From: Polytrichum commune | Lineage: Eukaryota; Streptophyta; Polytrichopsida; Polytrichales; Polytrichaceae | Reading direction: 5' to 3' | DNA length: 64,000 bases | Assembly (NCBI GenBank): GCA_950295325.1 | Contig: OX485805.1 | Location: forward strand, 6,200,501 to 6,264,500 | Shown here: positions 1 to 64,000 of the stretch, piece by piece | Layout: each line of letters begins with the position of its first letter | Numbering within the stretch: the stretch's first letter is position 1 | Notes under the pieces: generated by a model | Seen by the model: only the letters and a program-made list of their open reading frames with translations | Database searches by the model: none | What the model was told of the DNA's origin: nothing | Program-made: the position numbers and the translations under genes

Positions 1-1905
1 CAGCTGGCCCAATTAATGTCCCCGTCGGCTAGGATGAGTGCGTACTCTGGTATTAGGGCGCTCAACTCCCTCATTGCAGCAGTCTTCAGCTTGCGGTGTT
101 CGCACCATTCCTTGATGGAATACGTGCCGGGCTTGTGTCTTGGCCTCTTCAAAAATATCTTCGGGTATGGGATGGTTCTTCCCACTGTGTTCCCAAGAAG
201 ATGCACCGCGCACCTCTGCAACTCGGACTCTGTTAACCCTTGAAGGGACCTGAAGAACTCCCTTAATAGTGGAGGGGCCTCCCCGGTCTTCTCCGCGCTG
301 TACTTCTCCTCGGTGTCGGGGTTGACCAGATCGCCCGAGCTGTGCGCATCAAAAAATTGTGTCCACAACTCCCAAGTGTCCCTGTTGCAACAGATGAGGC
401 GGAGCTCACCCTTGAGCTCCAGGACAGACTTGGTTGTTGTAGACTTCATGTCGATGGAGGAGAACTTGTCCACCATCGCGTCGCAGAATGCCTGCAGCAA
501 GAAAGACATCAGTAACGCACAAAATACGAACGCACGTTCGTAAGTTTGAATGTCAAAGAACTTGAAATTTTGAATGTCAAAGATATTTACGAACATTCGT
601 TCATAAACTCACCTTCCATTGTAGAGACGGCGTCTTCGCGTTATCCCTTTCTTTAGGGGGGCACCCGTGGGCGACCCAGACGTCCCTTGCAGCCACTATG
701 TTGGCTGCCCACGACGCCTCGAAGGCCTTGATCTTGTTGCCGGAGTTGAGGAAGGTGGATATCTTCCGCAGCTTGTCCCAATCGTCCGACCACACCAAGA
801 ACGCCTTCCAGTAGCGCAAGTCCTCCTTCAGCTCATGCTGGAAGTTGTCATCCTTGAGAATTATCTGGGACGCCTCCAAGCTGTGTTGGCCGTCTATAAT
901 CCAGAACTCTCCATTCTGGATCCGTGGCCAGTCCTTCTCCGTCGGACGGGATGTTAGCCCTTTCGGCATGACGCAGACGGTCTGCCTGTCCCACTTGACG
1001 TTGTTCATTAGATTATTTATCTGCCACTTCACACCACCGCTTTCACGAGAGCAAACCATCCATTTGTTGGGGGACATCTCGCACTTGAAGCAGTCCATGT
1101 TGAATGTGAAGTGGCGTCCCATGGGCCAGCAATCATTCGAGTAGTTGTTGAAGTCTCGAAGGATCCTCATGGCCTTCACAGCGTCAGGGTTCTCACCCTT
1201 TTTCAAGGGGGTGGGCATTACGACAGGCGAGGTCACCTCTGCGGTCTTCGTTACTCCCGATTTCTCCATCTCCTCCCTTGTCCTCTTCGATGGCGTGGAG
1301 TGTCTACTGGGGCCCTCCGTCGCCCTGCTAGCGGAAGGCACAGGCCTGGGTGCACTTCTAGATCCTCCTGCCCCTGATGTGGATGGTTTCCTGGGGCTCT
1401 TCTTCTTGTTTGCCTCAGTGACCACACTGTTGTATTTGGAGATGTTCAATGCAAGGGCGGTCAATTTCCTTGCCGTCCAGTATGGGCTTAACGCATATTT
1501 GGAGAAGAGGCCGTCCAGGTCGAAGTGCTTGGCATCTTCCGCTACGTTATTGGTGACGTATTGGTAGGAGAAGGTATTTTTCTGAAAATGCAACAAGAGG
1601 TTGATATGATCCTTCTTGTTCTTCATGTCCAGAATTACATACTCCCCCTGGGCCTCTATGGACTCTATCTCCCACGTCTTCATTTGAACCCACTGTTCGG
1701 GCTGGTCCGGTCTTGTCTCCAGCTCGTAGGTGAAGCGCATGCAAAAGAGGCCGTCCCCGATCTTCTCTGGCAGTGCCGTCCACTCCCCCATGAAGTCTTC
1801 CTTGGGGACATAGTTATCGTTGCCGTTATCGTCTAACACCGACTCTGGGAGGCCATCGACCTTCACCGCGAACATCTCAATGGCGCTTATGCTTGATCTT
1901 GCCAT
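1..1905 (-). CDS. ParB/DGQHR-like nuclear protein, two exons, 3' end outside window
   Basis: Exon 1905-613 (431 codons) and exon 491-1 are joined by a 121-bp intron (492-612) with donor AAG|GTGAGT and acceptor TTGCTGCAG|GC. The second exon stays open for 163 codons in the correct phase and runs off the window. ATG 1905 lies directly after TTGCAG, so it may follow a 5' UTR intron or be internal to a longer protein. An upstream in-frame ATG at 1965 would translate through a palindromic repeat and was not preferred. Residues 1-175 are an unrecognised N-terminal domain. About 180-250 is a K/R/S/P-rich linker with KKKSPRKP and SKRTREE, possible nuclear localisation signals. About residue 335-342 reads IIDGQH followed by SLEAS, like the IIDGQHR of ParB/DndB-type DGQHR proteins, though R is replaced by S. 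Known relatives bind or cut DNA. The role here is inferred. Confidence 0.72.
492..612 (-). other. Phase-0 intron containing two palindromes
   Basis: The GTGAGT donor and TGCTGCAG acceptor are canonical. Both flanking exons remain open and in phase after removal. At 121 bp, over a third of the intron is made of two copies of the palindrome (523-544 and 586-607). Confidence 0.75.
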
Positions 1906-2516
1906 CTGCAACAGAATATAAACAATTAGTGACTTTACGAACGAACGTTCGTAAGTGACATGCATATCCCACAGACAACGCAGTGTTAATGCGTCTTTGC
2001 AATTGATGTAATTATATTTACGGACGTTCGTTCGTAAATGAGGGGTTGCAAGAACATATAATTTTTTAGTATTGAGTTTACGAACGAGCGTTCGTAAAAG
2101 ATATGAAGATCAAAGAGACTAGTCGTCATGATTGTGTTTGTAATATATTTGGTTATTTTTACGAACGATCGTTTGTAAAAGATATTGGTTTTATAGATTT
2201 GGATTCATTTACGAACGTGCGTTCGTAAATATGTCCATTTGGTCTATCTTTTCGGACATTTGGTTGATTTATCTTTCGTAAGTACATGTGATTTGTCTTA
2301 TTGGTGTTCGCAAAATTATATTTGTTCTTTAGATATTCATAGAGGTTCATATTAAAGTTAAGGTTCCTTCTGAGTGATATTTTGAGTATATTTACGAACG
2401 TGCGTTCGTAAATATAGATCATTTCAAAGAACGTGGAGTGCGTATTTACGAACGCACGTTCGTAAATGGAGGTTCGGTATGCAGTGTATGTCCATTTACG
2501 AACGAGCGTTCGTAAA
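523..2516. repeat. Palindrome cluster 1: 10 copies
   Basis: Each site has left arm TTTACGAACG, two variable bases, then the inverse complement arm. Copies lie at 523-544, 586-607, 1934-1955, 2017-2038, 2077-2098, 2158-2179, 2208-2229, 2391-2412, 2445-2466 and 2495-2516. Central pairs are CA, TT, AA, TT, AG, AT, TG, TG, CA and AG. No copy lies in the coding exon 613-1905. Two are in the intron and eight are upstream of the gene. Flanking sequence differs between copies, so the palindrome itself is the conserved unit. Confidence 0.95.
1906..2516 (-). promoter_or_regulatory. Palindrome-dense upstream region of the ParB-like gene
   Basis: The 611 bases upstream of ATG 1905 contain eight 22-bp palindromes, making up about 29 percent of the region. 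A pyrimidine-rich TATATTCTGTTGCAG just before the ATG looks like a splice acceptor. I cannot place a TATA box or start site. That the palindromes act as binding sites for one of the two flanking gene products is an inference from their position. Confidence 0.4.
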
Positions 2517-4801
2517 TGTGATGGTTTTGGGATCCCCTGTCCGTACATATATGTATTCGTATATATACGAATACATATACATATACATATGTATATGTAT
2601 ATAACTCACTTATTAGCTACTCTACTTGCAGCCGTGCCTGCAAAATTTTGGTCAGAATGATGCAAATCTTCAATCATAAAGCAATTGAGATGCAGAATGA
2701 GATGCAGAATGAAACATGAAGAAGAGAGTGATAATTCACATTGCATGTAACAAAAGAAATTGAATTCAAGAAGCAACATTTTCAGAATGTGAGAGGAGTT
2801 GGAAAGGATAACAAATTACATTGAAATGCTGCACACTTCAAACCCTGCTTCTTCTCTTTCTGAAAATCCCAGAAATCCTCACAACTGCACACTCAATTGC
2901 CTTTCAAATGCACACTCAGATAACTCTCTAATACAGACCTCAAGCCTTCACAGCTTATATACAAACCCTAGTATACTCCTATGTACACAAAACTCACAAC
3001 CTTGTAGCTCTCAAGCTTCTGAACTCTTAAGCAAACCCTTAACTCTCAAGCTTTCCTAAACTCTCAAGCTTCCCTAAACTCTCAAGCTTCAACTCTGAAG
3101 CTTCCTTAAACTCTGAAGCTTCTAAAGATCACCCTCAAGCTCTCAATCCGAAACTCTGAAGTTTTCCTACTCAAGCTCTCAAGCTTTTGAAACTCACAAA
3201 CTCTCACACTGAAAGCTTTCACAAACTCACAAGCTTTCACAATGAAAGCTTTCACAAACTCAAAAGCTTTCACACAAGCTCTCAATCTGAAATCTCTCAA
3301 AACTTGCAACAAAACTAATTTAAAACTTCAAGACTAAAAAAAGCAAGAGCTTCGCTCTCTAAGCGCTCCGCTCCTCCTCTCCTCGAAATGACAAATGAGG
3401 AGAAGAGGAAGGGGCGCGGGGAGGTAAGTGCGCCGCTAGGGTTTCCCAGCACCTGCCACGTGGCACAACTCCACTGGCTAGGGCTGGGAGGGAGATGGGA
3501 TGGGATGGTATGGGAGGTGATGGGAAGGGATGGGATGGGATGGGATGCGATGGGAGATGGGAGATGGTTGTATATTGGAACCCTTCATGTTATTCTCATG
3601 CTTTGACATATTTATATGTAATGGACGCGTTTAGGGCATTAACTTGAAAAGCTTAGTTCAAATACATGAATTTTACTCGTTTTATTTCCTTAGTACCTCT
3701 ACATTTGGATTCCTTGTAAACATATTTTAGGAAAATATGCTCAGTTAATTCGTAATAAACAATGCATGTCATTTCCTAGGTTGTCAATGTAGAATCCACC
3801 CCCAAAGATATGTATATGGTGTTTTATCTTACCAACCTTTCTTATATGTGGCCATGTTGTTTTCTGAGGGCAGGTCAAATTGGTCTACCAATGTTGGTTG
3901 GATGGAGAATGTTTAATTCCGTTCATAACAACTATAATAATTGATAATGATGCCAATTGTCATTTTCACATTCCAAATTAATAGATTTGAGATAAAACTT
4001 TGGTTTAGGTGATAAGTGAAATTTCAAATATTCCCACTTTCACCTTAATAGTTATGAGTGAAATTTCATCACACAATCCACGATCTTATTATAATAACAT
4101 GCATGTCTTAAGACTTCAATTTATATCAACACTTTAAGCTATGATGATGCACATCCTTCTCATAGGATGCAAAACATATATTAATTGTAAATACATACTA
4201 TTGTATGCACCATTCCAAATTAATAGTGCATTTCCCCAAACCCTAAAAGTCTATTTCCAATAGGACCTCAACTCATTTAATCATGTGTCAACTTAAACTA
4301 ACAATCGAACAATGCATTCAACTATAAATATCACTAATGATCTAATAAATATTTAACCAATGTGTATCCGTACCCTTATAACAAGTGGACGAAAATTCAA
4401 TTTCCAATAGGACGTCAAACACATAATAATTGTAACTATGATTCAACGTTACGGTAGCTAGTATGGTTTCAAGTCTCAATGATCATTACGCTATCATACT
4501 ATACAGCATTACAAATTGATTAATCCTTCCTACTCATGCCATTTTAATTCCTTATTTTCACACCTAGATACCATTTGAAAGAAGACCTAACTTACATATA
4601 TTATTAGGTATAATTAGTTCATAGTGTCCTCAATCTACCATAGTGCAAGCCATTATGGATTAACCCGATTTTTTAGTTGTATTCATGCACTTGGTGACCA
4701 TATTACGGTCATTTTTTGATGTGAAACATATGATACCTATAATTTTAGGGGCGTCCGCAACATGTTTCTTAGCCACTCTGACCTCATTGTGTGTGTGTGT
4801 A

Positions 4802-4842
<41 letters not shown>

Positions 4843-5367
4843 ATGACTTCGACATTCATAACTTTATTAGGCATCAATTGTCAATTAACTTGGACTTCAT
4901 ACCTTAGTCGCAAATCATTAAATATTCAATGTTAACCATCTCCATATTTAGACATTATGTGTATATATATATATATATGTATATACATATATTTCGATGA
5001 GACCTTGGTCACAACTAAGGTGTGCAACCGATTTATATATTTTCAATATGTTGGCGTGCATGCAAGGCATGTTCCATACATGACAGTGCTATTTATATAA
5101 TTCCGCATGGATGGAATGGGAGATTGTTAGGTCAAAGAAGGCGGCGGGAATCCGCTTTTTAAAGAGCATCCAAGGGATTTTGAACCAGCGGGGTAAAGTA
5201 CTTAAAGCTCTTCCCCCCACAACAAAGCTCTTTTCAGCGGCACATGCAAGTGTGCGCTCTACAGACCTCACCGAACGCGCTCAAGCCATTTGGTGTGCGC
5301 CAACCCTACACCACCCAGGTACAGTACAGGCTGTACCTACCGCATATACCGCCGTAAATACCGGAAC
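2517..5367. other. AT-rich insert-like stretch between palindrome clusters, no gene recognised
   Basis: It lacks palindromes although both flanks are dense in them, so it may be an insertion. It holds an AT-rich palindromic run (2545-2602), a degenerate CTCTCAAGCTTC-type repeat (about 3000-3300), a GGGAT-type run (about 3485-3565), a GT/TA microsatellite (about 4789-4841) and a shorter TA run (about 4962-4990). The short ORFs here are low-complexity or accidental. No terminal repeats were found. Confidence 0.5.
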
Positions 5368-6620
5368 TTTATGAACGCACGTTCGTAAAGATGAAGAGCT
5401 TCAGGTTTAGACAAACAATTCGGACCTGGACATGGCAAAGATTTACGAACGCGCGTTCGTAAATTCCACATGAAAGCATGTTCTGGATTGAGCTACTCAT
5501 ATGGATAGTCACATGCACGTAATCCATCTCAGTTATTTACGAATGTGCGTTCGTAAATATGCCTTCGAGGACCATGCAGACATATTTGACCCTTATCTAT
5601 TGGTACCTGATGGTCGGTAATTTACGAACGTGCGTTCGTAAATCCCACCTGAGAGCATGCTTTGGATTGAGCTACTCATGGATAGTCACATGCACATAAT
5701 CCATGGCAATTATTTACGAACGTGCGTTCGTAAATATGCCTTCGAGGATCATACATACATATTTGACCCGTATCTATTGGTACCTGATGGTCGGTAATTT
5801 TACGAATGTGCGTTCGTAAGTCCCACAAGAGATCATGTTTTGGATTGAGCTACTCATGGATAGTCACATGCACATCATCCATGGCATTTATTTACGAACG
5901 TGCGTTCGTAAATATGCCTTCGAGGTTCATACATACATATTTGACCCTTGTCTATTGGTACCTGATGGTCGGTAATTTACGAACGTGCGTTCGGAAATCC
6001 CACATGAGAGCATGTTCTGGATTGAGGTACTCATATGGTTAGTCACATGCACTTAATCCATGACAGTCATTTACGAACGTGCGTTCGTAAATATGCCTTT
6101 GAGGATCATACATACTTATTTGACCCGTATCTATTGGTACCTGATGGTCGGGAATTTACGAACATTCGTTCGTAAATACATGTCATTATTGTCTACGCAT
6201 CCAGCAACACATCTTCATTCATGCACATCAGTATGGCAGTAATTTACGAACACAGAATAACAAGAAAAATATGCTCATCGCTCGTCCGTGAAGGATGTGA
6301 ACACGGGGTCGCACCCATTTACGAACGTCCGTTCGTAAATGGGTAGGTACGCAAAAGTCAACATAATCAAATTCACAATATGGAGGTGCTCAGTGTTCAA
6401 AATATTGTTGGAGTTGATTCAGGCATCATCTGCAGATTTGCTAATTTTGTGCGTATGGACAAGTGTTCTCTTGTGATAGTATACCGCGCAGGTTCCTAAG
6501 TCAAGATGGTACTTTGACCTACAAAACCGATATTCCTCAGGGTGCTCTCATTTGAGGGATCTCGAAGGCCGCCGGATGTACATGGAGAAGTTACTGAGGT
6601 CATGAACGCGCGTTCGTAAA
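5368..6620. repeat. Palindrome cluster 2: 12 copies
   Basis: Full sites lie at 5368-5389, 5442-5463, 5536-5557, 5621-5642, 5713-5734, 5799-5820, 5891-5912, 5976-5997, 6070-6091, 6155-6176, 6318-6339 and 6599-6620. Central pairs are CA, CG, then TG seven times, TT, TC and CG. Half-sites occur at about 6243-6252 and 6788-6800. The outermost arms of 6599-6620 are degraded. The cluster ends about 320 bp before the start chosen for the DUF7869-type gene. Confidence 0.95.
5442..6176. repeat. Tandem array of about 178 bp, two palindromes per unit
   Basis: Palindrome starts are spaced 94, 85, 92, 86, 92, 85, 94 and 85 bp. Two spacers alternate. The longer contains ATTGAG..TACTCAT..TAGTCACATGCAC and the shorter contains TATGCCTT..GAGG..TTTGACCC and TGGTACCTGATGGTCGG. 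About four units are present. The array is therefore a satellite-like dimer whose two halves share only the palindrome. Confidence 0.9.
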
Positions 6621-6942
6621 TGCATGTGGCGTTCTCGGATTTCTGATTTCGTCGTCGGTTGTATGGGGACAGGCGCTGGTCCGAACAGCAGGGCCCTCCT
6701 GGACGACTAACGAGTGTTCTCCTCTTTGTCCATGTATTGTTTACATTAGTGAACAACCTAGATGTATGCTTAAAACGTTTTTTTGGTACGCGCGTTCGTC
6801 TTTGTGCGTGAGGTTCTCCAATGGTGCACCAAAATTTGTTTGTCAATTTTGGACCATTTATCTCCACATATATTCTATCCTCTCTTATATGCATTGCGGT
6901 GGTGGTTGGGTTGATCATTTCTTGGTGGTTGGTCTAGGCTGT

Positions 6943-9871
6943 ATGGCGTTGCATGTGGGTGATAGTTCATTGGAGTTGTCGACGTATGCATCGTCATCCG
7001 ATGCTGAATGTGAACTGTCTTCCCCGTCGGCAGATAGTAATGGTGTGCCAAATGTAAGGGGGGTGTTTGTGGATACATCCTCCCATGAATCTTTGGAAGT
7101 CCACGAACAATCTCTGCATTCCGGAGATGACCACGATGACATTCCGTTGTGTGCCGGTTTCGGGAGGGAGCAATGGGTTGGCCTTGATGTCGTTCTACTC
7201 AACGAGGTTGGTGTCCCGGTGGCAGATGGCATATGTAGAAACTCCAATCCCCGTGATTGTGTCGATGCCAACGCCCTAGGTCTCGATGATGTTGGCGTGT
7301 GCATCTTGAACTCTTTGCTTCCGGTAGAGGTCCTGGTGACATGGAGATTTTCCTTGCGTCGATGGCCGCTTCGTCAAGTTCTACATGAGGAAGTGAGTTT
7401 GTGGGATCATGAGCGGCGGCATAAGCAAACACAATTAGCTTTGTTGGCCACAACACGTCCTCGCAAAGGCCTCCGTAGATATGATTCAAACCGTGTGCCT
7501 CGCGGAGATAAGGAACGTCGACGGGATCGGCTTTTGGGGGACGAATCTATCCGTCTAGTGTCTGGCAAGGATTGTTGCGCGAGGAAATGTTGCCAATTTT
7601 TCCCGCGGGAGAAAATTAGATCTCTGCGTCAAGAGATGTGGCTTGCGGATTTTCGTATGAGGTCGGCTAAGAAACTCGAGGTCCACAGAAATTTGCACCT
7701 TGATACCCATGGGCATAAGGTGGTGACACTTGAGAATGTTGATGTGTGTTGTATAGCGTGGTATACCATCCACGCCGTCTCCAAGGCTGACTTTTATAGG
7801 TTTCAAAAGTATTCATCGTTGGGTCGCCGCTCTCGATTTCATGGCAACTCGGGCACAAAGAAACCTAGGGAGGCTACACTGCAAGCGTACGCGACACTAT
7901 CCACCATCATAGTGCCATTGGCCGATGCAATGCCCCACAAGACGAGGACATTGTCGTCAGGGGAGAAGGTTGTTCAAATGGTGTTGCCCACGGGCACAAA
8001 ATGGAAGAACATCTTAACGGACATCAATGAAGTGGGTCGCATAGCGGGATGTGGGCCCATTTCTTTGTCCAAGTTGAGTGTGATTAAAAACCAGCAGTTT
8101 GCGGAATACATTCTGAAAAGACCCGGGGACAAGTTCGCTAGATGTACGACGTGTGAAAAATACAAAGGTCTTCGAGACGCCCACCCCATAGGCACTGAAT
8201 CTCATTCCAGACACCAGAAAAAATATATTGAACATGTCAACAATCAAGAGGCACACCGTCAAGATTATTATAAGAATCGTGCTCTATCCATAATGAGGCC
8301 CAAAGAGGTTCTAACAGTCATCCATGATAAAATGGACCACGCCAAAACCGCATGCCCTTGTTATGCACGCAAAATAAAGGCCACGGATGGTCTCTTCAAG
8401 TTGCCCGTAGCTGTCACAGGTTTGTATGAAATCACAACTACGTGTTTAAAGTCTATCCAATTTTCTTGGGTGTGTTTGGCAAATGTCCAACTCCATACAT
8501 CCGTTTAGTGGTTATTTGATTATTTTGGTCACGCATCGTTTGTTTTTTCCAGGTATGATTGCCCATGGCCATGGGGACGTAAAGTATGCCCATTATGGTT
8601 TGGATTTTTACCCTGGGGATGCTAACCACACGGTGGGTTCATTTGCAAAACTGTTGCGCGATCTTGAGAAACCACCGGTACATTCTTCCCGTGCACTTTT
8701 TGATGGTTGTGGAACCACATCCCTTTATGAGGCAGTGCTTGCGGGGAAGGAGGTTTGTATGTCGTCATTGCCAAAACCACCCGGAGAGCCCATTTGTGCA
8801 AAACCATTGCCTCCAACTCTCCACGTTCAACTTGATAATTGTACGAAGGACAACAAATGTCGATACGTATTTTGTTTTTGGTCATTGCTCGTGGCGAAAG
8901 GAATCTTCAAGGAGGTGTTTGTGTCTTTCTTGATGGTGGGACATACACACAACGACATTGATGCATCATTCGGACGGTGGAGCATGAAGTTGCATGAAGA
9001 AGATTTTCCAACCATACCTCTTCTTATGAAATCGTATATGGATTTGGACCATATGCCAGTAATTCCGCACTTGATTGAGGATGTATCAGATTTCAAGGCC
9101 TTCATCAAGCCATACATGTTGAAGGGAGGGGACCATTTGGTGGGACATACCAAAGCACAGCAATTCCGATTTTATATGAGGGACGATGGTCTCCCGGCCA
9201 TGCAATTCAAGCTTTTGTGCACATCTCCTAATTGGGGCCCGGATGATGGTATACTCGTATGGCGTCAAGACAATGATGGGAAATGTTTGGTCCCGGATGG
9301 GGAACCAAAGCCTTGCAAACCCGAACCCATGAGGAATGGGCCGGAAATCATCAAAGGCATATCCGGATTCATTGAATATTGGAAAAAGTTGTGCGAGGAG
9401 GACATCACAAGACGTGTTAGAGATACCCATGAACCGTTGATCGCGTATTGGGATCGCATTCGCTCAGCCTTGATGACACTTGGTGGCGACACCCGTACGA
9501 CTTTGACACAAGGATTTTGGCCACAAAGTCGTTTGACGGTTGTCGAGTCCGATACTATGTTTTTCAGCAATGGAGACGTTCGTAAAGAGTTCGCAATGGA
9601 CGAGCATTACGTTGGCCCTGCCCGCAATCGACCGGCACCGTTGTTTCGTGTAGGTGTTGATTGCCATGAAGGGTATTTGGTCCTCGTACGAGCAGGGGAT
9701 GAGGAGCATCCCAAGCCAATTTGGTTGGTAAAAGCATTGTCTTCACCCAATTTTGTTCGAACTAGCCCCAACTTTCGTCAAATTGAGGTGGAATATTGCC
9801 GTCCAAGCACTAAAGACCACAACGTGCTCCGCACTTATTTAGGTTGGGACACCAAAAAGAATTTTAAGTGA
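6943..9871 (+). CDS. DUF7869-type putative transposase, two exons
   Basis: Exons 6943-8419 and 8553-9871 are joined by a 133-bp intron with donor CACAG|GTTTGT and acceptor TTTTTTCCAG. Splicing keeps the frame and gives 931 codons up to TGA 9869-9871. ATG 6943 has G at +4 and begins a plausible acidic N-terminus. The same frame opens earlier at 6766, but that stretch is not protein-like. A CC..CC cluster lies near residue 211 (KDCCARKCC) and CTTCEK near 400. HDKMDH lies near 461, LDNC..KDNK near 590 and GHTHNDIDASFGR near 622-634. This motif order matches plant and animal proteins annotated DUF7869, usually regarded as mobile-element proteins. The three Asp-containing blocks could be an RNase H-like metal site, which is inference. 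The gene is divergent from the ParB-like gene. Confidence 0.75.
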
Positions 9872-10072
9872 ACAGTGGACTCAGCGTACACACCGGTTTG
9901 GATAAACACGGATATTATACTTTGTGCTTGGAAGCCGCGCAAAGGTTCCAACACAGAAGCAATGACCATCCCCCAAAAACATATAGATTTTGCCAAAGAC
10001 AACTTGGCACGTATTGCAGCTGCGGAAAATGACGCCGAGAATGGATATGAAGCGGAAGATGGAGATGGGTAA
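9872..10072 (+). pseudogene. In-frame 3' continuation of the DUF7869-type gene after TGA
   Basis: Directly after the TGA the same frame stays open for 66 codons to TAA. It reads like the rest of the protein, with ILCAWKPRKGS, IDFAKDNLARIAAAEN and an acidic end. The most likely reading is that TGA 9869-9871 is a recent nonsense mutation that removed the natural C-terminus. Stop readthrough would be the alternative. No splice sites remove the stop. Confidence 0.6.
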
Positions 10073-10732
10073 ACATAACATAGGTGAAAGTTAACGGCGG
10101 GAAAAAACATTAGTGCTTAGTAGTCTTGGTTTTTAATAGACTTAGTAGACTTGTCACACTCAATTGTGGTATACGTTTGGGATGTGCCATCCAAAACCAT
10201 GAGAACCTTACTTATGGGATGCGCACCCCAAACTCTATAATGACATAAACCATTTGTTTTTTAGATTCGCTTGTTATTTTCCACATGGAGTTCACGTTTT
10301 TATTATAATTGCAATTTTCTATTTTTAGTATTAGGAATATTCTTTACGTGCGAATTTTAAAATTGTCATGTTCTTGATGTTCCCAACATTCCATATGCCC
10401 ACAATATTGGCATCCCAAACTATGGGCATATTTTATTTTGAGACTTTCAAAAGTCTCCGATTAACGAATATAGTGTTCATAACTAAAGGAGGGAAAATAA
10501 CCACCGTAATCCTTCTTGGCATGGGAAGGCTAACAATACTAAAGGAGGGAAGGTAACCACCATAATCCTTCTTGGCATAGGAAGGCTAATGGCGAACCTT
10601 CTTGGCATGGGAGGGCTAATGACAAATCTACTTGGCACGGGAAGACTAAGGGTGAGATGGCGAGCTAATATCCTAATTGGCAAGTTCTAGTCAACAAAGT
10701 GGTGACCTGGACAAAACCTAAACAATAGAGTG
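10073..10732. other. Downstream AT-rich spacer with a short degenerate repeat
   Basis: No gene was seen. From about 10484 to 10670, three to four degenerate copies of a GGAGGGAA..CTTCTTGGCATGGGAAGGCTAA unit occur. The right end of any element carrying the two left-arm genes should lie here or beyond, but I found no terminal inverted repeat. Confidence 0.5.
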
Positions 10733-13700
10733 TGTCAGTCCATCAACGAAGGTCTTGATTCTAGGAGCAAGGCCCATTGGGTTGGTCACATTACTCTCTT
10801 CGCATGCATATGAGAGTCCCAAGGTTGTCATTGCAGATATCTCAAAGGAGCGCTTGCAGGTTGCTGACAATCTGGGCACCAACGCCACCATGCAACTATC
10901 AACCTCAAAAACTGTGAGTGATTTCTAAATGTTGAATTCTAAGTGATAAAAGACATGGTCCAATTCAATGTTTCTACTTCAAATTTTATAATAGGTAAGT
11001 CTTAAGAAATATTTAGGGTCTTGTACATTCATTTTCAAAATAAATAAAGTTTATTCCAAGAATGTCAATGAAATATACAAAATATCCCATGAATGTGCGA
11101 ATTGCTTTTGGTAATTCATATCTCTACAAGGGAGTCATGACCATCAACCCACAGGCCTAATGTATGGCATAATTTCACACGCTGGTGTATTGCCAAATGG
11201 AGGTCTTGCCAAAACCTGGAGCAACCTGTCAATGTGGGTGATGATGAAGTGTTGCTCCCATGTCCTTGGAGAGATGTGTTGTTCAAAAACCTGGAATTGC
11301 ATTCCTGAACTGTTTGTGAAGATGCGATTTCTCTGTGGTCCAAGGAACAAAAGGCCATACATGTCTAAAAACCTCTGTTAATAGGTATGAAAAAAGAATG
11401 ACGGTAAATCTATCATATGTCACAGTCTGAGAAGCCCCATTCAAGAAGATAAGCCACATCTTGCATCTTCAGCTAGAGATTGATTGCAGTGTTGTGAAGA
11501 TATGATTTCTCTTACACTCCAGAAATGAAGGGTCAGATCTGAAATCCTTGTTAATAGGTCCTTGGAAAACAACCATGGAATACCCTCCCATGTGTCACAG
11601 TTTCCGAACTTGCCCCAACGTTGTAAATCATAAGTTACATTTTTGCATCTTTTCTTAAAGAGACTACCTAATTTCTTGATGGAACATTTTGCAGGATGCA
11701 GATTCCGAGGTGCTTGGATTGCAAAAGGCCATGGGACAAGACATCAATTAACCAAGAGCATGAAGACCACTTTGAAAGCTATGCACTCTGGTGGACGAGT
11801 CTGTCTCATTGGCAAGGTCCATAATGAAATGACATCTCCCCTTACACCTGCCGCTGCACTGTTGGGTTTTGTAAACCCTTTCAGTTAAAATTCTTGGTGC
11901 AGTGGACATTCAAAGGCTCTTTATAGTTCCTCTTTAATCAAACCCAATAACAGGGTCTGGTGGTTCTTAGATTGCTCTTATACTATGCGTCCTTGTATCT
12001 TTTGTTCCTATAAATTACTAACGTTTCATGTAATCAGGATGCCCTCCTGACCAGAGTTTGGGAAGTTTTTGAAGCCTTAGTGGCTAATTGCCGGTAGTTG
12101 CTACGAAGGGTCGGATTTTTTCCAATTTACATCAGCAAGAGCCGGTCTTTTGTAAAATCAATCGGCCAATTGCCTATATTTTCATATTTTCATTGGCCAA
12201 TATCCGATTAAATGGAATTCATATCGGCACTAATTGTTTAGAAAATGTATGAAAAGTTATTAGAAATCATTTCTTAGTACAAAATCTTGAATAAGTGAAA
12301 AGAAAGGCATGTTCAAAACTTTAAATTTGAAGAGTTAATATCCTTGGCAGGATTTGAACCTAGCAATGTCTTCACCACTTGAAGGCCAAGGGTCCCCCAA
12401 TTCTTCACAGAAGCAAGTGGATTTGGTCATGAAAAGGTTGCATAATTCAAAAAGTTTGAGGTTAAGGGTACTTCCTCAAGTGCATCATCAGATGCCCCAA
12501 ACAAATAGCGCTCTGGATGCTTCCGGTTGAAATCCAGTAACTCACAAGAAGAATCGACTACATTTCCGGGACATTTTATGGTCCATCGGATAATTGCCGG
12601 AGGATTGAAATTACAATCGGATTGCCATCCGATGGTTGGAAATTTGGACCGGCCATGAGGGGAAATCCATTGGCTGATAATGAACTAGCCGTCGGTTTTC
12701 CCCGAACATAGCTCCTGACTAACATTACATCTCGCTGACATGTAATGTTAGTCAACGTGACCTCACATCCTGCTCATTAGATTTACAATCAGGCGCTTGA
12801 AAAGAACCCCTGATCTTGTATAGAAAGTATCTCAATTTCTAATGTGATGCATTTACCTCATTGCTCGATGTCCTGGTGTTCATGTAGCCTAAAATACAGT
12901 CATAAATTCGCTCATAAGTACAGGCCTAATTGTGTAAATAATTAAGGCAATAGCAAAACTGAAATTTAAGTAAAGATAGGAAATTGCATCTAAGATATGT
13001 AGATAGTGCACCTTACCTTGTAGCTTGGTCAAATATTGATCAGGATAGGAGAACGGGCTCAAATTCATGTTGACACATTGAACATTGATCTCGGGGGGGG
13101 GGGGGGTAGTCATTGGTTGGAGTAGCAATATACGTGCGAACAAATGATAGGGTATTTTAAAAACATGGGAGCTAAAAATTATAAATCGACTTAAGAGTAA
13201 TATAGGGTATCAAAAATGACATTGGACATCTTTAAAGTACTATAGGGTATGGAATAATAGGTACTTTGGAATTATAAGTAATGCAAGCCATTTTTCTATT
13301 AACCCAAAGTAGAAATTTACATAATGATAGCATGTGAAAAAAAGAAGAGAATTGAAAGTAATACCCCCCTATAAAATAGTGGTTGTTCGCACCTATATCC
13401 TTAAATTTTTAACACACTGCCCCCCCCCCCCCCCGAGACATTGATGTTCCTTTTCTTTTCTTTTCTTGTAAATAATGCATCTGAGAATAGTGTTTGTGAT
13501 GTTGACACGTGCACATTGCACAATACAATATTTGGAAAAAGGTAAATAGAAAGTTATGCTGGAAGCCCTAATTATAAATACTTTTAGAAGAAATGTGGTC
13601 GAAACACTGCTCTAGATGTGTACTTTTCACAAATAACACCATGTAAATACAACCAAAACGTATTTACAACATGAGATGTAGTCCACATCTAAGGCTAGTT

Positions 13701-13957
13701 TCTCCCGTCTTATCATAGGGCATGCTGATAGAACTGCAGGTAAACATTTTCACTAAGTCCAAAGTTTCATGCATAAGTTCACATTTACCATATAACTTGT
13801 TCAAGCTCTCTAACATGCGCATGTAACAGGGAGGTGGATATTCTTGGGAACATGCTTTGGGTTCAGCCAGAAGGATGTTGTGGAAGCTTCGAAACCAGTG
13901 CAAAAGGTGGCAGTGCCATCAAGGTCATGTTTAATCAATTTAAAAACATCCAACAAG
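10733..13957 (+). pseudogene. Sorbitol dehydrogenase pseudogene, 5' part missing
   Basis: Three pieces of the zinc-dependent sorbitol (L-iditol) dehydrogenase C-terminal half occur in order. Piece one, about 10733-10913, gives KVLILGARPIGLV and PKVVIADISKERL, the NAD-binding fold, and ends at a GTGAGT donor. Its GxGxxG reads GARPIG. Piece two begins after TTTTGCAG at 11695, reads SEVLGLQKAMGQDIN, then changes frame to KTTLKAMHSGGRVCLIGKVH and EMTSPLTPAAA, ending near 11862. Piece three, about 13845-13957, gives FGFSQKDVVEA, a frameshift, then FETSAKGGSAIKVMFN, the usual C-terminus. The N-terminal catalytic exons are absent. Kept introns mean this is not a retrocopy. It is either a truncated gene or a fragment captured by a transposon. 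MITE M1 lies inside. Confidence 0.78.
13090..13437. mobile_element. MITE M1, hAT-type, homopolymer ends
   Basis: The 348-bp element is flanked by the 8-bp direct repeat ACATTGAT (13082-13089 and 13438-13445). Its ends are CTCGGGG.. and ..CCCCGAG, with the terminal inverted repeat expanded to a G run of about 14 and a C run of about 16. Inside the ends, GTGCGAACAA is repeated in inverse orientation. An 8-bp duplication is typical of hAT transposons. It shares terminal and internal motifs with M2 and M3. Confidence 0.85.
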
Positions 13958-16900
13958 TTTCTGCACCCCAACTTCTACATTCTTCGTATCACACATCTTC
14001 ATTATTTGCCACAATTAGATTTAACCACTTCTTTTGTAATAAGTGGATTTCCAATAGGAGAATCCTGCCTTTGCAAGGGTTTAGCCTTCATAACAATGAA
14101 GTTGAATTTTTAATTTTTTACTTTTTTTCCTGTAAGGGCCTCATCATGTGGGTGACTGCAATTAGAGCTCAATGCGCACTTCCTGAAAGTGAAGGCTGAA
14201 TATGAATGTATGAACAATTAGATCAGCCATGTCATCTGAAGTTGAGCAAATATTTTCCATTTTGTGAATGAATTAGTCATTCAGAGATGTAACCATAAGG
14301 CATTCTATAGAGGCTGTTGTTACTTTGCTTACAAATCTTACTGGTCTACTTAAATGTTGAATTTCTTGAGCAGATTTGAAGTAGAAGACGGTCACCAAAG
14401 GCTTAGAGAGATGACACTTAGATTTATTTACTTCACTTGTCTACACCAGAAAGTCTCGTGAACTTTCTCCGTTTCAAAATTTTACTAATACGCACCTTCT
14501 TTTTTTGTGCCAAAATAGGAGCCACAGTTACAGGGCGGGCCACTTAAATTTTTTAAGCAATTTTTGATGAACCGTACTACAGAGCAGTTTATGTGTATCA
14601 TTGTTAAACTGAGTTCCTGTTGTATGGTGGAATTATGGCATAATGCAGCATGTGAGGTTCTAATATGGCTACATTTGTTGACAAATTAGACTCATCAATG
14701 TTGTCGCCGGCTCTTAGTCTTCACGCACGAGTGTCATGAGTTTGTCACTTTTGTCACATTTGGGTGAGCACTACGAGGATAATTTCTCATTAATTTGTGA
14801 TTCCACAAGCAAGCGGAATTCTGCTTTTCACCTTCTCGTCCACCAACTGAAGTACCAAAGTGAGAAAGCCTTGAAACTTGGTTTTTGGTGACTTGTTTCT
14901 CTTGCTTCACTTACACTTATAATATTAGGTAGTAGATACTATCCGGTCAGTGGTGTTAGGTGACCACCCCACATTCTTTCCCTTTCATGAAAAAAACACC
15001 CTTTCCAATTTTTCTTTGTCCAAACAACCCTTTTCACACATGTTCAAAAACACCAATTCCAAAATGGAGTTTGGTAAGCCGAGATAAGAGGAAGTTGGGT
15101 TTGAAATGTGCCTAGCATTCGGGAGCTTAGTTTCAGGGTTGGAAAATTGGGGCTGGGGGGCTAAACATGTATGTTTTAATCTCCAATTTGAGACGGAGAT
15201 TTTGAAGCTTGCTTGAAACTGCTGTTTCTAGTTGAAGTTGAACTTTAACCAGAAAAGAAAATGGACCTCCCTTCAAATCAAAATTAGCCTTTGCCTTGCC
15301 CCCACCAGGCTCTGTTTCAAAATCGGCCTTCTTCAGATGTGTGTGACCCCCCACATGCGAAAGATCGTTCTTCCCTTTGCAATTTGTTGGTTGCTTTTAG
15401 CATCTACTCACACTGGGACCAGGCTACGGTGTTTTCTTGTGAACGACAATGCCTTGAAAATATTTGTGTTGCCATTAAGTATTCCGTCCTTCAGATATCC
15501 CAGTCGCTTTAAAACACGTAGTCATGATTGCACTATATATGTTACGAGGCCACCCACAGCCAGCCATTCGCAAGGACACACATACCACTTCAACCAAAAT
15601 CTCGATACGGACGGTTTTTTGAGATGCCGCTCATGAACTACTAGTCCCATAGTACCATACATCACATATCATATGCCGATGTGAAGTTGACAAATCCGTC
15701 GACCTTTGCATTCATATGTCCAAGGGCTTGCCTTAGAACCTTCGAGTCAATTTGAATATTCGTGGGCCAAACTTTTTTGCTCATCGACCACGAGAAAAGA
15801 CAAACCTTCACCTGTAGTACCACTTCCCCAGTTGGTACCTTAGAAAAACCAACAGTATCTAGCCAGGTCCACATGAAAAAGAAGGTTTGGATCTCCAATG
15901 GTCATACTACTGTCTCTATAACACTTCATTCATTGTACTACTCCTACTCCTACTCCTACTCCTACTATTTCTTCGGTGATAGATAAAGTAAACAATTGTG
16001 TAGACGCAACAGCGACAGGTGATTGATGGGTTCATTTAATTTTGCACGTTTGTAAACGTTTGCAAACGGTGGTCATGGTTTCGATCGCCGGAAACCTAAT
16101 TGGCAAGACTTATATGGAACCGTGCAACTTTGATGTTCACTTGGTGACCGTTATCTCATTTGCATTGTATAAAACATATGAGCAATGACAAGGGGAAATA
16201 TCTTATGTCTTATTATACCAGAGCGGATTGTGCACAAAATGTACCATGATCATGCACTCGAGTAGGTTCGTGTTTTCCGATTCATGCTTAAAAAAATAAA
16301 AAATTGTGTGGATGGTGGGTCATATAGGCTCTGAACTACAGTAAAGCCGTTACTAGTGGCGATTTCGGTACATCCGTTGTCAGTCACCAATTTTTTGTGA
16401 GGAGAGAGACTTGCAGCAACAAATGCACAGGATGTTTCAGTTTCGTAGGCAGGAAGATGTTTCAGTTTTGAGAGGAGTTTGATGGACTGACATTATAGAA
16501 AAACGATTAATTACTGAGGCTGTGATTTGATTTTTGATATACAATATGGCTGCATTTGATTACATTTGCATGCACAGCAACACTTAACATAAAAAAAAAA
16601 TTGCAAGATTTACATATTTGAGAGAAAAAGTATGCTAAGCAGCTAGTATATTATATATATATAAGTTGACTGGATCTTTATGAAACTTGAAATAAGTTAG
16701 TGCCGTCGATGGGCAATGTACACTGATACGTGCAATTTGGTTCTCCCATGCTATACGGATGAAGAAAACAAAGTTAAAAGTTTCTGTGATCTCTTTCTAA
16801 CCCAAGATAATTTGCATGGGTAACTATTTGCGAAGGCAACTGAGTTGCACATATCAGTGTACTAGCTGATTCGACACAAAGTAACCAAATTTTGGGAGAA

Positions 16901-18354
16901 TTTTGCCACATGTCAAAGTCACATTTGCCAAGACCAGATCGAATCTCACGTGGACATTACCTTTCGGCTTCTCTAAGTGTTGGAACCAGACAACACTCTG
17001 AACGTAATTTTAGGAGCCCCAACCACACCATAATCTATCTATCACGAAACCAAAGCTTAGAAGTAAAACAGTTGCATTCTTGTAAGTCATCATTTTTGCA
17101 TGTGATGATGTGATGATGGGCTCAAGTTAACCGCCCTCGTGTTTCACCTGATGAATTCAATCAAACTGAAGTGTCCCACAACTGCAGAACAATTCACTCA
17201 TGGAACTTCTCCTGCTATACGCAGTATGAATGAGTTATTCGATTCCCCCGGGACTCTGTTTAAACAGAGTTGTCACTTCAGAGCTTTTAACCAAATACAG
17301 TTTTCCAGCCCAACATTCTTGAAGACTTGCACTAGACTTAAAAGAAAAGTGACTCGGAATTATGGGGGAAGGAAAGAAAGAAAGAAAAGAAGGAAGGAAG
17401 AAAGGCTGAGGGCGTACGGCATGAAGGTTATCCTTTGATTTGATGGGAGAATTGGTGGAGAGTTATTTGCTTTGCCTACAAAAGTTTCCATGTTTGGTAA
17501 ATTTTTGGTGCATGCTTGGAAGTCAGTGTGGAGGATTGAATGAAGAACATTCTCCATCGGTTTCATTGGGGGTTGAGTTCATAATTTGCATGAAAAAGAG
17601 GTACTAAAAATGGGTTTGGCCCCGATGAACCAATATAGACTGTTCGTCGTTCACACCCCCACACCAACTCCAAGCCTACACATAAAACACACCAACCATG
17701 GAAAGTTTTGTAGACAAAACAACCACTCCGACCAAACTCCAGTTGAGTTGAAGGATAACTCTATTGTCCGGCCTTGACTGTGAAAGGTGGGAAGGTTTTT
17801 ATGTCCTCCTTTCAGGCACATCCAGACAGAACAATCACATCATTCATTTTGAGAGTATAGTTCAACCTTTTTCGTAATTTTTGAAGTAAAGGATACAAGC
17901 TAAAGAAGCATTGACAAGGACAGTCCAGCATCATTAGGCAGGCTCCGTGTTAACTCCGCCAGTGTGAGAAATTGCCCTCGAAAAACATGAAATGACATGA
18001 ATTCGTTTACGCGTATAAAAAAAAATATCTATCTCATGTTGGCCACCGCCGCTGTATCCATGAAAATGTAGAGTTTTTGCACCCTTGACTTTAAGGCATG
18101 CGACGCATACTTAGTTCCATTGCATGTGGTGCTCTTGATGACAAAATGCTCATTGTCAGAGTTTTTTTGAAAGTTTTCTGGTGGTCGTGACTGCTGTGTT
18201 GCTTGTCTTTCCAGGTCGTTTTTGCAGTCAAACGACCTTTGATTTTATAAACATATTCCTTATCCCAAACACTGGCACAAGTATAATTAAGGTGGTTGTG
18301 CTTAATTCGGATACTTTTTTCTCTGCATTCACCTCTAGAAAGATACTAAACACG
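13958..18354. other. AT-rich intergenic DNA without recognised genes
   Basis: Short ORFs here have no recognisable motifs. A TACTCC-type microsatellite lies at about 15940-15966. An isolated CACGTTTGTAAACG at about 16046 resembles one decayed arm of the left-arm palindrome but is not a full site. Confidence 0.5.
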
Positions 18355-18640
18355 CAGTAAGTGCGAGATGATTAGCAGAGCCAAATTATGTTTGTAGCCA
18401 CATGCCTTATAATTTTTGGAGATCATATGAAAATCTCATTTATTGCCAAAGTGAAGATTCATGTGCTCATTAATTAGTTATATACATTCCCCTAATTATG
18501 TTCACTACAAAGCCTAGAATTGTTAGCGTGTTTTGTGCATGTAGTTCAATCACCTTCAAACAAACATTGTCGTTTTGGTGTTTGTTCTTAGATCCACATC
18601 TAACCACATATCACTCAAATAAACGTGTCTGCAAATTATT
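18355..18640 (+). repeat. Dispersed repeat R, copy 1
   Basis: It shares an ordered set of words, including GTGCGAGATGATTAGCA, TCATATGAA and CCAAAGTGA..TTCATGTGCTCATTAA, with copies at about 30395-30660, 50735-51100 and 59735-60090. Ends are not defined and no coding capacity was seen. Confidence 0.55.
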
Positions 18641-18809
18641 GCTATGCTAGAATTAGGTGCACGTCTACCTTAATTAAAACTGAAGCATGCAATTTCAACA
18701 TTTTTTTTTATTAACTGCTCAAATTGAAATTGAATTGGAAATTATACACAATCTACAACAGTTGCAACTGGCTGATGGGTGGCATTGGTTGGCCCTGGCT
18801 TCAAATAGT

Positions 18810-19890
18810 ATGTAAGATTCATAATTTTTCTTCACCTATGAACATCGGATTGTTATATGCTTTATAAGGGTACATTGTGACATCTTGTGTTATTCTATTG
18901 GAGCTCAAAGAAGTTCTTGGTGTGTAGGATTCACATTTTTTCTTCACCTTCAATAAGAAGTGCTAAGGAAAATGGTCCTTGGATCAACCATTTAGCGGGT
19001 GAGGGCCAATTTTTGGGCCCAAAATTTTATGAAAATATTCTTCTTGCTTAGACCACAAAAGAAAAAGAAAAAGAAAAAAAAAAAAAAATTGTTTTTTGAG
19101 GCTTTTACAATAGCACATGGATCTAACACCCACCCTCTTCCAAACGCTCAGTGTGGAGACATTACATGCCACTCAGATCAGCCAATACCATGCAAAATCA
19201 ACGGGGTTGGATTTAGAACTATCTATCTTAAATTATACAAATTACAAGGATAATTTGTGTCATGTTGTGACGTTATTCTCTCTCTATATATATATATATA
19301 TATTGCAGCCCGCAGAAAGAGATCACATGTGGGATTCATAATTCTTGAGCTTCATGAGAAGTGCTTGGAAGGGACTGATATATGTATTTATAAGGACAAA
19401 ATGTGTCATATTGTGTCATTCTGTGTACTATTATTGCAGCTCAATGAAAGACTTCATTTCTAGGATTTACATTTTTATTTTCACCTTCGGAGAGGTGCTA
19501 TTCATGGAACTGAAATACACAAATTATAAGGAGAACTTGTGTCAAGTTGCGCTCTTTTATATATATATATATATTGCAGCTTGCAGAAAGAATCAGTACT
19601 ATGTAAGATAATTTCACAAATTTTCTCCACCTCCACGAGAAGTACTTTAAAGGGACTGACATTTACTTTGAAATACTAAATCCAAAAATAGTGTCATGTT
19701 GTGTTACTGCAGGTATTCATTATTATTGAAGCTCACGGAAATTATAGTCAGTGTATAAGATTCACAATTATTCTTCGGCTCCATGAGAAGTGCTTTGAAG
19801 GGACTGATATAATATACTTACAAACACAAACTGTGTCATCTTGTGCCGTGTTCAATTCACTGATTTTTACAGCTCACAGAAAGAGAATTC
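18810..19890 (+). repeat. Degenerate tandem repeat, about six units of 110-155 bp
   Basis: Each unit contains variants of GATTCACA.TTTTCTTCACCT, GAGAAGTGCTTTGAAGGGACTGATAT, a TGTGTCATGTTGTGTCATT block and ATTGCAGCTCACAGAAAGA. Anchors fall near 18818, 18927, 19332, 19462, 19606 and 19757. The larger gap at 18970-19240 holds an A-rich insert. TA microsatellites expand inside two units. Confidence 0.7.
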
Positions 19891-20672
19891 AAACTCGAAC
19901 TTGCCCGGGATATAAAAGTAAGGAATTTTGCTTCTCGATCGACTTGCTTCATTCCGTTCATTGATCTTCATTCACATGATTGACTTGAGAAACTCTGGAT
20001 TTCTTACAATGAATCATATCATCCTGTTGCACCTACTTAAGGGTTAGCATCTACTAGGCTTGTGGAAGCGCCATGGGCTGTGGTCGCGTTTGTAGTTCAA
20101 GATTGACAGTTGTTTGTCACTATCTTCCGAAGCAATCGACAAGCAATCTTCCGCACTTTGAGAATTCTGGAAATTCCATCCCATCTACAGGACTGCTTTC
20201 CTTCTTTGCCATCTTCTTTATTTTTGATTTTTTTTTTTTTTTTTTTTCCATACCTTTTCTCTCTCTCTCTCCAGAAACTCAACATTTTAAGTACGCACGA
20301 GTGCTTGTGCTTGGCCACAACTCTCTGTGGCAACTTTATGTCTGTTAAAGGCTATTGGCCTCAGGCTTGTAAAGTAGGCCACTTTCGGAAGGCAATGACT
20401 GCCAGACCAACTTGAGTGCAAATCGTTCTCTCTTCAAATTCGAGCTTTAAAGCTCAAGTGTCCTCGCAAGCTTTTTGGATGGCCAGTTGACTCGAAGGTA
20501 AGCCCTTGACGAATGTACATTCCCCTCAATCTCAACTCCCTCATGTTCTTGGATCGCTTCACTTGATAATGTGCATGATTCATGAGCATGCATGGCACAC
20601 TAGGGAGTACCCTGGTCCATACAGAAAGTTATAGTACAAAGAAGAGATTTTATATATATAGATAGATAGATA
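19891..20672. other. Spacer without recognised genes
   Basis: Contains a T run at about 20230-20248 and no supportable gene. Confidence 0.4.
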
Positions 20673-20760
20673 GATCCTTGTTTCCTCCAATATATATATA
20701 GATCCTTGTTTCCTTCAATATATATCTATATATATATATATATTGGAGGAAACAAGGATC
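20673..20760. repeat. Perfect long hairpin plus direct repeat
   Basis: GATCCTTGTTTCCTCCAAT followed by TA repeats (from 20673) is matched by its inverse complement ending at 20760, giving a stem of about 27 bp. A near-identical direct copy of the left arm sits in the loop from 20701. Confidence 0.85.
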
Positions 20761-22126
20761 CATGTCATGATGAAAGTGAAGTATTCTGTGAATGTCACAT
20801 GGTTCAAAATGCAAACTTGTATATTATAAGCAAGACAACTTTGTTCACTTTTTTGAAAGTGGATATTATCTACTACATCCTACTACTATTGTAGATTTAT
20901 ATTGTCTAGGTTACACATTTAATTGATCCATGTCCGTTATGAGAGGATCCACAAATGTGTCCTATTTTTGTTATACAAAAACTCAGGTTCATCATATATC
21001 AAAATGTGTCATATATTAGCACTAGCAAGTGATTCGGACATCAAATGATGGAATTTATGCAACCATGGAGCAAGCTCAACCTGCTAAAGAATGTAATACA
21101 AGAGATTACACAAGTGCAAAGAAAAAGTCTTCTCAGAGGTTGTTGCTCTCTTTATATGTCCAATGCACATCAGTTTTTTTATTTCTCAAGCATCTTGAGT
21201 GACTCAATGATTAACCTACTTGGGAGTCATTTCCCCTACTTTCTATGGGCAAGTAAGTCATCCACATAACAATTGGTTTAAGTTCACCTCCACATGGAAC
21301 TTTCTCTCCAATGTTTGCATGGTAAATTGAATAGACAATTAATAAGAGATTTTATTTTCTCTGCTTCTAGCGGCCCCAACTTAGAATAATTGTATCACTT
21401 ATTAATATTATAAGATATTGAATTTTAATTTTTTAAATACTTCAACTCACATTGGGATCCCCTATGAGTGGTGTAAATGTAAATGTACTTCAATATCCAG
21501 AGGCACGTAAGTTAGGTCATTACACTTCACATCTAGTTCTAATATGTGAAGCCTCCGCATGAAAGGACTTGAGTCACATACCTAGAAGCGCTTCAATGCG
21601 AATGGGACCAACAAAGTCCCTAATTATCACACCAACTAAAGATCAAACAACCTAGCTAATCACAATTTGGGTATTTGTACCTAAGTTGGATTATGATCCT
21701 CAGGTGAGAATGCAGTTTGTGGAAGTATTGTGAAATATATCAAATTTTTCTTTACTTTAAACATGAAATTTGATTTGAGAATTGAATGAACAAGAGTGAC
21801 TTTCTAGAAGAACCAACAACCCCCGATTCAATCTTGAATTGGAGAGGCTAGGATGCATACATCTAGTTTGAATAGAGGGAGGGGGAGGGGAGGGGAGGGG
21901 AGGGGAGGCTAAGAACGAAATAATACAATCAAAGGTGACTATGGAATCTTGTCACAAAATACTGTCATTCTGCTCATAAAGAATGAATAGACCAAACAAG
22001 GAAGTTAGTAGGCTTGATCGAATCATGTCTTCAAAGTAATCCAATAAAAATTTTCATGAACTCAACTCATTGTGTTCATCTATATACTCCTTTTACCGGC
22101 CACATGGGGTTGTCACATACAACTAA
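20761..22126. other. Spacer with a G-rich run
   Basis: No gene was seen. A GGGGA run at about 21868-21908 has more than four G tracts and could form a G-quadruplex. Confidence 0.5.
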
Positions 22127-22444
22127 TCGAGCTTGAGCTCAAGCTTGCTAGTTTCATGGGCTAGGGTATAAGATGTTGGGCCTTTACACATGTGTCTCAG
22201 ATGGTGGAGCCTTGTCTCAAGGTTGGTCCCTAATTTTTGGAATGATTTTCAAGTTCAAGTCCAAACTTTAACTTGTAGTCATGTCAAGTCCGATGACTAC
22301 AAGTTCAAGGATGGGTCTAAACTAAAAATCATTCCCAAATATGAAGGAACCAAAGCTCCTCCATTCAAGGCACATATAAAGGTCCACATTCTTTTACATT
22401 TTTGGCCCAACAAACTTGCAAGCTTGAGCTCAAGCTATTTGTGG
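22127..22444. mobile_element. Foldback element, arms about 145 bp
   Basis: The ends are inverse copies of GAGCTTGAGCTCAAGCTTGC. Reading inward, both arms share GGGCCTTTA-type, GAATGATTTT and AACTTGTAGTCAT blocks in inverse orientation, meeting near 22295. No coding capacity. Target duplications were not resolved. Confidence 0.7.
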
Positions 22445-22595
22445 TTGGCTCTACATTCTACCTATGCAATTGTTGGGTCTCTACATCTACATACCCTTTT
22501 TGACACATTCAGATCATTGGTATGAGGAATCATGTACCTCAAGAAAACGTTTAAAAGTGGTACGTAGACATGAAAGACTCTAAGTAACATACAGT

Positions 22596-22735
22596 CTAAG
22601 GTAGGCATACCCAAAACCAACACATAACCTAAAACCAACACGATATACCACTTTCATACATTTGAAACCCCCAAATGTATGACGACCATACAAATGTTGG
22701 GATTTATGTTCGATGTTGGTTTTGGGTATGTGTAC
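22596..22735. mobile_element. Small hairpin MITE
   Basis: GCATACCCAAAACCAACA at the left is matched by TGTTGGTTTTGGGTATG at the right. The inner arms CATACATTTG and AAATGTATG close the hairpin around a short loop near 22670. Confidence 0.7.
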
Positions 22736-24362
22736 ATTACTCGAAAAATCCAACTTGCATTTGGAAACCTTGAGATCTTGGCCACTCATTCCCAACCTTC
22801 TTGTCATTGGTAGTTTGGTTGGGTATGTCAAAGACAAAGAAATAAGTCCAAGGTCGGCAACTCCGGGCTCGTGGTTCCATAAACTCCCACAAAGCCCTTT
22901 TTGGGTACCGGATATTGCATAAAGACAAGTGATTGTGTTGGGCCCTTGGGATCACGGCATATATCTACATATAACATTATTTTATGTTCCGTGAGCCATG
23001 ACTTTCAAGGCCAAGGCTAGATGTTTTGGGGTAGAGTTTTGTGATAAAGCTACCATGGGCTTAGAGGGTGAAAACACATTAAAACATTTTTTAGTTTGAA
23101 GAGTTTTATTGACAATATACTTGACCTCTACATCAGGGTTTAAATTCCCAATTTAGTCTAGTGAGATCCAATTGAAATGAATTAACAATAAATTTAAAAA
23201 AGCATATTGTTACAACACCTCCCATATATGTGTCATGAACTAGAATACAACGCCTTACTCTTGAGATAGCCCCCAACCGATCTTACCAAAAAAAGATGGA
23301 TTGTACATGTATTACACAATAAATGTACTTTTTTGAGTTGATCCAACTCCAAAGTTGTTATTAGTAACACCAAAGATATCTAGAGGACTTCCTACTAAAA
23401 TGAATTCACCACATATTCATGAGGAACATGTTTAATGCTATACCCATTTTACCTAAGTAGGATTAATGGGCCCAACTTCAACTTTAAAGTGCAAATTATC
23501 TAGCCTTGGACCAATTGCCACCTACAACAATTTTTGAGTTGATAAATTAACGTACATGTGGCAAAACAAAGATGCATGTGATCACGTTATGTGAGGTGGT
23601 GGATCAAGTGACAACAACTTGCATTGGCTCCAAAAAGATTGTTAATTCACTAGTAGAAAACATGATTCTAGGAAACTATATTTTTAATTAGCACGCCCAA
23701 TTGAGACCCTTCATATACATTACATTGATCGTGCCAATGTTACAAGCATGTTGTTTGGAACAATGTACTATTTTAGCATCCGATGTATTCTACTAGTGCA
23801 ACGGTTGTGGGCATCAAAGGCCTTCCAAGCGCTCCGAAGGTCAAGCCTCTATTATTTCAACACAAAATTAAGACAACCATGGGTACACACTTGACTTCTA
23901 CATGCCAATCACGGATGTGCAAATGGAATGGCGTCTAAGTGCGGCCCTTGGTCATCACATTCTATCACAAATGACATGATGTCATCATGTCACGCCATGT
24001 CGGGTAGCGATACCCACTAACATGGTTATTTTCTTCTATTGTAGTAAAGATTCTAGTAGATTTTCTCCTTGTGCTTTTGGTGGCCTTATAATGCCATAAT
24101 TTAGTAATTATTTCAATGTTTCCCACAAAATAGTCTTAATATTGTAGGCCACAACAATTTTCTAGAGCCACACTAAACTCATAATGAGAATTCATGTGGG
24201 CAGCATAGATTTTCAACCTACGCTAAAATTATGGTAGAGAAACAATGTGGGCTACATTAATTGGTTTTTCTAGAAAAATAATATGGGTAATATTTTATTT
24301 TGTGCTATTTTTATCTAATTACTAATATTCAATGTGTTGGTTGGAAGTCGCCATGAAGACTC
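22736..24362. other. AT-rich intergenic DNA, nothing recognised
   Basis: No ORF with recognisable motifs and no terminal repeats were seen. Confidence 0.4.
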
Positions 24363-24370
24363 AGGGGAAG

Positions 24371-24641
24371 CTCAGGGGGTTCACTGGCGAAAAATAGTAG
24401 AACAACGTGCGATAAAAAATAGGGTCTAATATATTCATTGTAGATAAATTTTGTAAAAAACTTACATATAATATAGGGGGTTTTAAAATAGTGAAAAAGG
24501 ATTACATGTAAAATACCATCACACCTTTATTTTGAAAAATACCATACCTTATAATCTTTCCTGCAAGATTAAATAGCCCCCCAATAAATAGGTCCCGAAC
24601 GCACATGTATGCAAAATATAAGAGGGAGTGAACCCCCCGAG
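24371..24641. mobile_element. MITE M2, hAT-type
   Basis: The 271-bp element has a perfect 8-bp target duplication AGGGGAAG (24363-24370 and 24642-24649). Terminal inverted repeats are CTCAGGGGGTTCACT and its near-perfect inverse. It shares the subterminal CGTGCGA..ATAGGGT block with M1 and M3. Confidence 0.88.
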
Positions 24642-24649
24642 AGGGGAAG

Positions 24650-27472
24650 ACCCATGGTCTTGGACCTACTATATTTCCACCTTGACTAGAAAATTAATGT
24701 GACCCATGCTAATTTTCCACCTACACTAATATGACTATTTAGTGCAGTTTGTAGGTGAAATATCTAAAACAAAGCGGGAAATTTTCTCATGATAAACATC
24801 ATAACAAAGCCCAAGTTTATGATTGGCTAAACCCATTGTAGTTTATTAGTGGATGTACAAGGGGGTTTTGAACTAGAGTCTAGAGTCCAATGGCCAGAGA
24901 ATTAATAGAATATTTCAAAAATAATCATGGTCAGTTTTAGTGTTGTACCCACCTTAGTTTGGCCAAGGCTAGACACCCACCTCTTTGAGTTGGACCCCGC
25001 CACTATTATCAAGGTAAAAAGGGGTCTAGTAGAAGCTCCCATGTATTTGTAGTTAAATAATCTAAAAACAGTCCCTCAAGACTAATTCAGGGCCTTTGAT
25101 ACTTATTATAGGGCCAAATTGCCTTGTATATACATAGGCATAGGCAACAATATCTTGGGTGAACTTGAGTGATGTTGGTGGGGACCCAACTCAACGAGGT
25201 GGGTGTCTAACCCTGACCCCTTAGTTTGTCCAAAGAACAGAATGCATGGTCCATATAATTTCGCCAACAAAATATTTGAGAAAGTCACTCTAACCATTTA
25301 TGAGTAAAATACATCAAATGGACACAATCTAGGAGCGGTTTTCATCTCATGTCTAGAATCTAGGTTACATCTTGTTTGGATACAATATCTATAATAGGTG
25401 CACATAACTTAGAAAACACTAGAAAAACACAATGTTTCTACACGCACCGAAGAGCATTATTTTAGTTTAATTTTGCCCCCTCTCTCAGCCATAAACAACT
25501 TGTGAACTGCCCAACTTTTCAACCCAAGCAGTGAATTTGGCCCCTTTTAATACCAAGCTTGTCGGTTGGATGCCCTCACGCCCGAACCAAAGGATCGCTT
25601 GGATGTTGAATTCGGTGTCTTGTTAATGGAAAGCGTTTTGTTTGTAGTGTCAAGAACATTCTAGGCCGGTCTTCAACCGACAAGGGGTCAAGTTGCCAAA
25701 GACCGCAAAGGGTTGAGGGCATAAATAAATTAGCTTTCAAGTAATATCTTAAAAACCACACTATTTTTCTCCGTCTCGAGCCTCACTGTCGTGGGGTGAA
25801 TGTTCACAACACCTACCGAGAGGGAGGACAAATCGGGGGAGGGTCGGGATGGGTAAAAGCACTGATTATTGTTGTAGAGCTCTGGAGTTGTTATTTTAAA
25901 AGCCAGATTGACCTCTAAATTGGGATTACAAACCCCAATTTTTCCTAGTCAGGTCCAACTAGGATGAATCGACAACCGACTTATAGGGGGTCCAATTTTT
26001 ATTATTACCCCTCAGTAGGTGTTCAGAAACCAAACCGACCATCGTGACTCAAACTTGGGTGATAACTTGCGTAAAAGCATTTGTGGGCAAGGGAGTGAGG
26101 TGCTTTTCATGTAAATGTTGAGTAAATATGGCAATCTGAAATGGTTGGGGAATCGTGGCAACCATGTTGGGGATACCTGGTGAAACTTATCTCTTACGGA
26201 TTTATGGTTGTTTCATCCCAATTTAATCTTAACATATTAGTTCAAGGTCTTTGATGCTACATTGAATTGTCCTATCAGTGCAGGTTACCATTTGGAGTTA
26301 CACATTGCTATACAGTTTAGCGAATGTATGATTATTTTACACAAGCTACATAAATAGTTAGTATGCACATCAAAGAACAATTTGATAATATCATAAAATT
26401 CAATAATCACCAAAAAAACAAAAAAAAAACAAATTTCCCATGAAATGTAGATGTATTGAAAGTGTGTTGACGGATCCACCCATAATATCAAATTGATTGG
26501 GAAATCCAAATTTTGAAAACATGTCCAATTTTACTCAAGTTTAGGGTTTGAGGTACTATGCAGACTCAAGGACTTTGGACTTGTGCATATTCTAGGTAGG
26601 AAATCAAATGATCATCCAAGAAACTAGACTATATTCATTCTGAAACTTCTAAATTGAGTCTAGAATTTGGGAGAGGGAATCATCACATATAACTGCACCT
26701 CTCATTCATCCAACATAAATACCTTGAAATAAACATATTAGTATGTGACCTAGAAGTTAATTTTTTTCTATTTGACATCAGAATTAGCTTTAAAGACCCC
26801 AAATAAGTCAAGTAAAATAATTTGAGATGAAACAGTCACAAACATATAAGAGTCAAGTTGCTTTATGTTGGAAGGATAAGACATACGCTCATATGCGATC
26901 ACTCCAATTTCCCCCTCTCCTAAAATTTCGTGCAAAAATTTGAAGTATGTTTTGTATATCGATTGCAATTGCAATTATAAGGTCAAGCACTCATTCTCTA
27001 AATGACAAGACAAGAAACAAGAGTCGTGATGGTGGTTGACACTTTAACCGGTGCGCTTGATGTCAATTGTCACCATTTGAAGTAGTAGGCGGGAAAGAAA
27101 GAAAGGAACTATTTACGCAATTACTAAGACCCCGCACCAAGTCTTAGAGTCATGTTTTTTACGTGTACTATGGATTAACGATGAGAGTTAGTAGATTCTT
27201 TTAGGTCAAGAACAAAACAAAAATTTATGGTTATATGTTGTTGATCATTAAAATAAGTTCTTGCATCCAATTCAAGTTGTGTATTTGAACCCAAATCCTC
27301 AATAGACTCAAGGTATACAACCAATTTTAAAATTGTACTTCTGACACATTTAACTAAAAATCAAATATGTAGCGAGAAAACACGCTATTTGAGAGATTAA
27401 AAAATTGTATGACTTAGAACTTGAAGGCATGGAAGGTGAATAATAATATTAATAATATACAACGTCGGGCAA
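24650..27472. other. AT-rich intergenic DNA with one low-copy repeat
   Basis: No gene was seen. Parts of 26280-26990 (GTTAGTATGCACATCAAAGAA, CTCATTCATCCAACATAAA..CCTTGAAATA) recur in degenerate form at about 48660-49950 and 50355-50420. Confidence 0.4.
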
Positions 27473-27667
27473 TTTGAGCCCGTTGGCTCTACCTTGCTCA
27501 AGGATCCCCTTGATGCATGGCAGGGTTTACTCCCTACCTTGGGTGGGTGGGCTCTTGTTTTTCCCGTCAAGTAGAGAGAAGATTTCATAGTCGGGAATCG
27601 AACCGCCAACCTCTCCGTTCGGATCTTAGTACCTTTCCACTGTCATCCGGTAGTTTAGGGTCATCTG
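27473..27667 (-). mobile_element. SINE-like element, copy S1
   Basis: On the minus strand it begins near AGATGACCCTAAACTAC and contains GGCGGTTCGATTCCCG (27592-27607), a good pol III B box. It ends near GCCAACGGGCTCAA. Copy S2 at 49075-49291 has the same order of blocks. A recognisable A box is weak. Confidence 0.7.
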
Positions 27668-28834
27668 ACATGGAAGGTGAATGTTATGTATTATGTTGTA
27701 TTAATGAGTTCAAGTTAATTGAGAGCTTCTCAATAACTCTCTATTGACATGAGAATAGTACACCTCACGATGTATTTAAATTGATACCAAAGTCTATGTT
27801 TTGCAAACTTTGATGCTAAAGAATAAGTAGGCGGTGCGAGAGCGTATCGAAATACTTGTTAAGGTAAATGTGCCTAATTCACTGCGCCATCATAAACACA
27901 CACCTTCGTTTACCATTCTACACACAATAGTCAACATAATTGGGGAGGACTTGTATGATCATTTAACAACTCAGAGAATATATTCACTTTGACAGTGAAT
28001 AGAATATGCATACGAGTTCCAAAAATTATGAGGAAAACGGTTTTGAACATGATTTGGATTTGTTAATCATCTCGCACTAATTGCATATTTCATATCCTAT
28101 GAGAAGTGGGGATCAAGTTACGGAAGGGATTAAAGAATTAAAAATTAATTAAAATTAAAAATCAAGCTCAGAGGGGGCCACTTCAATATTTTCGGTTCTT
28201 GAGCCTAGGTTCCACCCAATTGTGAAGGCTGAAACACCAACATAGTTTTTGAGCCACTAATTTTTGTAAGATGTGTTGAGATGAGTTCATTTCCTTGGTG
28301 TGGGATCCCTTTTGTAAAGTGGCCTCGAGAATGGAGTGTGATCTCCCTTTTTGGACTTGCCTTTGCATGGAAGTGAACGAAAAGGGAACAATAAAATTTT
28401 GAAACGAGGGAGATTAGCAAATCTACATTAGGAAATATGAGCAACTACACTAAATATCATATTTAGCATCATATGGTTTTTTAATGTCACTTCGCTACAC
28501 TTCTTGTAAATAAGTTCACAAATACTGTCATCCCAACTTACTTTTGGTTCATTCAAATGTCAATTATTGAAACAGAGTTTGGTGTATTCTGCATCCTAAT
28601 GTTTCTGTGAAGGAATAATGTCATGAATGATGAAATTTGGATGGATAATCACTTAGTAAGTGATAGTAGTTGTAACATTATAAATCCATAATGCCCAATT
28701 TATTTATTTTACAAAGAAAGACAAGTACTGTTAGGTTTACATTGGGTGTTGGTGACACTACATGGGCGGTTATACAATTGGTATTGAGCAAGACAAATAG
28801 AATTGGTGATGCTAAATGCAATATTTAGTGTAGC
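27668..28834. other. Spacer with a partial inverted copy of repeat R
   Basis: No gene was seen. TAATCATCTCGCACTAATTGC..ATTTCATATCCTA at about 28062-28107 is the inverse of part of repeat R copy 2. Confidence 0.4.
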
Positions 28835-29576
28835 TGTGAGCCCAAAATGGTGCCCACATGTGGTGATTAACTCTTCAAAACCAATTTTAGTTTGACTTTG
28901 AGGTGTTATGATTATTCACAAAACATAAAAAGAGTGAAGTGTGGTGTGGATTTAAGTTTAGGCATTAGAATGTGTTGTGTAGTTATTTCAAGGTTTGATT
29001 TCAATAAGAGGATGCCTTGATTAGGTGAGTAAAGGGTAAGGTGAGGCAAGGTGAGCTCCGCGGGTTAAATGCCCACTTTTGGATCCACTTTGTTAGTTTA
29101 GGAAGAAGGAAGCTTGGTGGATGGGGATTAGTCCCTACTTTGGAGGAGAGGGTTAAAGGATTGTGATTGGAGGTGCTAATCCTCTCACCCTATCCTCACC
29201 TCTCTCTCCCTCTCTCCCTCTCTCCCTCTTTGCTACTTAAGGTGTTTTTTCTCTCATTTTGCCTCTTTCTCCATCAAGCGCTCTCAAGGGAGCAAGCTCT
29301 TAAGAGCTTGAGCCACGTGTGTGGGACATTAGTTTTTAGTGAATTTAATTAGTTAAGTTCTCTCTCCCAATACCTCCCAAGTGAGTGAGCTCTTGGAGCT
29401 AAGATTTCCCGTAGTGATTAGGTGGTAGTTAGTGAAAGTAGTGTGTTAGATTAGTTCATGAATTAGGAGCAAAGAAAGGAAAAGAAAAAAAAAAGATTTA
29501 AAAAAAACTGTGATTAGTGAATTAGAGGGGTTGTATTAAGGGTAGCTAGTAGCTGGATTTACTATATAATTACTAG

Positions 29577-29810
29577 AACTGGTGAGATTAGCTGCTGGAA
29601 CCCAGTTGCGACTGGTGAGATCAGCTGCTGGAGCAAGCTGCGACTGGTGAGATTAGTTGCTGGAGCAAGCTGCGACTGGGTGAGATTAGCTGCTGGAACC
29701 CAGCTGCGACTCGTGAGATTAGCTGCTAGAGCAAGCTGCGACAGGGTGAGATTAGCGGCTGGAGCAAGCTGCGACTGGGTGAGATTAGCTGCTGGGACCC
29801 GGGGTAACCA
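29577..29810 (+). repeat. Minisatellite in LTR A, about 7 units of 33 bp
   Basis: The unit is GGTGAGATTAGCTGCTGGAG then CAAGCTGCGACT. Units start near 29580, 29613, 29646, 29679, 29712, 29744 and 29778. As 33 bp is 11 codons, it stays open in one frame, but no start context suggests translation. Confidence 0.9.
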
Positions 29811-30034
29811 AGGGACCGCCGGTAACTAGGCGGGAGCGTGCCAATGGTTAATTAGATGGTTGGCAGGTTTAGCAAGTTAATATTAAGGTTGTGTAGAGGG
29901 AACCACTAAACCACCCAATAGGGTGTTAGACCAATCGTAGACTAAAATAGTTCTTAGACAAGTGTTAAGCTTAATAGGATAGGCAAGGTGTGTGGAAGTC
30001 TCATGTGATTGAATGTAACATTGACTATAGAGTA

Positions 30035-30052
30035 AAGTGTTTTTCAACACTT
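30035..30052 (+). other. Conserved stem-loop, LTR A
   Basis: Stem AAGTGTT and AACACTT (7 bp, perfect) with loop TTTC. It lies 36 bp upstream of the ORF at 30089. Homologous hairpins in seven other copies have altered but still paired stems. Confidence 0.8.
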
Positions 30053-30088
30053 GCACCTATCGTTCAAAATAACTCACTTGCATTATTA

Positions 30089-30253
30089 ATGAAGAATGTG
30101 AAGGACTCTTGCAATGACAAGAGAGAGGGGGTGAAGATCAAAAGAGTGAGGGGGATGCCCGTAAGGGCATGTGCGGCTAAAGCCGCGGGTTGGACTCTTG
30201 AAAAAGCCAACTCTAGCACAAGCCAAGAGGCCAACATTAATAAAGTACAATGA
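30089..30253 (+). CDS. LTR-borne short ORF, KAAGWTLEK family, copy A (54 aa)
   Basis: The 54-residue frame is basic, with K/R-rich residues 11-22, then VRACAAKAAGWTLEKANSST and a polar tail. Copies B, C and D encode the same core with mostly silent codon differences: AAA/AAG, GCG/GCC, GGT/GGG, ACT/ACC/ACA, CTT/CTA/TTG and GAA/GAG. I do not recognise the family. Translation and function are unknown. The frame opens further upstream (29990), but the shared part begins near ATG 30089. Confidence 0.55.
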   Translation: MKNVKDSCNDKREGVKIKRVRGMPVRACAAKAAGWTLEKANSSTSQEANINKVQ

Positions 30254-30394
30254 GTGAGACAATACATATTCATTTGAACATGAAAGTTACCTTGCACATG
30301 GTTCAATGTTGTAATAGATGAATGTGATTCTCAAAGTCATCACCCGGACTAGGACGCTTAAGGGTGGTGGATTTGGCCTCACAATAGCATTGAG

Positions 30395-30660
30395 CTTGTT
30401 AAGGTACATGTGTGTTATTTAGATATACAAATATATTCCGTATCTCTACATCCACTTCTTGTAGGATATGAAATATGCGATTAGTGCGAGATGATTAGCA
30501 ATTCTTAATTATACACGTAGTCAATTGCCTCATTGTTTTTGGAACTCATATGAATATCTTGTTCATTATCAAAGTGAAAATTGTTGTGCTCATCAAGTGG
30601 TCATATAGGTCCCCCAATCATGTTAATGACTACTAAACTTAAGTGGCTAGCATAATTTGT
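30395..30660 (+). repeat. Dispersed repeat R, copy 2
   Basis: Shares GCGAGATGATTAGCA, AACTCATATGAA, AAAGTGAAAATT..TGTGCTCATCAA and a TAGGTCCCCCAATCATGTT block with the other copies. Starts just after the target duplication of LTR A. Confidence 0.55.
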
Positions 30661-31689
30661 CCAATCTCTTATGTGCAATAAATCTAGGAAAAAAACCTTA
30701 GAGCTTATTAAAAAAAATCTTGTACAAATTCAATGCCATAAGAATGAGATAGATTTGACTAAACTCCAATTTGTGAAAAAAATTCAAGGAGTATATACAT
30801 GATCTTTTCAAGTGATTATATAAGCATTCCTAAAGTGGTCGATGTTGAGCGGGTGTTGAGCAGGTGTTGAACATTGACATTTGGCTATGCCATCCAATGA
30901 GCTAGCCTATTAATCCTTAGAATAATAATGGACTTGTTCAATTTAGTAAAATATTGAACCACTTTGCTAAAAGTTAGGTGTTTGGATAAGACATATCTAC
31001 CTTATATAGTCAACCCTTTCCCTCCATATTGAGCAATCCCCTTCTTGATAGAATATTCCCGATAGTTGTTCCCATGCATGTCATGAAAGATTCAATCTAA
31101 TATGCTTGCCTTGTTACAACCTTTACATGTAAGGTGGGCAAGATCTATAGGGACATGTCAAGCTATGGAAACCGACCCTTACCAACCCATCTTGTATTGT
31201 GTCTTGTGAGCGATGATTGTTAACATGTGAGCGGTCATCTTGACATGATTTATTTCCTCACGCACAAGGTTCATGATTTTTATTTATTCAAAAAATACTT
31301 TCTTTGTTAATTTAGTTTTGTGAAATGGTCATCTCATTTTCCATTTCACAAATGAGGAAAGCATATCACCTTGGAATTCCAGTATGTCTACTACAATGTG
31401 AGTGCAATGCGGAAAGTTTATACTTAGCATTTGATGTACTTTATCATTTGTAAGCATTGTACAAAAGATGTATAACTTAGTGGTATATACTAAGATTATC
31501 AAACACATGAAGGAATATTAAAGAACAATAGAGTTATCCACTAACTACACAATTGAGTTGGGCTAGTGTGAGATAACTCCCGTCGGTAAGGAAAAATTCC
31601 CATTGTCATAAGTCACTAAAAAAACTCGGCCTCAAATGCATTTTTTGTAGCTTGCCCCGCTCCAAAAACGGTTTGGTAGGGCATGTTGT
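30661..31689. other. AT-rich spacer, nothing recognised
   Basis: No supportable gene or structured repeat was seen. Confidence 0.4.
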
Positions 31690-31990
31690 GTGAAAGTGGA
31701 CCCATTAGGTGATTGGGGCCGGGTCAAGGCTAGGGTCGGATTTGAGGGATCCATAGGGGTCACACTCATTATCAAGAAGACCTCTCACATTTGGTTAAGG
31801 GCAGAGTGCTCGTACTATGCACCTGAAAGGTTTAGGATGAACGCTATAGGCAATAGGTTAGCAAGGTTAGGCAAAAATGATGAGTAACATGCAAGCCATG
31901 CCAAAAGGGTCAATGATGCTATTGCAGCTCAAAGGGTGGAGAAGATGAGGGAAACACAAAACACAAGGGTTGATGCAAATACGGAGGTTG
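31690..31990 (+). pseudogene. Unidentified coding remnant
   Basis: A 65-codon frame reads VDPLGDWGRVKARVG, GVTLIIKKTSHIWLRAEC and APERFRMNAIGNRLARLG, then a stop. The following frame, with AAQRVEKMRETQNTR, is also protein-like. Composition and continuity suggest an old coding sequence, possibly from a transposon. I cannot assign the family. Confidence 0.35.
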
Positions 31991-32156
31991 AGATAAGTTC
32001 CTAAACCGTGAAGGCAAATTTTAGGTTTGCATCAGAGAGCATCAGGGACTTGTTTCCTTATGGTGAAGGCCAAGTTTATCAATGAAGGTTAGGCCAAAGT
32101 TTTCTTGCAATTTTTATGGGCTTCCATTAGAAAGCATCAAGGATGTGCTGCCAATT

Positions 32157-33391
32157 TGTGAGGCCAAACCACCACCCCTTAAGCGTCCTAGTCCGGGTGA
32201 GGGAATGGGTATCACATTCGTGTTTCCATATTACTCCATTTTACCAAATTCGTGAGACTCCATTACAATTCCATCAATCATAGCACACCAATCCATCATC
32301 ACAATCATAAAGCCCTCCTAGCTTGCTAATGAACTAAGTATTTAAACTAACATGAAGTAATAACCTAATTACTTCACTATCTCTAAGCCTAAGGTAGCAC
32401 CATGGTCCCCTCTAATCCTCTACCTAACTACAATTGTAAGCCTCGACTATATCAGTTAGGACCTTGGAATGCGACCATATAAGCTCTTGGACTGCAATTG
32501 TCTCAGCCTCGATGGTAATACGCAAGGCCCTGGACTGCACCGTATAAGGCCCCTGGACTGCAACTGTCTCAGCCTTGATGGTAACCAGCAAGGCCCTTGA
32601 CCTTACTGCACCTATATAAACCCTTGGACTGCCACTGTTTCAGCCTCGATGGTAACCAGCAAGGCCCTGGACTGCACCGTATAAGGCCCCTAGACTGCAA
32701 CTGTCTAAGCCTCGAAGGTGACCAGCAATGCCCTTGAACTGAACCTGTATAACCCCCTTGGGCTGCAACTGTCTCAGCCTCGATGTAACCAGCAAGGCCC
32801 TGGACTGCACTGTATAAGGCCCCTGGACTGCAACTGTCTTAGCCTCGATGTAACCAGCAAGGCCCTAGAACTGCACCTGTATAAGCCCTTGGACTGCCAC
32901 TATCTCAGCCTCGATGGTAACCAGCAAGGCCATGGAACTGCACCTGTATAAGCCCTTGGACTGCCATTGTCTCAGCCTCGATGGTAACCAGCAAGGCCCT
33001 GGAACTGCACATGTATAAGCCCTTGGACTGCACCGTATAAGACCCCTAGACTGCAACTGTCTCAGCCTCGATGGTAACCAGCAAGGCCCTTGAATTGCAC
33101 CTGTATAAACCCTTGGACTGCCACTGTCTCAGCCTCGATGGTAACCAGCAAGGCCCTAGAACTGCACCTGTATAAGCCCTTGGACTGCACCGTATAAGGC
33201 CCCTAGACTGCAACTGTCTAAGCCTCGAAGTAACCAGCAAGGCCCTGGAATTGAACTCAGCCTAAACCTTCTCAACTATCTACCTAATCCTACCCAACCC
33301 ACTACCTAATTACTTCTAAACAAGCCCACTAATTATACTAACACTTACCTAATTCCCACATTCTCTAAGAGCTCTAAGACTCCCAAAGTCC

Positions 33392-33431
<40 letters not shown>

Positions 33432-33797
33432 TGAGAGAGAAGAGGAGGAGGAGGAGAGGGCACCCAAGCCCACAAGCCCCTTAGCCTTCTCCTACTTAGT
33501 AGGACCTTATCCTATCCACTAACCTTCACCCTTTAACCAACAAGAACATGTTCTAATTCAAACATTTAAATCCAAGGACCTTCCTCTTGCTTCATCAACC
33601 GCTACTCACTTAATCACCACACTCCCCAATATCATTAAGCTTCTACTTAACCACACAAAATAGGCTTAAAGCCTAAAACATAAACCACACCAAGACTCAC
33701 TCTTTTTATACTTTTGATTGTTTCAATAACAACCCAAATGAAATTCTAAATAAATTCTAACCATAAAAAAAATATGAGCACTCATTTTGGGCTCATA
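32157..33797 (-). mobile_element. Solo LTR F
   Basis: The 1641-bp element has a perfect 5-bp duplication CAATT (32152-32156 and 33798-33802). On the minus strand its first bases are mutated from TGTGAG to TATGAG, and it ends GGCCTCACA. It keeps the ATAAAAAG-type box, a GA/CT tract (about 33393-33427 on plus) and the ACTAGGACGC terminal block. It lacks the short ORF and I found no stem-loop. Confidence 0.88.
32450..33250 (-). repeat. Minisatellite in LTR F, about 11 units of 60-95 bp
   Basis: The unit (plus strand) contains GGACTGCAACTGTCTCAGCC, TCGATGGTAACCAGCAAGGC and CTGGAACTGCACCTGTATAA. AGCCTCGA-type anchors recur near 32510, 32570, 32641, 32709, 32778, 32848, 32909, 32974, 33064, 33129 and 33225. 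Confidence 0.9.
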
Positions 33798-33922
33798 CAA
33801 TTCCAAATGGGTTTTTTGCCTTAAGGTTTAGGTTGAGTTTAACAATCAGAGATCGTTGTTGCCATGTATATTGGGCTTCTTACATTGTCATTAATATTAA
33901 GCTAGTGATTTATTGGCTTTGG

Positions 33923-35403
33923 TGTGAGCCCTAAACCCCCACCCTTATGCGTCTTGGTCCTGATGGGGGCGTAAAGCTCACATGTACTTGCTTAACTTCC
34001 CCTCTTCATTCAATTTGTATTCAATGCTCCACAATGCCAATGTCACACACACAGTTTTACTCCAAGGAAGTACGGTTACAAGCATTTAGAAATGCTATTC
34101 TCCTAGTGAGCATTGCTCACACCCTCAATCCCCAAATATTAAACACACCACACTACTAAAGAATACCTAGCTCCCAACACTTTCCTAAATTGAACTAACT
34201 CAACTGTCACACCCAAACAACATCACATACCCAATCCCTACCTACACTAATAAACATCTTAGTTCTACCACCAAATCAACCATCCTCTATAATTGCAGCT
34301 TGGAAGAGCAATCTGCCGGTCATTCCAGCACCAACTGGGCCAATGCTTACTGTTGTGATGCAAGATGAAGCCTCTGCCACCTCGGCCTGCCAAGCCCTGA
34401 CCTTGCCAGATAGCCTCGTTGCCAGCCACTGACGATGGCCTCGTCCCATACTATTGCCGAACTCCTAGAGACAACACTGCTCTATCCAGCTCGACTTTGA
34501 AAGGTTTGCTTCCTACCAGAATCCAAACCAGGGGCCTGAACCACCCTCGTGATTTCCCCAGCATCCAACCCTCTTGATCAACAGACCCAAGCAAGGCATT
34601 CAGACTCCCCTGTAGCTCGAGAATTCCAGGTCCACATGAAATTCCTTTGTAAGATCAAGGTTGGCTCACTGGCAGTAGTTTCTGTTACGCCTTCCCCATT
34701 ACTCCCTATCATTGGCCTACTCTTCTAAAACGCCTGATCTTGTGCTCTTGACCAGGGATCCCAAAAATCTTGCAATGTGGCTGCCGAGTACAAATCTCAG
34801 CTAAATTTCGGGAGTATCTGTTGTCTCCTCCTCCTTAGCCCAGTGAAACTTCACCATTTTTGTCCTCCATGGCCCTCCTAGTGTCTATAGCAGTGAGGTA
34901 GTGGCCATCACACTCGCAGTTCGGAGCTCCACCTAGCAGTTGTCTTGTCGCTCACAATTTGATGGATGTATTGAGTCCCTCTTTGACAATAGATCCAGTT
35001 TCCTCCCCGTCCACGTGTCCTCTCCCATGAAGGACCAACATGCTTGCAAGGCGCACACCGCACCCAAGCGTTTGCATTCCCTTCACAACAACCTCACCTA
35101 GCAGAATTCGGCACTGGTTGTAAATTTTCCAAAGATTTGCATTTATCAGGGGCACAACAGGCCCAGTATTTACCTCGGACAGTCGTCACAAGCGGCGTTT
35201 CCACCTTCCACCTCTCTCCTTGCTGGTCCCATGTTCCCCAGATCACTCATGTTGTAGCACTTCAACGCCGCCTCCTCCTAGACTTTGAAAGGTCTGCTTC
35301 CAAGCGCACCGCCTACTTGCGTATTCGCCTCCTCATTGCTCTGAGCCAGCCACCGAACTCCCAGCAGCGGAGCTTCGCCGCCTTCCACCGTCCCATGTTC
35401 TGT

Positions 35404-35461
<58 letters not shown>

Positions 35462-35875
35462 CCTGGCCCCCTCGACTTGATAGATTGTGAGCACCGAAAA
35501 ACCGAGGCTCTCTGGACCCCCCGGGACTAATCCGAGAAATCCGAAGTCTATATGCTTGAGAAGGCTTCCCCCCTTTCCTAAACAACCACATTCACCACCT
35601 AAAACGAACAATTAACCTTGGACTAATCCTCCCCCCTACCCTCATACTAACCTAAGTCATGTTCCACTAACTCAAAGTTTCATCTAGGTATCAATGACAT
35701 TCCCACATCGATACTTCGAGCCCAATCACTCCCACCTAAACATTTAAATTCAACTCAAACCTAAACTTAAGGTTTCACTCTTTTTATCTTTTCCGACATT
35801 CCATATAACTCAAGATCCTAAGTTTTCAATGATTTTAGGGTCAAGAACACAAGTGGGCACAATATTGGGCTCACA
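33923..35875 (-). mobile_element. Solo LTR G
   Basis: The 1953-bp element has a perfect duplication TTTGG (33918-33922 and 35876-35880). On minus it starts TGTGAGCCCAATATTG and ends GGGCTCACA. It keeps the ATAAAAAGAGTG-type box and has a long GA/CT run at 35406-35458. About 1 kb (34280-35400) is more GC-rich than its surroundings, with no recognisable product. A stem-loop AGCATT/AATGCT lies at 34080-34097. Confidence 0.88.
34080..34097 (-). other. Conserved stem-loop, LTR G
   Basis: Plus-strand AGCATT, loop TAGA, AATGCT. The stem differs from copy A at two pairs, and both differences are compensated. Confidence 0.7.
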
Positions 35876-36083
35876 TTTGGGCTTTAGGGTTGCTAGTTTC
35901 TCACTTAGGCTCATGTCGGGTTACATCAAGGTTGAGCTTAACTTCTTGTAAGGCTACATCATTTGAGTAAATTTAGAACACATGTTTTGGATCAAGGCTT
36001 GTTGGTTTTAACTTTGTCCACTTTTGTGTTGTCAATTACCATTGTTGGATTTTGAGTGCTATCTGTGGGTTGTCGTAGGTCCA

Positions 36084-37640
36084 CAATGATAATGAAGGCA
36101 ATGAAGAGGATGAGTGTTTCGTTGAACCTTCCACTTTTGCCCCGTGACCAACAAAGGTGCCACAACAAGAGTAGGGTACTTGGTTAGTCATTGATTTTGT
36201 TCATTTGTCTTGCCTTGTAGCCTCACATAACCAACACTTTGGAATTTATAGTCATGGTAGGAAACATGTCACACAACTTGCTCCTTCAAAGGTTTGGAAG
36301 TTGGTTTATGAAGAGTGCATGTAGCTCTACCCATCCTCTCCCTTTGTTGAAGAAACTTTGAAAGATAGATTAGGACAAACCTTGAAGGATCTTAAGGCAT
36401 GTACTAGCAATGACAAGTTCTCCAATAAAGCATCATTGCAATGTACAAAAGTCATAGAAACGTTAAACTATGTGGATGGACATGCCACAAGGTATGTCCT
36501 CAAAAGAAAGCAATCCATTATTGATAGATGCTCTACTAGCCAAAGTTTCATAGGCGTAGAGTCCATTAATCCCTCTTCTCTTTTCAAGATTCCTCACCCA
36601 AGAGTAGAAAATGTCCAATAGACAAACCTCTTACTAAATCGGAGATGCTTGCGACCCAATCAAAGTCATTCTAGGAGTGGGCACTGGCAAAAATGTAGAA
36701 AACCACGTGCAAGAAAATGTAGGGTAGATTTTATTCAAGACACATATTTTTCACATTTTTATTAGATATACAATAGTATTTTCTCAATGTGAATTTGGGA
36801 ATTATATATAATGTACATTGTGGTTTAATTTGTGGTATTGTTTTTTAATTTAGATGTAAAGTAGCATATATAGAATTAATTTTAGATTTGTATTTATAGG
36901 TTCAACATAAATCAACTGCCATTGGAGCAGAAATAGGCAAAATGTATGTGAACATGTGGATGGATTTGTTGAAACGGTCGTTTTTGGATGAAAAGTATTA
37001 TCATCAACAATGGAAGGGTTGGATGGCTTATTTAGGGTTTCCTAAGGGGTTCCAAAACCATACACAATATGCTAAAGTTTATAATATGATGGTTGTATGT
37101 GTGTATTTTGCTGAGGAATATATGTGCAGTGTAATATACGTATAGTGTATTGTATGCGTAATGTATGTGCAGATTGTTCATTTGAGATTTCTACTACTTA
37201 TAAATAAGATAAGGTGATTATAATTATGCGAATTTAAAATTTATATATAATGATAAGGTGTTAGAAAGTACCATCCAATAGAAATTTACCTACTAATAAG
37301 GTAGAAAATATTTAACGAAGGAAGGTAAATACCCCCACCCCCCCCCCCCCCATTAAATAGGGGGTTCTCACATGTGTATACATAAATCAAGTGTAGGTGC
37401 ACCCTCTGTGAAGTCATTCGTAACAATCACAAAACACTTGACAAATGACTCTACCAAGGAAGAGTTCATGATTGCAAAGGTGGAGAAAAGACGCATTAAG
37501 GCTCAAGCTAATCTAGCTAGGTTGGATTCAGAGAAGGCTAGAGTAGACTTTATAAGTGAGAAAATGATATCTCAAAAGTAAAGAACTTGGAGAAAGCTAG
37601 AGATTTAGGGACTACATCCGATGTTACTTTTCAAAGGATG
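36084..37640 (+). pseudogene. Transposon accessory-type ORF remnant, interrupted by MITE M3
   Basis: Coding-like pieces at about 36084-36650 and 37411-37640 join in frame across the M3 insertion. They include ITKHLTNDSTKEEFMIAKVE and a Lys/Glu/Ala-rich possible coiled coil with KRRIKAQANLARL and SEKARVDFISEKM. At least one frameshift and several stops are present. It converges on the PIF/Harbinger transposase remnant downstream. Such elements usually encode a second, Myb-like protein, so this could be that partner, but no Myb motif is clear. Confidence 0.4.
36671..37410. mobile_element. MITE M3, hAT-type, 740 bp
   Basis: A perfect 8-bp duplication AAGTCATT (36663-36670 and 37411-37418) flanks it. 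The left end GTGGGCACTGGCAAAAATG and subterminal CACGTGC..TAGGGT match M2. The right part has a C run then ATTAAATAGG, as in M2. M3 is longer than M1 and M2 and its termini are more diverged. Confidence 0.8.
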
Positions 37641-38099
37641 TGCAAGGCTAGGGAGTTTTTATGTTTTTGACGTTTCAAAGTATTTGCACATGTGCTTTGT
37701 ATTTTATGAATAAATTGCATTCCTCAAGGTGACTACTTGCAACCATGTGTGATGTTCTCTCCCTATTTGTTCTTTGATTGCATCATTTAGTTTGATTGAT
37801 TATATCTTGTGTGAAGTGTTGCCCATGCATGTGTGCTAATTATTTTTGCATATACTTGCATTGTTGTGGTCCATGGTCACATTGCAACGTATAGGTTGAT
37901 TGTTAGGGATGGATGGTTACATAACATGGATGAACACTCTTGCAACATGATCATGCATAAGGGATGGAATCAAGAACCAATCATACGACATTCTTGCTCA
38001 CAAAGACACATATTCATGTAATACAAGACTGAAGTACTTCATAAAGGAACTTGATTGTCATTTTCATGTCCCATATATATGAACAAAGGGTTATACCTA
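37641..38099. other. Spacer, nothing recognised
   Basis: Lies between two convergent transposon-type coding remnants. It may belong to the same element. Confidence 0.35.
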
Positions 38100-38685
38100 T
38101 TACAAGCATTGTAGCCTCATACCCGAACCCAACACTTGGTCTAGAGGTTGAACCAACTTCAACCTACTTAAGCCCAACCCCATGAACCAACTTTTCCCAA
38201 TCATAGGTCCCATCCCAACCACCATCATCCTTGCCATTACACTCAAGAACGGTGTAAGTGAAGTCCATACATCTTTCATGCAAGTAGTTTGTGAGGTAGC
38301 ACGTTGCCATAAATAAAGGAACATACTTAACCTTATGGAATCAAAACACTTCACAAGGCTTCTCCATTTATGTTTTAAGCTACCTTTGCCCCACTTATCC
38401 TTGCTCTAAAAAATGCATGCATTTTATTAAATACACTAATAGCATCATTGTCAACATTCTCGGGGACCTCATGGCGTCCTAGTCTATGAAGTATGTATTG
38501 ATCCACGCCTTGGTATCCAAGGCACCCGAACACATATTCAAAATAGTCGTATGTGTGCGTAAAGTATGCTCTTGTGAGGCCAAACCCACCACCCTTAAGC
38601 GTCCTAGTCCGGGTGATGGTCTTGAGAATCACATGTAGTGTATGTAGCGTGAAAATTGATCTCTTCACATCCTTAAGCATTCATG

Positions 38686-38859
38686 TCATTGTGAATCACT
38701 TTGTTTATTAGAAGTAGCCTCTTGGCTCGTGGTCGCGTTGGCCTTTTCTAGGGTCCAACCGGCGGCCTTGGCAACACAAGCTCTCAAGGATATTCCCCCT
38801 TGGCCTTTGATTATCCTTTCCTTCACATTACCCTTGCTAGAGTCTTCCACTTTATCCAT
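38686..38859 (-). CDS. LTR-borne short ORF, KAAGWTLEK family, copy C (57 aa)
   Basis: Intact from ATG 38859 to TGA. The N-terminus MDKVEDSSKGN is followed by a basic stretch, then GISLRACVAKAAGWTLEKAN and a T/S/Q-rich tail. It differs from copies A and B at many third codon positions while keeping the core. The family is unknown to me. Confidence 0.6.
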   Translation of the reverse strand: MDKVEDSSKGNVKERIIKGQGGISLRACVAKAAGWTLEKANATTSQEATSNKQSDSQ

Positions 38860-38895
38860 TTTTTATAAGTGATTGAGTTTTACCAAAAAGGACGT

Positions 38896-38913
38896 AAGTG
38901 TTGAAAAACACTC
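38896..38913 (-). other. Conserved stem-loop, LTR C
   Basis: Plus-strand AAGTGTT, loop GAAA, AACACTC; six of seven pairs hold. It lies 36 bp upstream of the ORF start, the same spacing as in copies A and B. Confidence 0.75.
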
Positions 38914-39149
38914 CCTCAATGGTTAATCACAATTACAATTGCCTTTGAGGCCACACGTGATTCTAGATAAACTAATGCTTTAACTACTTGGCTTGCACTA
39001 CAAAGTCTAAACACCTAATGTAATGGTTTCTAGAAATACTAATGTATGGTTATTTAGGACTAGCCTTGACTAGCTTCTCATGTTAATCCGATGTGGTTAG
39101 GCTCCCCAAATAACCAGCCTTTAATGCCTTCTCACATCAATCCCCTTTC

Positions 39150-39475
39150 GGGCAGACCAAGGCTTAGCCTCAACCGAAATCACCCAGTCTCGCAGCTCCA
39201 GCGCTTAGCCTCAGCCGAAATCCCATAGTCCAGCAGACCAGGGCTTAGCCTCAACCGAATTCACCCCAGTCCCGCAGCTCCAGGGCTTAGCCTCAACCGA
39301 AACCACCACAGTCCAACAGACCAGGGCTTAGCCTCAACCGAAATCCCATAGTCCGCAGCTCCAAGGCTTAGCCTCAACCGAAACCACCACAGTCCAGCAG
39401 ACCAGGGCTTAGCCTCAACCGAAATCCCACAGTCCGCAGCTCCAGGGCTTAGCCTCAACCCAGGCTCAATCGAGC
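39150..39475 (-). repeat. Minisatellite in LTR C, 8 units of about 40 bp
   Basis: Plus-strand unit GGGCTTAGCCTCAACCGAAA with alternating spacers (CCCATAGTCCGCAGCTCCA or CACCACAGTCCAGCAGACCA). Anchors fall near 39163, 39206, 39243, 39286, 39326, 39367, 39407 and 39447. Confidence 0.9.
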
Positions 39476-41037
39476 CGAACTAAATTCACCATAACCACCT
39501 AATCACCTAATTGCTCAAAGGCCCACATGCGAGCCTTTTAGCTACACACTTAAATGTAATCCCCTCAAGATGCTTAATCGGACAATTGCTAACTCTTTTA
39601 TTCTTCGGCTAATAAGCTAACTAATTACCTAACATCATCAACTAATCCACACACGTGGCCCAAAGCTCTAAGAGCTCACCTCTCTTGAGAGGACTTAAGA
39701 GGGAGAGCTTAACTAATTAACTCCACTAAAACTAATAACCTACACACGTGGCTCAAGCTCTTAAGAGCTTGCTCCCTTGAGAGCGCTTGATGGAGAGAGA
39801 GAAAAATAAGAGAGAAACCACCTTAAGTAGTAAAGAGGGAGAGAGGGAGAGAGGGAGAGAGGGAGAGAAAGGTAAGGATAGGGTGAGAGGATTAGCACCT
39901 CCAATCACAATCCCTTAACCTTCACCTCTAAAGTAGGGACTAGTCCCCTTCCACCAAGCTTCCTTCTTCCTAAACTAACAAGGTGGATCCAAAAGTGGGC
40001 ATTTAACCCGCGGATCTCACCTTGCTTCACCTTACCCCCTACTCACATTATCAAGGCATACTCTTATTGAATTCAACCTTGAAATAATCACACAACACAT
40101 TCTAAAGCCTAAACTTAAATCCAAACCACACTTCACTCTTTTTATGTTTTGTGAATAATCATAACACATCAAAGTCAAACTAAAATTGGTTTCGAAGAGT
40201 TAATCACCACATGTGGGCACCATTTTGGGCTCACAGCTCTCCAATTACTATTCAACTCAGAAGATTGCATAAAAATCACATCATGGTATGACCCTGGATA
40301 TCAAGGGTCCACATAAATAAATCAACAAACCATGGATATATATATATAAGTCCATTAAAAACCCCAAATGGTTAGGATCCACGTAAGGACGTCTAATATT
40401 GACTAGGGTACCATCCACAAACCTAATACAACCTTTGAATGAGGGCAATTGCTCCCCTAACTCCTTTTTGCATAGTTGTCAGGCCATTCAATCTCGTGGG
40501 TTAAAGCCTCATTCACACATGATGCCACAAATATTGCATCATCATTAAGTCCACTTTTAGCCCAACTCCAGTCCAAGGCATCTAACATTGCATTGTTGTT
40601 ATGTTTTCAAAACACAAGCACTGAAAGGAACCTCTGTTGGGGTCATAATTTATAGGGTCGCCCCCTGTACCCCAAAGTTCACCCGTGGTCTGGGCATGTG
40701 AAGCAACTGTAGGACACACATCAAGACACAAGCCCTCAAACTCGTCAAGCGTAAAGTTAGTTTGATGCTTGACTTGTGCATGTGTCACCCTCATGCTTGC
40801 CGATTGATCACAAACACCCTCTGCAAGGTTGAGAGACAGTTGACCACCTCACTCTAGCTCATTTGAATTGAAAATATTGGATGAATTGCTAGCAGGCAAT
40901 GCCAATGAAAGGAAGATAAGAATATCTTGATCGCATTCACCCGACATCTCTTCATCACTACTAGATGAGCTTAAAAACATGGTCGTCAAAGAAGAATGCA
41001 ACAAACTCTCATCATTATTTGATGATGAGGAGCTCAT

Positions 41038-41644
41038 ATTGAATTGTAGAGAGAGATGCAAAGAGACACAAAGAAAAAACAATATAGAGGAAGGCAACAT
41101 GCACAATTATGGGAGCTAGGTAAAGTACAATTGAATGGATTTTGCTACAATTATGGAAGGAGAAATGTTGTTGGTGCATGTATGTACCAATTATGCATAG
41201 AGTATTAAGATTATCCCTAAACTCAAGGAAAGGGTTACGAACATGAGGTTGGGAACTAGGAACATGAGGTTTGGGATGGTGAACAATACGAAGGGGTGGG
41301 AACATGGAAACTTGATCCTTGTGAACACAAATGATGGGTTTGGGTATGCGTCAAAGCTAGGAATGTTGAAGTCCGGGCTTGGGAACACTACTGTTGAGGC
41401 TTGGGAACGTGGACAACTTGGGAACAATGATGAAGGGGTTGGCTTGCTGCTAACATCCATTGACAACCACCATACATTTTGGGAACTTAGCACTTCAAGT
41501 AACAACATAATCTATGGGATGAGCGCCCCCTAAACCAACAACCCAATTGCTTTCCTATATGGATATGCCTTTATCCGGCCAACTGGAGTCCTAACCTTTA
41601 ATGACTAGGGCTAGTAACTAAGGTTAAAGGGTCAAATACTCGGC
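41038..41644. other. Spacer upstream of the Harbinger remnant, no gene recognised
   Basis: The plus-strand frame 41243-41533 is open for 96 codons but rich in short direct repeats (GGGAACATG, GAACAATGA) and unlike a known family. Confidence 0.4.
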
Positions 41645-42354
41645 CAAACTGTGAGCCCAAAATGGTGCCCACATGTGGTGATTAACTCTTCGAAACCAAT
41701 TTTAGTTTGACTTTGATGTGTTATGACTATTCACAAAACATAAAAAGAGTGAAGTGTGGTGTGGATTTGAGTTTAGGCATTAGAATGTGTTGTGTAGTTA
41801 TTTCAAGGTTTGATTTCAATAAGAGGATGCCTTGATTATGTGAGTAAAGGGTAAGGTGAGGCAAGGTGAGCTCTGCGGGTTAAATGCCCACTTTTGGATC
41901 CACCTTGATAGTTTAGGAAGAAGGAAGCTTGGTGGAAGGGGATTAGTCCCTACTTTGAAGGTGAAGGTTAAGGGATTGTGATTGGAGGTGCTAATCCTCC
42001 CACCCTATCCTCACCTCTCTCTCCCTCTCTCCCTCTCTCCCTCTTTGCTACTTAAGGTGTTCTTTCTCTCATTTGCAACTCTCTCCATCAAGCGCTCTCA
42101 AGGGGAGCAAGCTCTTAAAGAGCTTGAGCACGTGTGTGTGACATTAGTTTTTAGTAGAGTTGATTAATTAAGCTCTCTCTCAAGGCCCCAAGTGAGGGAG
42201 CTCTTGAGCTTAAGGTTGCATGTAGTGATTAGGTGTTAGTTATTTAAAGTAGTGTGTTAGATTAGCGCATGACTTAGCATCAAAAGAAAGAAAAGAGAGG
42301 AAGAATTAGAACCTTGATGATGGGATGGGAGAGGTTGTATTAAGGGTAGCCAAG

Positions 42355-42755
42355 ACTAAGGTGAGGAGCGACTGTTGGAGGGATTCGGCTGGGCCTAAGG
42401 CCAACCAGCTTAGCTGCTGGACTAAGGTGAGGAGCGACTACTGGAGGGATTCGGCTGGGCCTAAGGCCAACCAACTTAGTTGCTGGACTAAGGTGAGGAG
42501 CGACTGCTGGAGGGATTCGGCTGGGCCTAAGGCCAACCAGCTTAGCTGCTGGACTAAGGTGAGGATTTAACTGCTGGAGGGATTCGGCTGGACCTAAGGC
42601 CAACCAGCTTAGCTGCTGGACTAAGGTGAGGATTTACCTGCTGGAGGGATTCGGCTGGGCCTAAGGCCTCACCCGCTTAGCTACTGGACTAAGGTGAGGA
42701 GCGACTGCTGGAGGGATTCGGCTAGGGCCTAAGGCCTAAGAAGCTTGGCTGCGGG
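42355..42755 (+). repeat. Minisatellite in LTR B, 6 units of 66 bp
   Basis: The unit is GACTAAGGTGAGGAGCGACT, GCTGGAGGGATTCGGCTGGG and CCTAAGGCCAACCAGCTTAG plus a short linker. Units start near 42355, 42420, 42486, 42552, 42618 and 42686. As 66 is a multiple of three, frames stay open on both strands. These are repeat artefacts, not genes. Confidence 0.92.
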
Positions 42756-42958
42756 AAGATAATTTGGCTTGGGCCTAAGTATTTCATTACCTCTAATTAG
42801 TCAAACTACTAGGGGGGTTGTAGTTAGGATAATCCTTTTAGGATTGATAGACCATGATAGATTATTGCATGCCATCTTGGCTTTAGGTAGAGTTGGATTT
42901 ACTAGGAAAGTAGAAGTGTGTGGGACTTTCAAATGTGTGGATGGTTACCCATTGAAGC

Positions 42959-42976
42959 AAGTGTTTTTAAACACTC
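42959..42976 (+). other. Conserved stem-loop, LTR B
   Basis: AAGTGTT, loop TTTA, AACACTC; six pairs plus an A-C mismatch at the base. It lies 35 bp upstream of the short ORF. Confidence 0.72.
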
Positions 42977-43011
42977 GTACCTTTGGTTGGAATATAATAC
43001 GTGCACAATCA

Positions 43012-43185
43012 ATGGGAACTGTGGAGGATCCTAGCAAGGACAAGATAAAGGAAGTAAAAATCAAGAAGTCTAGAGGGATCTCTTTAAGGGCATGCGTGGC
43101 CAAGGCCGCGGGTTGGACCCTTGAAAAATCGAATTCCACTACGAGCAACGATGCTCACAATAATAAAGCAAAGGAGTTAAGATGA
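43012..43185 (+). CDS. LTR-borne short ORF, KAAGWTLEK family, copy B (57 aa)
   Basis: Begins MGTVEDPSKDKIKEVKIKK, then the core LRACVAKAAGWTLEKSNSTT, a polar tail and a final ELR before TGA. The upstream frame is open back to 42769 but is not conserved with other copies, so ATG 43012 was chosen. Intact. Confidence 0.6.
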   Translation: MGTVEDPSKDKIKEVKIKKSRGISLRACVAKAAGWTLEKSNSTTSNDAHNNKAKELR

Positions 43186-43746
43186 AGTTAGTGCCTTGAA
43201 CATGAGAGCCATATAGCAATTCATGTTATGGTATTAGGAATTGAATGTGATTCTCAAAGCCATCACCCGGACTAGGACGCCTAAGGGTGGTGGATTTGGC
43301 CTCACACAAACCCCCTATTAGTTAGTGGATAACTCTAATAACTGCTAGTTTTTTAAATAATTCTTGCAAACAACAAGATCAAGTAATTGCATGACCTCAT
43401 TGTAGGTGTAGGTTAGAGCGTTAATGTGAATTTTATCATTGTCGTCATCAACCTTGTATAGAAATAGGAACACACAATGCACCCATTCCCCTTTGTTTAC
43501 CAAATCCACAAATGACATTTTGGTTAAGTTTGGGTATGTGCATTGTGAGATATTAATTATGGAAACTCAATATGAGTACTTCCTTTGCAACAATTTGATG
43601 ACAACTCCAACAACATTGTATCCATCTTTGAGACCAACACTCTCCCATTTTTGTGATTTGGTGCAGGTGTTGATGGATTGTGCCACACTATCTTGGGATT
43701 ATGTGAACCCTTTGAATGGTCCACCACTCCGCGGGATCACTTTTAG

Positions 43747-46524
43747 TTAGAATGTTAGCATTAAAAGTTAGAATTGATAGGGAATTTAGGAAAAATTAGT
43801 TCATTTAGCATTTAGCCTAGAAGAAAGAAGGTCAAAATGAAACTAAGTAGTGCTAGAAGATAGCAAAGTAGAAAAAATATGCTAGCTAGTAAAAACAACT
43901 AGCTAAGCAAATGTTAGTAGATGCTAGCTAAGCAAATATTAGTAGATGCTAGTTATTAAGCAAATGTTAGTAGATGCTAGCTAAGCAAGTGTTAGTTTAT
44001 TAGTTAGTGTGAGGCACACAAGACTATTGGAGGTGTTTTACGTAAGAAGGTAAAATCGGCGTGAAGAATTTTGAAGACAAAAAAGAAAGAGAGCAAGGGG
44101 GATACTTGCCCACTTGCCCCCTTGCCAACTCGATGGCGGAAAAATTAGAAAGATTTCTAAAGGTTTTTTGTCGGAGCCACCTCGGCGAGAGGGTGGCAAC
44201 CTCAACCGGGAAAACCCCCGAGCCAAAATTTCGGGAAAGGGTTTGAAAAATAGATCCGGTGGAGGAGGGGTCCAACCCTTTTGTGAGAGGGTTTAAAAAC
44301 CCCTCCTTCCACCTTGTAGCTCTCTTTCTTTCTCTAGTTTTTGGGCGAAGCCCTGCTTCAATGTAGTTAGGAAAAAATCCTTTAGCATGTATTCTCAATG
44401 GTCTAAAAGAAAGGCTTGAGAACCTCCTCTACTCTCTCTCTCCTAGTTAGGTTGTGTGTTTATTAACACACCAACAAAATTATTCCTTCTTTTGTAGAGG
44501 TAGGTTGGATGGTAGAGTTTTGAGTAGAGGCATTATAGACCTCATCTGCCAATGCCCTGAAGGCTTAGTTCAAAAGCTAGAACAAGATACTTATCATTTT
44601 TCTCTTAGAGAGATTTCATATAGCTATCCATAGCCGTTTCCCATTTGTGATTTGGTTGAGATGACAATTAGTTATGGATTTTCAAAGATGGAGTAGAAAA
44701 ACTGGGTGGTCTTGTGGGTAGCGGCTGCTGGATCAGACCTGCGAGCCCAATAGGAATTTTAATTCCAAGAAATTATATTTTTCCCAAGTAGAACTTTTGT
44801 GTAGCTTTCCAAAATGGCTTAGAACATTTGATTTGAGCATGATTTGAATTAGATATGAATTGTGCAAGATGGGACACATAGTTTGAGAACTTTTGGTTGA
44901 CTGCTGCATTACAGAGGACCTGCTGGGTTCACTTCGGCTTACCTTTCTAATCACATATTTTTATCAAATACATCTTTTTAATATCTCTCCAGGGTCATAT
45001 AGAACGTTTGATTTGACTAAGATTTGAATTAGATATGAATTGTTGAAGGCGAGATACATAGTTTAAAGCCTTCTTGATTGACTGCTGTGTTACAAGGAGT
45101 CCGCTGAATTTCTATTAGCTTAACCTGCTGATGTCATAATTTTTTCTAGTTAGAGCTTGTTCATAGCTTTCCAATGGTATAAGGAAAGCCTAGATCCAAG
45201 TAGTAAGGAATGTGCTATGAATTTTTGAAGTTAGAAGGTAGATAGGTGGGTTGGAAGGGTCGGTTGAATCGACCTCACACTTCCAACCCTCATAACTTTT
45301 GCATTTCTTATCCGATTAGAGTGATTTTTAGATCATTGGAAAGATAATTTGGTGCACTAAGTATAAATATTATGCTTAGGATTAAATTACAGGGCAGAAT
45401 AACACTTTATATTTTAATTGTTAACTAAGGCACGCTTACTACCAAACTAGTTACAAAGAAGGAGGCAAGGTCGACGCTCGGAAAGTGGAGCAAGGAAGGA
45501 GGTAGCGGCTCGGCCTACATCAAGCCCAAATCAACCGAGGAAAATTGAGGTAAATTAACTAACCTTAAGCCTTCCATTTAGGATTGGAGGGAGCACGGCT
45601 AAGGTACGCATTTCTAAACCCACTCACCTATCTCGTAAGGTCAAGTGGCTTGACCACTTGACCGCCAAGGGAGTACCCAATTCCATTGTTTTCGGGGCCC
45701 TTGGTATGTTTTGTGGTAGTAGCTTCATTTATTAGCAAGTTCCGTGTGTGGTAAGTCGGATTAATCACCGACACGACCACTCTGAATGTTGTTGGTGGAA
45801 AGGTGGGGTTAATGACCCGCGAATCCACTATTATGTTGTTGGCCCCATAGATTGGGAGTAATGGCCCCAATTTATGAAGATTGCGCAACAGGTTGAACCT
45901 ACAGGTCGCCCGTCACCTTGGTCCCATTGAGTTGCATTTCGTGGTCTATCCAGTGTAAACACATTTAACAATCAAAACATACAAAATAAATCGTAAACCC
46001 TTGTTGGCAAGAGACCCGAGGTAAGGGATGATGCCTAATATGTTAATGTAGTAAGTTAGGACGTGCAAACAAAAGTAAGTAATTAAGAAGGAATTTGTGT
46101 GAAGGGTGGGACTTAGGCCAAGTTCCCCCGCTTAGAAAACTAAATAGAACTAAATAAAGAAATAGGAAGAATTGAATGGTCCATCAAATTGTCGTTATTC
46201 CGTTCGTTGAGTTAGGGTGGTATGAGTCACACCCGGTTGGGTGTATCAGAACCATCCCAATTCACAAATTAGGATTGCCTTGGTCTCAAGGTTGGTGCGT
46301 CTGCGCGTAGAATAGGTTGTAGGTTAAGGTTAGAACTAGATATGAAATTGGTTAGTGGAGTTTAGAGCCACACTAGTAAAAAACTAAGGCCTAACCTCCG
46401 GAGGTACTACGACGCATATTTAATCTCCCTTAAAAATCTAACTACTCACGTTATACACCTATCATCCGGGTTCGGCTTGGGCGCCTGCAAATGCAGGCCA
46501 CCTTCACCGAAGGGCTTGTGTGAT
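43747..46524. mobile_element. 2.8-kb insert of unknown class with 8-bp direct repeats
   Basis: Flanked by ACTTTTAG at 43739-43746 and 46525-46532. Ends are TTAGAATGTTAGC and GGGCTTGTGTGAT, with no clear inverted repeat. Inside are AGCTAAGCAAATGTTAGTAGATGCT-type repeats (about 43895-44000), TTTAAAAACCCC-type promoter-like sequence near 44290 and a 178-bp tandem repeat. No coding region was recognised. Confidence 0.5.
44540..45190 (+). repeat. Tandem repeat of about 178 bp, four degenerate units
   Basis: Shared blocks are CTGCTG.ATTACA..GGACC, a T-rich part, AGAACRTTTGATTTGA, GATTTGAATTAGATATGAATTG and ACACATAGTTT. Unit anchors fall near 44548, 44726, 44904 and 45082. The two inner units are clearest. 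Confidence 0.75.
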
Positions 46525-46830
46525 ACTTTTAGGCTCCCTCGAAAGGGGGTGGCCCAAAAGTACCACAGATTATCTTGGAATATTTGGATGTTACGTGGAA
46601 ATCCAGGTTTAAAGGCACAATTGCATCTCAAACTTATTACTTTGTGTGTATTCCTTGCGAATTCCTCATCAATGCATGTGTCCAATTTTAAACATTTTAT
46701 CAAAAGCAAAAGGAGACCATGGTTGATGATTGGAGTGTGTTGCATTTGTTTTGAGGATGCAATCGGGAGGTTTTGCAATTTACTTCAAAATTGTGAGTTT
46801 AACAACTATATTCAAATTCATTTGTAAGTC

Positions 46831-49074
46831 CCCATCCTATGCTTGGAAGTGTTCATTTCCAAGGTATGTTTGGACATATCTTTTGGCTAATGGCACTATA
46901 TTTTGGCTAATGGCACTATGTATGATATGTACGTTGTTGCCTCGAATAATAACCCTTCTTACACTCACATTAGTTCATACGTGGTATGAAAAGTCCACCC
47001 CCAGGCATGATAGCATTCCCTGTTTAGGAGCATTGATTGACTAATACTAAACAAAATTCACGTGCTTGTTATATGGTCCCAAGTGTTGGAATCCTCGCCT
47101 AAGTACACTAGTATGTGAGGGGTATGACTTATGGGATCCACTACACAGAAAATTTAGTGTGTCACGGCTAAAGAGCTCTAGTGGGTCCCATTATAATATA
47201 TCATGGTCTTTAGTGTTGATCCCGGCGTCTAATCAACCTTGAGAAGCACAGTAAACATCCAAATTATTGCTCCATGTTAATTAAAGTGGTTTTCATATAT
47301 TGTCATGTGGCACCAAGTGTAGTGCGCCATCTTCTCTAGTCGCCACACATTGTTTAAAAGACAATGAATGTGAATCAATGATGAGGAGTGTGTACCACAC
47401 TCCATCATATTTATAATATACACTAAGTAGTCATGGGCGACAAATTAGCATGGAAACAATTTATCTAGGCCACTTCATTTGTCTACTTGGGTGGAAACCA
47501 TGTGGGTCCAAAATAAGAGGTCTTCCCGTAAGTGTCAATTTCTTTCTATTGAAAATCGGATGCACACTTTCCCCGGCTTCAAACATGCTCAATGCCAAAA
47601 TGACATTTTTGCAAGATTCATTTGATACCTCATATGTTCATTTCAAGTTTGAACAATTTGTGATAATTAAATTTTAACCACTTTCATCATACATTAAAAA
47701 GTAGATGCTACTTTAGTATTCACTTGTACATAGAGAAAAAAATAAAAAAAAAATAAAAATAATAATAAACAACGTCTTGTTGCCAATTTTTTTGTACTTG
47801 AGGGTCACCTTCATGTCATTTTGAGAAAACCTATTTGGGTTGTCTCATCACAAACTCTGAGTGACCACCAAATATTATATCTTCTTTGACATGTAGGATT
47901 CCATGTCACTTTATTGTACATAATCTGACATGGTCAACCTCATTATCGGTGACCTTGTGAGCAGTGAGGTGGGAATGCCATTCATTTCTCAACCAATGAG
48001 GGAATTTGGAAAAGGTGGCCACCATTCTGCGTGGTCAGTACTTGAATAGGTGGCTCGAGATATCTAAGTGCCCCCACCTACAACTAATTCATCTTCTTCT
48101 TTTTCTTTTTTCAATTTCACATTTCCCATTCAAGTAGAATACATATAAATATAAAAGATACATGGATAGATTTGGACTCTCGTAAATGACCTAAAGTCAA
48201 ATACTTACATCCTATCACCATTGTTATATACTGCATGTGATCGTATCGTCACTTCCTTTTTGTAGTAGGTTGTGCCACACATACTTCATAGACAAAATGA
48301 ACTTTGACTTCACTAATTGTTTGAGGTCTCGTATGAACTATCACATAGGCTATAGAACGTACACTAGTGGCCTTTAGGGATGTATCGAATAGGCCCCGCT
48401 CGTGGTTCTCAAGTAAATACTTGTCAATGTTGTTGTACTCCCAATTTCATTCCCTTCTAGTACATACCACATAAATCTTATCAACATTGAAACATATGAT
48501 CGTACTATTTTCACTTTCTCTTTGTATTAAGTTACGTTAAATATGGGTTCCACCCCATAGACAAACTTAGCTTTGACTTCAATAGTTGTTGGGGCCCAAT
48601 TCTAACCATCCTACTTTTGCCTCCAAGTGGGCAACTACTATAGCATTTTACTGATAGTATCATTTTTAACTCAACTGAAATAAGTAGTTAATATGCACAT
48701 TGAAGAATATGATATAACTTAGTTGGTAAAAACAATCATCTAGGCAGAAAGTTGTACCAACACATAACTTCGAATGGTAACCCACATTAATAGGACAATT
48801 TAGTGTAACTATAAACGGATCAATTGAGTTTGAGAAATAACTAGTTCAAATTCAAGATTTTAGAAAGAAAAAAAAACACCTATATATTTAGAGGAATTTC
48901 ATAGAATATTCCTTGTATCAATAAAGGATGACAAAAAGTTGTCAACGTTTGGCCGGTTGGATTCAGAAACACTAGGATCTCAACCAGTTCTGCACCAGAC
49001 ATTGCCCTCAAAAACTAGGAAGTGGTGCTTGAACTTCATCGAATATAGATATAAATGCTCATGGTTGAGGTATG
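46831..49074. other. AT-rich intergenic DNA, nothing recognised
   Basis: Contains a direct duplication TTTTGGCTAATGGCACTATA/G near 46880-46920 and a degenerate repeat shared with 26.3-27.0 kb. No gene was supported. Confidence 0.4.
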
Positions 49075-49291
49075 AGATGACCCTAAACTACTGGGTGATA
49101 GTGAAGAGGTACCCGTTTCCGAATGGAGTGGTTGGCGGTTCAATTCCCGTTGTGAAATCTTCTCTCTTCTTGACGGAGAAAACTAGCTAGGTAGGCAGGA
49201 AGCCAAGAGCCCACCCACCGCAAGGTAAGCAGTAAACCCCACCTTGCACCAAGAGGATTCTTGAGCAGGGTAGGGCCAACGGGCTCAACTT
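49075..49291 (+). mobile_element. SINE-like element, copy S2
   Basis: Begins AGATGACCCTAAACTACTGG and has the B-box-like GGTTCAATTCCC at 49137-49148. It continues GAAATCTTCTCTCTTCTTGA, AGAGCCCACCCACC and GCCAACGGGCTCAA, all shared in order with S1. Confidence 0.7.
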
Positions 49292-50734
49292 CACGTGAGA
49301 TTGCATGACGTTGGTTATTGATTTATTGGCTTTGTCTGTAGGACAGAGACTATGCGTCAACTTCTTCGTTTCAAGAGCAAATTTCCTAACCACTTTGTGT
49401 TCACGCTTGGACGATACTTGTTCTTGTTATTTTTGGTCCACTGTATTTAATGTGGATGTTATCTATAGTTTATATATATATATATACAAGTGCTCCCTAA
49501 AATGCATTGAAAGAATTCTAGTTAACTATGGTTATTTCGGTAGTTCTTGATTTTTTTTTTAAAAAAAATCGGGTGATAAATGAAAAGCTTCAATCCTTGA
49601 CCCGCATTTGAGAAGAAGGTGCACAAAAACCAAGAAAGGATTGGCATGAGCAAAGTAATCAGCTACAATTGTAGTCTTTCATAGCAAAGGACAGAGCCTC
49701 ACGGTTCTATCGTTTTCATGTTTATTTATGCTCATGGTTGCAATCCATTTCCTAACTTAATGAAATGACTAAGGAAGTTTCCATTAGAAAATGTGTTGAG
49801 TCACACTCTCTCGTGTTAATTCTTCACTCCGGAGAAAGGAGAGAGGGAATTATTGTAAACAAGCATACTTCTCATTCATTCAACATAAAAGCCATGAAAT
49901 AGTATGGAACCCAGAGGTTACTTTTTTTGGTTGATTTGAGACCAAAATTAGTCAATTTGAAATTGGAGGGAGTGTCGGTTTTACATGTGCTCTTTAATCA
50001 TTTGAGGGTTGTGCAATTAAATTTGAGATAAAGAGCGTAAGGATCAAATTTTGTCAAACAACTTCATGACATTCTTCAGTTTAGTGACCAGGTTGGGTAG
50101 GGATGGGTATATGTCATTTAAGGTGCTAGAATCATACCTTACGGATGCTTGTTGATAAATAGATTCAAGTTGCTGAATATTAGTAGAATGGAACAACTAA
50201 TAGCAGGTGGATTATGTTATGTTTCCATGTGTAAAATGGGAATCTTAAGATTGTACCTCAATCAATGACCGTTCCTTGTAAACTACACTATACTATAACT
50301 TTCGTCATAATAAACTTGGACACATGAATGTCTATAGACCTATCATTAATCCACCTTTGGGTTAGAGGGAATTATTGTATGGCTTATCCCTCATTCATTT
50401 TACAAAACAAACCTGAAATAATATGAGGCCTGGAGGGTCTCATTTTTTGGGTTATGGGGAACATCATTTAAGACATCCATAAGGAATGTAGTGGAGAATA
50501 TTTGGGATGAGTTATTCATAAACTTGTAAGGATCTAAGTTTTTGATATGATGAGAAGAGATGAAATCAATCTTGCCATTGGTGTGAATTATGGTGTTGCT
50601 TCATCTTCAAGTTAGTCGAAGCCTATACATGTGATTGCAAAATAAGCATCACAAGAACTAGAAGGCCTCCAAATCCTACTAATTTATCTCCTTTCAAAAT
50701 TGAGCACCTTGAACAGGCAAGGACAAGCCGACCT
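49292..50734. other. AT-rich intergenic DNA, nothing recognised
   Basis: A TA microsatellite lies near 49470-49487. Degenerate repeats of the 26.7-kb sequence occur near 49830 and 50360. No gene. Confidence 0.4.
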
Positions 50735-51100
50735 GCACATAAGGTATATGGGTGTTCTTTGGTTTGTTTCTCATGTTTTCTAACTTCTACCGATTAGATT
50801 ACACAACAAAGCTCGTGTTGCATCAATAAATTTGCGATGGAAACATTTGCAGAAACCAGATTGAGAATCGGACCTCCCATGATTTAATTATGGTTATTGG
50901 AAGTGCATGTTTGTTGATTTCTTAATTGGATACATAGGTCCTCCCAATTGTGTTCACTATTGAATGTAGAGTAGTTATTAATATATGAAGATGTAGTCCA
51001 ATCTCTATTTTAATTGTGTCTTTATGATGTTTGTTTTTTGATCCTCACTAGATCACATATAAATCAAATATACGAATCCGATTAAGAAAATGAGCCACAT
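50735..51100 (+). repeat. Dispersed repeat R, copy 3
   Basis: Strongly similar to copy 4 at 59735-60090 along its whole length, for example TGTTGATTTCTTAA.TGGATACATAGGTC and GATGTAGTCCAATC. Together the two copies flank LTR H at unequal distances. Confidence 0.65.
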
Positions 51101-52978
51101 CTAGCCAATCTCTCCCAAGTGCAAGCCCCTTCTAGGATTCCCACATGGTTGTTTAAAAATATGTGGTGGTTGAAAATTTCTAATGGTTGGTTGGCCTTGG
51201 TTGGTTGGCACCAAAATTGAAGTGCTAGGAAGGTCGCCCATCTAAGTATAATATTCCATCCTAAGACAACTTAACCTTTGAGTTCCCATGAGATATGCGT
51301 TAATACCCTTGGGTCAAATCCACCCTTGTAAGTCATCAATATATATGGATAAGAGGTCAAATTCCAACCCGCCCTAACTTTGTTATAAGATTTTTGTAGT
51401 GCTCCAATGTGAGCCCAATTAGGTGCCCACATGTGTTCTTAACCCTTTTAAACCATTACAAGTTAGACTTTGATTTTTATACTATTATTCAAAAAGATAA
51501 AAAGAGTGAAACCTTAGTGTTTGAGTGGTAATTGAGTTGAAGACTAGAGTAGGAGTTATTTGGGGATTTATTCTAGAGTTTCGGATTTGAGAGTGGGATT
51601 TGATTTCGAAGTCGGTTTTAAACCTTAGGTTAGTATGAAGGTTTTGTTGGTAGAGGGGGAGGTAAGAAATTAATATGTGATCAACGAAGGTGGGTTGGTC
51701 ATCGGAGCCTTGTGTGGAAGCTGGACCTAAATTGGCCAAGTAAGGAACAAGGGTAACCATTCTAGGGGGGGGGGTCACTATTTTCCCCTAGAAATTTACG
51801 GAACTTGAGGAGTCCAGCGGCGGGTGAGTAAGGCTGTTGGTCCACGGGGAAGAAGGAGTTCGAAGGGGGTTGCTGCTGCGAGGATGGGAGGCTACGAGTG
51901 AGATGTTGCGGCAGAGAACGAGATTTGGCTGGAATGTAAGGGGGCAGGTTGGTATGCCGCAAGCCCAGGGGCCTTTGGACGCTGGGAGATGGAGCTGCAG
52001 ATTGGCCGAAGGGCGAACTAGAGGGAATTTGGCAAGGCTGGACGAGGGGAGCTCAAGAGAGGTTACCACGGACTGGGAGGAGGGGAAGCAAGCTTTGCAG
52101 CTTTAAAAAGATCGTGGGCTAAGTCACACAAGAGATCACACCTTGACGAGGCACCGGTGAAGATTGAAAAGGTTGGAATCAAAAGAATTAGCCGCATCAG
52201 GAAACATCACTTGACTGAAACAAACGTTCTCGGATGAGTGAACAATTTCTACAATGCGGGATCCTACTCTGATGCTTTGGAATGGGGTTTTCTTGTGGTG
52301 GATCGCCACCGCCTTGACGGCAGAGTCACGAATTCATACGGAGAAAAGGAGGTGTAGCTCGCCAGTAGGGGTTGGCTGGTCGACTGGAACGAAGTAAATA
52401 CTGCTGGGGCCGAGCTTCGGAGAGCCCAACCAAGGTGAAGGGTGATGACAGGAGATGACGGGGACTGACGGGTGCTAGTTGTGACCGAACAACGTAATTT
52501 TACTCACTGGTCTCAACTACTGATGTGGGAGCACACGAACACCAAAAGTTTCGGATAGGCGTTTTTCAACGCCTAATCCGGTCTGTCCGGATGATCCGAG
52601 TATCGTCCAGGGATTCTGTGAAGTGCAGGATGTCAGGGACGCAATTTTCCTGTTTGAAAGTCGACCACCGGCCGGATATCCGGATCCGGATAGTCCTTTG
52701 GAAGTCTTTGTTCCGGGACTTGCCTTCCGGATTGAACCTCTCTAATTAAGTTTTACTCCTACATGCACCTTTCCTCAATACCTACCTACCTACTTCCTAC
52801 CTCCATTGATGATTGGGTTCATCCAGTGAAGACGTCCCTATATGGTCAGAATCCGAATTTCTCTCACAACCAATCCGGATCGGCCTAATCTTTCCTGGCA
52901 GGTCACACAGAGAATCCGGATGGTTCCCGGAACTACAACGACAGAAAGTTTAGGACTCGGCCGCATATATGTTAATCC

Positions 52979-53436
52979 GGGATAAGTGAGCGATCCGTGC
53001 CACTTTCCGGATTACCCCGCCCAGGACCCATGAGACCTCTTTAGAAGATCGGATGGCGTAAGTCCGGCACCTCCCTGATCTTACCCAGTCCTAACGATGG
53101 CTATCTCACATGGATATTACCCATGCATCCGGAATAATGAGGTTTCCCTTCCACTACACGCCGGAAATGCTCTCCGGACCGGAAACCTAACCGTTCCGGT
53201 TTCTCTCTTCCTTCCGACAGATCGATCCGGCTACAGCGAACTTAAACTCAACTAAATCTGAGATAACTGGGCGATCCGTACCGCTTTCCGGATTGCCCCG
53301 CCCAGGATCCGTGAGACCCCTTCAGAAGGTCGGATGGCGTAAGTCCGGCACCTTCCGGATCTTACCCAGTCCTAACGACGGTTATCTCACATAGGCGTTA
53401 CTCAGACATCCGGAACAACGAGGTTTCCCTCCCACT
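52979..53436. repeat. Direct repeats of about 177 bp in element I
   Basis: Copies 52979-53155 and 53260-53436 share GCGATCCGT.CC.CTTTCCGG, GATGGCGTAAGTCCGGCACC, CTTACCCAGTCCTAACGA and GAGGTTTCCCT.CCACT. LTR D inserted exactly at the end of the second copy, duplicating its last five bases, CCACT. Confidence 0.9.
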
Positions 53437-53578
53437 TGTCACCAAAAATTCCCCACCCTTCGATTTCGTCCTAGCCTGAGTGGAAAAATTATAATGACAC
53501 GTAGAAAATTCTCCCTCGGTAATTCAATGTATGATTCCAATATACCCTTGGAATATACACAACTTGACTAATTCCACA

Positions 53579-53803
53579 CTATGTCATCTTATATTCCTTA
53601 ACTTCGGGTAAGGTCACATCCTTAGCCTTCTCCAATGTCCACCCGGCCGCCTTGGCTACGTCTGCCTTCAATGATTTTCCTCGTGTGAATTGAGTCCTTA
53701 CCGTTGATTCCACACTATTGCACGAACCTTCGCTTGTTGATTCTATGAAGCACATAAGTTTAAGTATTAACAAATACTTGTGTAACTTATGGTGGCCTCT
53801 CAT
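53579..53803 (-). CDS. LTR-borne short ORF, KAAGWTLEK family, copy D
   Basis: The most diverged readable copy. After a different N-terminus it has RGKSLKADVAKAAGWTLEKA and a short tail ending KMT. The KAAGWTLEK core is identical to copies A to C although most of its codons differ at the third base. The open frame starts at 53803, but the start corresponding to the other copies is unclear. Confidence 0.5.
   Translation of the reverse strand: MRGHHKLHKYLLILKLMCFIESTSEGSCNSVESTVRTQFTRGKSLKADVAKAAGWTLEKAKDVTLPEVKEYKMT
53762..53779 (-). other. Conserved stem-loop, LTR D
   Basis: Plus-strand AAGTATT, loop AACA, AATACTT; all seven pairs hold. Relative to copy A, a G-C pair has become A-T on both arms. 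Confidence 0.78.
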
Positions 53804-54895
53804 TTACAGGCCTTCACATTCCATTATTAAGTTCAACCTCAATGGTCAATCACTAATACATTCAAAAGTTACACACACCCCTTCCTACCTAATGAATCCA
53901 ACACTTTAAGTCAAAACATCATAAGTCAAAAACTATAAGAATGTGTCACTATTTTTTTGGAAGTTTGAACATAGTCTCGGTTTTTTTGCTTTCAAAAATT
54001 CATATGAAGTCCAAAAAATGAGTTATTGGTATCCATGGATAGGTAATGAAGTCCTCTACATGAATATGCAATAATATTTTATTGCCAAAAAGTATATGGT
54101 CGCAATTCTACGCTGTTCCCTTTGAATCTGCATTTTTTCACTAGTTTTTGGAAGTTTGGACATAGTCTCGGTTTTTTGGCTCTCAAAAGTTCATATGAAG
54201 TCCAACAAAACTAAATGCTCCAATAAGAGACTTTACACATCCGCATAAATATAAGGCTAATCAATGTAAATCCAAGTACTCAAACAAAGTCATAAATTGA
54301 ACTTTAAATCATTCATGTCCAATTATTACTAACAAGAGATCAAGCCCTCTTCAAGGCCAACTAGCCTTGGTTCCTAACCTTACATCCATGCACACACACG
54401 TGCTCCTATCTTGCTTCCCACGCACCCACACTTATAACACGTGGGGTGCCAAGAAGCACGAAGAAAAGAGAGGAAGAATGAGGGAAGAATGAGGTCTTAA
54501 ATAGCAAAGAGGAGGAGAGGGCATGAGGTAAGGATAGGGTGAGAAGATTAGAGCTTCCAATCACAACCCCTTAACCTTCTCCTTCTAAGTAGGGACTCAT
54601 CCCATCCACAAGGCTCTTCTATTCCTAAACCAACAAGGTGGATCCTAATGTGGGCATTTAACCCGCGGATCCCCTCTCGCCTCACTTTATTCCATACTCA
54701 CCTAGTCAAGGCATTACCTCATTGAACTTAAACCTTGATACAATCACACAACACCCCCTAATGTCTAAACTTAATCCACACCACACTTCACTCTTTTTAT
54801 ATTTTTGTGAATAATTAATAACCGTTAAAACATAACTTCCAATGGTCTCAAAGACTTAAGAACACATGTGAACACCATTTTGGGCTCACACCACT

Positions 54896-55131
54896 ACACT
54901 CAGAAATGAGCCATAGTACTATAGTCGGATCCGATCCAGGTTTCCTCCCCTTTGTCCTATCCGTATTTCTTACTCATCCATTCCCTCTAGATCTGCAACG
55001 TGCTTCTAACCGTCCATGCACAAAACAAGTCAGAATATGTGGAGAACTAGAATTTTATTGAGTGGGAAAAAACAAAATACAACATCGGAGAGAAGAACCC
55101 TTCTCAAGCTCTTTATTCAGCCTTAAGTAGA
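54896..55131. other. Part of element I between insertions D and E
   Basis: 236 bp with no gene. It is continuous with element I once D and E are removed. Confidence 0.6.
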
Positions 55132-55261
55132 GGCCATGTGAGGCCAAACCCACCACCCTTAAGCGTCCTAGTCCGGGTGATGGCTTTGAGAATCACATTC
55201 AATTCCTAATACCATAATGTGAATTACTATGTGGCTCTCATGTCCAAGGTACTAAGTTCAT

Positions 55262-55435
55262 CTTAACTCAACTTGCTTTATTATTGTGAGCATCGTTGCT
55301 TGTAGTAGAATTTGATTTCTCAAGGGTCCAACCCGCGACCTTGGCCACACATGCCCTTAAAGAGATCCCTCTAGCCTTCTTGATTTTTACTTCCTTTATT
55401 TGCCCTTGCTAGGATCCTCCACATTCTCCATTTAT
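55262..55435 (-). pseudogene. LTR-borne short ORF, copy E, frameshifted
   Basis: Aligns to copy B nearly base for base. A short deletion after KGK brings in a TAA. Downstream the frame again reads RGISLRACVAK, then VAGWTLEKSNSTTSN. The core Ala before AGW is Val here. Confidence 0.6.
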
Positions 55436-55469
55436 TGCATACGTGATCTTATTGTGACCAAAAGAATGC

Positions 55470-55487
55470 AAGTGTTAAGAAACACTT
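55470..55487 (-). other. Conserved stem-loop, LTR E
   Basis: Plus-strand AAGTGTT, loop AAGA, AACACTT; seven perfect pairs. Confidence 0.78.
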
Positions 55488-56657
55488 TTCTCAAGAGTCA
55501 ACGTCTCAATACAATCACTTGTAACTCCACACATCACCCTTCCTAATCTAATGAGTGTAACACTCATTCACAACCAACCTACTCTAAAATAGTATATTGT
55601 GCTTATGACTAATTGGGCAATTCCACTACCTATGCTAGGCTCTAGCTAATTACCGGGTTGCAGGCCTCGGCTGGTTAATTTTAGTCTCGGCTAATTAGCT
55701 CCAAATCCAGCAGTCCAGGTTCGGTCCAGGGGGTCCAGCAGTCCGAGTTCGGTCCAGGGGATGGTCTTAGCCTTCTTCCTCTTATATGCTTGGCTCAAAC
55801 ACCCAATTAATCATAATGTAGCACAATCAAACTAGACTAAACTATCTTCAACTAATTAACTTGCAACTCCCTAATCACTAAAAACTAAACTAAATGGGTA
55901 ACTCTCCTTTGAGTTAAATTCCAACTACAAGTATCCTTCTACCTACAACCACACTTCTAATTATGCTCCTACACACCTCCACACCCAAGAGAGGGGAGGA
56001 GTGCACAAACTTGAAGAGAGAAAAAGAGAGAGGAAAAATGAGAGAGAGGCACCTTAAGTAGTGAAGAGGGAGAGAGGGAGAGTGAGGCAAGGATAGGGTG
56101 AGAGGATTAGCACCTCCAATCACAACCTCTTAACCTTCTCCTTCAAAGTAGGGACTAATCCCCATCCACAAAGCCTCCTCCTTCCTAAACCAACAATGTG
56201 GATCCTAATGTGGGCATTTAAACTGCGGTGCTCACCTTGCCTCACCTTACCCCCTACTCACATAATCAAGGCATTCTCTTATTGAAATCAAACCTTGAAA
56301 TAATCACACGACACCACCTAATGCCTAAACTTAAATCCACACCACACTTCACTCTTTTTATGTTTTGTGAATAATCATAACACATCAAAGTCAAACTAAA
56401 ATTGGTTTCGAAGGGTTAATCACCACATGTGGGCACCATTTTGGGCTCACAGGCCACAATCCCTAACTACTGGTGGCGGCCCAGGCGGCGGCCCAGAAAA
56501 CCCTAGGCAACGAGAAATCCGGAAACGCGTCCTTCGCGGAATTTCCGGATTTCGATCTGTTTTTTGCGCTAACGGAGAATTTGAATTCACAGTCTTGCCA
56601 AAACTCAAAAAACATCCTAAACTATGTCTGCCTAATTTTGATCTACCTAAGTCTAAT

Positions 56658-58737
56658 CTAAGTGGTGCGATGTTTTTTCGAAGCCATACCGTCCTTGGAA
56701 TGGCTTGCGGGCCCGCTGATGGTGGAGGAGCCTCCTCCGGGGGTCAAAAGTCGCCGTTCATGCAGCCTTGTAAATACCCTCCTCATGTTTGGGGAGGGGG
56801 CGATCTCTTCCTCGGAATCGTCTGCTGCCGGCGGATCCTCTCCTGATCCGTCACCCGATCCGGATCGCGCTGCACCGGAAACATTCTTCTCCTTCCGGGA
56901 CCTCTGGCCAGGTGAGGGATTACTTCCAGTGGTCCGCTCCCTGTTCCGGCCACATGAGACGGAAGTCGTCCGGGGATCCCTCGCGGACATCGCGTATGAG
57001 GGTGGGGGTGCCCACTGCTCCAGTATCATACAATCCGGAGCAGGAGCTGGTGAGGCCTGCGACATAGGCGCCTTACCCCGATCCGGTGTCCTCATCCTTT
57101 CCAGAGTTCTGGCCCTCTCCGGTGTTCTGGACCGATCTGATGTCCTGCCCCGATCCGGATTCGGTGATTGTCCACGTCCGGACTTGGCTGACCGTTCCGT
57201 ACTCTTCCTCTGCACCTAGGACGAGCGGGTCCGTTCTGAGACAGGAGTCTTCTCCCGATCCGGAAATCTTCCGGATTCCGGTGGCTGGGAAGTTCCGGCT
57301 GGCTGACTGGGCCCCGCACCCGCCTGAGAGGTCGGTATTAATTCCACCTCCCCTATAAACCTCGTACAGAGTGCCCGTCGGAGATCCGGGTGGACCCGGA
57401 TAGAGCATCCGTCTGGGGGTACCACTCGGCAGCAGCTTCTGGATCTCCTTGAGCAGATCCTTCATCGAGTGTGAGTACTTCACCAGGATCTGGAGCGTTT
57501 GCCGGGCAGAAGACGGATCCGCTGACTCCATTAGTTGGTCATAGAGGTGCGCCTTGTTGACGACTTCTCCCGGATGGCCCACTAATTCCCGGACCCGGCT
57601 TAGGACTACAACTTGTTCCGCCTAGTAATTCCGGATCTCCTCGCTCTTCTGGGTGAGCTCCTGCGTCATAGCGGCCACCTGCGCTGCGAGTTGCGCCTTC
57701 TCCATCTCCAAGGTCTCTACCTGCTTCCGGTCCGTTCGCTTGGCCAACTCCCGGAGGATATTTCCGGGTCCACAGTTGCCTAAGGCCCTGTTCACCCCAC
57801 GAGCGATGTGCTCCATCTGGAAATATTAGTTTTGGAGTTCCGTCAACTCATTCCGGACGCGCTTAAAGGGGGCCTCCGGAAACTCAAATGTTGAGAGGTT
57901 GATGTCCCTCCAGGGAACTTCCCGGCTGGGTCCAGCTTCCTGTCGGGGTGGCGGCGAGGCTGGTTTCCGGACCTTCGGAAGGGACGAAGCGGGAGGTGGT
58001 TCCGGAACCGCGGTGTCGCTCGAGTCCTAGGTTCCGGTTTCCGCAATCTCGACTTCCGGACCGAGCTTGTACACCACTTCATCTTCCGCTATGGTCAGCA
58101 TGTCCTCTTCCGCTTCGTTGATGCTGGTGTTGGTAGAGATGGAGGATGTAGGGGGAGAGAAAGGAGGGCTTCCTGCCAATGTGAGGGAGGGATTTCTCCA
58201 CGTATTCTTGAATTAACCTCGCCCAATTGACAGGCCGGACTCCGGACATGGCCCCGAACAGGGTGTTGGCCATGGTAAGGTTGAGCCGCTTGGGTTTTTC
58301 CGGACTAAGGATGGGGAGAATGAATTCTATGACTCTCCTCTCTCTAAGGTTCCGGTAATTCCCGGGACGGAATCCGTCCTTCGGATCCGGATCCGTTCGG
58401 AATTTTCCCACATAGAAACTATCCCTGCGGCTAGCCCAGCCCTCGCCCTTTCCTCTCGGAAATCCGTAAACCCCAGCCCATACCTCCGACGTCCATTTCT
58501 CCAGATCATGCCTAATAGTCCGGAACCACTGATTGGCTCTCTCTCGAATAGAAATTCCCGCAATGTGGCTTCCGCCCGGAGATTCCAGGGTTTGGCGAGT
58601 AATCCCTCACACCTCATCCGGCTAAGGTCCTCTATGAGCTTCTTCAGCCCGGATTCTCTCTTCGGGATGGCCGGCGATACAAGTTTCACGGGAATTGGGA
58701 CCTGCTCCCTCTCATCTTCCTCTCGTGCTTCCGGCAT
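56658..58737 (-). pseudogene. Decayed gag-like ORF of element I (about 690 codons)
   Basis: From ATG 58737, an acidic N-terminus then a domain with FILPILSPEKPKRLNLTMAN and SGVRPVNWARLIQEYVEKSL. A Pro-rich linker follows, then a coiled coil (about 57820-57625, EKAQLAAQVAAMTQELTQKS). Next come GHPGEVVNKAHLYDQLMESA and YSHSMKDLLKEIQKLLPSGT, and last an R/S/D/P-rich tail with TPER and TPDRG repeats. The reading frame shifts at about 58410, 58140 and 57100. Three in-frame stops (near 58028, 57827 and 57623) could each come from one C-to-T change. The domain order is gag-like, but I see no zinc knuckle, protease or polymerase. A gag-like role is inference. Confidence 0.55.
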
Positions 58738-59458
58738 TTTGCTTCACACCCTCAAACCTTCAACAATCCCCGGATTCTTTCCTCCGGAATTCTACCCGCT
58801 AATCACTTCGGAATCCCAACAAACCAACTGTTGGTGACTCGGAAAGGCAACTCACCCCTTGTTCTCTCAACAATGCCGCTCGCGCAAATGGCTCAGAGAA
58901 GAGGAAAATTTCTCGTAAGTACTCTCTCTCTCTCCTCCTCACGGGTCTGGTTCCGTAACCGTTTCCTCCGCAATCGTTCGAAGTCCGTTGTAACCGCCTC
59001 CCGGTCCGGACGCTCCAGACCAGACCGTTCCTAAACGGTCTTCCCTGGTCAATATCCGGTCCGGCCAAAGTGTCCGTTTTAACCATTTTAACGCGTAAGG
59101 CGGATGCCTAGAACCTTATTTCTTAAAACAACTAACATACCCTAGGAAACCCTACTTTAATAACAACCTCAGGGTATTATCCAGGTATTAATCCGGTTAG
59201 GAAGCCAATCCGGACTTCCGTGGATTTTTGGGCTCCCACAACTGAAGCCGGCTGGTTGGGCTCTTGGGATGGTGTAAGCACTTAGGTAGTGACTGACTTA
59301 GTTAGAGGGAGAAAGGGGGTGTGGAAGGGTAGTTAAGGCTTGGATTCGAGGGTGTTTGGCCACAAGTTGTGGTTTTCCCAACATCATTAGTTCTTAGGTT
59401 TGGAATGTTGTGTGAGGAATCCATGAGTAATGGGTTAGGCATGAGTGGAAAACATTAA

Positions 59459-59476
59459 AGGCATTTTTCAATGCTT
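59459..59476 (+). other. Conserved stem-loop, LTR H
   Basis: AGGCATT, loop TTTC, AATGCTT; five Watson-Crick pairs (GCATT with AATGC), a G-T pair and a closing A-T. Two stem positions differ from copy A with both partners changed. Confidence 0.65.
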
Positions 59477-59734
59477 GTATCTCTTATAATGGAATAAAGC
59501 TCATGTAGTGACATTGCATTGGGAGTCGGAACAATCTCAAAGGAGTACAAGGCATTAGTAGCGGAGTGTGAGTCACACTTCCTCACCTGGATTACAACGC
59601 TCAAGGGTGGGGTTTTGTGGCTGACATCCAACCACTAGATGTTGGAACCATACACAACATATTAGGTCATATTTCACATTGATGGGATTTGTAACCATCT
59701 ACATAAGTAGTGGTAGCACAACTTGATCCTAGTG

Positions 59735-60090
59735 GTGCTCACCATAAGGCATGTGGGTGTTATTTAGTTCATATTTTTATGTTCTCCAAATTCTACCTAT
59801 TAGATACACGTGCAACAAAACTCATGTTGCATTCGCAAATCTACAATGAAACATTTGCAAAAACTGGATTGCAAAATTGGAAATGCATGTGTGTTGATTT
59901 CTTAAGTGGATACATAGGTCTTCCCAATCATGTTCAATATTGAGTGTAGAGTAGTTTATAATACTTGCAGATGTAGTCCAATCTTTTTTCAACATCTGTC
60001 TTTATGTTGTTTGCTCTTTGATCCTCACTGCACCATCTACCAATCAAATATAGGACTTCGATTAAGAAAACGAGCCACTTAAAATCCATT
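59735..60090 (+). repeat. Dispersed repeat R, copy 4
   Basis: Best match is copy 3 (50735-51100). Shared words include GATCCTCACT, AATCAAATATA and CGATTAAGAAAA.GAGCCAC. No coding capacity. Confidence 0.65.
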
Positions 60091-61725
60091 CACCGTAGTA
60101 ATCATAGTGTTGCTAGAGACAAATTACGCTATGTTGCTTATTGCTATCAATTGGACCATGTGTCCATGTTCTTAATTTGTGCCACTTGATTCTTGCACAT
60201 TAACAAGTATTTCTTGAGAATGGTTTGTTAGACATGAATACATCAAGGTGGAGGCATCGGCTTGGGGAGGGCAAATCCAAGAGCGTACGAACCCATCAAT
60301 AGTTCAACCTCGGCCACTGTAATCCCTCTCTCCCTTCGAGGAGTCAAACAAAAGATTTGGACTACCTAGTTGAAAGTGATTGAGTTCACTTTCCTTGCCA
60401 ATACAAACTTGAATACTACTTATGGTGCGGTTTGAGGCCTTGGAGATTCTTTTAGAACGTAAAAGATAAGGAGGGTCATTTTTTCACATTTGTTCTCTCC
60501 GAGATTAAATACATGAATTACCTATTGTGTAAGCGTGGTACAAGAATTGTGGGTCCGGACTATGGCCACTAGGCTTAGATAGTACTTGCTTAAGGACAAC
60601 ATGGCTTTGTGATTCTTATGTAGTTATCTTTGTGGTCGGTGGATGTGACCAAAAATGACGTACACGTGTTAATATCCGACTTCATTTTGAGAGGAAAGAT
60701 GCATTTGCCCAAACAATGTGAGTGGGTAACTTTTGACCCCTTTCATATAGCACTCATAGAAAAACAAACAAATTGCACTAAGACCTAGCCCACTTAGTTA
60801 ATTATGTATCAACACCATCAAGCAAACCACAAACACGCACAACTTGGAAAAGTGCACACACTTGAGGAGATAAGCATTTTATGAAGTTATTTATTAAAAT
60901 ATAGGCTATATATTGTATGTAATGTCACTTACTATTTGTATTTATGCATTTCTACATCTATTTATGGTACATCTCAAATTTTACCAACAAATGTCAAATT
61001 AATTGTTTGTACATTATAGGACATTAACAAATTTAGTTGGTAAAGAATTACATCAATAGTAAAAAAAGATATAACATTGTGTAATTCCAAATCATAAGCG
61101 ACACTAAATATCATATTTATTGTAGTATTATGAACAACCAAAGGGGAGAATTTGAAAACAAACACATCGTTTATGGTATCCAGTGCCACTTGCTACTTGG
61201 GATATTGCAATGCTATAAATGTTTGGAATGAATATCATTATTTACTAATAAAGGTCAAATAGGTTGTTTGGACATTATTGAGCATAAACGTCTTTCCTAC
61301 ATTTAAATATATATACAAATGTTGTCCCTTTTGTTTTATGCAAAATTGCCCATTAAAAAGATGCAAAGGTCTAAAACGCATGTTTGCGGGGGTTCAGAGT
61401 CCCTTCATCCATCCAACTTGGAAATTAGAGTCTAAGTAAGAAGCTATAGCATGACATTGCTTTGAGTTTAATTTTTTTCTTTTTAAAATCTCTTAAGCAG
61501 CCGGTTATAGGTGCCTCTACTCTAGATTTTGATGATATTCTATTTTGAGATGCCACATTTAGATAATATAAGGTTTCCTGGACGCCGAAAATAAGAAGTG
61601 AATGTTTTCTCTGGAAACGTTGCGCATACATGTCATTGGAGGTGTTCTCTCTTATGACACTACCATCGATGACTAGGTGCATGTCCGTAGAGCCATAGAC
61701 TCAACCTCGTCATCGACGACGTCTA
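60091..61725. other. AT-rich spacer, nothing firmly recognised
   Basis: The minus strand near 60250-60330 reads briefly like protein (GFVRSWICPPQADAS), but stops interrupt it and no family is recognised. Confidence 0.35.
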
Positions 61726-62165
61726 GTGATGTCACTCAATCTCGCTCCTCTTGTGATGCCATTCCAGCTTGTTGAGATGGCACCGTATGATTTTATTGAT
61801 TCGGTCCTCGATTCATATCGAAGTCAATTGGCAAAGTTTTGGCCCGATAAGAAGATCGATCTCATTGATCGACATCAACAGGAACTCTTCAATGCTTACA
61901 AGAGGGAACCTAGCTCCAAGCTCCTCATTGATAAGCATAATTATACAATGTTCTTCAATAAGGGATGGGATGATTTGAAGGGATGCTTTGAGCATTTGCG
62001 AATATTCTGCGGTGGATTGGCAAATGCTTTCGCCAACACAACAAGCGTTGAGTCGGATTTTAACATTTTGAGATGGGAAAAAGATGACTTTTGATAGTCA
62101 ATGATGAACATGACGTTGGAGGGCATCTTTCAAGCCAAGCATGCCGTGTTGTGATGGGAATTCCT
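61726..62165 (+). pseudogene. hAT-like transposase C-terminal remnant
   Basis: A 122-codon frame ends GWDDLKGCFEHLRIFCGGLA, then NTTSVESDFNILRWEKDDF and two stops. The same frame then continues MNMTLEGIFQAKHA. The G/S-rich loop, VESDF..L.WEKD and SLEGI..AK order resembles the C-terminal dimerisation end of hAT-like transposases in plants and oomycetes. N-terminal and catalytic parts were not seen. The stops after KDDF break it. Confidence 0.5.
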
Positions 62166-63270
62166 GTTCAGACTAGGTTCGATGATGGCGTTGGGGCCCA
62201 ATAAAACGAGTTACTAACATTTCTACAACTTACATCACAAAATTTGATTAAATTCGAGGCAATTTGCCACTTTTTATATATTGCCAATTTTGAAGATTTT
62301 GGAAAATCAAAGAGCCTTTCTTTAGTCAACTTCATTGGGCTCTGCTCATTTGATGGTTTGTCACGTAATCATCTTAGATCCTCAAAATAATCAAAAGCCA
62401 CATCCTTATCTACCATTGTTTCTTTGACTTTAGCTTAGTTAACTATAGATTCACTAGTGATTTTTTAATGTCCGTTGCTTTAAGATTTCATTTATTAAGC
62501 TAATACCCATTCTAAAGTTCTTCAACCAACCAAATCATTCACTTCATAACACTTAACTACCACGAAAAGGTTAATTGATAAAAGAATCAATTAAACTCTT
62601 TCACATTGTGTACCACAAAACTTTTTGAATTGTGGGCAAGAGTTGAATGTTCTTTGAATCTCAATGGCAGTTTGTTGGGCATCATCCTGAATTGTTTTGC
62701 ATACATTGCCAATGTTCAACGTCGTATGTTTTTGGTAGATTCTTGAGGTATTGTTGGTTCTTCGATTAAAGTTGGTTTTTTAAAACGAGTTATAGTAGCC
62801 TTGCATTCCACATCAATAGCATTTGTCAAGGTTTCTTCTGTATTGATAATGATGCCCCTATCTTGATATACAATCATAGTTCTTCCAACAGTCATGAACA
62901 ATAGGGTATTCCATATTGCGGTGATTCCCGCTGCATTCTAAACATTGGATGTTGTTTGTAAGCTCATTTGATTTAATCGAGGCAAGAAATGACTGGTATA
63001 AATAACTTCACATTCTAATTCTTCATTGGTAGTAATTACTATTGTTCTTCCCCTCTAACATGACACGTTTGGTTGCGCAAGAAAATGTCATATTCTGCAT
63101 GATATGGTATTTTGGTCTCAAATGTCATACTATCGAGGATTTTCAAGAAAATGGCCTAATTCAATATAAAATATCATTTTTCATATAAAATGAAGATACA
63201 TAAGTGTACAATATGAAGTTTAAAATATATATAGTCCCATGATGTCTTCACCATATCACACATTATAAAA
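62166..63270. other. AT-rich spacer, nothing firmly recognised
   Basis: A 61-codon minus-strand ORF at 62716-62901 has no recognised motif. Confidence 0.35.
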
Positions 63271-63722
63271 TTAAGAATCTATTGTCTTCTGATGATATTT
63301 GTTGATGTTGGAAATTGACATCTTGTTTAATTTATCCATAAAAGATTGCACGTTCATCACATCTACAAATGAAAACTCTAAGGGATGTTTCAATAATAGT
63401 AATTTGGCATACTCACGGGCTTGAGGAAGCTTGACTATTGGTGTTGGTTGGTCATCCAAATCATTCCACTTCATTGGCTCTTCATTCAAATCTAAACCTA
63501 TATGGATTTTTATATTCCATGCCAAATCCACCAACTCAACCGTGTTGTACTCTACATCAACAATTTCCTCTCCTACCAATTGTCAATATTCTTTAATAGG
63601 TTTTTCCTCACCTCCAAGATTCAAAGAGGTTATGAGACTTGCCAATTCATTAGCTACTTCTTTTATTCTTGATTTCTCATGTTCATTATATGTGGCAAAA
63701 TTAACACTCAAATCTGCAAGTT
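63271..63722 (-). pseudogene. Possible pogo/Tigger-like transposase C-terminal remnant
   Basis: Minus-strand reading from about 63722 gives YNEHEKSRIKEVANELASLI, a stop after KPIKEY, then VGEEIVDVEYNTVELVDLAW, LDDQPTPIVKLPQAREYAKL and FMDKLNKMSISNINKYHQKT. Acidic residues followed by a helical ending resemble the C-termini of Tigger-type Tc1/mariner transposases. The DDE part is not present here, so the call is tentative. Confidence 0.4.
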
Positions 63723-63753
63723 AAACCATGGAATCCTCCAATTGTTTCGTATG

Positions 63754-64000
63754 TGTCAGCCCTAAACCCCCACCCTTATGCGTCGTAGTCTGGGTGAGGG
63801 CATGAGGCTCACATATGTTGGACTCATTTTGCTTAACACTGTGCGGTGACTTCCAATGCTCCACAGTGCAAGTATTAAAACATACAACTTTAATTCATTC
63901 GGCATGGAGTTGAAGTATTGAGAAATACTCCACCACCCACCATTAACTTCAACCCAACATCACCCAACAAGTCCCTAGATCCTACCCTCAGCTATAATTA
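63754..64000 (-). mobile_element. LTR J, cut by the window end
   Basis: Begins TGTCAGCCCTAAACCCCCAC, nearly identical to the matching end of LTR G, with CACCCTTATGCGTC and GGGTGAGGGCATGAGG. A stem-loop AAGTATT, loop GAGA, AATACTC lies at 63913-63930. The other end and target duplication are outside the window. Confidence 0.75.
63913..63930 (-). other. Conserved stem-loop, LTR J
   Basis: Six paired positions plus a terminal mismatch. The stem is the A-T variant also seen in copy D. Confidence 0.68.

Follow-up and report, generated by a model that had tools for sequence, protein, structure and literature searches.

The palindromes that recur in the 64,000-bp stretch of Polytrichum commune DNA analyzed here (termed the window herein) lie within a 15,786-bp DNA transposon, which spans window coordinates -5308 to 10477 (negative coordinates lie left of the window, on stretch L005). 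We consider it probable (roughly 60%), judging from sequence and layout, that a dimeric protein which the element itself encodes, most likely the product of gene 1, binds them, and that through it the element would recognize its own DNA, probably for anti-silencing. A gene-1 dimer would read a pair of 10-bp half-sites separated by a 2-bp spacer, and the many sites upstream of both genes, in the gene-1 introns, and in part of the gene-1 coding sequence would mark the DNA of the element as its own. The most likely use of such marking would be to keep or make that DNA accessible (anti-silencing, with both genes activated), both in cis and in trans, the latter for the benefit of non-autonomous relatives. 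Each transposon family would have its own protein and its own palindrome, so that families would not cross-activate one another. We infer that the binding protein is a dimer, that it is the product of gene 1 rather than of gene 2 or a host factor, and that the outcome is anti-silencing.

Table 1 Features of the transposon copy, in window coordinates
Feature	Position	Strand	Remarks
Transposon, part inside the window	1..10477	.	Starts at -5308 with AACACTATATTCGG, ends at 10477 with ...CGAATATAGTGTT; CATA on both sides
Gene 1 exon 3	about -2424 to -976		On L005
Gene 1 exon 2	1..491, on to -834 in L005	-	First part within the window
Gene 1 coding exon 1	613..1905	-	431 codons; carries motif FWIIDGQHSLEAS; splice sites judged by eye
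Intron palindromes (n = 2)	523-544, 586-607	.	In the intron that separates gene-1 coding exons 1 and 2
Site cluster 1 (8 palindromes)	1934..2516	.	Upstream of gene-1 start codon; site starts 1934, 2017, 2077, 2158, 2208, 2391, 2445, 2495
Site cluster 2 (12 palindromes)	5368..6620	.	Upstream of gene 2; 9 within the 179-bp tandem repeat
Degenerate second copy of gene-1 3' end	6279..6713	.	Located between cluster 2 and gene 2; identity to L005:7200-7656 is 66%
Gene 2 exon 1	6943..8419	+	Start codon picked by inspection
Gene 2 exon 2	8553..9871	+	DUF7869 (PF25273), E 1.5e-40
Right terminal inverted repeat	10449..10477	.	Outer 13 bases equal the left end, then imperfect

The initial annotation had counted 22 copies of TTTACGAACG-NN-CGTTCGTAAA at 523-6620, and this count was reproduced at up to 3 mismatches (11 perfect, 7 with one, 2 with two, and 2 with three), with none elsewhere in the window and 0 expected from 100 shuffles; the recount also returned the same variable central dinucleotides. 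The total is correct for the window, but the whole copy holds 29 palindromes, with 7 further ones at -2846 to -854. Two of the 29 overlap a gene-1 coding exon, and isolated single arms are also present, such as a perfect arm at 9577 within gene 2. The flanks, previously described as unrelated, are so in the left cluster (1934-2516) and likewise around the intron palindromes, but not at 5441-6177, where a tandem repeat (179-bp unit, 4.1 copies) contains 9 palindromes. At up to 3 mismatches, the outermost 2.5 kb on the left and 3.9 kb on the right of the element are free of sites.

The element is a DNA transposon with terminal inverted repeats (TIRs) and a short target site duplication (TSD). 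Both ends begin with AACACTATATTCG, a 4-bp TSD was found in seven of eight checked elements (CATA, TATG, CATG, ACTA, CTCT, ATAC, and TCAT; absent in L063/L022), and the right end was recovered at 29 of 30 gene-2 loci. Its cargo comprises a DUF7869 gene (gene 2), the 1,355-aa gene 1, and a phosphatase-like gene. Gene 2 of the window copy reaches a stop at 9869 and encodes 473 aa, and many other listed copies have a 540-aa open frame; its product is, by its sequence, a probable transposase, and Pfam scans of the element proteins found no MULE transposase. Families were found via gene 2, and the window element belongs to family F540. Across 93 and 97 listed places in F540, gene 1 and gene 2 formed 60 divergent pairs 3-15 kb apart and 0 pairs in other orientation, with a random mean of 0.11. 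Family F502 had 42 such divergent pairs (hand-picked rows) and one gene pair in the other orientation; cross-family pairs numbered 0. A viral origin was rejected: in two pattern-based scans, viral contigs held neither gene-1 or gene-2 relatives nor a perfect site.

Site composition was derived from 272 sites with up to 5 mismatches in 17 stretches, 7 of which are near-identical copies. Information content is 1.1-1.9 bits at each of the ten arm positions, lowest at the outermost, values that are partly due to site selection; the center carries 0.2-0.3 bits, with all 16 dinucleotides occurring, and the flanks past the first base carry at most 0.2 bits. Two-fold symmetry around a free center fits a dimeric DNA-binding protein, as had been suggested at the outset, and the sites accompany the element. 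A recombining protein had been named as the other option, with serine recombinases as an example, and inverted arms around a 2-bp center would indeed suit core sites at which a serine recombinase, or another site-specific one, acts. However, a recombinase exchanging at the central dinucleotide requires matching centers, whereas here the centers vary between sites of one element; moreover, no recombinase family was matched by the element proteins scanned, and the element is bounded by TIRs and 4-bp duplications. The suggestion was therefore not borne out, and we regard recombination at these sites as highly improbable.

Genome-wide, 2,909 perfect TTTACGAACG-NN-CGTTCGTAAA sites were found, against 0 for the reversed control pattern. 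Of the listed perfect sites, the first 86 distinct ones include 79 inside elements that were checked by sequence or by the presence of both genes (26 in e640, 20 in e2270, 17 in e2460, and 16 at C1:2.534 Mb); the other 7 are five sites at C1:2.236 Mb in the same two-cluster layout and two single sites. A satellite was rejected on these numbers. The derivative e640 is 9,497 bp long and has both TIRs and a TSD; it keeps 42 sites and shows no gene-1 match, and its gene-2 match is limited to the first 46 codons. The idea that sites occur only next to homologs of the two flanking genes fails for e640; because that derivative has sites without gene 1, the sites track the element and not always the genes.

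The palindrome is not the only one of its kind: other DUF7869 families carry different palindromes in the same layout. These are GTTTGGGTCG-NN-CGACCCAAAC in F502, CCCACGGGTG-NN-CACCCGTGGG in F692 and F677, TTTACGGACG-NN-CGTCCGTAAA in F539, and an imperfect GGTGAGGCA-TA-TGCCCCACC array in L074. An array stood at the matching place in all five upstream stretches retrieved from other DUF7869 families for this comparison (the fifth imperfect), with a best count of 4-12 same palindromes per 2 kb in those five and two window stretches versus at most 1 in 28/28 control stretches and 8/8 gene-2 stretches. The three new palindromes have 9,231 (F502), 644 (F692), and 1,147 (F539) perfect sites genome-wide (reversed-pattern control 0 each). 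Their fetched arrays are partly tandem, and centers are less free outside F540, with only AA, TT, and AT in F692 and only CG, CA, and TG in F539 at the listed places.

Gene-1 homologs, diverged from one another, were found in three families with different palindromes (F540, F502, and F692), too few for statistics on joint change of protein and palindrome. A second copy of F502 gene 1 is surrounded by F502 palindromes. F692 at first appeared to lack gene 1 (no match in 5.9 kb), an idea overturned by a homolog (24% identity over 140 aa, E 1e-8 versus one locus) roughly 15 kb away from a gene 2, found where site spacing predicted it in a stretch dotted with F692 sites. No gene-1 match was present in 6.5 kb upstream of an F539 gene 2, a stretch that leads over into an element of F502 type; L056, fetched for F539 gene 1, contains part of such an element, to judge from its palindromes and NIF gene. 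Points counted against self-recognition include this missing match, the less free centers in F692 and F539, the off-orientation F502 pair, and the weak constraint among recent copies. Binding by a host factor, with the palindromes as enhancers or insulators collected by the elements, would account for their clustering upstream of genes and in introns; yet a single host factor hardly explains why related families within the same genome have different arrays, and 79 of 86 listed sites lie inside checked elements; we think this explanation quite unlikely.

The palindromes might instead be sites of the gene-2 transposase that assemble or regulate a transposition complex, like the subterminal repeats of other DNA transposons. 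Gene 2 was found in every family examined, the families having been found through gene 2, and e640 retains the sites. However, the sites stay 2.5 and 3.9 kb from the ends and are for that reason unlikely to serve in end recognition; as a main reading, subterminal transposase sites were rejected on the two site-free ends. Furthermore, F540 and F502 still have 65% identity in gene 2 exon 2, although their arms agree at no more than 5 of 10 bases; for gene 1 exon 1 the identity is 36%. Binding by the transposase is hence rather unlikely. In Spm/En, a second transposon protein, TnpA, has many copies of a cognate motif and reportedly relieves methylation. The moss element resembles Spm/En in pairing a second protein with many motif copies, but the Spm motifs are subterminal and here both ends are site-free.

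Self-recognition through gene 1 would call for a DNA-binding fold, which is putative: gene 1 had no match above the curated cut-off in Pfam or NCBIfam, nothing below E 0.05 in PHROGs, and nothing below E 0.2 in PDB; PDB searches with the gene-1 and gene-2 proteins returned nothing of note. In exon 3, HAUS-augmin3 scored below threshold (19.2 bits against a cut-off of 29.4). The [DN]GQH motif of gene 1 reads DGQHS in F540 and F502 and NGQHT in F692, the final R of DGQHR being absent.

In the literature consulted, sequence-specific anti-silencing by transposons is described for Arabidopsis VANDAL elements (PMC5735166, PMC10398659). VANC motif arrays occupy VANC and VANB introns and lie upstream of VANA (PMC5735166). 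Both systems have a transposon-encoded non-transposase gene and a motif that spreads via tandem repeats, with motif and protein varying by family (PMC5735166, PMC10398659), as well as dense family-specific arrays of short motifs in introns and upstream of genes (PMC5735166); in the moss element these arrays are in noncoding parts, apart from the two sites noted above. VANDALs, in contrast, are MULE-type, and the moss element is unrelated (DUF7869, 4-bp TSD, TIRs); the VANC motif is 9 bp and arrayed in one orientation, whereas here it is a 22-bp palindrome with a 2-bp center. Gene 1 also differs from VANC in its [DN]GQH motif. Gene 1 may work like VANC, but is no VANC or Mutator-like member; an unrelated transposon seems to have arrived at a VANC-like design using another protein and, as its cleaner target, a long palindrome.

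Fungal DNA transposons likewise carry probable anti-silencing genes, of the TET/JBP type, but these encode an enzyme, and the abstract mentions no private DNA motif arrays (PMC12730594). A bacterial likeness is offered by ParB-parS and the antisilencer VirB-virS, with loading sites near divergent genes (PMC10770331, PMC12704722); VirB is a ParB-like antisilencer acting against H-NS (PMC10770331, PMC12704722), and the [DN]GQH motif is reminiscent of DGQHR proteins, which have the ParB/Srx fold (PMC4619093). A tentative and fairly unlikely version of self-recognition is that, in a eukaryotic transposon superfamily, [DN]GQH gene-1 dimers load at private palindromes, spread over the element, and evict silent chromatin, with at least 4-5 mutually exclusive, co-diverged codes in a single genome. 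Gene 1, in contrast to ParB, belongs to a eukaryotic transposon, has no helix-turn-helix found and no significant ParB/Srx match in Pfam, NCBIfam, or PDB, and only its F692 homolog has a weak profile match to PHROG 1033 (E 0.17).

In the PMC open-licence literature searched, no paper named DUF7869, and none describing the palindrome motif or the domain was found by title or abstract start. If gene 1 binds the palindrome, DUF7869 elements would gain a biology, the joint change of a selfish protein and the DNA it targets could be tested directly, and orthogonal pairs of DNA-binding proteins and sites would become available (as a naturally occurring series if the ParB-like version is true); one genome yields thousands of sites, candidate proteins, and several family codes.

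Nine elements in both gene lists are 84-86% (gene 1) and 94-95% (gene 2) identical to the window copy, and within the main subfamily gene 1 (96-98%) is no less conserved than gene 2 (about 97%). Arms are kept between subfamilies while centers and flanks diverge: the window and six related stretches agree at 892/1,073 arm, 2,998/5,297 flank, and 59/106 center positions, although MAFFT may align on the palindromes themselves and inflate arm identity. Two pairs of close relatives gave little contrast between arms and flanks (177/180 versus 1,011/1,072; 139/140 versus 636/646).

The array could also be a by-product, with tandem duplication spreading the palindromes and template switching in quasi-palindromes keeping their symmetry, and no protein bound. 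Cluster 2 and the other fetched arrays are partly tandem, and double changes that keep the arms symmetric are more frequent than independence predicts at position 2 (12 versus 2.7) and, on small numbers, at positions 3, 6, 8, and 9, although the copies are not independent; binding alone does not account for this excess. Against a by-product stand the unrelated flanks of cluster 1 and the intron palindromes, the same arms at matching places despite diverged centers and flanks, a shared layout whose arm sequences differ among several families, and the overlap with a coding exon, which together make it unlikely. Eight recent copies differ at 25 of 1,880 site, 246 of 11,486 other noncoding, and 372 of 20,813 coding positions; sites are just slightly less changed than other noncoding DNA, a weak constraint that suits a by-product. 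At CpG positions of sites in these copies, 10 of 12 changes are of deamination type.

The results are consistent with each transposon family having a protein-DNA pair of its own. The palindrome TTTACGAACG-NN-CGTTCGTAAA occurred 22 times in the window (up to three mismatches allowed), all within 523-6620 and in agreement with the count of the initial annotation, and none was expected there by chance. Seven further copies lay in the 10 kb to the left of the window. Of the 29 sites in this copy of the transposon, 12 were upstream of the probable transposase gene (gene 2) and eight upstream of the 1,355-aa gene (gene 1), with four inside two coding introns of gene 1, two overlapping its exon 3 and three past its stop codon. 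Palindromes were absent from the outermost 2.5 kb on the left and 3.9 kb on the right of the element, where only isolated single arms occurred. The free centre that had also been proposed was borne out in 272 sites (up to five mismatches), which had conserved arms, an almost free central dinucleotide and random flanks. At some arm positions of this set, symmetric double changes exceeded independence, an excess that may stem from tandem copying, template switching or a need for symmetry.

Comparison with three other places on the same contig gave sharp borders for the window element. Both ends start AACACTATATTCG, and the target site duplication is 4 bp long with no fixed sequence (CATA in the window copy, TATG in the copy e640). 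Duplications were found in five of six further left/right pairs (CATG, ACTA, CTCT, ATAC, TCAT), with one pair failing, and the right end was present at 29 of 30 gene-2 loci. Gene 1 had no Pfam match above cut-off. The position and copy number of the DUF7869 protein encoded by gene 2, together with its invariant residues DNCxKDNK and GHTHxDxDA, lead us to infer that it is the transposase. Many other listed gene-2 copies have a 540-aa open frame, and the window copy, given its earlier stop, may be inactive. The element may have inserted in or beside a zinc-binding dehydrogenase gene.

Features of the window and its left flank, and palindrome arrays of other families (negative coordinates lie left of the window; 0 is the final base of the 10-kb left stretch, L005; splice sites of the gene models were inferred by eye)
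Feature	Position	Description
Transposon	-5308 to 10477	15,786 bp
NIF-like phosphatase gene	-3795 to -3010 (L005 6205-6990)	PF03031 match
Palindromes left of window	-2846 to -854	seven, in L005
Gene 1		minus strand, three coding exons, 1,355 aa
Second palindrome	2553-2574	perfect, 22 bp, GTATTCGTATATATACGAATAC, near cluster 1 (sites upstream of gene 1)
Decayed gene-1 3' end	6279-6713	second copy, with palindromes, between cluster 2 (sites upstream of gene 2) and gene 2
Gene 2		plus strand, two exons, DUF7869; exon at 8553-9871, stop at 9869, 473-aa open frame
Zinc-binding dehydrogenase match	10722-10925	weak (ADH_zinc_N, E 0.0026, under curated cut-off), 245 bp past element right end
Minisatellite-like tandem repeat	29578-29795	unit 33 bp
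Minisatellite-like tandem repeat	32465-33253	unit 66-67 bp
Minisatellite-like tandem repeat	39152-39460	unit 41 bp
Minisatellite-like tandem repeat	42354-42756	unit 66 bp
F502 array		GTTTGGGTCG-NN-CGACCCAAAC, 12 copies, 78-bp tandem
F692 and F677 arrays		CCCACGGGTG-NN-CACCCGTGGG, 6 and 5 copies, partly 47-bp spacing
F539 array		TTTACGGACG-NN-CGTCCGTAAA, 6 copies (up to one arm mismatch), partly 97-bp tandem

The decayed gene-1 fragment beside cluster 2 suggests that the right array may have originated by duplication of the left part. The second palindrome, which is perhaps part of a promoter, recurs exactly or nearly so in the element copies e2270 and e2460 and in two related stretches (L060, L062). 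Two elements at 2.35 and 2.59 Mb of contig C5 share 14 identical left-flank bases and have different right flanks, as either recombinants or a local duplication would.

The sites travel with the element. Across the genome (408 Mb in 64 contigs, seven of which make up about 406 Mb), the arm pair with any centre gave 2,909 perfect sites and the reversed control pattern none. The first 86 distinct sites listed fell mostly in elements (26 in e640, 20 in e2270 and 17 in e2460), and 16 were at 2.534 Mb of contig C1, where both genes were among the listed matches; the other seven, five at C1:2.236 Mb and two single sites, lay outside this check. The idea that sites occur only next to both genes thus held in its link to the element but not in its strict form, since e640 (9,497 bp, with terminal inverted repeats and target site duplication) had 42 sites, no gene-1 match and a gene-2 match limited to the first 46 codons. 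Sites are therefore retained in a copy that would need service in trans. Among the matches listed, at least 60 gene 1/gene 2 pairs were divergent (median distance 8.3 kb) and none had another orientation; random placing gave a mean of 0.11 divergent pairs. Because 97 of 1,774 candidates were scored for gene 2 and 93 of 1,091 for gene 1, the gene totals are lower bounds.

When six related stretches were compared with the window, matching positions numbered 892/1,073 in arms, 2,998/5,297 in flanks and 59/106 in centres. Although the sites may have steered the alignment, their centres were aligned along with them and still resemble the flanks. Two close-relative comparisons showed little contrast, and in eight recent copies the contrast was weak (changed positions: arms 25/1,880, other noncoding 246/11,486, coding 372/20,813). 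No change in the core palindrome was seen in the sampled related subfamilies (L057-L062).

Were the palindromes binding sites private to one family, different palindromes would be expected in other families. A PF25273 profile search (150 scored of 1,490 candidates) found, among these best 150, many DUF7869 copies with differing open-frame lengths. In the 2 kb upstream of one copy per class (502, 692, 539 and 677 codons), all four stretches had a palindrome array with the two-fold layout of F540, the window family. The F539 palindrome differs from that of F540 by one identical change in both arms. A fifth stretch, next to one of the top-scoring copies, contained an imperfect palindrome, GGTGAGGCATATGCCCCACC, in five units of 59 bp. 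When a single criterion was applied throughout, scores were 4 to 12 in these five stretches plus two window stretches, and 1 or less in all 28 control stretches (window and L005). Perfect sites genome-wide numbered 9,231 for F502, 644 for F692 and 1,147 for F539, against 0 for a control. Centres were many in F502; among the places listed they were only AA, TT and AT in F692, and CG, CA and TG in F539.

Gene-1 homologues accompany some of these arrays. One adjoining F502 palindromes was first seen by chance at the edge of a fetched stretch, L011 (23%, N-terminal part), and an intact one (L072) lies 4-6 kb from the F502 array in L050 (36% over exon 1). The genome list of the F692 palindrome pointed to possible introns some 15 kb away from gene 2, and the stretch fetched there (L073) contained a 482-aa frame that matched gene 1 (24% over 140 aa, E 1e-8) and carried the motif VVNGQHTLAAC. 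For F539, there was no gene-1 match in the 6.5 kb upstream of gene 2. Gene 1/gene 2 pairs formed within families (60 in F540; 42 in F502, plus one in another orientation, from hand-picked rows), and none across families. Relative to the window copy, nine elements in both gene lists were 84-86% identical in gene 1 and 94-95% in gene 2; in the main subfamily both genes were about 96-98% identical. A NIF/FCP1-like phosphatase gene, which the F540 element also carries, is found at L056 2432-3286, in a stretch with F502-type palindromes.

The arrays resemble those described for VANC in placement, growth through tandem duplication and family specificity (PMC5735166; PMC10398659), and on this likeness we propose that the gene-1 protein would bind the palindrome as a dimer and that the bound protein would keep the element active. 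Its [DN]GQH motif is reminiscent of DGQHR proteins, described as having a ParB/Srx fold (PMC4619093), whose relatives are described as including the antisilencer VirB (PMC10770331). One PHROG profile of ParB-like proteins matched the F692 homologue at E 0.17; with this lone match as its sole computed support, we regard the kinship as a lead. A ParB-fold survey published in 2025 covers eukaryotic members ('eukaryot' occurs 14 times) but does not mention transposons ('transpos' is absent from its main text; PMC12704722). A separate repeat, whose palindromes GGACTTCCATNNATGGAAGTCC and GGCGCTGTCCCGGGACAGCGCC are spaced by roughly 475 bp, was observed in and around two element copies (L006, L007, L010, L011).
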